Positions 1 through 64,000 of a stretch of 64,000 nucleotides of DNA are shown here, piece after piece. Under the pieces are notes generated by a model. It was not told where the DNA came from, did no database searches, and saw only the letters and a program-made list of their open reading frames with translations. Origin of the DNA: Echinostoma caproni. Its lineage: Eukaryota; Platyhelminthes; Trematoda; Plagiorchiida; Echinostomatidae. The DNA lies in assembly GCA_900618425.1 (NCBI GenBank), contig UZAN01039481.1:1-64000 (forward strand). The letters run 5' to 3'. Positions within the stretch are counted from its first letter, which is position 1. Every line of letters begins with the position of its first letter. Position numbers and translations under genes: made by a program.

Positions 1-61
1 GAAAACACGTCCGCCACCAGTGAGTGGGCTTTCTCAGCAGAGGCTATTCGAGACGCTTGGG
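1..61 (+). repeat. 61-bp repeat, inverted partner at 2519-2579
   Basis: Bases 1-61 equal the reverse complement of 2519-2579 with no mismatch that I can find. Similarity stops abruptly at 61/2519, so this is one end of a dispersed repeat that probably continues left of the window. The partner lies just downstream of the splice donor of the exon at 2977-2717, inside its presumed intron. No coding domain or Pol III box is visible in it. Confidence 0.85.
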
Positions 62-239
62 CGTATGGTAGCATTTCGGGAGGTGTAAGGAATGGGTGAT
101 CAGCCGCAATGCTAGACTCCTACCCTCGACAATATTGATTTTTTGGAGAGGAATTTACTTTGACTGAATAATTAAACGTGTGACGATCCAAACACTCATC
201 ACAGAACACTTACACTGTTGACAATCTTTGCTATCTAGA

Positions 240-475
240 TGTTGTATTTTTGGATTGGCCAATGCGGTTTATCAGAGGCACCAGGAACGTTTGATGATTT
301 TAGTTTTGGGTTTCACTCCTTGGGAGACCGTTGATTTCCCGCTGTTTTTATGCATTAAAATGCGATAGAAATGTTTGCGGTAACCAACAAAGAGCACTGG
401 TCAGCTGTTTCGTCCTGTTTGGGACTCGTCAGCAGTGCGTACTTTTGTGTCCCTCTCTGGATTGAACAATTCACT
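240..475 (-). mobile_element. tRNA-headed SINE with hammerhead ribozyme, copy 1 (minus orientation)
   Basis: Read on the minus strand this is a short repeat: a degenerate Pol III B-box head near 475-455, a hammerhead fold at 438-394, then a 3' body down to about 240. The same body, including a run matching the 60540-60645 sequence, occurs in the copy at 60.4-60.6 kb, which defines the family. The organisation (tRNA-like head plus hammerhead in a non-autonomous repeat) is that known for schistosome Sm-alpha repeats; membership of the same family is inference. It lies head-to-head with a second monomer starting near 495. Confidence 0.7.
394..438 (-). ncRNA. hammerhead ribozyme (type I-like, one core change)
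   Basis: On the minus strand: stem I 5' strand GCACTG (438-433), core CTGACGA (432-426), stem II GTCC/GGAC with a six-base loop (425-412), GAAA (411-408), a one-pair stem III C407-G402 with loop AGCT, and stem I 3' strand CAGTGC (399-394). Stem I pairs perfectly. The position that should be U16.1 is A (401) followed by C400, so the A15.1-U16.1 pair is lost and self-cleavage is probably impaired. The one-pair stem III resembles hammerheads described in Penelope-like elements and retrozymes. Confidence 0.75.
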
Positions 476-494
476 CAAAGTGATAACTGTCAAC

Positions 495-632
495 CGTGTA
501 GCTCAATGGTAAGGGTTTCGAGGCCCATCGCGAAGAATCACGGTTCGAGTCCAGAGAGGGATGCAAAAAGTACGCAATGCTGACGAGTGCTCTTTGTTGG
601 TTATCACAAACATTTTCATCGCGTTTAAACCT
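495..632 (+). mobile_element. tRNA-headed SINE, copy 2 (plus, ribozyme deleted)
   Basis: A tRNA-like head has an A-box TAGCTCAATGG at 499-509 and a near-perfect B-box GGTTCGAGTCC at 542-552. The following sequence matches copy 1 (CAGAGAGGGA, then TACGCAATGCTGACGAG at 571-587), but most of the hammerhead, from stem II to stem I', is missing and the text jumps straight to TGCTCTTTGTTGG. The body then matches the minus copy to about 632. With copy 1 it forms a roughly 390-bp palindrome. Confidence 0.7.
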
Positions 633-1581
633 TTGCAATCTCTTGAGCATTCCAATACGAAAAATCATTATCGTGCTGACGGACGATCACCTTGTTAACA
701 GGTTGATTTGTCACCAATTAACTTTCAAGAAAAGTGAAAAATAAGGACTTTCTGACGTAACTAGAACTGGGTAATAACAGTTAAAGTGTTCCTGCTTGCA
801 GAAGATTTTTTTTGAGGAAAGACCTATGTGAAACATTTCCAGTTTTTCTTGACTGCATACTCATGGAACGTTTCCGGAACACTCTTTCTCAAAGCATACG
901 TTAGGATTTTTAAATAGAATTATAGGAGTAGCATGAAGTAGCACAAATCCCAGCTATTCAGCTTAAGATTACCCAGCTGCACAGTGACTGACAGGAATGG
1001 TTGCCAATTTCTAATGGTACATTACAAAAACCTTAGAAAAAATTGATGTTCACACTGTTTTCCCGCACCATCATTTACATTGGGGAGTTGTATAGATGTG
1101 TCCAAATTGGACTAATCATCCTGAAAAAAATTAATAAAACCTGGATCGTTGACTTCATCAGTAGTCTGGAGTCCTGGTCGTTAAAATTGCAACATTTGCT
1201 TTATTCGAACAAGTGAGTGATGCCTAAATTTCCAAGTTCAATGAACTACAAATTCTGAATTTTTGATGACATAAAAGTAATACGAATACACAATAGTTGA
1301 TTAAGTTATGCGTAAACCTGTGATAACGAATTTGTGATACTACAGAGAATATTGACTCCTTTTTCATCAGTCAATTTATTGCAACAACTCCGATGTCAAA
1401 GATTTAGAGTAAGATTAGGAGGAAGGTGTTGATGATTGACAATTAAACAATCCAATGTATTGTGGACAAATACAGTGGGCAACATGGAACTGTGCTCATG
1501 GTAGCATTCATATAATATACTTAATTGCATACGGTTTCAATGAAGACGGGCGGGCGGGGGGAGGGATTGAAACGCACTCAC
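633..1581. other. no feature recognised
   Basis: AT-rich sequence without a convincing frame. A GTGAGT after an open stretch at about 1140-1208 (+) has no acceptor in front of it. A G-rich run at 1548-1565 is listed separately. Confidence 0.5.
1548..1565 (+). other. G-quadruplex motif
   Basis: Four G runs of at least three bases (1548-1550, 1552-1554, 1556-1561, 1563-1565) are separated by single-base loops C, C and A. This fits the strict G4 pattern with one-base loops, which are the most stable kind in vitro. It lies 17 bp from a candidate splice donor of the exon at 1623-1582. Confidence 0.7.
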
Positions 1582-1623
1582 ACTGGGTTGATCCACAGAT
1601 AGAGACAACCTTTGCTCATATAA
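1582..1623 (-). CDS. candidate 42-nt internal exon
   Basis: On the minus strand an acceptor (GGACTTTTAG) precedes 42 nt that are open as 14 codons in phase 0 (LYEQRLSLSVDQPS) and are followed by a strong GTGAGT donor. The exon is symmetric (phase 0-0). It fits the phase-0 end of the exon at 2977-2717 upstream on the same strand, so the two may be consecutive exons of one gene. The acceptor's pyrimidine tract is only fair. The product is not recognised. Confidence 0.35.
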
Positions 1624-2518
1624 CTAAAAGTCCGTATACGTTGAGTTGATTAACCTGGTCCTTAGAATTAGCATGATTTAAATATGGGACTGTGACAGAC
1701 AAATGTTTTTTTCTTCCCTTTTGAGTCAAAAAGCTAAATAATTTTGATAAAATTGAATAATTTTCCAACCCAGACATTTTTACTTTAGAGACCGGCAGTT
1801 GCTCCTGATGCACATCATCCAACTGAACTATGAATAAACAAATAATTATAAATAAACTATCATGGAGGAAATAACCTGCCCACATTCCATGGGATCAATT
1901 GTCTTTTGTACATTCAGGGTGCATCTCTGGATGAAGATAGACTAGTTTTACGAATGAAGTGAAATGATTGTATTGAGGTGGTGTGTGTGTGCATCGCGGA
2001 CAGTTTTTGGCGATTGCTGAAGATAATATTGACAGTTGACGTACGTTTAACATGGCTATATTGGGTCGAATGTTGGTGCATAAAGTGCAAATGAATTGAC
2101 CTTTGTGCGTAATATAAGATAACATTTTATAAATAATCAATACATAATTCACAAGCCTAATTTTTTGATCTCACTCTCAATGAACCTATTAGGCTTATGC
2201 AACAAGGCCGTGGGTTAGTCTTCAATACCGCAAATCCAAATGGGGCTACCTGTCATTGTACCAGCTAAGGCATAACCGGTCCAATATTTGGAGTACAGGG
2301 AATGCTATCCGTTATTTGATTTGATTGCTTTATACCGTAGCGAAAGCACTGCCTGATTTCCTACTCCTCAGTGATATGGGTGATAAACACAATCAACCGG
2401 GTAAAAATGTACTCTGAACTTGTACAAACATGGTTTTATTCATGACAAAAGGGTTACACTGGAAGTAGTCTAAATAGATTCATCTAGGTTTAACCTTCTG
2501 TTTCCCTTTTCCCAAACG

Positions 2519-2579
2519 ACCAAGCGTCTCGAATAGCCTCTGCTGAGAAAGCCCACTCACTGGTGGCGGACGTGTTTTC
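2519..2579 (-). repeat. inverted partner of the 1-61 repeat
   Basis: Perfect reverse complement of bases 1-61. See that entry. Confidence 0.85.
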
Positions 2580-2716
2580 TTACCAAAGAGAGAGAGAACG
2601 AAAATCCAACATCTGGGGCTATAACCGAGTTGGTGGACCACTGGTAGTTCACCTGAGGGAATAGGCCAAAAACTCTGACTCTGAACCAACCAAGAGGAGG
2701 TGTACGAACGACTCAC

Positions 2717-2977
2717 ATTTTCCTGGTTGTAGCAGTGGTCACCTGCTGGATTGGGCATCGAGGAGTATTGGGCACCTTGGACGTTTGGTTCCGTCCAAAG
2801 GGCGTATGATCCCATGAACTGGACACCAGCGCGCAATGGATTACGGTTTTCACGAACTACCCCATTACCTTTGGGGTCAGGCTTTGAATAGCCGAGGACT
2901 CCAGTTGTGAGTTTCCCAAAGGATTCACCTGCTTTGGCCTCATCAACCTGATAATATCGCGCCCACAAGTAAACCAT
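2717..2977 (-). CDS. candidate first coding exon, unknown protein
   Basis: An ATG at 2977 opens 87 codons that end exactly in phase 0 at a GTGAGT donor (2716-2711). The peptide has a balanced, protein-like composition: aromatic-rich start (MVYLWARYYQ), then a Gly/Pro/Asn-rich middle with GYSKPDPKGNG and FMGSYALWTEPN, and a single late Cys. There is no signal peptide, transmembrane segment or known domain that I can name. The frame stays open past the donor to 2480, but that tail overlaps the 61-bp repeat, which supports ending the exon at the donor. If the ATG is not the start, an in-frame acceptor TATCAG near 2948 is an alternative. The next exon candidate is at 1623-1582. Confidence 0.45.
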
Positions 2978-5900
2978 GGAACATTATTATAAAATTGTTA
3001 TTTTGGGATAATTTTGGTCTGGACTCAGATGTACTTGGAATATGAACAAATGTAACCAATACATTATTCAGAACAAGAATGTAAGCAAACATGTTTTTGT
3101 TAGTTTTATCCTTAGACCAATACGATCATATTTATATGAGAAAGTGAACATGAAGAGAACGGGTACCGAAAAGTGTTTGGGCTGCTTGCAATCATTTTCT
3201 CTGGGCACAAGGGTGAAGGTCCTCATCGCTGATGACCACTACCTCGGTGGTTACTAGTGTTCTAAGTCTATTTTGTCTTGAAATATACTTGCGACGTGGC
3301 AGAAAAAGCCGAGTGAGTATCGACTTGGGTTCGGGAGTCAATGGAGCATGTTCCAGTCCCTTTCGCGATTAATCCAACGAAGATTTCTTGTTTTACCCTC
3401 ATTTATTGAACTCACAATTGTGAAATAAGATTTTAGAAATGGGACTGGGATCAATCAACGGCTGTTTGTGAAAGGCAGAAAGATGTGTTGGATTTAAATG
3501 CACAACTTATGGGCCAATGTTAGGATGACTCGAATCACTTTATTTTTATAACTTTTTTGTCTTTTGCACACCAGTCTGACGGGTACCAGAGATGCATGCA
3601 AACTATGAAACGATCGTGGATGGAGATAACAACTTTCTGGGTACCGGATCCCTGGTAAAATGCAAAACGCAAATCTTAATGCTTTCAATCTGAAATTCAA
3701 TCATCCCTCAAGTTTTTCATTTGGAGTATTCTCCATAAACGACATTATCAATAACAGAATTTCGCCGTCTACCCATAAGCCTTTTTTCCCATCGGTTTAT
3801 AAACCCTCTCGCACGGATGGATACGTTGATGAAGGCTTACCTAATTTTTTCCCCCTTTTCGCAAGACTGATGGAATATTTCAGCATTTGTTGTACATCAT
3901 TATAGTGTTCTGCACAGAAGATATTTTTCAGCTCGTGAATAGTATAGGCATCTCGATCATTTCCTTTCGATTTGAAAAGACTTTTTTGATAAACCATGAG
4001 AAAATGAAAATTGTACAATATCACACAACAGTAGGGTGATTTGATCTTCCTAAAAATGATCTGTCCATGTGCATCACACCTTAGCCCCTAACCGAGTCTT
4101 GTTGTGGGATCTCTCATTTCTGTATGAGTCTATTATTAGTTTATCTTTATTGTTTCATTTAGGTTTGTAAAAACGCTCAGTGACAGAATGTGGTGCTGTT
4201 ATCAATAGACCTCAACACACAGTATTCAATAGTGGGAGGAACCTTCAGTTAAAAGTTACACATGAACTAGGCTTGATTCGCTAAAATGTTAATGCTAATT
4301 TCCATCGCATAAACCGTATCTTGCTCAACTAACTGCTGTACGCTTTATAAATTTTCTGATGTATGTGATATATATGATGGTCTCATTCGCAAAGTAGAAT
4401 ATTCTTCTGATAGGTCGCTTAGTGTCAGCTTTTTTGACTGACAAACAGGTGAGTTAGAGATAAATTGATCAATCTGTATTTTTGGACTAAATTTAGCCGA
4501 TTGGTGCTCAGTAGAAGGCATATAATAAATAAGAATCACTTTCCCCAACCCAATCTTTTGCCCGAAAAAGTTTCGGACACATTAAGCCAAACTGCAGTGG
4601 AAGTTACTCGCCTTCCCCACTCCCCTATCTATTAGACGTTGACCTACTGTAGTTATGGAAACTTTCTTCTACAAATGTCAGATTGTTTTACATTGTAGAG
4701 ACTGAGAAGATTAAAATAAATCTTCGCATCTCGCAGTATTTTTCATCTCTCTATTCTACAGAAATAAATAAGTGTTTCATATGGAAATAAGGAGTGGAAA
4801 GAAAGAAGATATTGATAAAGCAGGGAGTTTAGAAAAAAATACGTTGATGTGAGAAAAAAGAGAGCGAATAGTGAAAAGGGATGCGATACTGGAGAATGTG
4901 GTTCCGTATAACTCATTGGACAGATTCGGGAACGGGAACACCTCACATCTTTTCTTTGAACTGTCCAACAGAGCAAGTTGATGGGAAATCAGGCGGCAGC
5001 CGGTTCCTAACGGTAACATCACAGTTCATTGCCAGTAATTTAATTATAATACAGTTCGGGGTGATGAGTAGAGTAGTTGACGGACGGTAACATTGAGCTT
5101 TTAATCTTCACACTGTTATTGTTCAACGTTCGGAAGTTCCATTGAGAACCATTGTTTTCCCAGTAAAACAACAACGCATGAGAAGTGTGAAGGGAAAATT
5201 ACTAGTTCATGGAAAGTCGTGATAGCCTATTTGACTAAATTACTAACAGACTCAAAATCTGTCACTTTCTGGCACTTGTTACCTAAGGCAGCTTACAGAA
5301 GCCCTTGTTGGTGATTGAAGCGGAATAAAGCTGTTGTAGGTATCTCGTGAGGTAAATAATTTGCATGCATTTTATTTGTTCAACTGAACGAGTGACTGAA
5401 ACAAACTATCTCGTATTTTCCACAAAGCAGGCTCTTATTGAAAAAGTTCTCGCTGATAATTTGGAACATCCGGACACCCAGAATGTGTATTTATGTGTGT
5501 GCGTACACGAACGAAGAGCAGACAGCTCCTACTCCCCTGTAAACCAGAATGAAATGTGCATGATTGTATTTCCCTCGATTGGACAGACGTTGACAGACTG
5601 TCATTTTGGGTCACATAGAAGTGTGCTCCGTCGATGAAAGTGGCGCTGTGTGAATAACAGTGGACAGTGGCGATGTGAAGCTGTTTTTCTCCTATCTCAA
5701 TTTTCATCAGTTTTCCTGGCTTTGTTGTGAAATGTCTGATTAAATGATCCACATTTGTCAAATTGGAGTGCAATAAATTGAACGCTTCTTTCTGTTAGAC
5801 ATTTACATTAAAGTAAATGAAACATCTCAATAGTTTAAATGGATGAATATGTTGTATAACGGAAGTATAGTGGTGAGTTTGTACGTGTATATTAAGTGCG

Positions 5901-7786
5901 CGACTATTAATTTGCAAAGTGACCAAGTATACGTTCCATGCATGGAATAAATTCGACGTGTACTGAAGAAATGACATTATTTGTACTTGTCGAAGAAAGA
6001 AACCATTGCGAGATTGAGCAGGCTTGATTGATAAAATAATTTCACTTTCGACAAGTGAGTTCACGCATCGTAATATTCTCAATCTAATGATTTATATTGA
6101 GTCAGTCTCTGTTGGAATAAAATTTCTTTATAACGAAGAAACGTTCCTTTTAATTCATCCCATCTTGTTGTCTTTTTCATTTGTTATCAAAGTGGCCTTG
6201 CTTTACAATTTTAAGAATAATTCAACCAAACATTTCAAGATTCGTCAGTAGCAATCTGGTTTAATGTACAAGAAAAGCCTGTAAGCTCCTACGATAAAAA
6301 CAATTCATTGACAGAGAGGCAATATTCCTAAAACAACTGAGAGGGAGGAGGATTAAACTGTGCTCCTAGGTTAACAAAAAGGCTTTGGGAAATAAAAAAG
6401 AAGGATTCGCGCAGTACAAAGTGAAAGAAAAACAGTTACAATGCAAGTTTCAAAGTAATGCATCGAATCTACATTTCAAAATTGGAGATAATAATTTTGT
6501 GGAATTAGGTTTATTGGCATAAAAGGTCCATCGTTTACCCCAGTCAGGACTGTTCTTAGTCTGTCTCCATTTGATCAATATGCAGGAATACAGAGCAAAA
6601 GCGTCTGAATAGGTTCTAGCTAGTGTACCAAAACCTTAGAATGTTTCATTGAATTACGGTGCAAATGTTCAAGGGAATGATTCCACACTACTTGAGCTAC
6701 AATGACCATATGATGGTTTGTCAACTTGATTATATACACATCTGACAAGTGTACTGTAATCCGCTCCCTTTCAAACATATGGATTATTTCCTCGTCATCC
6801 TCAATAACAATAATGAGGATATTTTCTAAAACCTATTGAAATGACGGAGTAGGACCACAGCCCAACCGCACCAATTAAAATACTTTGATTGTCGGTGTTT
6901 GATGCACATTAGAGCAAGGTGAAAAACGGTTGTTCCGGTCTGTCCGCTCTCCAAATTTACGACGCCCATTTAAGTTTAAAACCGGGTAAAATTAACCGTT
7001 TATCTGTTTATCAAACATCATCGTCGATTATAAATGATGAATATGCCTTCAGTGACACCATTCTATTCCTGTAACAAAATGCCCGATCGAAATCGGACAT
7101 TTTTCGGAACCCCAAACGTGGCAAAACCTTACGTGCAGCTAAGATAGTTCTCATTTAATTAGGAAATCCGCCTCAATTCCCACGCAAATTGGCACTTCTT
7201 TGCTGACGCATACCGTTCCGCTTACACACAGACTCTATAACAGGAAAGTACAAATCCGAGACATGATTGTGAAAGGAAAGTTTTCCGATTTCCATCTGCG
7301 AACTTTGTGCTCCTCGTGAATGCTTTTGTTGGTTATTTTTGTGGTAATTTTGGTCACACCATCTCTGTCTAAAATTTGTGGTAACCTATTGGGTTATGCA
7401 AGAATTCTTTTAACTCATCTATGGTCTTCCCAACGAGATTAGACCACTTGGAAATATATCGAAAAATAGTGCTAACTTGTACCGTTTTAATTATTTATTG
7501 TTATTTTCTGACAGCTGGAATTTGTTTTTCATGAAAATTATGATACTGGGAACTGTATCTAACATGTCCCTTTTTCGCAAGCAATTTCCCCATCAGAATC
7601 TGCTGCTGAACTCAAAAATTAGCCCTACGTTTGTGAGGGAACGGTAAAACAGGAATAATAACAGAATTATCAGTTCAAACAGTTTCAGTTCACATCAATA
7701 TAGCAATATAAGTTGAGCGAATAGAAACACCGTTCAATTGCTTACGTGACTGATACTAATTTGCCTCAGAAATTAAAGCAACTCAC
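2978..7786. other. intergenic or intronic, little recognisable
   Basis: 4.8 kb of AT-rich sequence. Short ORFs of 60-112 codons overlap on both strands and look like chance. A fair acceptor at 4163 (+) and a GTAAGC near 5288 (-) have no convincing partner. No RT, GIY-YIG or tRNA-like box was found. The proximal promoter of the 2977-2717 exon would lie in its left part, but no clear core element stands out. Confidence 0.5.
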
Positions 7787-7824
7787 TCAGATTCCTCCGA
7801 TGATAAGGCGTTGATAATAGGGAG
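7787..7824 (-). CDS. candidate 38-nt micro-exon
   Basis: The minus strand shows a good acceptor (ATTTCTGTTTTATAG), 38 nt, then GTGAGT. Phase 0 reads LPIINALSSEES plus two bases; a second frame is also open and the third ends in a stop. The splice signals at both ends are better than the short coding content, so this could be a coincidence. Very short exons are common in flatworm micro-exon genes. Confidence 0.25.
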
Positions 7825-10630
7825 CTATAAAACAGAAATTGGAAACAATTTCCTGCATACACACCGACCAGAAATAGTTAACGGTGGCGGAACGGTGTAA
7901 AACAAGTTCATTTGATTCAAACCGAACGAGACAAATCACGCATAACCGGATCACGTTCAATGGGCAGACTAAAAGTGATTGACTTTATCAACAAAAAGTG
8001 TGTCGCTTGTTACGGAGAATGCTTAGAAACGTTTAAATGGTTATGCTCAAAAGACTGCCAGCAATCGGTATGCTATTTCCGGTTTTGTCCCCACGGTTCA
8101 TTTTGTCTCCGTAAGGATTGGTCCCATTGGATCTATTGTATGTTTGTCCTGGTTAGTGTTCAGAATAAGTGTTTGCACGTTACTGTAACGTAAACTCGAA
8201 GTTTTCAAACAAATGGACAGCTTATAAATTTATCATGATTGATCTTATTTGTGTACTAAGTTATCTTCGTCGGCACCTTATGTGTATATGGCTTTTTAAA
8301 CACGTGAACAACACAACTGTCCCCATGTTTATTTTACAGTATACATGTGACCAATAATTTCGTTGTATTATGAAGCAGGATGATAATGATTCTTCACAAA
8401 CCAACATCACATTATTTATTTTCTCATTTATCAACATTATGACATTTACGATTTCACTTCATGAACTACATCGATCTTATTTGATGATCCGAGAGGGTTA
8501 TTTAAAAACGGAACTTTAATTTTTAATCAAAGTTCCGTTTATCTGCTTGATTGGTATTTTTCTATGATAAATGATATCACCGGTGGTTGACACATCCCAT
8601 ACCCAGAATCGGAGCAAAGTAGACATGGGTTTAGTTAGTTTTAAATCCAGTAATTGTTTATAAAAGGCGAATTCCCGGTTGTTCTATATTTTAATTGTCT
8701 GAATGTACCTTTTTGTCCACTTCTCGAGCAGTAAAATAAAGATGAAAACAGATGACAAATGTGCTTTTTGTGTTTTCGATTCTGAAGTCCTATTTGACAG
8801 TCAAGAATGCATATCATGTCATTTCATATTATTTATTTTTATGGACACTGCTTGATGCAAAGATGATAAAATTTGGAGGATGGGTGGGTTGGGGGATAAA
8901 GCGGAATACCTAGACATCCGATCCGAAAATTGCATTGGTCTATAATGTTGTTCCCTGTGACCAAACGTCTATTCAGGTCATGCGGTTTAAACCATTTGTA
9001 AACGTGCACAACGCACTTTGCTTACATAGTCTTAAAAACCACGTGTCGCTGATCACGGTGTACAATGATGAGAAACTAGCCTCGAATGCCCGTTAACAAA
9101 AAATGGATAATTCATCCCCTATCCCAGTGTATCACATCAATCTGTGCGAACAGGTCTTTCTTATTTAAGACATATTGATCTACAGAGCATCAATGAGATA
9201 TGGTTCCAATCGGTTTAAGGTTATATCAAGAGACGTTTGTTGGTTTGTTCCTGTATATGTGCTTTTCGTGTGCGCAAAGAAACGCACACACCGGTCATCT
9301 GTTCCGACAAAACGGATATCAGTTATGGTTGGTGCTTCGGAGTCTTACAGAGGCGGTGGGAGGGGGAGGGGGGTAGATCGCTTTTTTTTTTGATAATCTC
9401 CTGGTTCCCTGTGGTCGATATGCGCGTGTACGTTTTTTGACGCTCCAGATAACAAAAAGTTCAAACAATATGTTGGAAACAAGGACAACTAAAGACACGC
9501 AAAAGTTGTCATTTCTACTTTTGGAAATTTTAGTGTTCAACTCTAAAGTGAATGCCATGCTGGAAGTTCAATTTGAATAACTCTTCTCTCTCAGGATGGA
9601 TTGTATGATCATAACCGAGCGTCGAGCGGAGGCAAATGGTCAACTGGGGAGGTAAAATCTTGACCACATTTGATATCTACGTTATTCATAAAACGTGATT
9701 AGTGACGATGACAATGTTGACCATTGCGACATGAATGAAAATTCACGCTGCACTTCCCTTGGGCAATTTATTTGCTGATTAGATCTTCATATACTAATGG
9801 GGGGGATTGCCGAGAGAAAAAGAAGACCGGTGTTTAAATTGGTTAAAGACAGAATTGTTGTTGATCGGAACCGAGCAACCTTCAGATGCCAAAGCCTAAT
9901 TGACATGCAGAAATATCTCGAGACAAAGGCAAAGCAAACATGGATGACAAAAAGTCTTCCAAAGTGAGATTACTGAACGAAAGTGACTTCACTGAACTCA
10001 AATCACAATCCTGAAAACAAAAAATTTTCTAAACAGTCACAATCATTCCCGTTGTTATAGCGAAATCGGTCCGTTTTGGGTTTAGTTTCTGGGAGTTGAC
10101 ATAGGTCAAGTTCTTGCGCATTGATACCAAGGTTTGTAGGTTGAAAGATACAGAGAACGCAATTCACATTTTTCTAAAGGAATGGAGGCTCACCTATAAA
10201 ACTAAAAAACAGTTCTTTATTGTGGTAGATTTACGGTTGACTAGCTTTGTACCACATCCAGTAGGAAACTCAAGGATTAATCGGTAGACTTTTATCCACG
10301 CAACCAAAGAGAGAGCAAATGAGACTACCGTCACTTATCCATGCTTTCTTAGCAAATTTGCACTCTATTATATGTTTTCTTGCCACGGGTAACTTCAAGC
10401 TTATCAAAATCAGCCACTGTTTCGATTCAATATGAATGACAGCAGCTAGGTGACTAGAAGGTAGCTCACGGAATCCGAAAATGAGCGCCAATAACATTTT
10501 ATATTATGAGCCTATGACCTTATTACATTTATTACACAAAAACGGATTTTCTTACTAAATCAACATTCGCATTTGACTCACAGTTACTTGTGAATAGTGG
10601 TGTGGGATAATCGATTTTTATTGATTTGAC
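7825..10630. other. no gene recognised
   Basis: A Cys-rich 93-codon ORF at 7912-8193 (+) lacks splice context. There is one strong hairpin (8506-8540) and G-rich strings at 8877-8895 and 9353-9373. No transposon domain was recognised. Confidence 0.45.
8506..8540. repeat. 12-bp perfect hairpin
   Basis: AAACGGAACTTT (8506-8517) and its reverse complement AAAGTTCCGTTT (8529-8540) flank an 11-nt AT-rich loop. There is no T-run and no gene end nearby, so a terminator role is unlikely. It may be the remnant of a small fold-back element. Confidence 0.8.
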
Positions 10631-10901
10631 CTAACTATCCTTCGGAATTCACCTTCACGCACAATCCTCTGTTCGTCGGTTGGCACAGTGTTGACGCAGA
10701 AACCTTCCATGCGATGGGTCCGGAGTTCAAATCCCGGATGGGATGGTGGATATGCACTACGATGATGATGCTATATCTGCTGCTGCTGCTGCATTGTGAT
10801 GAGTTTCAATAAGAGCAAAACTCGAGTATAGTGGTTCCGAGTGTATGGTTGAACCATGAACTGAGGATTGTGCGTGAAAGTGAAGTCCGAAGGATAGTCA
10901 G
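10631..10901. mobile_element. MITE-like element with 44-bp terminal inverted repeats and tRNA-like core
   Basis: The left end (10631-10674) and the reverse complement of the right end (10858-10901) agree at about 40 of 44 positions and share ACTATCCTTCGG and CACGCACAATCCTC. Inside are a tRNA-like segment with a B-box-like GAGTTCAAATCC (10733-10744), GAT repeats and (CTG)5 at 10777-10792. A half copy occurs at 36291-36400. No transposase is encoded, so it must move in trans. A clean target-site duplication was not found. Confidence 0.7.
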
Positions 10902-11100
10902 CCAAACCAACATGAATCATCCTTCTCTAATACCTTAACAAAAGATTTTCAAACCCAAGTTTTCGTATGGGGCAAAGTGTGTTACATCAGATTTGTTACA
11001 TTATTTGCAACATCAGCAAACTTGGTTTGGTATGAAAAATTATTACGAACGTATGTCATTGACGGCTTTTCTATAAAGAGTAACGCTATTTCTGTTCTAG

Positions 11101-11154
11101 TTTTATCCAACCGGTTTTATGTGAAGAAACTAGCGACACTTGCAACGTTTACCA
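11101..11154 (+). CDS. candidate 54-nt exon
   Basis: A strong acceptor (CTATTTCTGTTCTAG) is followed by 54 nt, open with one leading base (FIQPVLCEETSDTCNVY) and two trailing bases, before GTATTT. The peptide has two Cys and looks extracellular, but a second frame is also open. The product is unknown. Confidence 0.3.
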
Positions 11155-11573
11155 GTATTTGAGCAGGGATACCAAAGGTGCAGATGTTTGCATGAAAGTT
11201 GGAGGATTAAGTTAGTTTAATTCCCAAAATATGAAGTTGGTTTCTCATACAGATCATTTCCGCAGTTCTCGGGAAATTTTGTTCAAATCTGTCTTCAAAG
11301 GTTAATATTTTACTTTTCTGTCAAATGTTTGACAGACGTTTGTTTGTCCACTTACTCCTATATCAAGAGTATTGATTGCACCTGTGTATGGACAATTAAA
11401 GTAAGTCAATAAGTTGTGGGAGAAAGAAAATTTTGGATTCGAACAGTTTCTCGATGGCCCATCATTACCGCTAGATTTATTGGAGTTGTAATCAAAGATA
11501 GAACTAACTATCCGTGATAAAATAGATTGGTGAATGTTACTGTCAACAAAAGCTCATAAAATTGCAAATTTAC

Positions 11574-11729
11574 CTCCAGTTTGCCAAAATCTTGGCAATA
11601 AAACACCATGTACACAGGAGTCAGAGCCAAGGGTAGAGGTCGGAAAGCCTTTGTTAGATGTTTGCTCACATAGATTGATGTCTGGTTTTCCGTTAGTCTG
11701 TATACAGATTTCAGATGAACCGCACCGTT
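11574..11729 (-). CDS. candidate Cys-rich exon
   Basis: On the minus strand a pyrimidine-rich stretch and CACAG acceptor precede 156 nt ending at a GGAG/GTAAAT donor. The exon is phase 1-1, typical of extracellular modules. It encodes about 51 residues with four Cys (CGSSEIC, NLCEQ, DSCVHG) and many Ser/Thr/Asn. No family is recognised. The frame extends beyond both splice sites (11814-11554). Confidence 0.4.
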
Positions 11730-12357
11730 CTGTGTCGTATTGATTTTGTGGTCGGAAAATGGAGATAAATGTCATTAGTGTTTTCATTTTAACGAAGACG
11801 GAATAGTTGGTCAAACCTAAACGCTCGCATTAAATGCTGAGTAGAGACTGAGCCGCCTGAGCTGCCCGCATTTTCCAAAACGCATTCAAGGGAAATTGTG
11901 CAGAATAACAGCATTGTTGGGCGACCATGCATAGGAATTTTTAATGAGTGCATTTATCTAGATGAGCGACTGTGCGACTGTTATATTTGATACCTATGGA
12001 GGTTTGTTGCTGAATTGGAAACCTCGTCTTTCGTCTCTACATATTGTTGTCAGATTGATGGGGTAGAAGTGTGGAAAAAATGATTATTTTATTACAATAG
12101 TGACTTTAATCATGTAGATGTTTTAAAATATCGGTAACTGACTAACCAGAAAAAATCGTCAGCAGCGTTGATAATACGTGTGATTTCTAGTTTTTTCAAA
12201 CAGTCCACACGAACCTACGCATGTCCGAAAATACTCCTGCTATATCTATCCCAATTATTTGTATTACATTATCATATGTCCAAATGCAAACCCACACAAC
12301 TCATACGTTTTCGTAAAATATAATAATTATCTGTGAGTTGTTCTTGTGTTCACTTAG

Positions 12358-12483
12358 ATTCTTCCGTTTTTCCTCGAACGATTTGGTCCTCATAGTTCGT
12401 TTCAAACGGTTAAGTTTTTGGAAGTACCATATCTATGTTTTGGAGGCAATGTAGAATGTAATCATACAAAGACAGACAAATTG
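12358..12483 (+). CDS. candidate exon, 42 codons
   Basis: A good acceptor (TTCTTGTGTTCACTTAG) opens a frame of 54 codons without a stop. A TTG/GTGAAT donor at 12483 would give a phase 0-0 exon encoding ILPFFLERFGPHSS, then VPYLCFGGN and an N-glycosylation-type NHT. A second frame is open for about 30 codons. The phase agrees with the candidate exon at 13009. Product unknown. Confidence 0.35.
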
Positions 12484-13008
12484 GTGAATCCGCTATTCAA
12501 ATCTCTCGTTTCAAAAAAGTAGTTTAGTTATGTATACATGTACAGGGAAAATTCAAACTGTCAGCCAGTTTTTCAATATTTTTTGGAATTGGAAAACCCT
12601 GCAAGATCTCGAATTCTGTAGCAAGAGATCATTTTCCCAGAAATTGCGTATGATATCTGTGCATAAAAGTTAACACAAAGCCGATCATTTTCCGGGCAGT
12701 TGGATGCACACTATTATCTGTTTCTTCGTACTGTTAACTCCATATTATCCATGTTTAATTGCTAATGCACGTATGTTGATGTAAAACCTATTCCACAGGC
12801 ATTCGTCAAAGTAGCAAACTGATAGTCAGTTTATTCCAGAATTACAGAAGGAACTGCACGCATTGGAAAACACCCACCATGTTCAGTAATGCTCTAAGAA
12901 AAAGATAGATCGTCAAAATCGAAACCGTACGAAGATGATGCCCCTGTAATATCCCAGTGAAACTTGCACACATTTCCTAATGGTTTATTCACATCCATCA
13001 CCGTCTAG

Positions 13009-13047
13009 CGTTACCAGTACAAAGATCTAGCAACGAAGAATGCGTCA
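13009..13047 (+). CDS. candidate 39-nt exon
   Basis: The acceptor ATCCATCACCGTCTAG is followed by 13 codons in phase 0 (RYQYKDLATKNAS) and a GTAATG donor. It is symmetric and compatible with the phase-0 end of 12358-12483. Short and uncertain. Confidence 0.25.
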
Positions 13048-15298
13048 GTAATGATGAACTACTAATAAATGCGATGGATGATAACTTTAGTAAGCTTTAT
13101 TGTTTGTAACTACGAGAGTGAACTTTGAAGCTTTCAAGCGGCAAACAGGGACAAGAACATTCCATATGGACTTTGACCCGATGTGCAAGTACTCGAGTTA
13201 ACTGTCATGTTAAAAGATCAGTGATTCATTTTTTCACGGACGTTTAATAATCCAGTTAGGCAGGCGGTTTTCACGGCTCACCAAAGTCTGCTTTTAAAAC
13301 TGCACAGGTAAGTTCATCCTCTGGTTGGCCGTATCTGCATATCGCTCCGTAAGGAGGTTGAGCTTGAACTAAACTTCCTGTTTGAATCATTTGATAGAAG
13401 ACAAGTTTCAAATCGACACATTTTACCAGCTTTGAATCAAAAAGCATTATCTAGAAAAATAATCTATTAAAAAAGATTAAAGCATTCATTAGAAATAAAT
13501 TGTAGATAACAAAACGGTTGGGAAGAATAAAGAATACACAAATTCGGGATATTATCCACTGAGAAAATCGTAAGGTTTGACATCACATCGAAAAAATGAT
13601 AAAGGCCACGTACCCTGTAATTTTCAAGACGTTAGTGTACTGTCTGAAGGGTTTATAATAGCAACTATCAAAGCTGGGATAAGAAGACACGTACATATAA
13701 AATATGGGGCTTAAAAGGGTAACTGGTTTATATATAATCGGTGAATGGCAGTCTATATAATAATCCAATCACCGATGCTTCATGGTTTGAAAACCCAGAA
13801 AGTCAAAACATAATGCTTCATGCGCTACAACTGAATTCAGGCAACATTTTCCACATACGACTGAAATGTTTAGATCCAATAAAACGTTTTAGAACTGATC
13901 TTTTGCTGTAGTCCAGGTAAGTTTCAAATTTACTTCAAGGCTGCTAAATTTTTGAAAAAGATTGCAACAGTTGGATTCTTTTAGGGGAAGTCAAGAAGTC
14001 GATCACCCATGCTCCCATTGTGCTGGTCGCAGGAGGAAAAGGCACGTCAAACTCTTCACATTGCACAATCATCTTACTGATAGAGCATTTGGAATCCAGT
14101 CTTAGAATACCAACATTTCGGTTCTGTTTGAATGGGCCAATACCTGTTTTTCTTTCAGATCCGACTAATATATGTTTTGTTTCCTTTTTTGCTGTGGTTT
14201 ATTCATACACTAGCTGGAGTTATTCTGACAGATGTTTGAATGTAATGAAGAATCTTTAGCAGTTCAATCGAATAGAATTTTAGCTTGTTAAAATCTTGAT
14301 GATAAACAATTCCGTGCATTCGAAAGCATACTTATCAGTAAACGCGTACGAAACTTTGAAAATGAGTTTCACTGTAAAATCAATTTACTAAAATTTCATA
14401 AAATATCTTCCCTGGTCTGCTTTGAAGGAGTTGTTCAACAATGCGGCGCATCTCCTTTCGAACCACTAATGGGGCAAATTACATGAATTAAGTACCATTG
14501 GTAATTTTTTCTAACGAAGTCAACTGGGATAATATTTATTAGCTTCTTCCAATATATTCAATAAACTAGATGTCATTTAAGAAATTTTGTTTCTAAAATG
14601 GTGCCGAAGAATATCCTATCTTGGCTGGAGTTTTACAAGAATATCACGTGCGGGTTGCAAGGAAAAACAAAGAAAACCCTTTGGGTACAGAACAATAATT
14701 TTTGAGGCAAAATCGATTGTTGCAATAGTTTGCTTTAGCTCGACCAACCGATTCCCAAATTCATTTATATAGGCTTTGTGTACAGCTGTGTAAAACGTAC
14801 TGCTGATTATAGTTGTTAATTTTTAATTCTAATTTAATTTTTATAAGTTTTTAAAGGTTCTCTTTTTCGTGTGTAGAGATTTTTTTCGCAATGTAAGGTT
14901 CATTGTTTAATCCGTAAGTTAACCAGTGCCTAAGGGAAGGTTTTCTGAAAACTGGAAACGAGTGTAATTTATAGACAAAAACAAAGCCATGTTTTCACCC
15001 GTATGAAGAAATTTGGATCATGGTCTTTGATGAGCTAAAAAGCAGCAATGGAACTTGATACTTTCCTAATATCGAGTTGGCGATAGCAAACGAAACTCAT
15101 TGTGGGTGTACTAACACGCCGTCAGTCGTGTCAACCGGACTCAGATGGTCTATTGTTCATCTCAATTTATAAATTTCTTCTGTATTCTTTAATACGAAGT
15201 TATCAAGGCAACAGCAATCATGAATGATTAACAATAGGGACTTGAGAATCAAGATTTGACGTAAACGATATTTCTTTATTTAGCTAAACTAGTTTCAG
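13048..15298. other. no clear gene
   Basis: An acceptor at 13984 (GGATTCTTTTAG) is followed by about 100 nt open in all three plus frames, but there is no good donor, so I cannot choose a frame. The rest is AT-rich without recognisable domains or repeats. Confidence 0.4.
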
Positions 15299-15346
15299 TG
15301 AAGTATGCGCTGAAGAAGTCGAATGACCCAGAGCATTGTTGTTCCA
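15299..15346 (+). CDS. candidate 48-nt exon
   Basis: The acceptor CTAAACTAGTTTCAG precedes 48 nt open with two leading bases (KYALKKSNDPEHCCS) and one trailing base before GTACAA. Its end phase would suit the exon at 31747. Low information content, so tentative. Confidence 0.22.
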
Positions 15347-15720
15347 GTACAACGAGATGAACAATTTAAAACTGTGCACTTCTACAGAAAAAGGCACATT
15401 ATAGTCAAACCTAAATTCACAATGAAAACTATCTTGTTATTACCAATGCTTTTTTCTTAGAGATTGCTGAGGTGATTCTCGGGATTTTCTTATTTCAATG
15501 AAATCGAAACAAAAAAAAGGAACTTTCAAATTGTTTGTCTCCAAAAGTGGTCAAGTATTTGTCGTCCTGGATTTGAAAGAGGAAAGGGAAACCCTTTGAT
15601 ATGATCGGAAATATTCACCTCATTGACTTTTCTTTTTTTTCTTCGACTCATAATTACAAAATTTTCATGAACGAAGAAGCGGCCAATCCAAGGGATGCCA
15701 TACAATCCACAATGAAGAAG

Positions 15721-15786
15721 GTCAGGCAGTAGTGCCGGGATTCGAACACACGTCTTATTTGGTGACATTACCAACGGGCCACCACA
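15721..15786 (-). repeat. tRNA-like (SINE head) on minus strand
   Basis: Read on the minus strand, GGTGGCCCGTTGG resembles a Pol III A-box and GTGTTCGAATCCCGG contains a good B-box, about 35 nt apart. The cloverleaf stems are poor, so this is a tRNA-derived SINE head or pseudo-tRNA rather than a functional tRNA. A related B-box context (GATGTGTGTTCGAATCTC) occurs at 33485-33550. Confidence 0.5.
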
Positions 15787-16985
15787 ATAACGAAATGCTT
15801 CCGTATAAGACATACCATATCACAATTTATAGTTTTCTGCTTGTTCTCCAAAAAGCAGGGGATTGATGATAACAAAATGCTTTTTCGTAGAACGTAATAC
15901 AAAATTATTTTAAATGAATGAAATGAATACAGAAATTTTAAAGATTGTATTTAGGGCATAAGCATATTCTTATTATTCCTGAGGAATCAACCCGAAAGGA
16001 AGCCCCCGTTGTGTCACAATAAGCACGCGAGCCTTTCTGCCTATGTTGCTCTACATTTCAGTACGAACGGCAACAGTCACATGACAGTAAAATTCACATA
16101 AACGTAGCAACCTGTAGGGATGCAAGAATAAAAACATCATTCGTGGTGAGAGCTCCTCACAGTCACAATAGCATAAATATTAATAACTCTACAGTCACAC
16201 GGCAACGAATGTTCTGCACTAATTAGTTCAAACTAGTAAACCTAAGAAGGATAGAGTAGCGGACAATCTTTGAAGTGTGATTTATTCTACCTCGGTCTAG
16301 TGATTTCTCTGAAATATACCTTGTGAACGCAGTTATTGGTGAATGTAACTGCTAGTAGTCTCCAGGCAGAAGTAGTATCCAGCGAGAAACTTGGGCAAAA
16401 TAAAAGTAGAAAGCATGCGATTGCATAATATTTTTGGAACGTACTGCGATTTAGTTCCTTGCAACTGAAAACTTCGCTGATCCACTGATCATATACAAAC
16501 GTTAATAACATTCACCAAGTGTCAAAAGTCTAGAACCCCCTTTGGGTTCAACATTATTTCAACTTCTGATTAAAACACAGCATCTGATTTGGCGTTTTCT
16601 TGCAATAAGCCATCAATACGCCTGAATACGATTTTGTACTAGTTAGCTTCTAATTGAAAGTAATTATAATCGGTAATGTAAAGTAATACTGCGACAGGAG
16701 TACCGTATCAATTTGGATTCAATTAGAATGAATCAAGTTAGTGAAGTAGACATCTGCGATTCTCTGTTGGAATCTTGACAAACATTTCTGACATTTATGG
16801 AATGTCTGCTTTGTACTCGACCCCCAAAGAGCGAGCAACCTAGTTACAGAAGGCTGCAATAAATAAAATCACTTTCGTAACCGTCGTACAGAGAAATGAA
16901 GTGAACCCAACTTCACTTATCACTGCCAAAATCGCAATGTATTCCAAGTTAGTGAAAATATGCAGATGCTGGGATTGTTCCAAGG
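15787..16985. other. no feature recognised
   Basis: AT-rich unique-looking sequence. No ORF, motif or repeat that I can support. Confidence 0.5.
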
Positions 16986-16989
16986 CAAA

Positions 16990-19350
16990 AGAACAAAGAG
17001 AATGCATAACCTGAATACATATTTATACATACATATTTATTCAAGCATTATGACTTGAGAACAAAAAAATGCCACTAATGTCAGTTCATAGACACATCCT
17101 CCAGTGTCTCCACCTAAAGGGTATTCTGGAACCCTGTCAGGAAGGCGAGAGACACCTACCTACCTTACCCAATCGCTTTATGCACTTCATGCCTCGTTTT
17201 CACGTCTTCTATTGACCTGCAAATAATTACTTACATCTAGCCAGGAGCTTCTTCAGCGAATACGGAGCGGTTTGACAGACAAGAGCTGGGCATGCATAAT
17301 GCGCATCTTAACCAGCGAAGTTTACTAATCAGAATTCGATGCGTTGGCAGGTTTGCCCCGATAAACTCCCAAACACACGACAGCTTACTTTCAGGTTCCC
17401 ATTGCAGTTGGTTTCAGAACAGGACCAGTAAACAACCGTTCTTCAGCAACACTACGGTTTGAATGTACAAATCACACAACGAACGAAGTGATAGCATTTG
17501 GCAGCCTGTCAGGTGCGTTTTGCTAGCCCTCAAACAACTCTAAAAGATAAACAATGTAATCAGCGTGCTCTAAGTCACACGGCTTTCCTCCAGCTGGCTA
17601 TTCGATGTAACATTTTAAAGACCACTTGGTGAGTTCTCCTGCAATTTGTTCCACTTGGAACTTGAATGACAATGACGACATAAGGCCTTCTTGGCACGCA
17701 CTGATGCTGAAATCTAACGCACTACCTAATTCTTTATGGGCTCTTATTCTAGCAGACGTAGGTGAATTCAGTAACCTCAGTAAGTTGATCTAGTTCTGGG
17801 ATACTATCTTTTCGAAGAAACAGACATAATAAAGCTTCGTACCCCACTGATCTGAATGCTTTTTTCAGAAACACTGATATCTTTGATCTAGGACATGACG
17901 TAAAGTAAACGTGTGGTCATGCACCCACGAAAAGACAGGAATACTGCTTGGTTTTCATGAACATTGGTCTCTTATACGAGTCAGACGATGAAGTATGTCA
18001 AAGGCTAACACTGGGTTGAGGATTGGGATCAAACTTGCTCCACGGTGGTTTACCTAACGACTGCGTAAGTCTTTGCGAGATTCAATCTTTTGAAAATAAT
18101 AACGATCAGTGATTCACTCCAAGATTATGTAATACGCTACTGTGACCTGATGCTGTTCAGTGAGTCAGCAATAGAACGGAAGAGGTTATCATCTCTCCCA
18201 TTTTGAAAAGATTAGGAGTAACCCCGTGAAGTGCTGTTACTTTTGCTCTCTTTAGATAGAACTCCTGCTTTTGTAAAACGTTCACATCACTCTTTCCCCC
18301 GAGCTTCAGCTAAAGAAGGCGAGATAATCTGGTTAGCATCAGGCCAGCAGAACCTTTCGTTGAAGTACTCCACCCAGCGATAAAACCGCTGTTTCCACAA
18401 TATGAATATATTGTCAAGTTTTATCTCATATGGTTATCAAAACTAGGTAGGTTTCATCGATCCCTAGTATCATGTATCAGTTGGAACACTTATTCACTAT
18501 TCCTTGGTGCAGCTGCTACTTACAGTTTACTAGCTATTGCTGCCCATCAGTTCAGGTTCCTTCCTAAGGCTCTTCGCGAGCCGACTTTGCAGATGCAACC
18601 CACTCAGTTTTGAACCCAGCTGTTTGCGATTTGTCGTTTGTACTTCACCATGGCTACTGACTGATGAGATACTCTAATTTTTAAAAGATTTTCTGCGGAA
18701 AGAATTGCTCATTCAATCTCAGTCTATTTTTCATCGTTATCACCACGTTGCAGTGCCCTCATCTCATTCTAGCATTGACGGATATTAGAAGAACAGCTAT
18801 CCGAGTTTGCAGATTTGGTCGGAGATCGCTGAATTAGGGTGCGAATTACATAAAAAACGAGACTTGATGGGAATCAACGCAAATGGAGCAATAGAACCAG
18901 TAATTGTGTGTTTTATGGCCAGTGTGAGTCAGCGTACCCACTAAATTGGAGAGCCACGTTGCATTTCATCGAGAGTGGCTAAATACTTTGGTAATTCACA
19001 GGAACAGATTTAAGTAGCCGATAACCGTTTTCGATTCTATGGCAGAGCATAGCTCAACGACTGCCTGAGCAAACTCCACGGCGCTCAATTGTCCAACCTG
19101 CGAATGGTAACCGCTTGCAAGCATAGCTATATCGGAGCTTCAGATAATCTGAATGCGTTCATGTTTTTCGTGTCAGAACTGTAGTTGGTTGGTGCATGGT
19201 TGGTAATGAAATAAATACCAAAAACCCTTGAGTGTCGCTTCCCTTCCGAACACTTTGATATTTGGAACAGCGTCGCAAATGACTGACTGCTGTCTGTCAT
19301 CCAATCGACAAGTGAAGCTTCGGCTGTATTCTTGAGTACAACATACTCCG
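16990..19350 (-). mobile_element. RTE-clade non-LTR retrotransposon relic
   Basis: No long frame survives, but minus-strand fragments in three frames are recognisable in the expected order. They are an endonuclease end (ENGYRLLKS, then GTLTHTGHK; about 19.05-18.9 kb), the linker WVEYFNERFCWPD (about 18.33 kb), RT fingers VNHRG.SLIPILNPVLA and DILHRLTRIRDQC (about 18.0 kb), HTFTLRHVLDQR, a degraded palm, and a C-terminal RLPDRVPEYP (about 17.12 kb). The order and residues match RTE elements such as trematode SR2-like families. The 3' end has a short AT repeat (16,998-17,045), as RTE tails do. It is dead: many stops and frameshifts, with no YADD frame intact. Confidence 0.7.
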
Positions 19351-19355
19351 CGGAC

Positions 19356-21290
19356 CTAATACGCGGTATTCGTTGTCGATTGATGTGCGGAGGAAGTAGC
19401 CCAGAATAAATCTGTCGTAATTAAGTGGCTTATAGATCTGCAGTCCTGAATTTCTGCCTTGATAAGCCAGAGACAGATTGTATTGTAATGTATTGCATTG
19501 TAATCAAGCTTTGGAGATTTATATACACAAGCTTTCAGCCAAAAAATAGACCACCGGTACAATTCCGGTAAAAACAGTGGGAAAAAGTGGGATGTGAAAA
19601 CGTACAAAGATATGAGTTAACCACCAAATGCATTTGAAAGCTCAGAACGAACACTTTCATTGTCGGTTAGTATCCGGGCAAGATAGGGTACCAAAGGGTT
19701 TCCGTATGCGGATATGCGAGACAGGATAAGTTTATACTTGTAACGGGTGGAGGGGTGGGATTCGCATGCACACAAGTCAGTGTGTGGAGGATGGCTGCAA
19801 TCATATAGGATAATGCCAACAAACTTTAAGCATGCATCAATATGGGCAATACACATACTGCCAATCAGAACAGATAACGGAACTTGGGAGACACGGCTGA
19901 TCATTGAGAGGCTACGCCTCAGCAACTTGAAATCAGCCTTCAACAAACCAAGGAAAAATTACAGGAAAGCAGTGAAAAAGTATAAGGAGGACACATTGTT
20001 GAACGAAAGTGTTTATCACCGACGAATCAGAACGGAATTGGAGCAGTCTTATTATCTGAAAAGCGAGCCTTTTAAAATTTCGAGCAATACTTTGGGTATG
20101 TAAGGACCAACGAAGGTTACTTTCAAGTGTGACATCTAAGTACTTCACATGGCTGACCCTGCTCATCGGCCCTCCATGATTCTGGACATTGACGGAGGGA
20201 GTTGGGGTGCAGTTTAGAGTAAAAATACATTCAAGGCATTTTCAGGATTAAGATTCAGACCGGAAGAAGTGGAATATGAAATAAGGTGGGATAGGTTTGT
20301 ATTATATTCAACCAGTTCTGATTGGTTAGATATGAAAACAGAAAGTTACTAATATAAGTCGAAAAAGATAAGGTGATAGGACAGCACCTTGAGATACAAA
20401 CGAGCTATTGAGTGATGCGATTAACTGTCTTCGTCCCAACTTAACATACTGATATCTTTGTGAAAAGTAATCTGCAAGCCACTTAAGAACAGAAGCCAAA
20501 CAGCCAAAAGATTGAAGCTTGTTAAGTAAAAGACAGCGGGGCACCGAGTCGAAAGCGGAGGAGTAGTCAAGGAATGCACAATGCACATGTTTAGCTTTCT
20601 CGTTAAGGGACTTATAGATGAAATAAACGGTATCTAGTGTAGAGCGGTTATGTTTGTATGCAAACTGATAAGTGTCATTGGGGGTGGTAGGAGATAACTG
20701 AAGACGGTGCAGAACTGATCCCTCCATCAATTTCAAACCAGTGGAGGTGAGAGCAATTGAACTGAAACGCTTCGCTATTGGAACCTTTGACGTTCCTTTT
20801 GGGATGGGAGTAATTCTCACTGGGCGCCAGCAGTCTGGAATAGTTCGGAGTTCGAGTGAAAGATTAGCTATGCGTGCGAAATTCTGAGACAGTGGCAGAG
20901 CATCGTGTTTAATAAGGATGAAACTTAAGTTGTTTGGACCAGGTGTGGTGGATACCTTGAGAGAACACGTGTTTATACATCTCACCAGAGGTGATGGGAT
21001 TAAACGAAGGTTGGATGCTTGGAGAACTGGAATCGGCATAACTGGGGCATTTGTGGGATGAAGAACGAATAAATGCATTGTTCAGTTTTTCAATATCGAT
21101 AGAGGGACTGGAAATCACTGTATTCTGCCTGCAGAGTAGATTGATTCCACGCCACACAGATTTACAGTTCGTCGTCCCAAAAAAATGATTTACATAAAGG
21201 GCGTCCAACGGTCTTATTTCACTCTTGATCAGGAACGATAAGAAAAGGAGGTTCATTGCACGCATTAGACAAGGTTGTTTTGAGCACCCA
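19356..21290 (-). mobile_element. CR1/jockey-like non-LTR retrotransposon, 5' truncated
   Basis: The minus strand contains a linker (21265-20909), then a reverse transcriptase frame of 250 codons (21078-20326) with finger motif DCWRPVRITPIPK, palm motif A FLDYSSAFDSVPR and motif B SQGAVLSPYLF. A frame change precedes the C-terminal domain, which includes YLDVTLESNLRWS (about 20.14 kb) and YLARILTDNESVRSEL (ending 19617). An AT-rich 3' region with ACAATACAAT-type repeats follows to about 19.36 kb. The endonuclease is absent, the usual 5' truncation of such elements. At least two frameshifts make it inactive. Confidence 0.85.
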
Positions 21291-23272
21291 CATCCGTGTC
21301 CTCACATTGAAGGCCCTCAGATTCTGAGTTTAACGAAGCTTCAGAATCTTCATTTATTTGGTAGCTAACCAATTATACTGCCATTTGGTAACCACCTTTG
21401 GCAAGTGACCAACAAGTCGCCTGATGTGATATTATGAGTTGGGTGGAAAAGGGTTGAATTTTATGAGTTGTAGACCACTGATTACCTCCAGCCTGGCTAG
21501 ATGCAATGGTTGGTATCGTTGTGATTGTCCTGCACCACAGTTATCTTCCTATTACATTCTTTTGAGTTTGAAGAATGGGTATTCAGGGTGTTCAAGAACC
21601 TAACCGCAAAGCAGCAGATGAGGCAAAGCGGAGGCCTATTTAGTTGGATCAATTTTTACCTTATCGTTTTTACCGAGTGATAGAACAACTTGAGTCGAAC
21701 CCCCAACCTAGAGGGCGGAAAGTTTTTGACCCCACCTGCTTGACTTGACATTTCAGTGTGAGTATATTTTTTGATTTGATAAACGCCACCCTGTTTAGCG
21801 CGTTCGGTTATAAAGGTGCCAAAACCAGAACGCTATCCAACGGTGCAGTGACTTTGTGATGATAAAGAGCACCAAAATATTTTAGTTTGACAGAATTCCC
21901 GCAGTTAATTGACAGCTTATGAACCAGCTGTAAATAGGCCGAACCAGGTTCATCGCTGTTATTCTCGTTCGGAAAAGACATTCCGATGTTTCCAGAAGGC
22001 AAATCAAAGTTTTCATCAAAGTGAGTTCAACGGATATGAGTTCAAAAAATGCTGCAGCAATTAAAAGCCTCATTTATTGCGTAGTAAGAAATAATCAGTA
22101 CACGGAGAAAAAAAAAATAAATGGACTGTCGAAGAAGGCATTCTGAGTAAACAGTAACGCTAGCTTCGGTCTCCACTTTTTAGCATTCGCTTCATGAATG
22201 AAATCTCACCCTGGATTAAATCCCCACAATCGAACAATACAATAAACATTTAGGGACTTTGTGTGGAGCAAGCAGAATACACCATGTGATGAAGAAATGC
22301 ACTCACCATACTTCAACGAGACGCTTGTTTCTTGTGTCCGTTACATGATCGGGCAGAGGCCATGTGTCATGGAGATAATGCCACAGTTCACAACTCCCAT
22401 ATTATCAGAGGCTGACAGCGGGGTTTGGAAACGATAGGGGCCGGATAATTCTGAAGAGATTCAAATGTTATATATCTCCCCTGATTAAGTGTTGGACGAA
22501 AGTTTAGATAAGGTGAGATAACTTGAAAAGTCAATGCTGTGTTACATTCGGAAGTGAAGATACTGCGTTAACTTTAAACATTTGAACATGCAAGCCATTG
22601 GTTTCATCTTTTCTCACTAGTAGTAATAAGAAAATTTAATCAGCATAAAATGGGGGTCAAAATTTGACTTTAATTTGCGTGGTGTTTTTTCCCACCCCAA
22701 TTAGTTCACCCTGGCAAACACGAGAACTCATAAATATCAGAGAAGCATGGACTTTTAAACTGATCCCTAGGAAATGGCATGGAAATATTTGCCTTCTTCG
22801 AGGAATTCATCCTCTACATTAAAGTTGAATGTGTTGTTTTGAAGCAGGTTCCCCTTATATTTGTTGAGACTCACGGGTGCACAAACTCATACACTGTTCT
22901 AGAGATGTTGAGAGTTTGGACAGTTTTAAGGTTCTCTTAGGTCTGTATAGCACAACTGGAATTTTTTTTACTTTGGTATATTTCCATGATTGTTCGTCAG
23001 GATGACCTTATGGATTTCTCAAAACTGATTTCTTTCTGAGAAAACTACATGGGGCGGACAATATGTGCCGACTAACGTTTTCATTAGTAATTTCCGTTGT
23101 TTCACAAATGGTGAAACTCAGTCGTGAATGCCTGTTGTCAGTTCACAATAACTGACAAAGAAAGCCGTTGAATTTGGAATGGTGAATCATACAATGAGTC
23201 AATACGATATGTATTAAACGAGACGACAATGAAGCGGATATATTATTCGAAAGTTTGTACTCTTTCCCCTAG
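21291..23272. other. no gene recognised
   Basis: 21.3-21.8 kb is slightly GC-richer than its surroundings and reads like old repeat DNA, but I could not assign it. The remainder has no domain, no tRNA-like box and no convincing exon. Confidence 0.4.
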
Positions 23273-23366
23273 GTCTATGTTCAAACTTGTTGTGCTACAT
23301 GTGCTTCACCGTCCCCGGTTGCTTCATCTATGAGCGACCAAAACACGATTTCCTACCTATCCCTTG
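23273..23366 (+). CDS. candidate exon with possible transmembrane segment
   Basis: An excellent acceptor (TACTCTTTCCCCTAG) and a CCCTTG/GTAAAA donor bound 94 nt. With two leading bases the frame reads NLLCYMCFTVPGCFIYERP, which looks like a membrane helix followed by a polar exit. In phase 0 a Ser/Cys-rich peptide is open instead and would join in phase to the exon at 31747. Which frame is used is undecided. It lies upstream of the gene ending at 33894, on the same strand. Confidence 0.35.
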
Positions 23367-23870
23367 GTAAAAAGCAAGCTCCTGTAATTTGTTGAAGTAA
23401 AAAATTAAATGCATCCGCCAGAAGATGGCAAATATTTGCATTCTAATGATTGGTTGACTATCCAATTCAAAAATCACGCTTAATACCACAGCGATTATTT
23501 ATTTTAAAGTATTTGATTTTGACGAAACGGCTAAATGCCTTTGGATGCACTGAGACATATTTCTGTCTCCTGTATTGCATATATGTGAGTATTGGTTCCA
23601 TATACACTGCACCTCTTTTCGTTGTGAGTGACAAATGAGGAGACCAATACATTGTAATCCGCCGTGGGCAGCTTACTCAAGGGAATACAAGAAGATTTTA
23701 CATTGTTTGTGATAATATGTGGTTGTGATTAAAAGTGAATGGACTAAGGTTACGTGACATTTCGTCGAGTTCTAGTGATACATGGAAGGTGAAATCCGTG
23801 TTTGATAGTTGAAACATTGGGTCTCCTTTTTCAAATCTGCTAGAACAGAGATTAGTCAAATAGCGCGAGA

Positions 23871-24094
23871 TGTCAAGATTTCTTTCAATCTCCCAGGTCG
23901 GTACAACGCAAAATAACTTGGTATTTATAAAAGAACGTCTTGATCGCTATAGTGGTTTAGAGGACGAAAGTCAGGGATGGGGATCAGTTCTAGAAACAGT
24001 CCCACGGTAATTTGACTGGCTGCGTCAGAATCTGTTGTGCACACCAAATTAGATTATGTTACCTGATTAACATCGCGTCGCTGAAAGCTAAGAG
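23871..24094 (+). repeat. fold-back left arm (224 bp)
   Basis: Near-identical reverse complement of 24541-24764, with only a handful of differences. The arms start at TGTCAAGAT and end in the GCGACGCGATG / AAAAGC region. No Pol III box or ORF of note. With a 446-bp spacer they form an 894-bp inverted-repeat element. Confidence 0.9.
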
Positions 24095-24540
24095 CACGGC
24101 AGACAAACTCCATTCTGTTGATCCTGTTGGCAAAGTACCGAAAAAGCGTCTTCCTCAGACTGGCCTTCAAGCGTAATCATCTAATAAGCAACATGCGTCA
24201 CAAGCTCAAGGTGAACATTTCTTCCTGGAGGGTTACGATTGAAATCATACATTCAAGAGAACCAAAAACAGAGCCAATCGCTCAAATCTGCTTCGCATGC
24301 CATCTGTTGTTTCACTTGCAATTGTGATGACACAATAGCGGAACGAATCGCATCCTATCACAACGGATATCCGAACACACTCTCAAATAGGTATTGCAAT
24401 CAATGACGCACCACAATCATATAGGTCGATCTGATTAGAGATATCCGCGGTTGTCAATCGCAAAAAATATCTTTACAATCCGGTACATTGTTGATCCACT
24501 TTTGACATTCATGCTATCATTACGATGGATAGATGTCAGG
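24095..24540. other. spacer of the fold-back element
   Basis: 446 bp between the arms. A 69-codon ORF (24118-24327, +) is basic but has no recognised domain and no transposase signature. The fold-back is therefore probably non-autonomous. Confidence 0.6.
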
Positions 24541-24764
24541 CTTTTAGCTTTCAGCGACGCGATGTTAATCAGGTAACATAATCTAATTTGGTGTGCACAA
24601 CAGGTTCTGACGTAGCCAGTCAAATTACTGTGGGACTGTTTCTAGAACTGATCCCCATCCCTGACTTTCGTCCTCTAAGCCACTATAGCGATCAAGACGT
24701 TCTTTTATAAATACCAAGTTATTTTGCGTTGTACCGACCTGGGAGATTGAAAGACATCTTGACA
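24541..24764 (-). repeat. fold-back right arm (224 bp)
   Basis: Inverted copy of 23871-24094. The high arm identity suggests recent insertion, recent inverted duplication, or conversion between the arms. Confidence 0.9.
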
Positions 24765-26282
24765 CTTCGTGGTATTTGTCTTCTCTGTGTTATGAATAGC
24801 TGTGTGATGGGTTACTTCAACCAACAAACTACGATAAACAAGCGGAATAAAATACTTCGCTACCAAATGACCTATGTATGGTTAAGAGGCGTGAGCAATG
24901 TATGCCATAAAGGGAACTTTCTGATAGAATTCTCAGCGGGCAAAGGGACCGGTGAAACCGAACAATGTCCCCCTTTTCAATTCATTTGGTCACATATGGC
25001 AAAAAAGGTTTTCACATCCACAAACTATTGAATAATGCCAGTTTCAGCCGCACGAATAGGCCAGTATGCACATTCCGTGCTTCATGAGTTGAGCGTAGTT
25101 GGCAAAAATCACTGATGAGCAAGAACTGCATATTATCCCTACACGTGTAAACCAATGGAATTAAGCAAAAACTGCTTAGATCCCATGCTCCTTTGCATGC
25201 CAATTTTCTACCTTGCTGTCTGCTTGAATGCCTCCTTTACCAGAAGCTTAGCATAAAGCTTGTCATGAAATCGATCGTGGATTTAAGAAATGCTTACAAA
25301 GAACACGTAATAAAGTTTTATGGAATAAGTTGGAGAGGTAGATGTGCTACTTAAATTGTATCTTGAGTGAAGCTGCTTAGAAGTGTACTTGGGATTCAAA
25401 TGCGAAAACATTTGTCATGCTACATATATGGGTTGACTGGTTGCATTTAGCCATAGAACTTTATAAGCTTGATTGGAGATTGATCCTTAAAATTCATGGG
25501 CAAAGGAACTTCTAGATTAAAATTGTTACGTGCGCTGAAGCGAACGAAACCTATAGAAGAAATGGTGCGAGGGGCTACTAAATTATTCGCATACATCAAG
25601 TAGAGTCTCAAACGATTTGAATTGCATAGAAAAGCTAGAAGAATGTGACGCAGACACAATGATCACGATAAAATGAACGGGTGACTGGTGAGACTGAATG
25701 AGTTATACGGGATGGTTGATTTTCTTGTTAAATAGGGTGTTTTTTGCATCGAATTGAGTTAGGATCAAGGCGTTTTATTTAATCCCATTAAACTCGAAGA
25801 CGGGTAAAGTTATTCATCCAATGCCGACTAATGAAGAAAACATTCAAAAAATTAACCATAAATTTACTTGGTGCGCATGGGAAATCAATCGTCATTGCAT
25901 TTAAATTTTTAATAATGGACAATGGACAATGGGCATGCCGCTCCGTAATGGACACAACTCTAAAGCGAGACAATCATGATAATGTAGCTTGCAATTATTG
26001 TATTTCTTTGATTACTTATCCAGTTTAGCGTCACCGTGGTTTGGCATGATGATTATTTCAACCGACAAAAATCTAAAAATGTGATATGAGGAATCTACCG
26101 AAATTAAGTGAGACAAAAATTGCTCGCGATATTGGGAATAAACAATAAAATTAAGCAGTAAAAATAAACGGAGCAATGATAGGGCCTTTTGGTTTGTCCT
26201 CCTAGGTGCGGAGTGGGGCTTCAGAATCGATCTCCATATACTGTTAGTTATCCAAGTGACCTGGTCACTTGTACATATAAGA
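24765..26282. other. no feature recognised
   Basis: AT-rich; ORFs of 61-121 codons overlap on both strands and look fortuitous. No repeats seen. Confidence 0.45.
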
Positions 26283-26400
26283 TATTCCGTTTCGCCTATT
26301 CGCCGATTTGGGCAATTCGTTTGCAAACGTTTCATCACCAGCCGAGATGACATCATCAGTGCCTGCAAAGTTATCAAGCTCAGCGAACAAGTGAGACGGA
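26283..26400 (+). repeat. dispersed repeat, relative of 62904-63060
   Basis: Shares CGCC..TTC.CCGA.TTGGGCAAT, then AAACGTTTCATCACCAGCC and CTCAGCGAACAAG, with the 62.9-63.06 kb repeat in the same orientation. Here the right half is shortened and no longer a full inverted copy of the left half. It is a short non-coding dispersed element. Confidence 0.65.
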
Positions 26401-26911
26401 ATTTAGTTCACCCCGAGCTACGTGAATCCATTTTCAATAGGTTGTCAACATATAGACACCTGATTATCCAGATGTAGCTCAGTTTGGAATATGAGCGACA
26501 CAAGAAAACGGTGCACACAAGCATACGGAAGACGACCGTAAGCAAAGATATGATCGTAGGCCGTGGTAGGTCAAAGCTCACCGTGAGTTACACTGATAGA
26601 AGAGGTATTTTTATTGTGTTGTAATGCAATGACTTGTGCTTCAACTATGCCTACATTTTAGTCACAAACGCGTTTAGCGTTACAATGGCATAACACAATA
26701 AAGAAGTCATATGCGACAATGATAAAACGTAAACAAAAGGTCATATTTGTAGGTTTAAAATTACTTGGTTTTTGATCTTTATCTTCTCAATTGGAAGTTC
26801 GAGCCAGATGGGGTAATGTTGAATAGCAGTAAATGTTTATTCGGGAGTTTAAGCAGCGATAATTGGATCGGGTTGTAGCGCGTGAAAGGTAAACAGATAG
26901 ATCGGGATTGA

Positions 26912-27268
26912 TCAGATGGCTAGGGTGATCCAGTATCTAATTGGCGAAATTCTCCCATGAATTAATATGAAAACCGTACACTTTGGAATTCGAGTGTTTA
27001 AGGGAATAAGAGAAACACGACTGGCATTTACCAAACCGCGACGAAGAGAAGTGCTATCCTTTTTAAGTAGTCTAGGGAAAATAAGGTATGACAGGGAAAA
27101 ATGCATTGATAAACAAGGGAACATACAGTTGTGTGCAGACTATCAACACTGACCAGCACACGAGAGCACCCCTTTAGAATGCTGTCTATGGTGACTCCTA
27201 GGTATTTGGTGGTGTGATATTTGGTGGATGCAGAATTGATGACTGGGATGCTCGGACCGGGAAGGACC
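26912..27268 (-). mobile_element. CR1-like fragment C (RT thumb/C-terminal domain)
   Basis: On the minus strand, SASTKYHTTKYLGVTID (about 27.23-27.18 kb) is the KYLG block after the palm of non-LTR RTs. It is followed by VYQCIFPCHTLFSLDYLK and, after a frame change, RLLKKDSTSLRRGLVNASRVS. It begins immediately beyond the 3' tail of fragment B and has no RT palm. It is part of a cluster of fragments in the same orientation. Confidence 0.7.
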
Positions 27269-27771
27269 ATTGTATTGTATTGTGTATAACGTTCGCAAGC
27301 ACTGGAGCTCATATTTCAGTTAAAAAATCATACATGCTAACCTTCACAATGTACATAATCAACGGGGAGAAAAGTTTTCACAGGCATGGGGAGATTACAT
27401 AATCCAAGGTTAAGACAAAGTTCACTTATTGTTCGCCCTTTGTATATGAGTAGACGAACAAGCTACGGTATGGGTGAATTGCAGTGTGTTAATTGGAGGT
27501 GAAATTTGGCGGAATTGTGAGCGTGTTGAATGATGGGAACGACAAAGTGTCCGTTTTTGCATGCAATGGGTGGTCAGGATCTGTGAGAATCCTCTCAGCA
27601 AATTTCAGACAGGAAGTTACATGATACACTGAAAGCTTTACAGTTAATTCATTCACAGGAATAGAAGAGACGACTAATAATGGTTAGACCACGGCGTAAG
27701 ACTTTCAAATCTTGTTAATAATCCATAGGTGTTCCGGATCATTTTGAAAAATTTGGGCGTTGTGCTCATGG
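27269..27771 (-). mobile_element. CR1-like fragment B (C-terminus and 3' tail)
   Basis: Minus-strand fragments read QDLKVLRRGLTIISRL, then KFAERILTDPDHPLHA, then the terminal region. The same C-terminal block occurs as KFAERILTDAGHPLHAELTSC in the copy at 42.8 kb, so the two are one family. The 3' end is a short (ACAAT)n-type tail at about 27.27-27.29 kb. Several stops and frameshifts. Confidence 0.7.
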
Positions 27772-27931
27772 TAACAATAGAATCAGGTTTGTTTTAGCCA
27801 CAACGTGAGTACCAAAACACAAGATTTCGGTGACAACGTTTCGACCTTCTTGGAAGGCCTTTGTCAAGTCAGTTTAATCGGTTTCTCGAAAACACAAGCT
27901 TTAAGGTGAAAATCGCGGCGTTGACCCAAAA
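27772..27931 (-). repeat. Penelope/LTR-like fold-back, left arm
   Basis: Reverse complement of 28035-28202 apart from small indels (a 6-7 bp gap at the inner end). On the minus strand it carries the block GACAAAGGCCTTCC, AAGGTCGAAACGTTGTCACC, which resembles a degenerate hammerhead (see findings). The block ends in GGTCAAC near the spacer. Confidence 0.85.
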
Positions 27932-28034
27932 TAGGTGCAGATCCCACAGGGCGCTAATGATAATCCGAATCCAACATACACACACACACACGCACACGTC
28001 CACACATACACGGAAACTGACGCACTTGACTCCG
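27932..28034. repeat. (CA)n-containing spacer
   Basis: A short spacer between the arms with an interrupted (AC)n tract at about 27975-28013 (CGCACACGTCC interruption). Short enough for the arms to snap back into a hairpin of about 150 bp. Confidence 0.85.
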
Positions 28035-28202
28035 TTTTTGGGTCAACCTTGAACGCCGCGATTTTCACCTTAAAGCTTGTGTTTTCGAGAAACCGATTAA
28101 ACTGACTTGACAAAGGCCTTCCAAGTAGGTCGAAACGTTGTCACCGAAATCTTGTGTTTTGGTACTCACGTTGTGGCTAAAACAAGCCTTATTCTATCTA
28201 TT
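28035..28202 (+). repeat. Penelope/LTR-like fold-back, right arm
   Basis: Inverted copy of 27772-27931, reading GACAAAGGCCTTCC, AGTAGGTCGAAACGTTGTCACC at 28110-28144. It abuts the truncated end of CR1-like fragment D. No coding sequence survives in either arm. Confidence 0.85.
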
Positions 28203-30250
28203 ACTTTCAAATCCTGTTTGATTAAACTAGAAAAAATAACTAGGGAACAGTAGAGTAATATGGGGAAGACACACTGATAAACAAAGACAGAAACAACTGA
28301 CTGGGATGCGCGAAACTGCCTGAGCTTTAGTATTTGAAATGGAAGGCACCGCAGTAAACCAATGTAGTTGTGAATGTGGGTTGACCAATAAAGTTTGCTA
28401 TCACAAATATCACAAATATAAGTGGAAAATAAGCATGGGGATAACACAGCTCCTTGATGGACCCCGGAGTTGTTGACTAAGAATATCGATGCGGCCTTCC
28501 CAATCTAGTGGTTTGTACCCTATCGGTAAAATAGTTGGATAGCCAAGCTAACAACTGCGTGGGGAATTCAAAGGATTGCAGTTTTTGTAACAAGTTGGAT
28601 CAAGGAATTTAATCACATGCAGAAGAGTAGTCTAGAAAATCACACCGAACAGACTTAACAGAGGAGTTCAAAGATTCAGTGATGAAATGAATGAGGGTGG
28701 AGACTGCGTCCAAGGTCGATCTTATAGGCTTGTAAGCAAACTGTGACGGATCACTGGGAATGTTTATGGACTGCTGAAGGCGTTTGAGGATGGCCTTTTC
28801 AGTCAATTTAGGAGCTAAAGACGTTATTGCTATGAGACGAAAACGTTTGGAGAGGATAGAAGATTTGAAGGCTTTGGGGATTGGTATGATTGCGACCGAC
28901 CTCCAACAATCGAAGATATTATGTGTGAAGAGATTCACTTACAACGGAGGCAATTGCTCCACCTAGGGAAGCAGCACCAAATTTGAAGAGAGCTAAGTGT
29001 AAGTCATCCGGGTCTGCAGCAGAAGACGTTTTGCAACCTTTTAAAAGTTTTAGCACATCATAATCTGAGAGTGGTCTCACGTTACAAACATTTTTTTACG
29101 AGTATGCAGGAAGAATGTCCGATGATTGACGCAGGAATGCGGCGTTGAGATCATCAGCATCCACATCCAGCTTCGACCGTACGTTCTTCCTTCCACAGAG
29201 AAGTTCTATACCTTGCAACAGGTGTTTGCTGTTTCCAGTCCTCAGAATTCGATCAGAGAATAGTACGTTCAATCTATTTACTTCAGCTTTGATAAGCCTA
29301 GACAAATACCTAACAGCTGAAGCATTGTGAGACTTGTACGCACGTTCCTTTTGTCGTCTCCGCGACTTTAGTAGGGGAGAGTTTATCCTTCCGTTAAACA
29401 CATAAAGACTTTGAACAGGACAGAAGTAATTGAAAATGGCATATATTGTTTGAGTGAATAGGGGGCACATGTGAGCAGAGAAAAATATGATAAAAACCAT
29501 CGGGAGGCTTGTCTGAGAGATTCATACATGAGAGAAATACGTGTAGGTGCAAAGTTACGAAAACGAAATGTGATGTGCTCAGATTTGTATGCACTGTGTG
29601 AATAAACTTTAGGTCGAACTAAGAGTAAGCAGTGGTCACAATGGTCAATAAATAGGAATTTTAGTGCTAAAGAACAAAGGGTTGAGTGGTTGGTAGTTAC
29701 TCTGTTCAGTATACAGTTACCTCTTGTGAGAGAGTAACCGAGATTTGTCACATCCAATGATAAAAGTGGATAAGTGCTAGTATGGTTGAAGTCACCAACG
29801 ATTATGTGCAGGTTAACATCTAAAAGTGGAGCAATAAAAGGTATGAACGAGTCGAAAAAGGACATACGGCCGGACTATATACAGTATGGAGCAATATACA
29901 AGTTAGTCAAAATTGTGTGAGTAAAACGGGAAAATCTAGGGTGACACTGCATAGTTAGGCACTCGATACCTTTTGAGCAGCACTGATAAACAACATGGGA
30001 CTTGCCACACCAGGAAACATTGACATATGTGGCAACACTCCCTCCGGTCTTTTTTCCTCCGGTTCCACGATCCTACCGTTAGACCTGAAAACCGTCTATT
30101 CACACTAGAGAGTCATCTACGTCCTTATTCAACCAGGATTCTTGAATACAGACCGTATACGTGTTCGTATAAATTCCTGATCTGAGGACACTAGTTAAAT
30201 CAGATATTTTGGGAAACAGGGATCGAGTGTTGGTGCTGACCAATGAAGGA
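28203..30250 (-). mobile_element. CR1-like non-LTR retrotransposon D (endonuclease to RT)
   Basis: The most complete copy in the window. On the minus strand, SLVSTNTRSLFPKISDL and CIQESWLNKDVDDSLV (about 30.25-30.1 kb) and VGDFNHTSTYP (about 29.8 kb) belong to an APE-type endonuclease. The linker KSRRRQKERAYKSHNAS comes next, then RT fingers FDCWRSVAIIPIPK and motif A CDFLDYSSACD (28.94-28.61 kb). The KLYWSTHIHNYIG block and VYQCVFPILLYCS (28447-28203) follow. It stops at LIKQDLKVIDRIR where the fold-back begins. Motifs B and C are degraded, and stops and frameshifts are frequent. Confidence 0.85.
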
Positions 30251-30439
30251 TAGTCATCTTTGACAGAGGGGTGCAATTAGGGGCAACTTGCCATCATGCA
30301 CGCTTGCGTTTTTTGGTCCAGCCTGAACAGTGAGAAAATGGAGTCGCACAAACCGCTGAACCATTGAAGCATGTTCTGGCGCGTTTGAAACAAATACTAA
30401 CATCACTTGAGTACCGACGGCGCATGATAGTGAGTGAGA

Positions 30440-31100
30440 AGGTGAAAATCCCAAGAATGTGACGGAGAGAGTGCAAGTTTAGCTCAGCCAATCGAAATGC
30501 ACTCGAAGAATTCAGAAGCATTCAGCCGGAGATCGGATTGGTTTGAGGTGGTTTGACAAAAGACCACATCATCTGTGTATTTAAAGATGTTGGCTGGCCG
30601 GGTAGAGGGTAAGTCATTGATGAATGCTGAAAATAAGTTTGGAGAAAGAAAAGCACCCTGAAGGACTCTAGAATTATTCACTAACGGTTTTTGCAAAAGA
30701 ATATTTCGCCTTGTTCCTTGTACAGTAGAATAGTGCAGCAACCAAGTGAGTGTAATTTTCGGGGAAGAGGTTGGTTAACCGAATGAAAAGTGGAAGAATA
30801 ATCACGGAAGTTACAACGAACGGGGTTTCGGGAACCGTCTAATAATTTACAAATAAAGTGCATCAGTGAAGAGACAGCGTCAAAAGCACATCTATCTGGC
30901 TTATACGTAAACTTAGTATATTGAAAACACTGATACCAGACCGAAAGCGGGTGAGAATAGCGAGTTCTACTATCCTAAGGCCAGAGGAGGTGATAGCATA
31001 GGAGGAAAGCGTTTATATAAAATGCCAGATGATGATTCAGAAATGAGAACAATGTAAACGGTCTCCAGGAATCAGGGCAAGAACATGTTTAAATCGATTT
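30440..31100 (-). mobile_element. CR1-like fragment E (RT palm)
   Basis: Minus-strand fragments carry motif A CNFRDYSSTFHSV (about 30.8 kb), motif B LQGAFLSPNLFSAFINDLP and catalytic motif C KYTDDVVF (30.66-30.58 kb, usual form YADD). Upstream CAFDAVSSLMHFI matches the segment before motif A. The following sequence to about 30.26 kb is unclear and joins fragment D. Truncated at both ends and frameshifted. Confidence 0.8.
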
Positions 31101-31746
31101 ATCGTTAAGGGATGCTAACATGTCCGTGAGTGAATCAGAGCCATGCTTGAGCACATACACAGATAAACCTTATGGGTCAAATGCAGTGGTGACTGTTGTG
31201 TCCCAAATTAAGTAGGCAAATGAGCACACATGAAGCAGTAAGTTTATGGTAAACAGCAAATATGTAGCCGGGACACAAACCGGGAAACAAGTAGTAATGA
31301 TCAGTATGTAGGAAGGCAATCAGGCAGGCAGAGTCCAGCTCACACGTCGCAGTACATGCAAACGCCATCAAGCCAGAATTAGAACAGTCAATCGATCGAC
31401 CGATCGATTGGTCAATCAGTTCGGCCCCAGGCATGTATGAACACAAATCACTCAGTTGTAAGCCATAACATTGACTTTTGTAGTTTTTAGAAGATAATAG
31501 ACCTCATAGGCGACAGGGCTTACGGTAGATAAACAATCTGTGTTAGGTGTGGAGACAGAAGACCACTTGAAGGAAAAACGAATGCAGCATAAGGACTGTT
31601 CACGTCGATAGTTTTACTTGTTGACCATTTCTTCTGTTCAGTCCCGTAATCTGGTCCCTTGCCACAACTGTCTTCCAACTTCAGCTCGCTGAGCTTGCTT
31701 GGCGAATGAAGCATACGGTCTTTTGATCTCTCTTTTTATTTGCAAG
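31101..31746. other. no gene; near-palindrome at 31384-31413
   Basis: Between the CR1 pile-up and the first exon of the transmembrane gene. CAATCGATCGACCGATCGATTG is interrupted only at its centre, a simple GATC-rich near-palindrome. Nothing else supported. Confidence 0.5.
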
Positions 31747-31936
31747 GTAACCTGTTTCACAAGGTTCGTTTGATGCATCTAGAAAATCTATTCTTCTCGT
31801 TTTTTTCTAAGCGATTTTATCGGCGGAGAGCACATTCTACCAGTGTGAACATATTTTTCCATGGTACTGCATGCGGTGAAGATTGCACTAACTGTTTCAG
31901 TAAACTATTAAACAGAACAGTGTGTTTTGAGCTGAG
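31747..31936 (+). CDS. membrane protein gene P1, exon A (Cys-rich)
   Basis: Pyrimidine-rich CTCTCTTTTTATTTGCAAG forms the acceptor and CTGAG/GTGAGA a near-consensus donor. The 190 nt hold two leading bases, 62 open codons and two trailing bases. The peptide runs from a hydrophobic, then basic stretch (FFSFFSKRFYRRR) to a Cys cluster (ACGEDCTNC) and an N-glycosylation-type NRT before another Cys. Phase and spacing fit exon B after a 295-bp intron. The upstream exon is not established; 23273-23366 and 15299-15346 are phase-compatible candidates. The mix suggests the lumenal or extracellular part of a membrane protein. The family is not recognised. Confidence 0.6.
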
Positions 31937-32231
31937 GTGAGAAAAATAAAGTTGGGTAAAATATCTAACGACATGATTCCAGTCACGTAAGTAGATCGAT
32001 TTCATAGTTAATCCTACACTACCGTGATGCGAAGGGACCATCTCCTTGCATTGATTACGCTTCCTTCACCTTTGCACAATGTGGCCGAATTATCGTGAAC
32101 TTTACCCTCTGTCTCTATTTCTCCCTCCCTCGTCACTCAAAAAAAGTGAGTTGATTACCACAAAATAGGTGAATTCAACACATCTTGTGACTATGGTGCT
32201 TCTTCTGAGTCTCTGTTCTGAAAAATTCTAG

Positions 32232-32420
32232 GTATGAACGACACAGTGTCTTATTGTCATCTGTCATTTCTCCTGATGTTACACGGTTCCCGCGGATTTA
32301 CAATCCGATGAATAATGTAGTGACAAGTGACAATCTTCCAACCAGAACTTGTTACACCGATTGTCTAAAAATCGTTGTTCCGGGTAACCCTACACACATT
32401 CAATCCTATGTTAAAAAGAG
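32232..32420 (+). CDS. membrane protein gene P1, exon B
   Basis: The acceptor TCTGTTCTGAAAAATTCTAG and donor AAGAG/GTGAGT are both strong. The 189 nt give one leading base, 62 codons and two trailing bases, so the exon keeps phase with exons A and C. The peptide begins YERHSVLLSSVIS, continues FPRIYNP, and contains a CYTDC pair and PGNPTH. Hydrophilic with no membrane segment. Joined to A through an Arg codon and to C through a Ser codon. It is absent from simple ATG-ORF searches because it has no early start codon. Unknown family. Confidence 0.6.
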
Positions 32421-32948
32421 GTGAGTAGTTTTCCGGATCATTGAACTCCAGTATTCGTGTACTCTATTATTCATTATTCATATATTTATTCAGTGATATG
32501 TTATTTCTTTTCGTGATTTATTACTTAACTATGATTTTCCGTTGCGGTCATTCGTATTGTTTCAATATATTTCGAAGAGATTCATATAAAATTCGCCAAT
32601 CAAAGTTTTATATCCACAAGCATCTACTTAGTGCAGATTTGCGGATACCAGAAACCCGTTTTATGTCATTCTGGATTCTTGTCTTACACATGCATCCATA
32701 AGTCCTTAAGTTAGAAACCTCTGAAGCGTTTCTGTCGATAGATCGTTCATACCGTGTGTTTGTATCTCTCCGTTACTTTTGAAGAAAAACATACATTAAT
32801 TACGAAGAAAAGAGAGAATACGAGGTATGGTGCACCACGAGGTTCGCCTATATGGAGAATATTTAAATTGAAGAGGACGGCCGAAACACCTCATTGATTG
32901 AGACTTCAAATTTTATCGCTTGAAGTGTTTACCGTTTACTGTGAGGCT

Positions 32949-33001
32949 TGATGGCAGTAGATTTAACTGACGAACTGAAAGTACGCGGGTTCAGTTCCGG
33001 C
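32949..33001 (+). repeat. tRNA-like segment
   Basis: TGGCAGTAGATT resembles an A-box and GGGTTCAGTTCC a B-box, in the P1 intron. It lies just upstream of the clearer SINE head at 33139. Stems are weak, so this is probably a decayed SINE head. Confidence 0.35.
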
Positions 33002-33138
33002 AGGAACACAAAACTATACCACTCAGTTGAATCCAAGGTGTTGTATTTTGTTTGTAGCTAGATGGTTCAAAACAGAAGCGTAGAAAACGTTACTGCAACA
33101 CAGTTCTACGAAGCGATTTGTGCCATTTCAGCAAATGG

Positions 33139-33300
33139 GCGGTGGTGGCCAAGTGATTAGGTCACCAACTTGTGACTTGGGAGTCCCGGGTTCGAACCAC
33201 TCCGCCGCCGCCCGTCTTCCCAGGCAGCTTTTGTATAGCCGCAGCCCCCCTTCCTGAATGTAGAAAGAACCATTGTATATATTTTAATGAATAAAAAAGG
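33139..33300 (+). mobile_element. tRNA-derived SINE
   Basis: The tRNA-like head starts with a 7-bp acceptor-type stem (GCGGTGG at 33139-33145 with CCGCCGC at 33202-33208). It has A-box TGGCCAAGTGATTAGG and B-box GGGTTCGAACC. The anticodon and T stems are mispaired, so it is not a working tRNA. A short tail follows, ending in ATGAATAAAAAAGGG near 33.3 kb. It sits in the same orientation within the intron between P1 exons B and C. Confidence 0.65.
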
Positions 33301-33484
33301 GAAGTAAAAAGTATATATAAATTTTTTTGAATACCTATCTAGAATAAATAAAATTTCCTGGAAATAAGAATGGCATCTGTAATGGCAAATTAATAATGAA
33401 ACCAGTAATTTTCAATCCCTTTTATTGCAACTCAGTTGATTTACATTTGCATTTGGAAACACGATGATACGAACGAAAACGTCG

Positions 33485-33550
33485 GTAGTATTCAGGCGCT
33501 GAATGTCATCAAATTGTCCCTCTGAAGGATGTGTGTTCGAATCTCATCAT
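33485..33550 (+). repeat. tRNA-like fragment
   Basis: GATGTGTGTTCGAATCTC provides a B-box and resembles the 15.7 kb minus-strand copy in the preceding GTCA.CAAAT string. The A-box is poor. Likely a second SINE fragment in the same P1 intron. Confidence 0.4.
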
Positions 33551-33713
33551 CATCACCCGACTTTCTCCAATCTCGATATGTTGTATGACAATCCTTTGAT
33601 TGGCTGGTTTTTATTTCCTACCAATGGTATCTTTGTATAATCTATGATAGAGGAAGGAAAATCAAAGCGATTGATGAAATATTTGTGTTTCATGTTGTAT
33701 TTTATTTATCTAG

Positions 33714-33894
33714 TCTTTTAAAAATGGTCTTACTTCACCGGATTGGAAAAGCAACAGGACCTACATGTTATCGCACAAAATTATACGTTGATTTAAAATT
33801 AAATACGTATCAAATTCAATTAATTGGTACCGCATTTATCATTTGCCAATTAATTATTGTTTTTTTTCTGTATGCATCAATGTTTAAATTGTAA
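33714..33894 (+). CDS. membrane protein gene P1, terminal exon C (C-terminal TM)
   Basis: After the acceptor GTATTTTATTTATCTAG, one leading base completes exon B's last codon and 59 further codons run to TAA (33892-33894). The end of the protein is a clear membrane helix (LIGTAFIICQLIIVFFLYA) with a four-residue tail SMFKL-type end, preceded by a polar stretch with one Cys. Exons A to C give about 186 C-terminal residues: Cys-rich ectodomain-like region, then one TM. If the 23.3 kb exon contributes a first TM, the topology would be two-TM with a large loop, as in ion-channel auxiliary subunits. That is speculation. Confidence 0.6.
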
Positions 33895-34536
33895 CGTGAA
33901 TGTGCACGGTTCCAGAGAAATTAGTCTGGATACATTGTTCTCGGTTTCTGCACTCAAATGTACCTGTTTCTTTTACGACGGAAAAACAAGCAGTAAACAA
34001 GTCGTGTACGAGCCAACCCAATGTAAATATGCAATCATTCAGGACCCTATTATCATCGGGAGTAAGCAGGGCAATGGTATGTTTAAAACGTCAGATCGCG
34101 AGTAAACGGAAATTGGAAACACATGTTTAGGTTATGAGAAATTTTCGTCTTTCACTTCAAAGCACCGAAATAATTAGATCGATCGCTAAATGTTGAACCG
34201 CAATAAATCCTGAAAAAGGTAGCGTTGTCAAACCCATTGCACATCATTGTCAGAACAATTTTAGCTTTAGGGAATATGTGGGAAATTGACAGGTGTTCAT
34301 AAATTACGGTGCGAAACAGTGAATAAAGGGGTGATAATAGTGGATTCCTGACCTGTTTTATAAGAAGTTGAACAGCGATTATCGCACCTACGGCGAATGA
34401 AATTGGAATGAATGAATATGAAAATAGATTTGAAGTCAGACATCGATTCACACCAAATAAGAAAAACATCGTTAGGTGATTAGCGAAATAGCTGTTGTGG
34501 TGTCTCTTTAAGTTAATACATCCTTACTTCTTCCAG
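33895..34536. other. P1 3' flank
   Basis: Presumed 3' UTR and flank. No canonical AATAAA close behind the stop. A 105-codon minus ORF (34469-34152) is hydrophobic but has internal splice-like signals and no clear support. Confidence 0.35.
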
Positions 34537-34596
34537 AACAAGTATCATTACTTGTCTACTGTTAGACGTTTAGCTGTCAGCCCAATGTGCTATCAG
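34537..34596 (+). CDS. candidate 60-nt exon
   Basis: The strong acceptor ATCCTTACTTCTTCCAG opens a frame continuing to 34689. A CAG/GTTGCA donor at 34596 would give a symmetric 20-codon exon (NKYHYLSTVRRLAVSPMCYQ). Without that donor the frame gives about 50 residues to a stop. It could be an exon of the next gene or an alternative 3' exon of P1. Confidence 0.35.
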
Positions 34597-34979
34597 GTTG
34601 CACATGCCTTTCTACCTATACCAGCTAAAGTGGAGTCAAGGCTCATATATGAAGTCTATCACGGATTCGCGGGACTGTCTTTGGGCTGAAACTCTAGATG
34701 CGCAGAACGGGAAAGATGAATACGGGTTGGTAAAGGTTATAAGACACAAGGTATTACATTTTGCATGTATGCTAAATTGAATGCACGACTATTTTGCTGA
34801 CCAACGCCAACTAAATTGCATTATTTCTGTTCACTGTTATTGTAAACCCGAGGTCTTTTGCAGGGCGTAATTTAATCTCTCTGTTCTTTTTCCCGATCAC
34901 ATTCAAAATTCCCCAAGCATCCCAGTTGTTCTCAAATTAAAATATGTAACAATATACAGTTGGTGGTGCATCTAAAAAC

Positions 34980-36000
34980 AACTCCCGCAATCAGTCCTTT
35001 TCAACAAGCTATTTTAGAATGGTCCGATGGTGCTTTTCTTAAACCCAAACAAATGTTTGGTTTCCCTTACGGATAGGTCACCTATGAATTTCAGATTACT
35101 TGTTCCCAACATCATGGGTAACCACCGAGACGTTGAAAGGTCGCGGTACTTCAAATATCTTGGCTGTTTTCTGTCTGATGAGCTCAAATTGTCCTACCGC
35201 GTGTAACAAATATTTCGTAAAGTCAAACAGCAGATGCTTTGCATCCCACCTCTTCGACATTTGAAGTTGCCATCGTATGGAATTATTAAATTTTGTTTGT
35301 GCACATTATGTCATTTGGCCCACTAATTCCAAGTAATCGTCCACTGTCTAGTGTCTAGGGATTTCATATTGATCAGGCGCTTTCTGGAAAGCATCCCTTT
35401 ATATGTAGCTGCTCTTACGTGACGCTGGTGGACTCCATTGCCAACTAACACATTAGGGCGGTTTTGAGGTGCAACATATCATTTACAATTGACCCCCACT
35501 CGTTTCATTTTTACTTCTGTAACTTTTCTATACTCGCACCACAGATTTTACAATGCCATTGTACTTGAGCTTCCTAGTATATTGATTTATAGGGACAATC
35601 AAGTGCGACAGAATCTCATGCAGTTTATGCTGCAATCATTCAATTTCACTATGCGTTCTCGCACCTCACCATCGCTGTCTATCTACTGGATGTCATATTT
35701 TTGAATCCGTTTTAATCGCAAATACATCAAAGCGAAAGTCATATAACTTTCCATTGGACGTTCTGTCCTCAATGGATAAATAAGGTGCTTTCCTTATTCG
35801 AATAGACCTGTGTAATAGTTCACCGAAATGAAAATGGATATGGAGGGTAACGAATAATCTCAGATTTTATCCGTGAGACTATAATGACCAAAGGAATTAT
35901 TGTCATATGGAATCAAGAAGGTTAAAGAGGTTTCTGGTCCATCTGATACTTCACAATACATGTATAAAACCGCATGCTGGTATCAAATCATGAATCGTCT
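34980..36000 (+). mobile_element. non-LTR retrotransposon relic H (C-terminal RT domain)
   Basis: Plus-strand fragments in shifting frames: AILEWSDGAFLKPKQMFGFPY, RYFKYLGCFLSDELKLSYRV (the KYLG block, about 35.14 kb), RKVKQQMLCIPPLRHLKLPSYGI and the RRFLESIPLYV..AAL block. This is the post-palm region of a CR1/jockey-like RT, in a family distinct from B and D. The RT palm is missing and stops are frequent. The right end is approximate. Confidence 0.65.
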
Positions 36001-36290
36001 TGTATCCGGTACAAAACACTATACTTTGTGAGACAATGGATAACTGTGAGTTATTCCCACCACAAACCAACCAACCCTCTGAACCATAAGGCTCAGATAG
36101 ATCTCACCAAAATGTGCAAAAATGCGACATAGATTAGAATTGAAGCAGAAGGATCCAAACGTATGCGTCGAAGCTGAACAACCAATGGAGATGTTGGTGT
36201 CAAGTTGTTGTCACGGCATTGCAAACAAGGTGAAGTAGTCCGTTCCGGAAATTCAGTGAACAAACGTGGTTTTCGATTTTGCTTGATTTG

Positions 36291-36400
36291 AACTGATTAT
36301 CCTTCGGATTTCATCTTTACGAGCAATCCTCAGTTCATCGGATAAACCATACAATCAAAAGCAACTGACTCGAGTTTCGCTCTTATTGGAGCTCATCAGT
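36291..36400 (-). repeat. half copy of the 10631-10901 TIR element
   Basis: Matches the reverse complement of 10795-10901: ACTGATTATCCTTCGG, GCAATCCTCAGTTCAT, and ACTCGAGTTTCGCTCTTATTGGAGCTCATCA after small gaps. The tRNA-like half is missing, so this is a terminal remnant. Confidence 0.75.
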
Positions 36401-36669
36401 AGTGCATATCAACCGAATCACATTTCAAATTCATATTTGTTCAGGCGTTATCTTCAATGACAGTCAATCAGCTCATTTGGTCCGATTTTTCTTAGCTAAT
36501 AAATTAATAAATTAATCTTGTTATTCAAGTAAAATGCTGCTACTCATTCAATGCATCCTTAAATCATTGCTAAACATCTGGTGGTGCGCGCCTCTCCGTG
36601 CCAGAAGTATGTACGTGGTTCAAGATACATGGTGTTATAAAAGTGAACCACGTTTTTAAGGGTACTAAC

Positions 36670-36934
36670 TGAATAAGGCACTGAGGGTCTAAACTGAATC
36701 CGATCATGCAGTTCATCATGCATCCATCTACGCTAGAGTATGGTGAGCCATATGTGAGATCAGTTTTACGCGATTCATTTCCTGAACCAGCTAACCAAGG
36801 TAACCAATAGCCGAATTCTTTCATTATCGTCTGAAGCTTACTTGACCAAATGTCTTTTCCCGGGTTGGGAGACATATAATCAAACCTCATCCAATCGAAA
36901 CTTTCAAACTCATTCAACAGGTAGCTTGGTTTAT
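36670..36934 (-). CDS. candidate exon, aromatic-rich unknown protein
   Basis: On the minus strand the acceptor GATTTTTCCATAG is followed by 265 nt open with two leading and two trailing bases to a TTCA/GTTAGT donor (an alternative donor GTTTAG lies slightly upstream). About 87 residues: FESFDWMRFDYMSPNPGKD, FGYWLPWLAGSGNESRK (an N-glycosylation-type NES) and a DGCMMNCMIGF Cys pair. The composition is clearly protein-like. No family is recognised. The continuing frame beyond the donor is probably intronic. Its phases do not join directly to the other minus-strand candidates, so intermediate exons would be needed. Confidence 0.5.
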
Positions 36935-37382
36935 CTATGGAAAAATCAATTCATTCCTACTATACGGGGTTTTCGCTGACCTGATCCAGTCGGTGACGTG
37001 TAACATCCAAAGATCTGAGCACCGTGGTTTCTCGGTAGGATGCGATTGGTTTGATTTACTTAAAGTTACCGCAAATGCTTAAATTCATCTCATATTTTAA
37101 CAAAATGAAACTTTACTCCTCAATCACGTTCGTAGCGTTACCGTCTTACGCGTGAATTTGCGATTAGCTATATTAGTAACTACAAGTATGGGACTTGAAC
37201 TTATATGTGAGTATGGAGTGTGAATAACTCTATGTTATGCTATAGACAAAGATTCATCATTGTAGGTTCACGAGAAGTCTAGCCCAGGAATGTTCCCTTC
37301 AAGTAAGCAAAGAATGTCGCTCAATAAATAGAAAAACTGTTTAGGTAAGAAATGATATGGTTTTTCTTTGTTTTGTTTCTAG
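36935..37382. other. no feature recognised
   Basis: AT-rich flank between candidate exons on opposite strands. Confidence 0.5.
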
Positions 37383-37454
37383 GTTTCCGGAAGGTATACC
37401 TCAGCTTCTAGCTTCACAAACAGTACCCCTTTGATACTATCCAAAAGGATGAAG
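37383..37454 (+). CDS. candidate exon after a very strong acceptor
   Basis: TTTTTCTTTGTTTTGTTTCTAG at 37361-37382 is one of the best acceptors in the window. Phase 0 reads VSGRYTSASSFTNSTPLILS to a TGAA/GTAAAA donor. Another frame is open for 16 codons. An early GGAAG/GTATAC donor would instead make an 11-nt micro-exon at 37383-37393. I cannot choose between these. Confidence 0.35.
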
Positions 37455-37799
37455 TAAAAGGGAGCAATATGAGAGGTCGAGTTTGGCGCATGAGTGCTCC
37501 CTCGTGCGCAAGCACTCACGTGTAAGGAATGTGAAGCGAGGCCTTTGAATTCGGCCTCAACATTTATCTCGAAAGTCATATTTACACTTTTGTGGATTTA
37601 TTTGTCATCAAAACGCATCGTTATCAATTTCAAGGACACCAAATGCTATCCTACACGAGCACGTTCATGAAATTTTTATGTTATCGCGCAAACTGCACCC
37701 TTTGTGAAATATTCCAACAATGTGAGAAATAAGTTTAAGCGGATGATCAAAACACAAAACGGCAGAAGCAGAGAACATTGAGCAGGCTAGCAAGTCGTT

Positions 37800-40065
37800 C
37801 TCAGACAGTGCAGCACCAGTCAAAAGTAAAAAGGTGTACAAAAAACTGGGAATAATTATGCTTCAGGAATCGTGGCTGCACGAAAAAATCCTTAAAGAAA
37901 TCGTACAAGTGGATGGATATAACTTTGATCGGGTTGACCTCCCGTGAGTGTCCGTAAACGAGGCGGCGTTGTAAGTTACGTTAGCGACAACTGGAGTAAA
38001 TCAACTGCTGTCATCTACGGATACTCAACGAATAAAATCAGTTGTCACGTCAATGAATGTAAGCGGGTTTCATTCCATACTTCTTGGAAACTGTTACCTG
38101 TCACCAAGAATACCAGTGGCTGACATAAATAGTTTTTCTGACTTTTTTCTACCTCCATAGTATCAAAAACAAGTGACTCTTTGTGTATATTCGTTGGTGA
38201 TGTCAAAAGAATGAGGAAGAAATCTTCACCACACTGGATCTACAAAATTCAGTACTTTTTCCTACCAGACTCAATTCGCAATTTGATTTCGTTTTTACAA
38301 ACAGACCACAATTTTTTGAAGTCCATCAACGTGCTTGTCTGAGCAGTTCAGATCATTGTATCTAAGTATGTCTCACTATATGCAGCAAAACTAACCGATA
38401 CATATTTTTAAGAAGGCCTTCGAAGAAAGTGAGCCAAAGAAATTGTTCATCAGAGAACCTAAAAAGGCTCAGATCCATGATTGCCACCACAGATCTTTTG
38501 ATGTTTCCCGATCAGAACCATTCTGTCCCCTGTGAACATGTTACGGACCACCTTATTTCTGTTTTAACCAATGTTGTTCACTAGAGACGGTCTATATCCA
38601 TAAAGAGAGATATTCATCACCATTACTCAAGCAGTTACGCAGGCGGAAAGAACAAGCCTATAAACAATGACAACGAATCCATGTCAAGCGGAAAAATCCC
38701 CGACATTTGGAGACTGACCAAGACTACTCCCGTTCCAAAAAAGGAACCTGGGAAGTATCGTCCCATCACCTGCACGTCAGTCGTGCTCAAGTTATTTTAG
38801 GGATGCTTATTACCGTGGGTTGTCNATACATCAGTTTGCATACCGCTCTTCGCGCTCAACACTTGATGCCGTTGCATTCCTTGTTCATTCAATAATTTTG
38901 GCACTAGATACGAAAGTAAGACCGTCAGAATGAGAATGTTCTTAGACCACAAAAACGCTTTCGGCAGTCTTGACCGGTTAGTATTGCTCAAGTGATCACC
39001 GAAAGTGATGTTAATGCAAACGTTGGCAGATTGATCTGCCATCATGTCAAAANATAGAAGGCAGTTTACGTGCCTCAACGGCAAAAGTCCTCCACTCTCC
39101 CAGTTTCTTCTAGAGTTCTGCAAGGTGCAATATTTTCCTCAATTTTTCAATGTATGTCAAACAATTTCCATTTCTCCAGCATTCATTGGCTGTAAATACG
39201 CTGATGACGTTGTTATAAGTTGCGAAGCATCCACCTCTGAAGAGGCTTCAGAAATTCAAAGCAAGCTAAACGACGTTGTTACTTGATCTTTGTCCCGTTT
39301 CCTCTCATTAAATGCCTCAAAATGTCAGGATATTGTGTTTTCCCTCTTGGCCGATGTACCATATTCAGCCCTCACAGCTAGGTTCCCCAACCTATCTGCC
39401 AATCGTCAAACTATACCAAAATCAACAGTAGTAAAATACCTTGGTTTCATCTTATCACGCAATTTATCATGATCCCTGCATGTTCAAAACACGTTCTGTA
39501 AAGTTAGAAAGCTTTCATATTTCTCACTCCGATTGAAATTACTTTCTGTTCCCCACAAGCTGATTGTTAGGTTTGTGAATGCATGTGTGCTACCCCAATG
39601 GTCGTATTACTCCCCAGTGTTTTTTCCGGTATGTTGAAGAAAGATTTTTATGTACTGGCCAGATCTCTGAAGCATCTCTAAATGTGGTGGTATTGTCAGG
39701 GATAAACTAACGGATTCAATCGTAGACAGACACGCAAGCATGCGAAAGTTTCACTGCCAAGATACTCTCAGACACTCATCACCTATTACACAAGTAATTA
39801 TCAAAAGCTGCATCTACATCATCCACACGCTCAAGATTTAAATTTTTATTTACACTTACCTGTACGTATCGTTTTTCTGTTCTGCCATATTTAGCATGTC
39901 TACTTATTGACAAGGAGAAAATTTCCACAGAATTGCCCGTATGCTTGGCTCAGTGACAAACACAATCTACTGCTTTCAGTTTTATTATGTAATGGCTTTG
40001 TAAATTTGAATCCACAAATATGGAGTAAATGCTGAAAATTCACCCATCCGGGTGCATAAAGCTAC
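37800..40065 (+). mobile_element. CR1/jockey-like non-LTR retrotransposon F
   Basis: Plus-strand pieces in order: endonuclease IIMLQESWLHEKILKEI (about 37.86 kb) and FVGDVKRMRKK (about 38.19 kb, from a GDFN motif), then RT fingers DIWRLTKTTPVPKKEPGKYRPI (about 38.7 kb). HQFAYRSSRSTLDAVAFLVHS follows, then a damaged motif A HKNAFGSLDRLVLLK, motif C KYADDVVIS (about 39.2 kb) and the KYLGFILSRNLSWSLHVQNTF block (about 39.44-39.49 kb). It then reads to LPQWSYYSPVFFP. The family differs from B/D/G. Two N (38825, 39053) and several frameshifts. The 3' end resembles 41.23-41.28 kb. Confidence 0.85.
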
Positions 40066-40816
40066 TACTGACTTGACTTTAGTATCCACAGCTCGTCTTG
40101 GTTTTACCTGACTGCATTTTTCCATGGGTTTTCAGTCAGAATCTCAGTTCACGCTGTTGTACTCTGATGAATATTCCGAATACTACATAGGTATAGCTGT
40201 TCTAAAAATGTTTCCACTACTATTAGAAATTTTGGCCGAATAGCACTGTCACCATTGCATAATAATATGTTCCCGCTTGACAATACGACCGTTAGTTTTC
40301 CCAAACACGAAATGTTTCCTATTCCGAAGAGTCCTAAGAGGAACACGTAGCCGGCTAAAAGAACAACTTTATCAGCCAGATTCTGCTGTGACTGCCCGAC
40401 AAAGTTTACCAAACATGTGTCTGATTCTGGCACACTTAGGACATAGTTTGTCCATCACGACTCGGTGGTTCCTAAGTTCACAGATGTGCTTCCTCACAAT
40501 ATCTCTCCTACTAACTATAACCGATACCAGAATGCCGTGAAATTTCGTTTGAGCGTTCTGGCAACGAGTTGCATTACGAAAAAATCTGCACTAAAATCAA
40601 CAAAAAAGATAAACGAGGAAAATGGTTGTCGTGAAACAGTCGATTAGAAAAACGTTACCAAAGTGCAGTCAAATACCTTAGAACCCCAAACAAAACAGAC
40701 AGCATGAAAGGGGACCACTTGGAATGTGACATGCCCATAGACCATATGATATCAACAGGAGAAACATCAAAACTACCACAAAAAATGGACAACCCCAATT
40801 AGTTTTAGGGAATAAA
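40066..40816. other. no gene recognised
   Basis: Overlapping fortuitous ORFs (40149-40540) without splice support or domains. Confidence 0.45.
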
Positions 40817-40860
40817 ATGTACCTGGTACATGTACCAGGTACATGTACCTGTGCCAGGTA
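40817..40860. repeat. perfect 28-bp palindrome plus overlapping copies
   Basis: 40817-40844 is a perfect palindrome centred in ACCTGGTACATGTACCAGGT. The GGTACATGTACC unit repeats, so 40837-40850 is a second overlapping palindrome, and a degenerate CCAGGTA closes the array. It sits 42 bp upstream of a micro-exon candidate. Confidence 0.9.
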
Positions 40861-40901
40861 TCACTGTAATAATAATAAAATTGTTCAACTTTCTTTTCTA
40901 G

Positions 40902-40929
40902 GAGAACTAATCGTACAATCAGATGTACG
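40902..40929 (+). CDS. candidate 28-nt micro-exon
   Basis: TTCAACTTTCTTTTCTAG (acceptor), 28 nt, then GTGAGA (donor); both splice signals are very good. Two frames are open: RTNRTIRCT (one leading base) and ELIVQSDV (two leading bases). The length is not a multiple of three, unlike classic schistosome micro-exon gene exons. A neighbouring exon candidate at 46553 is phase-compatible with the second frame. Confidence 0.4.
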
Positions 40930-41499
40930 GTGAGAATGCAAAAACTGAAAAGTGAGTGAGATGGTGGAACTCAAAAATGGCTCCCAGGGTTGATTAGACG
41001 CCAGTTTACATAGCTTTATTGTCAAGATCAAGTTTCATAAAAATTGCCACCGCGTAATGAAAATTGTAATTTGGCCGGTCGTAAAATCGACAAAACTCAA
41101 AATAAATTCAGATTGATCAGAAAATACGTGCGTATTGCACAACATACACTTTTGTAACCAACGACCTTTTCTCTAAGATGCCTTTAAACGAAACCAAGAT
41201 TGAAAGGAACCTGGGCAATAAAATGAAATGTCTTTTTACTGCCATCTGGGTGCACAAAGCTGCCAATGACTTTTGACTTTGAGAAAGCAAATTAACCACT
41301 GAATGAGTTGCAGAGTTTAAAATAGTCAGTATTGAGACTAGGCAAGCTATCGTTGGGTTTTGGCAAGCAGTAAAGCAAGATGGAACAAGTCGGCAGTTAG
41401 ATCTGGTGGAGGAATATAATTTACATGCGCCTGGGTCAAAGTGTAATAGATAGGAACTATAGAACGAAGTTTAGTTTACGAACTTCACACAGACATCCA
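40930..41499. other. no gene; 3' end similarity to element F
   Basis: GCCATCTGGGTGCACAAAGCTG with TGACTTTTGACTTT at 41240-41282 resembles the 3' end of element F (40046-40081). It is probably an isolated 3' tail fragment of the same family. Confidence 0.4.
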
Positions 41500-41503
41500 A
41501 CAA

Positions 41504-42365
41504 TTGCGTCGCACATATTACTTGAAGAAAGAGCACAACAAGACTAGGTTGCTCGATTTATGCCAAGGCAGATTCCGCTGCATCTCTACTGCTACAATAA
41601 GGAAGAAGATAATAGTTTATATCGTCGAACAGTACATCAAGTTACACACAGAATACAACAAGGCCGGATCTTTACATTTTTACCGTTGCCTAGTCATTGG
41701 TGCTATGATTGACGGTGGTTTTCGAAAACACAGACGAGGTTTCCATTTTCTATTCGCAACCGATTCCGTGGATTCAACAACTGGGGATAGGTGTTAGTAT
41801 AAATGATCCTAAATCGGTTTGTCCGATCTTGACCATGATTGGTGAACCACAGTTGTTTAGCGACGCAAGTTATTTGAGTGTTCGATGCCCTAGATTTGAT
41901 GATGGGGTTAGTAATGATGATGACTTTCCCTGTTGTGTGTGTTGAATGGCAGCCATTTGGTTGGCTGCTTCCCCCTTCCCGAACAGTGTGTCTTTGTGTA
42001 TTCAATACAAGGAAGTAAAAGGAAAAAAAGAGTGCTTAGTGGTGGGTGACGTGTATTCAACTGCCTATCTGTTCTGCAAATGTGAGATGCCTAGCATCCA
42101 CATTCAAACAGGTAAATTGTGTTATTTGGTGGAGTGGCACGGGTCGCTTTGTGGGTGGAATGGAGATGCATGTGACTGTGTACAGGGCAACTGGGTTGGC
42201 AACAATAAAAGTGCATTTAACCACATTTTTCAATCGGTCTTGCAAAATCAGGTTGATAGACTTCACTTGGAAGGGAAGGTATATGTATACCTTCTTGATG
42301 GCGGCATATACTGCTGTTCTTGCTCCGGTATCCTACGGGACTTCATAATAAAACGGCCAGGGTAG
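41504..42365 (+). other. ORF-rich island of unknown nature
   Basis: Overlapping frames of 97-139 codons occur on the plus strand and one of 100 codons on the minus strand (42005-41703). The longest (41946-42365, 139 codons) has ten Cys (FCKCEMP, CDCVQGNW, YCCSCSGI), but no signal peptide, recognised domain or clear splice sites. A 7-bp hairpin (GCAGCCA/TGGCTGC) lies at 41949-41968. The low stop density suggests an old repeat with coding ancestry or GC bias. I assign no function. Confidence 0.3.
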
Positions 42366-42579
42366 CCGTTCGCGACAAGAATTGATTGGATTAGGTCTAA
42401 CTCCACTTGGGAACTACCTGCGGTACAAATACGGTGTAATCGATGGAAATGTATTTTTACTATACCGCGCTTGTAGATAACTGGTGCGAAACTTCGAAAG
42501 TGTGGATACTACCACATCCATGTAGAGTCCTGCTACTCGTTCCGTCATATCTCCTTACAATTTGAATGTTTGAAAATGC

Positions 42580-43140
42580 GAGACAATCATCCTGTTCTTC
42601 TTCCAGTGAGAAATGTATATTCTTGTGCAAACGGTCATTGCAAATTCGAAAGCTTAATCAGTTTCAGTGTTTTTCCCATCTTATTTTATTCTTTCTCCTG
42701 GATTACCTGAAAAAAGATTTCAAAGTTATAAGCCACATTTCTTCTATTACTATAAACAAGCTAACTGTGAAACTTTCACAGTGTCATACAACTTCCTACG
42801 CCAAATTCGCGGAGCGGATTCTCACAGATGCTGGTCACCCATTGCACGCAGAACTGACAAGTTGTCGTTCCCATCATTCAACACGCTCAAAATTCCGCAA
42901 AATTTCATATCGCATAAAGGATTACCGAAATGCACCTATAACCTATCTTGCACGTTTACCTACAAACAGAGAGCTTGTAACAAGTGAACTTTGCCTTAAC
43001 CTTGGACTATGAAATGTTCCTATGTCTGTATATACTTTTTACCCGTTGAACATGACATTTGAAGTGTATAGTTTTTTAATTGAATTGTAGGCTTTAAAGC
43101 TAGAAAAAATTATAAAAATATAATACAATACGTCACATGG
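42580..43140 (+). mobile_element. CR1-like fragment G (C-terminus and 3' tail)
   Basis: A plus-strand frame of 148 codons ends at 43012 with KFAERILTDAGHPLHAELTSC, HSTRSKFRKISYR and YRNAPITYLARLPTN. This is the same C-terminal block as in fragment B and the 19.6 kb copy, preceded by SLQIRKLNQFQ. The 3' flank to about 43.14 kb is AT-rich and ends in TATAATACAATACG, matching the tail type of B. Severely 5' truncated. The conserved CHTTSYAKFAERIL block makes the family assignment firm. Confidence 0.8.
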
Positions 43141-43342
43141 ATAACATGGAACAGGTCGCAAGGTTAAAAGCTGGGGGATGCTTGAGAAGAGCACAGTGCA
43201 GATAATTCGATATGCCTTTCAGTAAATTGCAAACAGAATAAAGCAAAGAGAAAGCCATATCCGCGGTGTCATGATTTTCGTGTTTGCAACATTTTAAATG
43301 TCATCGGTTTGGTTGGCGACAAGTTGTAGAACAGTTAACTTT

Positions 43343-43549
43343 ATCAGTTTAAATTTAGAGAGTTGATTACGGTTGACTCGGAGTTTTACGATGTGGGATC
43401 TGTGTCGCGCTTTCCCGAATCGGTGCCATTGAGTCTGCATCGTTCTCAAAAGCGGAGGAGCCAAGGATATCTAAACCGACTGCGAATGACGCCTTGTTAG
43501 GACGCAAACGCATCATCGGTAGAACAGATGTTGGAAAAAATCGGGGACG
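43343..43549 (+). CDS. candidate exon with strong GTAAGT donor
   Basis: A plus frame runs from about 43376 to a consensus donor GGACGA/GTAAGTT at 43549 and contains SASFSKAEEPRISKPTAND and GRKRIIGRTDVGKNRGR, a charged, protein-like peptide. The acceptor is uncertain: TTAAATTTAG at 43337-43346 opens a different frame (ELITVDSEFYDVGSVSRFPES), while CCATTGAG at about 43430 would suit the donor frame. The minus strand (43594-43367) is also open and ends HRKTPSQP. Coding potential is high; the frame is unresolved. Confidence 0.4.
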
Positions 43550-43627
43550 AGTAAGTTGGGATTGCATTAGACGAATGATGAATGAATACAGCAAGAAGCT
43601 GGTAGATGTTACAATGAAGTGTTGGGA

Positions 43628-45209
43628 ATATCTTTCCGCCGGAATAGCTATCTGAATTAACCAGTCATGTAATTTAAAACCTCATTTTGCATAGAAATAA
43701 TCCGTATTTGTTATTTTGCGTTTTACCGTTAGAGGAACGTCGGTAGAGAGAACGTCGATATTCCTGTAAATCTAATCCAAGGTTCCCTTTCATGACGTTA
43801 CGGAAACGTTGTGTATGCGCGACTGTGCTGTGGAAGCAAAGTGATAACAGAAAAAAAAACGCTGCCTAAAACACCAGTGAGAAAGTCACGTTAGTTGGGA
43901 GAGGTATTTTAAGTGGGAAGAGTCAGTTACACTTTTAATTGGCTTCTTCAATGAGGCAGTTTTTCAAGGGAATAACCTGATGGTGAGAGACGACATCCTT
44001 GTTCCAAGCCAAACAAATGTCAGTCAATTCTAGATGTTCAGTGAACGTAAAAGGTGTCTACATTTAGCTAGCGACAGCAAGATGATTGTACATTAGTAAT
44101 TTTATTAACTGGCAAACGGAACAAATGATTTGACAGCTAATAAGCAGACCTTAGGTTGTATTTTCATATTACTCGAATTAATATCAAACTTCCCACTGCA
44201 CTCGCAGTTTATATAGATGTTAAGGCCCAATCAAACTTAAAAAGCAATTGGAGGCAGATTATACTTATATGCTCATTGTTATACAAATAGAAAGGCCGCA
44301 TTTGAAATAACGGTGCATTGCTATTNCAAACTCCCTTAGCCCCCAAACCAGTGTATTGATACTTTTCCAGTGTTAATGCACTCTGGGAAGGCAGGGTTTT
44401 CACTTAGCTGGCTACCCGTGAAAATTAACGTTGGAGTTGAATGGGTCGGTTTTCCGAAAATGGAAATTTCTCACTTTTCGTAAATTAGATGAGAATTGTT
44501 AGTGTCGATATATAATCGGACGACCACATGAGAAAGTGAAGCAACATAACCCAGTGTTTAAGTGTGATCGTTAGGTTAGAAACTCAGGAGGTCTCAGTAA
44601 ACGAACAACAAGCGGATACTGATATGACGTTTTTTCCACATACAGACCTTTGCTTAAACGAAGTAGTGGATTTCCTTACTAGTTACTAAAGCTTTACTAC
44701 CTGAAAAAGGATACATACAATCTGAGTCGCAATGGTAATCAGAATAAGTAAGATGCTTCCAAACAATGTTATCGTCTTCCATCTACTTTTTCGCTGTTAC
44801 TGATTTTGTACTTTATAAGCACCAGACAAAAACGCTTTCCCCAGTTCAGCCAAAGACCAAACAAATTCAATCATATATCTGTGTCTGGTATCACTGATAT
44901 ACTTCACATAATGTATAAAAGCTTCTAATAAGTAAACGAGGGCTTTATTTCATTTCGTCAGATTGTCTCTGCGATTGATCACGTTGGCTGACAATAAGCG
45001 CTGTCCCGAATCTCCACTTATTGTGATATAACTAATAAGAAAAGCAGAGAACAGCTGTGAAGAATACATTTGTGCGTCTATCTGTGTGCGTTTCGAATAA
45101 ACAAGTTGTATCCCTCCGGAAACGACTCGTTCAGTCTTCACATTCGCTCTTCTGTGAAAAACAAGTTCAGCTTCCGGAAAACGTCATCGATTCTTTTTTA
45201 TGTTTTCAG
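43628..45209. other. no gene recognised
   Basis: AT-rich sequence with one N (44326). No repeat family or exon that I can support. Confidence 0.45.
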
Positions 45210-45294
45210 TTTTAGTGACGACGATACAATAAATGTTCATTCTTTAAGACATATCATCTACAACTTGTCTGATTCTCCTTTACGGATCAGTTGA
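45210..45294 (+). CDS. candidate terminal exon
   Basis: The acceptor CGATTCTTTTTTATGTTTTCAG is excellent. One leading base and 27 codons (FSDDDTINVHSLRHIIYNLS, then DSPLRIS) run to a TGA. It would end a protein whose previous exon finishes with two bases; the 40902 micro-exon in its ELIVQSDV frame would fit. Unknown product. Confidence 0.4.
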
Positions 45295-46552
45295 AATTCA
45301 TTGTCGGGAACCACCGGTTGCGCACACTGCACTGATGCAATTCCCTCTGGTTTCAATAATGGAATTATTTTCAAGTTGTCAGCATATTCCGATGAGGTTA
45401 TTTCTCCTATTTGTCTCTTCTTGTACGCTGTCCTCTCACATCACATCACCTCAGGTCAGTTTGTTTGTGTGTTTTTGCAATTTTGTGCACGAGTACATTT
45501 CGATGGTGGTGGAGGTCTGCTGGTTCTGCGGTGTACGTCCACAGTTTGTCTATTCGGTGTGTGTGTGTCTGTGTGTGTGATATGGGTGAGGAACAAGTGA
45601 TATTTAGGTGGGAGTGAATGGACATAAACGAATATGCAAAACGGATAAAGTCAAGGTTTTCCCGTCTCTACCGAATTGTGCACTGAGCGGAGACCGTCAG
45701 ATTCATACTACACACACATACACACTAGTGCTGGCCGGAACTCAGATAATGCCTAGAGCACCGCACGATCTGATGAGTTGAGTTGAGGCATTGCGAAATG
45801 CCAAGTTGTTGTGTGTGTACGTTTTACGGCACACACACACTTTAGGGATCAAATTACTAGCAGGTTTTGTATTCGACTGGCGACAACTATTACACATGTG
45901 TATATGGCATAGATATATTCAAAAAACTTGCGACTGCATGATGACATTAGCGGCTGACAACGGAATGACAAAAATGATTAATGTCGTTGTTTTGTAGCGT
46001 TGGTAGTCTTTTTTTCTACACCAGACAAGAATGAAACTAGAGCAAGAGAGGGCGTGAGTTAAGAACGGAACTGCCTCCACTTAACTATAGTGATTAGTTG
46101 GATAAGTAATTTTTAAGTGTATAATACTCATTTATTTTATTGTCTAATTGTGATAAAGTGGCATAAAATTTCACTCAATACGATCAGTTAAATTATCAAT
46201 CTTAACTCGATATAAGGGCGTTTAAATTTAAGGATGTAGGACAATTTTTTAAAAGACTTCGATTATTCTAATCGGATAGGCACCAGCTGAAACCCATATC
46301 TTAGCTGTTATTAGTATTGCTTCGTAAGGAGTGTTTTTCTTCTCTTCGACCTCTTTTACTCGTTGCTCAAAGTTTTCAACTTCAAAGCAGGTTCAGTGCA
46401 CCCTATCTGATCGCAACTGACGGACTGGCTCCAAATGACCAATCACCATTCAGTAACCGTATCACCGACTGACAAAGGGACCAACCCGTTTGAGTGACTG
46501 ATAAGTTGATCAAACTCTGTAAATCAATTTCTTATCTCTTTCTTTTTTCAGG
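45295..46552. other. simple-repeat-rich, no gene
   Basis: Interrupted (GT)n at 45558-45580, (CA)n at about 45711-45725 and 45830-45841. No convincing frame. Confidence 0.5.
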
Positions 46553-46585
46553 ACGCCATTTTTTTCGTTTGAGGGGCGCCAACGG
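46553..46585 (+). CDS. candidate 33-nt micro-exon
   Basis: CTCTTTCTTTTTTCAG (46537-46552) is an excellent acceptor. The nearest donor, CAACG/GTATAC, would give 33 nt: TPFFSFEGRQ with one leading and two trailing bases. All frames meet stops if the exon continues to the later GTAGGT at 46663, in which case it would be untranslated. Phase-compatible with 40902 and 47065. Confidence 0.3.
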
Positions 46586-46858
46586 TATACACTGAACTAG
46601 CCATCGTGTCTTCCAGTCGTTGTGGAGAATGCGAATCCGACGATAGATACTGCTATTGATTGGTAGGTAGCACTGCTTTATCACATTTCACGAGAAGTCT
46701 AATTGCGGTGAGAAAATCTAATGTGCAACAGAAAGTCTTATTGAAAGGATTATTTGCACCGGCGTTGGTTTGCTGTTGCTCAGATAATAAACTGTAAGAT
46801 TTTCATTTTATGTTCACAAAGATAACTTCGGAGTTCCACTCATACAATGAGGCCTTAC

Positions 46859-46962
46859 TGTGGTTATGTTCGTAAAGTTCAAATCAACGGTCAGTATGGG
46901 ATTTCTTTCTTGTAAGTCTTTATGACAAACGCATTGGAATAGTGAACTCGTAGCTTGGTTAT
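46859..46962 (-). CDS. candidate exon M2 of a minus-strand gene
   Basis: The acceptor ACCAATTCCATTTAG and donor ACCACA/GTAAGG bound 104 nt: two leading bases and 34 codons ending in phase 0. The peptide has a CVC motif (LFQCVCHKDLQERNP) and two adjacent N-glycosylation-type sites (NFT, NIT), so it looks secreted or extracellular. The leading two bases complete the one-base overhang of exon M1 (57322-57121) on the same strand as a Tyr codon. The implied intron is about 10 kb. Confidence 0.45.
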
Positions 46963-47064
46963 CTAAATGGAATTGGTTTGCACGACGGTTCCACCGCCAC
47001 AAGGTATTTGAATATATATAAGCATTTTATTCTCTAGTGTTAGTTACCATAGTTCTAATTTCAG

Positions 47065-47167
47065 AGGTGAGCAATTTCCATTACAAGTAATGTCGATCAA
47101 TCTAGTTCAGATGCCTGAAGCAATCAGAACATTAATGGTCGCGTTAAACTCGCAAGACTCATTATAA
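47065..47167 (+). CDS. candidate exon, 34 codons to a stop
   Basis: The acceptor AGTTCTAATTTCAG opens a frame with one leading base: GEQFPLQVMSINLVQMPEAI, then RTLMVALNSQDSL, ending TAA. It could be a terminal exon, or could splice out earlier (CAA/GTAATG or ATG/GTCGCG) to the acceptor at 47224. Protein-like but unassigned. It lies only 100 bp from the antisense exon M2, so one of the two may be spurious. Confidence 0.35.
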
Positions 47168-47238
47168 CCAAGACAGAAGCCATCAGAGTTCACCTACTTA
47201 TCACCACTCTCTCTCTTTTCTCAGAAACAACTTGCCAC

Positions 47239-47729
47239 NNNNNNNNNNNNNNNNNNNNNNNNNNNNNNNNNNNNNNNNNNNNNNNNNNNNNNNNNNNNNN
47301 NNNNNNNNNNNNNNNNNNNNNNNNNNNNNNNNNNNNNNNNNNNNNNNNNNNNNNNNNNNNNNNNNNNNNNNNNNNNNNNNNNNNNNNNNNNNNNNNNNNN
47401 NNNNNNNNNNNNNNNNNNNNNNNNNNNNNNNNNNNNNNNNNNNNNNNNNNNNNNNNNNNNNNNNNNNNNNNNNNNNNNNNNNNNNNNNNNNNNNNNNNNN
47501 NNNNNNNNNNNNNNNNNNNNNNNNNNNNNNNNNNNNNNNNNNNNNNNNNNNNNNNNNNNNNNNNNNNNNNNNNNNNNNNNNNNNNNNNNNNNNNNNNNNN
47601 NNNNNNNNNNNNNNNNNNNNNNNNNNNNNNNNNNNNNNNNNNNNNNNNNNNNNNNNNNNNNNNNNNNNNNNNNNNNNNNNNNNNNNNNNNNNNNNNNNNN
47701 NNNNNNNNNNNNNNNNNNNNNNNNNNNNN
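47239..47729. other. assembly gap (491 N)
   Basis: A run of unknown bases. The 22 bp before it (47217-47238) are repeated exactly after it (47730-47751), including a splice-acceptor-like CTCTTTTCTCAG context. The gap may therefore be artificial (an overlapped contig end) or span a tandem duplication. Confidence 0.95.
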
Positions 47730-47737
47730 TTTCTCAG

Positions 47738-47793
47738 AAACAACTTGCCACATCCGTACGTTTTCCCACAGGACACCAACAAAGACCAGTCCA
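47738..47793 (+). CDS. candidate exon at the gap edge
   Basis: After TTTCTCAG, 56 nt are open with one leading base (NNLPHPYVFPQDTNKDQS) to a TCCA/GTGAGG donor. The identical acceptor and first 14 exon bases also occur left of the gap at 47225, where the full pyrimidine tract CACTCTCTCTCTTTTCTCAG is present. Phase 0 is also open for 19 codons. Resolution depends on closing the gap. Confidence 0.3.
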
Positions 47794-48318
47794 GTGAGGT
47801 CCATCACCTCTATTCAACATAAACAGTGCAGGTGAACATGATCACCATGGAACGTGCAATAACGTTGGACCTCAAGCGTATCGGCTGTATGGTGGCATAG
47901 CCCTAACAACTGCAATTTGCATGCTATTCCTCCTCCCTCACTTTCCTGACTTATGTAATATGATGTAATTAGTCTGCCGATCACTGTCTCGGGATTATCC
48001 AATCAGGAATATTCACTGGATGTCTTGCTTTTTACACATATGGTAGTTAGTCCTTCAAGTAAATGATAAATTTAAGTTTAGAGCGAGACGTAAATAAAAT
48101 GGGTAACGCTGTGAACCAATCCCATTTTCAATTCTAATTAAATCGCGTTTGATTCCCAGACAAATTTCCTCAAGCAATGGGATCACCTTAGATTCACTAA
48201 CATCACATTCTGCATGTAACCTTCAGCTCTTTATCCTTGAACCTCAAGGATTTTGCTCAAATTGTATACAGTTGTGGTGACGGTTACCAACATGTATAAG
48301 TACAAAATACTATTTCAG
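47794..48318. other. no feature recognised
   Basis: Unique-looking AT-rich sequence. Confidence 0.5.
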
Positions 48319-48428
48319 GTGAAGAAACGATCACGACTATAAGAATTGAACAAAACAACCATTTTATAACTTTATCAATTCAAGCTTTGTTTTACTGGAG
48401 TGATGAGAAAATTTTGATACACCAATGA
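48319..48428 (+). CDS. candidate exon, weak Cys-loop receptor resemblance
   Basis: The acceptor AAAATACTATTTCAG precedes two bases and 35 codons to TGA: EETITTIRIEQNNHFITLSI, then QALFYWSDEKILIHQ. The run from NNHFITLSI to WSDEKILI resembles the early extracellular domain of Cys-loop ligand-gated channels, where a short loop is followed by a beta strand and a W-x-D motif. It is one short segment with no supporting exon (no Cys-loop, no TM) nearby, so this is a hint only. A GTGATG after W could be a donor. Confidence 0.3.
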
Positions 48429-50559
48429 TTACTTAATAAATACCTTCCAATTGGAAAGAGTCAGATGAAAGTAATCGATTCAGCCAGCTAATATTGACAG
48501 ATAACTTATCAAAGCTACAACGGTTTGTTGACAAATCTGGAGGTTTTCCCTATTATTCCATTTTCTTTACCCATATCATTTGTGACAATAAATCGCTGAC
48601 AGCATAGTTATGGAGCGAAATCAATACTAGCTCTGTCTTTGACAAATTTGGTATAATTTTTATGAGTCATTAAAGTTTCTTCACCTCTCTCTTCATCTCG
48701 AGGTTTCAATCAAACATAGCAGAATCATCACAAATCAACAATCAATCACATTCACTCATCCTTTGCCAGTTACTTGCATCAGTTTTTGTTATATTCAGCA
48801 TATGATAGTATTCACAAATATTCGTTCGATTTGCGTGGCATACTCCTCAGATAAAATCCCTAACACTCGCAGCGTTTATACGATACGCTTTCTCAAACCG
48901 AACAGTAAATTGCATACACTGACATTAAGACCAAATAGTTTTCCCATCAGTTGCTCTAGGTGCACGCATTCGATCATGCCAGAATGACACTGATCTGGAG
49001 CAAAATGCGTTGTGTACAACAGCCGTACAGATATCTCAATACAGCTAATAAGTTATAAACTTCATATATTCAAAACGGTGAAAATACATTTATTTTGTTT
49101 ATAACCCATGTACTAATTTCCAGCCGAAAAAGTGCGGTTAGTGGTATTGTGACTGTATCCTAAGCAAAAGATACTATGCCGTTATCGGAGGAAGATTGCT
49201 GGATCAGGAAGCGAACAAATGATGGGATACGAGAAGACCATATGAACCCGGATGAGCACTCAATAGACGGTTTTTCCTCAAATTCTTGACATTCTAAGTG
49301 GTCTGCCAGTCTCGATCTTCCAGAGAATGTATTCGATTATCGGTCAATGCATAATATGGTTACTACAAAGCCCTCCCCTAATTTGGTTTGTGTCCTAAGT
49401 GGAGTAAATAGAGGGTTACTGAACTGCAAATGAATATTTGATTGTAGAGGAAAAGCGGGTTGGGACATTTGCTCATTCTTGGAGGTTTTATTTTTGTGTT
49501 TCCCCTGTAACGGCATTACCACCTTTGTTTAAGTAGACTACAATGTTGTCATTTACAACTAAAATATTCTTTGATAACATAGAAATACATAAAGCTTGAG
49601 GTGGCTAGAATGTGAAACCGTGCGTGTTCTCATTATATGTTTCATGGGTCTGTTTAAATAGTTGCTTATCCGTGGTTTATAATAGGGAACCGAGGAAAAG
49701 AAAGGCAGAAAGCGAAGAAGGATGAAACAGGGTGGACGAGGTCACATACGTCCGCTTTCACGTTCTGTGTCGGGCCTGAGTCAGGGCAGCTGGTAGGCTT
49801 TAACAGGCCTGATTTGCCAAAAATTGAGTTGTTGTTTATAGATTTATTGCTCTCACTTCTGCTGTCGCAAGTTGGCTTTGTCAGAGAGTTTTGAAGGGTT
49901 TTGAGGTAACATGAAAACGATTTTGAAGCATCTGCATTCATCTGGTGCCCGATCACAATAACAGTGTTCCCGTATTTAACGAATCTCGTTTATACTTCGT
50001 GATTTTCTTAAAAAAGTTTCTAATCATCCTGTCTACATGAGGGGCAGTGGCCACACTCGTACACTGTGCTTATCAGTATCGTCCAGCGTGGAAGTCCAGT
50101 TAAATTGTACCAATCAGGCAACATAAAAAGGCATTAATAAAACTGAAGGTAAGTAGGATTATTATCATTTATAAATCCAATTAGAGCTTCGGTATGATAA
50201 TGTTGAATGCTACCAACCATATGAATAAGATGAATAAAATTTTGAACGAAAATCGTAAAATTACAGGAGAAAATAAATAAGGGGTAAACTGAAGGATATA
50301 ACAACCGGTTCACTGAAGTCACTGAGGTACCAATATATAATCCCTATGATAACATACGGATAGCTGAGAGCAAGGGTAACATCCATCTTTCGTCTTGGCC
50401 GTTCACGTAAACGTTCTAAACCGGGTGTCCCGCTAGGAACTAGACCTTGATTGCAAATGCTGATTTACAACTACTATGCAATGGGCAAGACAAGAGACAT
50501 GTAACTAGCAAACACTTGAACCCCGCCGTCAAACGTGTGCAATCCACAGCCGACCAGGT
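48429..50559. other. no gene recognised
   Basis: Several chance ORFs up to 96 codons on both strands. No transposon motif or tRNA-like box of quality. An acceptor at 49123 has no usable frame. Confidence 0.45.
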
Positions 50560-50765
50560 GTTTGTTTTAACAATTTGCTTGGTGCAATAACGGTGGCAAG
50601 GGAACCAATGACCACTCTGCTCTATCCATTTGTGTTTACCAGTTTGTGCGTGGATGTTCAGCTACCTATACAGGACGAACAGAGATACATTTCCGTCGCC
50701 GAATAGCTGCAGACGACCTTTTTGGCACTTTACACCAATTATTGAGAAAGTTGCAACAATGAATT
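50560..50765 (+). mobile_element. Penelope-like element fragment I (GIY-YIG)
   Basis: The plus frame reads CVYQFVRGCSATYTGRTEIHF, then RRRIAADDLFGTL and LLRKLQQ. The spacing of CGC, Y-x-G-R-T and RRRIA is that of the GIY-YIG endonuclease at the C-terminus of Penelope-like retroelements (usual form TYIGRTxxxxxxRxxEH). The RT is not visible upstream. Two similar fragments follow at 52.3 and 54.8 kb in the same orientation. Confidence 0.65.
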
Positions 50766-51971
50766 CATCAGCTAGTTAGAAAATAATTACCTTCGGTACA
50801 CAGACCTGGACGAAGAAGAACACCGTGTTTCTACAGCCTAATCATCCGATTATATACAACACGATGGATGGATGCTGTATACGATACCTTGAAACTGTAA
50901 CCGGTCACAGGGAATGCATAAAATCCCAAGGGATTACTGAGTTGCGTGAACATCCCCGTCGCTGTCGGGTTCAAACGTCAGTAGATTCAATAGAGATAGA
51001 TATCACACGGTGTCTTTTACATTTGGTTCATTATTACTTAAAGTCTTCTCTTCGTTTTAGTTTGTAAAGAAAACTAAACGATGCGTCGGAAAGCACACTT
51101 TGTTTACGTGTCGTTTTCCAGTCATTTTTTGGTAAACTACCCACTCATCTATATTTCTTTTTATAATTAAAATTACTGATTTAAAAGGCCACTACATTGA
51201 ATGTCCTTTGAATATATGTACTTTTATCGTGCACGACTAACCAGTAATAAAAGTTACTAATGCGAAGCAAGCGAAAGTTTAAATGCTCGTTAAATCAAGC
51301 ATCCGATGCAATGAGAAAAACCCATACCTTGGATCAAGGAAATTTTAGTTTAGAGACATTATAACTTCGTGCGGCAACCACCACTGCTCCCCGAACCGGT
51401 ATTGGGACTCTTAAAGTTTTCATTTGTCATACCGAAAAAGTTTATAAGAAGTTTGGAAGAGTTAAACTCTGGTCATTCGTTTCACTTGAATAACCACTGA
51501 GCTGGAATGTACCAAATACAAGAATGAAAATTATTTATCACTTGTCGTGACATGGCGGTAAATGAAACTTGGTGTTTTATCTCTGTATGTCAAAGTACTT
51601 TCACGGTTTATCTCTTTGAGGTGGACGTTTTGAGCATTGCAAGTGTGGTTCCGGTGTGATAGTAGTCAAACTTGTTTTGTTGTAGAAATAACTATCCGTT
51701 TGCAGTGCCACATGGTTTATCGTACACTGTAGAGAAGTTTAGTAGGACCTTGGATTACTCCATGTGAAGTTTCCAACCTACAGTTGATTATCTTTTGGCT
51801 CTCATGTCTTAATTCGACCATTGCGTTTTTTTCATTAAATAGATTCCCTCAGTCCTTATAAGTTTGATATAATCTAACATCTCTGTTCCACTCATCCGTT
51901 GATGCATTATTTCCATTGGTAAAGAAGTTATGATGAACTGAATATAATGGATAGTGCACAAAGCATTTCAG
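50766..51971. other. no feature recognised
   Basis: AT-rich. An 80-codon ORF at 50825-51067 has no domain or splice context. Confidence 0.45.
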
Positions 51972-52138
51972 GTCAGATTAGGTCAAATACAAACATTTGG
52001 CTGAACGGCGTACAAGCTGAACGAATTGCCATCAGCATCCGCACTGGACGAATACGTGTTATAGCACATCACAAAAATGAATATATTCTATGTCCACAGT
52101 ATCTAAATAACCAACGCGAAACGATTGCTCCTGAGTGA
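51972..52138 (+). CDS. candidate exon (possibly terminal)
   Basis: GCACAAAGCATTTCAG serves as acceptor, followed by two leading bases and 54 codons to TGA: IRSNTNIWLNGVQAERIAIS, IRTGRIRVIAHHKNEYILCP and a short tail. The composition is protein-like (mixed, charged). A CCACA/GTATCT donor would end it earlier. The polypyrimidine tract is weak. Product unknown. Confidence 0.35.
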
Positions 52139-52291
52139 ATTTCATGGCGTGAAACATTAGTAAACGAATTTCCATGACAAAGAAAAGTTTTGTTTTTAAT
52201 ACCGACTTGTCTTATTGTTATCTCTTGAGAACAGCCGGTATAGGAATGATAACATTAATATCAGAAACCAAAGTTAATTATTGAATGTGCA

Positions 52292-53390
52292 ATGCAACAC
52301 CCAATTTGCAGGAAAGACGTTACGGATCACCTATGGGTGCTTGAAGGGTGTAATGACACGCTACCTCTTGATCGCTTTCATACATGCATTCCACTAGGAC
52401 TCAAAATGACGGAGACCAACATCATCAGTCAAACACAGTTATATAAAAGATATGCTGACGATATTCTTGCAATCAGCAACTCTGAACAAGACTATGTCAA
52501 CTTCTTTCACGAACGCAATGCCGTCCATAGAACTATAAACCTTTCCACCGTGCACGAGCGTAACAACGGCTTGCATTTTTGGATTTGCTNATAACCAGAC
52601 GTTCAGAGAGCATTAAGCTCCGGTTTGTATACGGTACACATACGTGGTCGGGCCAGTACTTACGCTTCACTAGCTTTAAAACACTGAGATACAAACGTGG
52701 CTCAGCGAAAACGATGTACGATAGAGCCCGTCGATTGTGTGCACCTGACAATCTAAGCGGTGAGATGAAGCCACTAAACAAAATGTTTCAGTCCAACTGC
52801 TACCGAACGCCGTTTGTAAAATGATATTGCACTGTACACGATCCAAAACAACTAACAATATCTGTCCCGAAATGCAACGTTTTCTTGCAGCTGCCATTCA
52901 AGGGCGATGATCTCATCGAGCTGTTTGCAAGCCGCCTCAAATCGGCAATCCAACAGTCATACCATGTCGCCGACACTGTCCTACTTCACACATGCCGACA
53001 ACTACCCGTCCTCCCAGACAAGCGGCCGTTACCATTTCACACCACATCATACCTCACGCCAGTTCAAGTGTGGGTGCTTGGTCACTTACCTAGGCCAAAC
53101 TGGATGGCAACCTCGACTGAGAGTGACTGAACATGACCCAGGGGGGCTGGATACTTTTGTCAACCAATAAAAAGTCGGTCAAAAGTCACCGGTCAAATAG
53201 ACACCAGCCTGTTCCATAGCACACCATTTGCTTGAGACAAAGCATCGGTTCGACCGACTTACTGCGTTCTCCGTGATCGTACCCAACACCAATAAACGTT
53301 CATTGCAGTTTACTGTTCAATTGCGATTCAAAGATCGTTACCTGGGCTCTGCCTTGGTAGAAACCATGAGAGCTATGAACTGATTAATGA
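52292..53390 (+). mobile_element. Penelope-like element J (RT palm to GIY-YIG)
   Basis: Plus-strand pieces in order: RT catalytic block LYKRYADDILAISNSEQDYVN (about 52.44-52.5 kb), HERNNGLHFWI and TRRSESIKL. Next are the post-RT domain TWSGQYLRFTSFKTLRYKRGS with ARRLCAPDNLSGEM and CYRTPFV (52.6-52.82 kb), and LPFKGDDLIELFASRLKSAI (about 52.89 kb). Last come the GIY-YIG block FKCGCLVTYLGQTGWQPRLR with VTEHD (about 53.06-53.13 kb) and SIAHHLLETKHRFDRLTAFS to a stop at 53381. The domain order and residues are those of endonuclease-bearing Penelope-like elements. It is frameshifted in at least four places, with one N at 52590. Confidence 0.85.
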
Positions 53391-53521
53391 TAACTTCTAT
53401 CAATTTATTGTGATCATGTATATTATGTAATCTGTAGTATGCACCTAATGAGATACAGCGAAGTATATCCGGATAGAAATTGTGCAATGTAACTGTACTG
53501 TAATCTCTTTTCAAATTTTAG

Positions 53522-53579
53522 ATTCTGTTGAATGGTGTAAAATACAAGTGGTTCGCACATACTGCATCTTCTCTCTCTG
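53522..53579 (+). CDS. candidate exon
   Basis: Excellent acceptor TAATCTCTTTTCAAATTTTAG. In phase 0 it reads ILLNGVKYKWFAHTASSLS to a CTCTG/GTAAAG donor. The frame continues as GKVQREVMGYLQKPSEKTK to a weaker GTATGC donor at 53633. With two leading bases another frame (SVEWCKIQVV...) is open. The splice signals are convincing; frame and 3' end are unresolved. Confidence 0.4.
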
Positions 53580-53633
53580 GTAAAGTACAGAGGGAAGTGA
53601 TGGGTTATTTGCAAAAACCTTCCGAGAAAACCA

Positions 53634-54780
53634 AGTATGCTTCTGGAACTGACTTTAATATAATTCTACTTAGTATTATTCACGGTTTATATTTAAATAT
53701 ATATTTCCAAAGTGTTTTTAATGAATAAATGACGTTTTGCACACCGCTGAACAATTCATTATGGTAGTCAAAGATTAGTGTGCAAATCCTTCGAGTGAAA
53801 AGCTACTCGACGAATATAAAGAATGGCTTAAATGAGCTTTAAAAGTTCACCGTTTTATGTCTTTTGTTCATTTTTATGTGTTAAGCCTGTTGGAACCCCA
53901 AAACAGATTTGGTTGAAATGACTGAGGAATTTACGAAATGTTTTTCCGCATGAGGCTAGACAACTGCGGTTAAAAACTGGAGAATCCAACACTGTCGGTT
54001 TGTGTGTGGCTGTGTTCAATGTGCTTGCCTCTGCGGAACCATAAGGGTAACCCCAAATGGGATGTAGTTCAAAGACAAAGAAACGCATAATAAAATGGGT
54101 TTTTAAATTTTACAACAGTTGATTTCAAAACACACAAGGCCAGTGTCGATGTGCAAGATATATGCATAATAAATAAAATTTAACAAATATAAGTAGAATT
54201 TGCTAAAAACAACCTTGTTAAGCTTGCTTCGCATGGATTTTTGGCTTGTCCTACTGTTAAACAGTTGGCGATTCGTGTGATCTCTCTCCAAGTGCGAATG
54301 CAAAAATAGTCCGATATAACAAGAGAATGGGTTGTGAGACAGAAATGAGATATTGATTATATTGTAGGGGTACATTCGGTCAGGTTTCTTCTTATTCAGC
54401 AGTATTACTAATGTACAACAGCTGTAACAAATTCCTCATTGAAATACTTAAAATTAGTTTGAAGCACGTAATATAACGTATCACCCATATGGAATTTAGT
54501 GAACAAAATGCGTTAGGCATCACGTACCAATAACGCATGGTACACTGTAAAACTTCGTTTATAATCACTAAAAATTATTACGACAGTTATGATTCGGATA
54601 TTCAGGTTCCATAGCGTTGATGTTGGATCTGTTCACATTTTCTAGATGCTTACATCATACTTAAAACAACTAAATTGGGAAAAGACGTCATGAAACGCAT
54701 GTGCGCTGCCTGAAGTTGATTATCTAATACAATTCCAATCTATTGCCTATTTTTCGACTCAGAAGATTTCCTTGTCTTCT
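53634..54780. other. no feature recognised
   Basis: AT-rich; only fortuitous ORFs. Confidence 0.5.
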
Positions 54781-55057
54781 TAGCCTACCCAAAGTGAATG
54801 CGCAATCTCATGTTTCTGGCTTACATAAACCTATGTATTTGGTTGGGTGCGATGCCACTTGCATAGGCATAACCGATAGGTGGATGAATATCCGAGTAGT
54901 CGAACATAGCTGCTTGGGTCTAACGATAATGGATGAGATTGACGGTTTTCGGAGTTGGTTGCACGGAACACCGGCGTTGTCAATAGCACGCCTTCTATTG
55001 CACATTGATCACCGAGCCGATTACGGGCTTCGTCTCGACTTATTAAAACAAATGTAA
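54781..55057 (+). mobile_element. Penelope-like element fragment K (GIY-YIG)
   Basis: The plus frame 54743-55057 contains YLVGCDATCIGITDRWMNIR, VVEHS and, about 30 residues later, SIARLLLHIDHRADYG. These correspond to the GIY-YIG core (CGATYIGxTxRxxxxRxxEH) and the conserved SIARHLLxTxHRxD block that also ends element J. The RT part is absent. The frame is intact over roughly 100 codons, so this copy is less eroded than fragment I. Confidence 0.7.
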
Positions 55058-55160
55058 AAGGACGAATGCTAAGAGGTTATAGTAACCAAGTGGATGAGTG
55101 AAATGGTGATAAACTCCACTATCCACAACTCTAATGTATGAACAAAAATCTTTTCTTCAG

Positions 55161-55319
55161 TCAGTATCAGCTGAGATCGAGCCAAGCGAGTCTGGAATTA
55201 AATCTTACTCAATTGCTGTTTTGTGTTCTTTATTCAAATTCATTTCGAGAACATCACTTACTTTAGACCTTCACTGTGATCCTAAAGGGACAAAATTAAA
55301 GTGGTTCTCCATTTTTTAA
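55161..55319 (+). CDS. terminal exon of an unknown plus-strand gene
   Basis: The acceptor AAATCTTTTCTTCAG is strong and the frame is open in phase 0 for 52 codons to TAA: SVSAEIEPSESGIKSYSIAV, LCSLFKFISRTSLTLDLHCD, PKGTKLKWFSIF. There is a hydrophobic stretch (SIAVLCSLFKFI) but not a clear TM. The antisense strand carries a splice-like 20-nt segment (55281-55262), considered spurious. An upstream partner with a phase-0 end is not settled. Confidence 0.45.
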   Translation, partial: SVSAEIEPSESGIKSYSIAVLCSLFKFISRTSLTLDLHCDPKGTKLKWFSIF

Positions 55320-57120
55320 GGAGATGTAGCATCAGGTGTAAATACCTTCAATAAATGTTGGGTTTTTGAAATTCACCTTTACGGTTATTTGCACCAGATG
55401 GGAAGGAGAAAAAGGCCGGGATTGATGGAAACGGTTTGTTGTGAGTTCCCATGATGTGGTGCTTCATAAGAGACCTATTGATGTCAATCCTAAATAATAC
55501 AAACATAAATGAACGTTTAAAGTGATATTCACATTGCTTAAGTCGGTACAGTTATTAATCTGAGACATCTTTTTGACCATGTACCTAATGAAAATATCCT
55601 TTTAAAATACTTAGTGTTGAAGTTTGCGATAGTGTTTCATGAATCACTTTCCGCCTGCGGATCAACCAGAGGGGACAGAATTCTTAATTTATATCATTAA
55701 GTTTGTATAACTCAAAACATTTTCAGAAAATACAGCGGTAAATTTTATTCAGCTTAACTAAGATGCAATGGAAATGTGCATGGTGATGTTAGTTTTCAAC
55801 TTTACTTTTGGTTTACCGAACCCATCTTCGTATGTGAGTGGTAAAGTGCATAGTTAGCTAATCCATATAGTTTAATGGATTACCCAAACGCAAGCGGATT
55901 CCACTTCACGGGTGTGTGCCGCACACTGAAAATGTATACGAGATGAAGGATATTAATGACACTTTAATTTATTGCGTTATTGGATAGTATGTACTTCCTG
56001 GTTAAAATCGGGTCATAGTTGGTGGCTATCGTACTTCATTAGTCATGTGTATAACATCTCAGCGCCCCAAACTGCATACATATACCTTGTTCAATAGGTA
56101 CTTTCCTTTGCTGCGGAACGTTTGTCCGAGCTGCAGTGATACATATACACACACAGAACACCAATGGCACGGCCGAGGTATGCTTTTATTTCAAGGCTCA
56201 GTGAGCACAGTTGACCGTGAACCGACAACCGATATATGATGAACAGTATGGTAGAATTATTCCGGTTCTTCTCAGCAGTATCGATCTTCCGGCAATGAGA
56301 ATGAGTAGTTTGTCAGTTTTAATGTGTCCACTATCTTCCCTGATAACCACTTCTGTTTCGTAATCGGGCGGTTTGTAAAAGTACTGCGATTTATTACGAA
56401 ACGTATCTCACAAAATCGAAAATGTTTATGAAATTTGCTTTTTTTGCCTGTTTCATCAAGTCCAATTTATAATACCCTTATTAGTTCAAATGATATAAAT
56501 CCTTTTTGAAATTGTTTGCATGAAACACAAAATAAAGATTACCACAATTTGAGAATTTAGGAAAATTATTGGAATCACAGAAATGCATATTTTGGGGTCT
56601 ATGATAGTAAACTAGTAGGTCCCTTGGAAAACGTTTGAATAAACAATGCAGTTATTGCTTGATTTTTAGATTCTGAGTGTGTTTCCAACTAACATGACGC
56701 ATTATTATCCGTAAACTGACATATTCGGCAGCATCCGTTTTATTCATACCTATCCAGTTTGAGTATGCTTTGCATCATACATGCAGTTTTACTTTTCTAT
56801 CTATCGTTTACCGCCAAAGAGGAACTACATTTAATGAGGCATATAACAGTGTAATAAAACGAGCTGGTGAAACACCTCGACCATGGCGAAATGCCTCATC
56901 CTTCGACTAGTTCAATGGAGGTTTCCACTGCAGCTGTTAGTGACTTGTATCGGATTACACACCACATTCGCTTGACACTTGGAAAAGCAGTGCTTCTTGA
57001 AGACGCGTCATCACCAAAGGCATCTCACAAACAACCAACAATCTGCTGCTGCTTTGAACCACATTTGTAATTGTAGAAACTCATCGCCCTCCAATAACAT
57101 CAACTGAGTTCCACCCTTAC
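55320..57120. other. no feature recognised
   Basis: AT-rich sequence with no supported exon, repeat family or RNA gene. Confidence 0.5.
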
Positions 57121-57322
57121 AGTCCGGGTCTAGCGACCCTTGTGAGTTGTGTGCTGTGTTCGGCTGTTGATATTGGGTTCTGTGGGTTGCAAACACTGAA
57201 CAATAAGGACATTGAATAAATTGCTGCCCACGTTTTCCTTGCCCGGTCATCTGCACCACATACGTGTACTGAGTATCCGGCAACATGTTACTCAGCCCTC
57301 TTGCATGTAATTCTGCTTTCAT
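57121..57322 (-). CDS. candidate exon M1 of a minus-strand gene
   Basis: An ATG at 57322 (or an ACAG acceptor just before it) opens 67 codons plus one base to a GGACT/GTAAGG donor. It reads GLSNMLPDTQYTYVVQMTGQ, then IQCPYCSVFATHR and a polar tail. The LPDTQYTYVVQMTG segment resembles the end of a fibronectin type III strand pattern (L-x-P-x-T-x-Y-x-x-x-V), but the rest of the domain is not visible. The one-base overhang matches exon M2 (46962-46859). If M1 holds the start codon there is no signal peptide, which conflicts with an extracellular role, so it may be internal. Confidence 0.45.
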
Positions 57323-57774
57323 ATCTGTCGTCTACCACCTTATATGAATATCTTTGATAGGGCACCTATCAGTGATATTTAAACTTAGGTCCAACCAATC
57401 TGAACTTTGATCCGTCAAATACGGGACTTGTTTAGTAATATAGTTCTAGTAAACGCCTCTTAGTGAGTTGAAAAGAACAAATTTTCATGTTTAGAGCAAC
57501 TGTAGCACAAAATAAAAAGCTTGGAAGCACCGTACAGCTGTTTTGACATATTTGGGTCTCAAAAGCAGTCCCGATTGATCGACACAACTAAAGATGGAAC
57601 TCCAGACCCCGAAGATGGCACACAAACGTACTACCTACTCCATCACGCCTTGATCATGTAACAGGCATCATGGTCGGAATGTTTTAAACCGAACAATGAC
57701 CCTGGAGACGGTAGCTCAGATAGGAGAAATGTGGCACAAAGCTCACAAAAATGGGTTATATTATCTCGTGTAAA

Positions 57775-57850
57775 GGCTGTCTGTTGATCGAGTGGGTAGA
57801 ATGTTTGCTTGCTACCTATGAGATCCGGGGTTTGATCCCAGTTGGATCAA
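57775..57850 (+). repeat. tRNA-like segment (SINE head)
   Basis: TGATCGAGTGGGTAGAA (A-box-like) and G-GGGTTTGATCCC (B-box, 57828-57839) are spaced about 35 nt apart. The acceptor stem is not convincing. Probably a tRNA-derived SINE head. Confidence 0.45.
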
Positions 57851-60300
57851 TGGAATTGAACCGCTAATGCAACCCCACAAGGTCAAAACAGCTGTCAAGT
57901 ACTTCCTAGGTTTTCAGTTTACGCTTGAGTTGCTCTGTACATGAAGAACGTTACCGTGTATTTGTGGTTGACTTCAAAATTCCGCATAACAATTCTATCT
58001 TGTGCAGTAATGAAAACCGTCTTCGTCGAACAAAGAAAAGTACAAAGCTGTGATGTGCAGCAATCCCAATAACTTTATTGGTTGTTGGTTCCCGAGAATA
58101 ATCAAGAGCCAGGAATAACAAAATGCTCCAGTTATTTTCTCTACTCAAAATTGTCAAGTTTCCCATGTTAGAAATTTCATTACAGGTAATTTAGCTCGTT
58201 ATTTGTCTAGGCAATCAGATTTACTGGGTTTTGGTAATTTCAGTGACTTCAGTCATTAAGGTTTGTGTATAAGGGGATAAGCAATGCGAGGCAGATCACA
58301 AATCTCTGGTGAATACAGCTTTGGCAAAGTCAACAAAAATACATTGCAAAAAGGACTTGTATCAAAGAAAACCTACAAAAATGAGGAAGAAGAGCGACAG
58401 CTACTTAGTTCAAACCCACAGCATCTGGGTGGCTGTCTCGATGTACGTCATCACTCATGGACTTCTCATATCTATGATTGGAGTATGAGACGAATCCGGA
58501 CTTATCTGCAGTGATGTTATAAAATTTGATAGGAGGCTGTGTTGTGGTCTTTTATATACAACTGCATTCACCTAATTTACAAATCCATGTCCAGTGTAAG
58601 CAATATATAAAAGGTGTTTTAATAGCACCTATCAAATCAAGACGAAACAGTAATTTGTGATTATCTGTTGCCTTCGGTGGCTTTCTCTCCACTAAACTAC
58701 TGAGCGAATGTTGTAAGAAATTGTAATATTGGTCTGATCATTTAGTCGTCCAGTTTAACATCAATCAAAACGTTCTCACTCACTACACTGAAGAGAGTCT
58801 TATCTTGGTTCAGTCGGTCTAATCAAAACAAACTTGTGGTCCGAGCGAAATATATGATAAGCTTAGTGTATGTGTGTGTGCGTATGAGAGAAAACGGTGA
58901 ATCACAATTGATTGTCACAACGTTGAAAAGTGTAGGTTTCGTTTTTAATCACTTCGGTTCGTTCGTCCCAGCAGTATGCACAATTAGGCATTCATCACTT
59001 TTGGACCCCTCCCGCTGCCTCTTTCTCTATAGTAATACGCAAATCGTTTTGAGGATAGCAGCACCAGCAGCCGTACAAATCTGCAACTTCTTACGGGCAC
59101 GGAAAGTTTGTTATATTTGCGTGTCTTGTCCGTTACTCTGTTTCTGTGCGCGAGAATGTCTGGCTTTCACGGGCCATACATACCTCGGCTTCTGGTTGAT
59201 TCGATTCGACTTATAGAAGCCAAAACTTCCTAAACAAAAAAATAGAATCTCCCAAGCGTTACAAATCGTACTACGGAACTAAATTGGCAGAAATACAAAA
59301 GAGAGATTGCGACACGAGGCAATAAATCGTGATCGAGGTGCTCGATCTTGTGATTATGATTATGTGGGTTCTTCTGCGGTATCGTTTACATAATTCTCAT
59401 TCTGGCCGGAATTCACTAAAACAAATGAAAATGAATGAGAATCTAGTGAACCCGGGTCCTGACTGATACTAAACAGTATTAATGGTTCAAAATGTCGTCC
59501 CGAATCGTTGCATGCACGTGGGACACACTTATCCGCTCCGGGAATGACGCGCTGATTTTGCAGCAAATGATTTGTGTAGACCAAAAGGAAGCGTTCGCGG
59601 ACGAACGAATAAAATGTCTCTTTATTAATATATATGTGTATATTATATATATAAATATCCACGTTCTGTAAATACTTCTATGAAAACTTATTTCTATACA
59701 TCTACGCAAACGCGTCAGTTATCATAGTGATCACTTGGGCTCACTTATTCCATAGTTATGTGGATTTACACACTGTTCAGAAGTTCATTTCCCATGAAAT
59801 CAAAAATGTGTGCGACCGTTTTCGCAGTAAATTAGATACAATGAGAACGGGATAGAATCCACAATATTGTTTCAGCTTTCATTTGGTAATGATCGTTGCG
59901 ATTTTATTTTATTGCGGGGCACTGTTGTATACAGAATCAAACACCGCATACTGGCAAACGAAACAGAGCGCAAATAAGCCATTGAGACATATGAAGTCCA
60001 GCGAGGTCAGTCAAGCTAGTAACACGGGATGCGGACATCTGTGCCGATGTTTATTTCTGTATCTAACCCATAGGTTTGGATTTTTTCTCATATAGCTGAA
60101 CTGGTTTGGTCGCCATACGGAATAGCAACGCCAAAATAATTTTTACTAACCTTTTATCTTTGGTTTACCCGTGATTGCAGTTCAACTAAGAGTTGAAATG
60201 AACCGAGAAAACAAAACGGTTCGGCTTTGTTTTTACTCAATCAAATTATGGGTCTAGCAACAATTGTTTTCTTGTTTGTTCTTGGGTTCGATTTGGTAAA
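57851..60300. other. no gene recognised
   Basis: A 76-codon basic ORF (58284-58514, +) and a 126-codon ORF (58836-59216, +) are protein-like in part but lack splice or domain support. An AT dinucleotide-rich stretch at 59626-59658 is simple sequence. Confidence 0.4.
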
Positions 60301-60418
60301 ATAAGTGATTCGTTTGCGATGGAAATGTTTGCGATAACCAAGAAAGAGCACTGGACAGCTGGTTCATCCTGTTTGGGTATCTTTTGTGTCCCTCTCAGGA
60401 CTGAAAACGCGGTTCTTC
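60301..60418 (-). mobile_element. hammerhead SINE copy 3 (minus, ribozyme damaged)
   Basis: Reverse-orientation monomer. On the minus strand CCCAAACAGGATGAACCAGCTGTCC is followed by the stem I' block and AACATTTCCATCGC. The CTGACGA core and stem I 5' strand are deleted and GAAAC is changed to GAACC, so there is no ribozyme. Head-to-head with copy 4. Confidence 0.7.
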
Positions 60419-60645
60419 GGGCTGGGGCTGATAGGGAGTACGCACTGCTGACGAGTCCCAAACAAGACGAAACAGCTGTCCAGTGCTCTTTGCTCGTTAT
60501 CGCAAACATTTCCATCGCATTAAAATGCATAAAAACAGTGGGGAATGAACGATCTCCCAAGGAGTGAAAACCACATCCAACATCATCAACAGTGCCTGGT
60601 GCCTGTGAAAAACCGAATGGGCTAATCCAAACATTCATCATGTAA
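60419..60645 (+). mobile_element. hammerhead SINE copy 4 (plus)
   Basis: Plus-orientation monomer with a hammerhead at 60442-60486, then a body matching copy 1's body for about 150 bp (GCAAACATTTCCATCGCATT, GATCTCCCAAGGAGTGAAA, GTGCCTGGTGCCTGTGA) and ending near 60645. The tRNA-like head is largely lost at the palindrome centre. This copy best defines the family's 3' body. Confidence 0.75.
60442..60486 (+). ncRNA. hammerhead ribozyme, all core positions present
   Basis: Stem I GCACTG (60442-60447) pairs perfectly with CAGTGC (60481-60486). The core is CTGACGA (60448-60454), stem II is GTC/GAC with an eight-base loop (60455-60468, outer pairs only after C-A mismatches), and GAAA is at 60469-60472. 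Stem III is one pair (C60473-G60478) with loop AGCT. U16.1 is 60479 and the cleavage-site C17 is 60480. Outside stem I an internal loop (TAC / TCTTTG) and a GAG/CTC pair extend the helix, giving the loop needed for a tertiary contact with loop II. This is a type I fold with minimal stem III. Activity is inferred from the fold only. Confidence 0.8.
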
Positions 60646-62499
60646 GGCGATTAGTTTGTATTTTTATTTTATGTTCTCTTTCTTGTTTTTAAGCGGAGGC
60701 AATGAACAGTTACTCTTGTTGTAGCTGCCTCTATGGGCACTAAGCCTGTTTAGCTCATCTGTGGTGAAAAGTAATATTGTTCGCGAGTATTGATCAGGTG
60801 CGTAGCGCTGCGTCAGCGGGGGGAGGGCGTGACTTAACCTACATCGGATGATCTACCACTGATTGCATGAATGGGTATATTTATATATGAATGTAAGTGG
60901 TTAACTTGCTTCACATTTGCATTTAGGGTAGATAGTATTTTCATTCACTAAGTGCGATGATTTGTAACCTACTTCCGGATATGTAGTTCTCCTAACCCAG
61001 TGACGGGTTTTTTTACGAGCCTTAATCAGTGTCNATCAGTGTCGTAGGCGAAAGCGAATTCTGTGTGTTTTAAGGACACGCTGCACTTTTCCGGAAAACA
61101 TCCAACAATCTGATACCAGCCACAAGCAACTAATGACAAAATGAAACTTATGAAATCATTCAAATAGCTATCCTGCTGATTTGGTTGCAAAATTATACTG
61201 AGATGCGTTCTGTAGACGCTATGGTTATTTTACCGGCCGAAGGCTGAATAATATTCCGCAAATCTACTGTGATTCACTGAAAACAGTGCAAAGTGACTGA
61301 TGATACATATTCGAGTGGAAATGTGGTGTGCAAATCCCTAAAGGAACACATTCATAAGTATGTATTTGAAATGGATTGTTTCTCGCAAGTAACATCTTGA
61401 TAACTGTCACTGGCATGGGCTATATTTTCGTAACTCTTGTACTACAAAATACAGGATATGGGATGATAGCATTTAGCCTACGGGTACTTACGAAGACCAG
61501 TCAAAACAAAATTTCAGGAAACGGAAGGCTTGTTTATTTTGTTGATTGAAATACTAAAGCAGCTTTAGCTTTTATGTTTCCCAGTACTCAATATTCGCCA
61601 CTAATTNCTAATTAAACTTTAGTGGAATATATTGATTTTAAATCGGCTCGGTTCTCAGATGATTTCAAAGGGAAACGCTAGTAATCAACAAGAAAAAGCT
61701 AGCATAGTTGCTCAGTTTAACTTGACTGTGGAAAGATGAAATTTTAGGCATATCCACGAGTCGAAGCTTACAAACAAAACCAAATAGGATATTATCTGTG
61801 AAAATGGAATTTTTAAGTGTTTTCCCTCCAACCGATAGAAGCGCGCTCAAACCGGTAATTGAAACTGCATTGTTGAATTTACATAATTTCATATTTCTAC
61901 ATTCTACAAACGTACTTGAACAACGTCATGCAGGTGAGGTGCCGTATCTTCATAAGTAAATGCCAAGTTATCAATACCGTTTGGGCTTCCTACACGCGGT
62001 TAACGTGATTTGGTTCTAGACTGATTAAAAGTGTTACACACGAAAATGCGTACAGCTTGGAATCTGCACAGGGTTTTGAGTTGATTAAATACAATCACTG
62101 AAAACATCAATGATATCTACCAATCAACTATTTACTATTGGTTAACTTTAATTTAACATAATTTGCGCTGCCATACTATGTTCAGTTTCTTCATTCGAAG
62201 TTTTAAACTTTCTAGTCCTATGAATAATGCATTGATTGAAGAAATTCAAATATATTATATTCGTAATAAACTTATGTTTTGAAAGTGCATTCAAAAAAGG
62301 TAGATGTGGAGATCCTCGTTCTGTCAACATCAGATTCATTTGCTCTGTAGGGGCTTTCACTCTTAAAGAAAACATAAAAAACGAAAAGAAGATCAGTGAC
62401 TCCAATGAATATCTAATGGTTGCTGTAAGAGTTAAAATATCTATCGCATTCCAACGAGCATGGATAAAATCACCTCGCCGTAATTCAACAAAAAGGAAG
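60646..62499. other. no gene recognised
   Basis: Contains a local duplication around an N at 61034 (see findings) and another N at 61607. A plus frame at 62236-62592 and the antisense frame below overlap; neither is proven. Confidence 0.4.
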
Positions 62500-62900
62500 T
62501 CAGTTTTTGTTACACTGGTGATCTTGCCTATCGGGAACCCGACTTCCCTGAAAACAACACTGCCATTTCGCAGAACACACCAACACCAATAGGCGTTGTG
62601 AGCATTTTACTACTTTACTGTATTCCGGTATGATACTAGCTTTGATTTGTGCTGTTTTTCGTACGCGTAGACTACCTCTAGATCTACTGTGAATTTTCAC
62701 AGGTTGAATTGCACTAGTGATTCGACTTGTTTCAGCAGCCACCTTGTAGTAATCGTCAGATCTCCTTCTCTCTCCTAAATATGTGTCTCTGTTTTCAGTG
62801 ACTTCAATTGAAATTCCGGCATCCATCATGTGTATAAGAAATATATTACTTTTGGAAAAGTATTGAAAAGTGGTTACCTTAGCTCGAGTGAACTGAATTC
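62500..62900 (-). CDS. possible coding segment, unknown
   Basis: This is the distal part of a 211-codon minus frame (63135-62500), which is longer than expected by chance in AT-rich DNA. It reads MMDAGISIEVTENRDTYLGE, RRRSDDYYKVAAETSRITSA and a basic Ser/Arg-rich stretch. The first 80 codons of the frame run through the dispersed repeat at 62904-63060, so only this part could be host coding. No clear acceptor; YYK/GTGGCT could be a donor. The plus strand is also open over part of it. Confidence 0.3.
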
Positions 62901-62903
62901 CAT

Positions 62904-63060
62904 TTCGCCTGTTCTTCGAGCTTGGCAATTTGTTTGGAAACGTTTCATCATCAGCCAAGGTGATATCATTAGGCTGCTTCACAAGCGCTGAGGATGTCAC
63001 CTCGGCTGGTGACAAATCGTTTGCAAGCGAATTTCCCAGCTCGGCGAACAAGCGAAAAAG
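62904..63060. repeat. small inverted-repeat element
   Basis: The left half (62904-62967) and the reverse complement of the right half (62993-63055) share GAGCT.GG.AATT.G.TTG, AAACG.TT.TCA.CAGCC and GGTGA.AT over about 60 bp, around a 25-bp centre. A relative lies at 26283-26400. It has no coding capacity of its own, but the minus strand is incidentally open. MITE-like. Confidence 0.7.
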
Positions 63061-63480
63061 AATACATTGCCTTGTTTGGAAGTAGCGATTTTTTTTACCG
63101 GTCGAGGGGAGCAGTGAAAAACCATTTATGAACAAAAATGTGGACTTCAGGGGAACAACTGATGGTTGAGTGCATCTTTTCAGTTGATTTGAATTTCCTT
63201 TCTACCATAAACGTGCACTTGCACGATTCAGCAACGCAAGTGTTAACGGCCGTCACAAGCAACCGACAGCGCACGGTTGCAAGCCAAGCATAGGCCAAAT
63301 ACCTGTCTAACTAGCGATATGTTTTGCTAAGCGATTTTAGTGACCTTCCATGAAAGAGGTTTATTTTTTATGGTGTTTGTTTAAGCTTTTCCTAGTGCAA
63401 AATGTCATTCCTGTCACAAAAGCTCTGCGAATGAACCGGTCAAATATAACGACTTAAGGTCGTTCAAAGTTGGTATCCGA
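63061..63480. other. no feature recognised
   Basis: No supported gene or repeat. Confidence 0.5.
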
Positions 63481-63830
63481 GTGTCCGGCTCGGCGGGCAG
63501 AAAGGGCTCAGTGGTGTAGCCAGCGAGGTTCATGACAACATGATCGAAAGAACGGAGTCACGAGTCCTCAGAAGTATTTTCGGGGTAAAACGTTTTCGTC
63601 TGTTCACGTTAGTGTTGTAATCCCTGAGGATTATTCCTCTTACTTGTTTTGCAACATCGAACAACAAGTGATTCCTCGTCTATCACTTCATCAAAATAGC
63701 TAAGGGTCGGCTGAAAAAGCTCTAACCTAATGTAGACCGGCTGAAAGTTCGGGAAACGTGATGTGGGCACACTTTGACAGTTAGCTCCGTGCCCCACGAA
63801 AATGTTTGAGCCCAATCGTTTGCAGCTTCA
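63481..63830 (-). mobile_element. possible Gypsy-type gag relic
   Basis: On the minus strand VPTSRFPNFQPVYIRLELFQ, then SYFDEVIDEESLVVRC (63790-63650) resembles the start of the gag region of some metazoan Gypsy elements (LPPFxPxxPxLWFxQLExxF, then IxxExxKFxxV). Further along DHVVMNLAGYTTEPFLP is readable. The tryptophan and frame are damaged and no protease, RT or LTR is seen in the window. Tentative. Confidence 0.35.
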
Positions 63831-64000
63831 AATTGGGTTGAGGTCATAACAAACATACCAACAATATTAAGTGCAATTGACTTTGGTTAATAATGAGTGA
63901 TACTCATATCAGATAACTCATCACAGAAAACCTGCGTACACTTTCCATCTGGTACTTAGCCCCGGGAGTGACAACTGTTTATTTGTTACTAATTTAAAAC

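What the first reader, a model, noticed from the sequence alone, without database searches (positions are those of the whole stretch)
60442..60486. Near-intact hammerhead ribozyme in a short dispersed repeat
All invariant core positions (CTGANGA, GAAA, U16.1, C17) and a perfect six-pair stem I are present, with a one-pair stem III. The host repeat has a tRNA-like head in a sister copy (495-560), matching the architecture of schistosome Sm-alpha repeats but with the minimal stem III known from Penelope-like elements. That combination may be an undescribed bridge between the two groups.
Basis: partly seen in the sequence, partly recalled or inferred. Interest (0 to 1): 0.9.

Follow-up and report, generated by a model that had tools for sequence, protein, structure and literature searches.

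The report
Hammerhead SINEs with Penelope integration marks
A short self-cutting RNA element that is common in this flatworm-like genome is real, and its inserted copies carry an unusual two-ended insertion pattern otherwise described for Penelope retrotransposons, which suggests what may copy these elements around animal genomes.

Summary
The hammerhead at 60442-60486 is real (Rfam type I, 53.2 bits, E 4.8e-11), with one flaw: a C-A mismatch in stem II. It sits in a ~321-bp tRNA-headed repeat, an Sm-alpha-like retrozyme/SINE, in a trematode-like genome. A different link appeared. In a ribozyme-selected sample, 49 of 49 composite copies are head-to-head inverted with 3' sides outward, each with its own inner junction; 36 have one outer end at site S and the other at L, none S+S or L+L. 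A second sample gave 12 S+L and 2 L+L. About 13-bp target duplications flank many (11 of 49 against 4 of 2352 controls). A second hammerhead SINE family and two of the genome's own Penelope-like elements (PLEs) show the same anatomy. That is the published PLE insertion signature. Best reading: PLE machinery inserts these retrozymes by priming on both DNA strands. PLEs were already proposed as movers; I found no structural evidence of this kind in the held papers.

The parts
60442..60486 (+). Type I hammerhead ribozyme (cut predicted after 60480)
   Evidence: Rfam RF00163 53.2 bits, E 4.8e-11; C-A mismatch at 60458/60465
60437..60645 (+). Direct arm of the SINE insertion (unit u110-318), outer end at site L
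   Evidence: mapping to the unit consensus
60315..60429 (-). Inverted arm of the same insertion (unit u192 to u62), outer end at site S; ribozyme core broken
   Evidence: mapping; sequence
60305..60316 (+). Left copy of a possible target-site duplication (GTGATTCGTTTG), 10 of 12 equal to the right copy
   Evidence: read; score 7 and below 8, not significant alone
60647..60658 (+). Right copy of that possible duplication (GCGATTAGTTTG)
   Evidence: read; as above
394..438 (-). Second hammerhead, U16.1 replaced by A
   Evidence: Rfam 47.3 bits
233..461 (-). Inverted arm of the sister insertion, outer end at L
460..629 (+). Direct arm of the sister insertion with tRNA-like head, outer end at S
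499..552 (+). tRNA-like head: A box 499-509 and B box 542-552
   Evidence: sequence; no tRNA called by ARAGORN
223..236 (+). Left copy of a possible target duplication AATCTTTGCTATCT (12 of 14)
   Evidence: score 8 (2.85% of controls reach 8)
628..641 (+). Right copy AACCTTTGCAATCT
52259..53515 (+). Decayed Penelope-like element with 3' pseudo-LTR, ending at its S-type end CTCTTTTCAAA
   Evidence: similarity to PLE ORFs of this genome, 3' motif

Best explanation
The feature is a hammerhead of a non-autonomous retrozyme/SINE family of the Sm-alpha kind. Its RNA (tRNA-like head, hammerhead, body) is multimeric or circular when copied (inferred). A Penelope-like RT-endonuclease cuts both strands of a target and primes reverse transcription from both cut ends, one starting at internal site S and the other at internal site L. 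The two cDNAs meet at a variable place and are joined, leaving a head-to-head inverted insertion with 3' sides outward, one S end, one L end and a ~13-bp target duplication. The hammerhead would cut transcripts to make unit-length or circular RNA; its nearness to S may also help to place the RT. Shown here: the anatomy, in two SINE families and in two PLE copies. Inferred: the enzyme, the circles, cleavage in vivo.
For: In 76 sources (74 loci plus two window pieces), 85 element groups: 47 '-+', 2 '--+', 18 '+', 18 '-', 0 '+-'. Of the 49 composites, 36 S+L, 0 S+S, 0 L+L, 13 with at least one unclassified end (32 to 37 S+L, still 0 S+S and 0 L+L, with narrower or wider end windows); 49 of 49 inner junctions differ. 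Of 16 S-ended single arms, 10 hide a short reverse L piece (score >=10; 4.1% of 218 control pieces). Target duplications: 11 of 49 at score >=10 against 4 of 2352 mismatched flank pairs; median 13 bp for the 12 at score >=9. Second sample, not chosen by ribozyme score: 20 '-+', 1 '-+-+', 12 '+', 8 '-' of 41 groups on 40 contigs; ends of the 20: 12 S+L. Second family: 13 '-|+', 2 '+|+', 1 '-|-' of 16 close pairs; four copies read by eye are S+L with duplications (L097, L099, L102, L028). PLEs of the same genome: L077 and L093 are '-+', S+L, with duplications 9/10 and 11/11 read by eye. Published PLE anatomy agrees: adjacent inverted pLTR, 31-bp tail optional at one of the inverted pLTRs, 8-10-bp duplications (PMC3846280 passages); a purified PLE cuts and extends both strands and starts RT at two internal sites that bound the tail, a signature its abstract calls unique to PLEs (PMC11167929). 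Inverted pairs of >=40 bp involve the SINE in 35 of 74 loci (23.7 kb of SINE) and lie outside it in 8 loci (about 194 kb).
Against: In the second sample 2 of 20 composites look L+L and 6 have one unclassified end; its '-+-+' array holds one '+-' step. One single arm of the first sample (L067, L-ended) has a possible second L piece, so may be L+L (score 13). Of 11 L-ended single arms none shows an S piece (2 of the 11 cannot be judged: contig start, N), so part of the copies may be one-sided. S and L lie 122 nt apart in this family, but 27 nt in the three PLE ends with a tail and about 25-31 nt in the second family. SINE and PLE ends share no clear sequence: the unit finds no PLE end by BLAST. 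Only two PLE copies were decidable at both ends. Rfam finds no hammerhead in 10 PLE loci even at E<=5; the PLE core CTGATGA..GAAA was read by eye in one copy (L077) and is degraded in others. Pfam reports RT but no GIY-YIG domain in the best ORF; that motif was read by eye from recall. cDNA inner ends do not cluster at the hammerhead cut (2 of 136 in u151-160).
Confidence: 0.74

Rival explanations
1. Ordinary LINE-driven SINE with twin priming: a LINE enzyme primes at the RNA 3' end and a second time inside, giving 5'-inverted copies.
For: Twin priming gives inverted, truncated copies flanked by target duplications (start of the abstract of PMC2837659 in the listing). A non-LTR RT fragment is in the window (20326-21081, RVT_1 E 8.1e-18). 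One-armed L copies without S exist.
Against: The second priming site is fixed at S: 36 of 36 composites with both ends classified are S+L in the first sample. No poly-A or simple 3' tail was seen at L. L is internal, since 54 of 136 segments run through it. LINE copies of this genome were not examined as a control.
Confidence: 0.13
2. Fold-back self-priming or an inverted master copy: the cDNA (or an antisense template) snaps back on itself, or one inverted locus is copied many times.
For: PMC3846280 passages propose self-priming for PLE inverted repeats with palindromes at the junction.
Against: 49 of 49 junctions differ, against one master. Snap-back would give equal unit positions on both sides; 1 of 49 junctions has them within 10 nt and 5 of 49 within 20. 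It does not explain the S+L rule.
Confidence: 0.06
3. A foldback or MITE-like DNA transposon with terminal inverted repeats that happens to hold a hammerhead.
For: Elements end in inverted arms and many have target duplications.
Against: The two termini are different sites (S and L), arm pieces run from 28 to 431 nt, and the centre is different in every copy. No transposase was sought.
Confidence: 0.02
4. Plain new copy of a known Sm-alpha-like SINE; the inversion pattern is incidental or an assembly effect.
For: Hammerhead and tRNA-like head match the published Sm-alpha description (PMC2770079, PMC4918200 passages).
Against: The pattern holds over dozens of contigs and two families with target duplications, while flanks rarely hold inverted pairs.
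Confidence: 0.05

Closest known systems
Schistosome Sm-alpha / Sj-alpha SINE-like elements
   Same: Type I hammerhead with nearly the stem II and loop of the Rfam consensus (GUCCCAAAYAGGAC), tRNA-related part, unit near 335 bp, high copy number (PMC2770079, PMC8490949, PMC4918200 passages).
   Different: Stem I sequence differs and is re-paired. Similarity outside the ribozyme could not be tested. The S+L inverted anatomy is not in the passages I read; the primary Sm-alpha paper (Ferbeyre 1998) is not held.
Metazoan non-LTR retrozymes
   Same: Non-coding, type I hammerhead, unit of ~170-400 nt, target duplications longer than 4 bp, copies that run through the unit boundary (PMC7229834).
   Different: No arrays of two or more units among 136 segments (longest 441 nt); copies are head-to-head inverted instead.
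Penelope-like elements (PLEs)
   Same: Head-to-head inverted insertion, two alternative 3' ends with a tail at one of them, target duplication, hammerhead or its remains just upstream of the ends (PMC3846280, PMC11167929; own PLEs).
   Different: No reverse transcriptase or endonuclease; has a tRNA-like head; in this family S and L are 122 nt apart instead of about 30.

Membership tests
Hammerhead ribozyme, type I (RF00163) | Score at or above the Rfam gathering cut-off | tested here: met
   53.2 and 47.3 bits against 34
Hammerhead ribozyme, type I (RF00163) | Intact core and pairing kept through changes | tested here: met
   core intact at 60442-60486; on 36 hand-chosen copies 96.5% of cells paired and 10 cells with two-sided changes, 8 of them one event
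Hammerhead ribozyme, type I (RF00163) | Self-cleavage | not testable with these tools
   needs an assay
Sm-alpha-like SINE | tRNA-related head with pol III boxes | tested here: inconclusive
   A and B boxes in the sister copy; the A..B pattern used matches in 13 of 76 sources; no tRNA called by ARAGORN in the window or by cmscan in 5 family-1 and 6 family-2 loci
Sm-alpha-like SINE | Sequence homology to Sm-alpha outside the ribozyme | not tested
   no Schistosoma genome was available
Metazoan non-LTR retrozyme | Non-coding unit of ~170-400 nt with type I hammerhead | tested here: met
   321-bp unit
Metazoan non-LTR retrozyme | Tandem dimers to multimers in the genome | tested here: not met
   longest of 136 segments is 441 nt; unit boundary crossed in 54 of 136; only copies near 74 hammerheads were seen
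Metazoan non-LTR retrozyme | Circular RNA in cells | not testable with these tools
   no RNA data
Penelope-like element | Own RT (with GIY-YIG endonuclease in animal PLEs) | tested here: not met
   unit of 321 bp, too short for such a gene
Penelope-like element | Insertion signature: head-to-head inversion, tail at one end, target duplication | tested here: met
   second family; S-L distance in family 1 is 122 nt, not about 30

The most novel reading that the evidence does not exclude
The hammerhead is the shared landmark that the Penelope RT reads. In this genome's PLEs the S end lies 52-56 nt downstream of the start of GAAA (9 of 9 ends measured, some degraded), and 57 nt in this SINE (77 in the second family). 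PLE enzymes would dock on the hammerhead fold, start at two fixed internal sites and insert by obligatory two-ended priming, so that any circular RNA with a hammerhead followed by an S/L pair becomes a passenger. This would explain why PLEs and animal retrozymes share the ribozyme.
Probability: 0.27. Interest if true: 0.88.

Novelty: new variant of a known kind. Interest (0 to 1): 0.72.

Why it matters
Which enzyme moves animal retrozymes is open: a 2020 review says that their repeats show no conserved motif that could tell the autonomous partner (PMC7761336 passage), and names PLEs as likely because both carry type I hammerheads and co-occur. The S+L inverted signature is such a mark, can be counted in any genome, and makes the idea testable with a purified PLE enzyme. 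It also gives many frozen products of PLE insertion, a poorly understood reaction.

Tried and rejected
Stem III as a Penelope mark: rejected, since a short palindromic stem III is found in other type I hammerheads. A single inverted master element: rejected, because all 49 junctions differ. Shared end sequence between SINE and PLE: sought by BLAST, not found; the two hits with E below 1e-5 in PLE loci were a SINE copy in L084 and a 47-bp hammerhead-like stretch in L078 that I did not follow. Rfam hammerhead in PLE loci: none at E<=5 in 10 loci. A COX1 search to name it did not complete.

Limits of counts: the 74 loci were chosen by ribozyme score. Segments count as one element if no more than 40 bases apart (70). 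The second sample used a query that ends at L, so it favours copies with an L end; 4 of its 40 contigs are also in the first sample, and 2 of its 12 S+L copies (C562, C1100). Only 40 first-look candidates were scored in each DNA search (of 4467, of 4567). For one search I used 55 of the 98 matches and left out 43 short ones (under 45 bases). The six family-2 loci were picked because they showed a '-|+' pair. For one search I chose 36 hammerheads by hand (28 of family 1, 8 of family 2) and left out more damaged ones; one search had found 99 hammerhead-like stretches. S and L ends and duplications of family 2 and of the PLEs were read by eye.

Full report
1. The observation. Rfam's type I hammerhead model hits exactly 60442-60486 (+) with 53.2 bits (cut-off 34, E 4.8e-11 for the window), so chance is excluded. 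Stem I is 6/6, CTGACGA, GAAA, U16.1 and C17 are intact, and the cut is predicted after 60480. One flaw: A at 60465 makes one pair of stem II C-A. A second hammerhead at 394-438 (-) scores 47.3 bits but has lost U16.1. The tRNA-like head of the sister copy has an A box (499-509) and a B box (542-552) by reading; ARAGORN finds no tRNA in the window.

2. The genome. The window is part of an unnamed 426.5-Mb assembly in 12,689 contigs. A PLE ORF of the genome (L095) is 83% identical over 44% of its length to an Echinostoma caproni protein and up to 64% to Fasciola hepatica proteins, so a digenean trematode is likely. The species was not identified.

3. The element. A search of the genome with RF00163 scored 74 of 66,429 first-look candidates, all over the cut-off; the window's own two copies are not among the 74, so the list is incomplete. 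I fetched all 74 with flanks. They define a 321-nt unit: tRNA-like head, hammerhead at u115-159, body to u321. The consensus ribozyme is GCACTG-CTGACGA-GTCC-CAAACA-GGAC-GAAA-CAGCTG-TC-CAGTGC. On 36 hand-chosen copies 96.5% of pair cells are standard, and there are 10 cells with two-sided changes; 8 of these are one event, U-A to A-U, in the second family.

4. How copies are built. Mapping 76 sources gave 85 element groups: 47 '-+', 2 '--+', 18 '+', 18 '-', and no '+-'. So the two-armed copies of this sample have their 3' sides outward. Outer ends fall at two places: S, about u180-210 (...CATCGCATTTAAA), and L, about u296-321 (...CATCTAAATT, or ...GATACTCTAAA in a subfamily). Of 49 composites, 36 are S+L, 6 are S plus unclassified, 6 are L plus unclassified, 1 has neither; none is S+S or L+L, and this stays so with narrower or wider end windows, 32 to 37 S+L. 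All 49 inner junctions differ; 1 has both sides within 10 nt of the same unit position, 5 within 20. Of 16 one-armed copies ending at S, 10 hide a short reverse L piece at their 5' side (4.1% of 218 control pieces do); of 11 ending at L, none shows an S piece (two cannot be judged), and one, L067, may hide a second L. L may therefore be the first site used, and some copies may be one-sided.

5. Target duplications. At the called ends 11 of 49 composites have a flank match of score >=10 against 4 of 2352 mismatched pairs; the 12 at score >=9 have a median length of 13 bp. A wider first scan gave 11 of 49 against 0.26%. The two window copies have weak, diverged matches (12 of 14 letters, score 8; 10 of 12 letters, score 7) that mean little alone.

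6. Second sample. A DNA search with the unit of L018, independent of ribozyme score but ending at L, scored 40 of 4467 candidates: 20 '-+', 1 '-+-+', 12 '+', 8 '-'; ends of the 20: 12 S+L, 6 L plus unclassified, 2 L+L (C2869, C3830). The two L+L cases are exceptions to the rule, and the '-+-+' array (C2578) holds one '+-' step.

7. A second family. L028 and L048 led to another hammerhead SINE with a different tRNA-like head. A DNA search scored 40 of 4567 candidates; of 16 close pairs 13 are '-|+', 2 '+|+', 1 '-|-'. In six loci fetched because they showed '-|+', all six have two opposed hammerheads over the cut-off, 39.9 to 49.9 bits. S is ...CATTTGAAA, and L lies about 25-31 nt further. S+L with duplications, read by eye: L097 AACTCTGCAATT (12/12), L102 ACACCTCAAATT (12/12), L099 (11/12), L028 (10/11); L098 has one L end and one longer end; L100 and L101 are cut by a contig end or N.

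8. The genome's Penelope-like elements. The window piece 52259-52588 gave 86 matches, itself included, with 150 of 541 candidates scored. Their 3' ends, where seen, stop at ...CTCTGTTCAAA or variants (S-like) or 27 nt further at ...TTGTTTCAAA or variants (L-like; three ends measured, L077, L089, L093). L077 and L093 are '-+' with one of each and duplications GGAAGTATTG/GGAAGTAGTG and ATGGGCAGAAC twice. L079, L082 and L090 also hold inverted arms, but their ends were not decidable. The GAAA-to-S distance is 52-56 nt in 9 of 9 measured ends (found with up to 3 mismatches), 57 in this SINE and 77 in family 2. Rfam sees no hammerhead in 10 PLE loci at E<=5, and Pfam names RT only.

9. Literature. 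PMC3846280 (passages) describes an adjacent inverted pLTR, a 31-bp tail optionally at one of the inverted pLTRs, head-to-head as the most frequent arrangement, and 8-10-bp duplications. PMC11167929 (first two of four parts; passages) shows that a purified anole PLE cuts and extends both strands and starts RT at two internal sites that match the tail ends. PMC7229834 (three of six parts; passages) and PMC7761336 (passages) propose PLEs as movers of animal retrozymes because both carry type I hammerheads and co-occur (the former also cites tandem copies); the latter says no motif reveals the partner. PMC11722881 (passages) repeats the proposal. Searches of the held library (listings of the best 4 to 30 papers each) showed no report of the S+L signature on retrozymes or SINEs; most subscription papers are not held, and three primary papers on Sm-alpha and PLE hammerheads could not be read.

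10. Mechanism. Two-ended, internally primed insertion by PLE enzyme explains in one step the inversion, the two fixed ends, the varied joins and the duplication. Segments run through the unit boundary in 54 of 136 cases though no array of two units was seen, so the template is circular or multimeric; circles are the likelier source (inference). No clustering of cDNA ends at the ribozyme cut (2 of 136 in u151-160) speaks against cut linear monomers as template, though loci were chosen for an intact ribozyme. Clusters at u81-91 and u250-258 remain unexplained, the latter partly an alignment effect. LINE copies of this genome were not examined as a control.

11. Verdict. A real hammerhead in a known kind of host element, but the element carries a Penelope insertion signature. 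New variant of a known kind; interest 0.72.

Noticed in passing
window 394-438 (-): Second hammerhead in the sister copy, core otherwise intact but U16.1 is A; the direct arm near 573-600 (+) has a hammerhead with an internal deletion.
   Followed up: yes
window 57526-57569 (-): A 44-base stretch 77% alike to the hammerhead (E 5.5e-4), perhaps an older relic.
   Followed up: no
window 52259-53515 (+): Decayed Penelope-like element with its 3' pseudo-LTR end, so the SINE and a relative of its putative mover lie in one window.
   Followed up: partly
window 20326-21081 (-): Non-LTR reverse transcriptase fragment (RVT_1, E 8.1e-18), nearest organism-named relatives in Trichobilharzia.
   Followed up: partly
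L097-L102, L028:360-760, L048:1-310: Second hammerhead SINE family with another tRNA-like head; several copies look nearly identical by eye, with two opposed ribozymes per insertion.
   Followed up: partly
family-1 unit u81-91 and u250-258 (all loci): Inner cDNA ends cluster in the T-loop of the tRNA-like head and near GACCATCAAGAG; could be RT stops or RNA ends.
   Followed up: no
G000:C2578:18883-19597: A '-+-+' array of family 1, perhaps two insertions side by side.
   Followed up: no
L071:973-1108: A 136-bp nearly perfect palindrome (98.5%) outside the SINE.
   Followed up: no
L078:1885-1931 (-): Hammerhead-like 47-bp stretch (81% to the SINE ribozyme) within a PLE locus.
   Followed up: no
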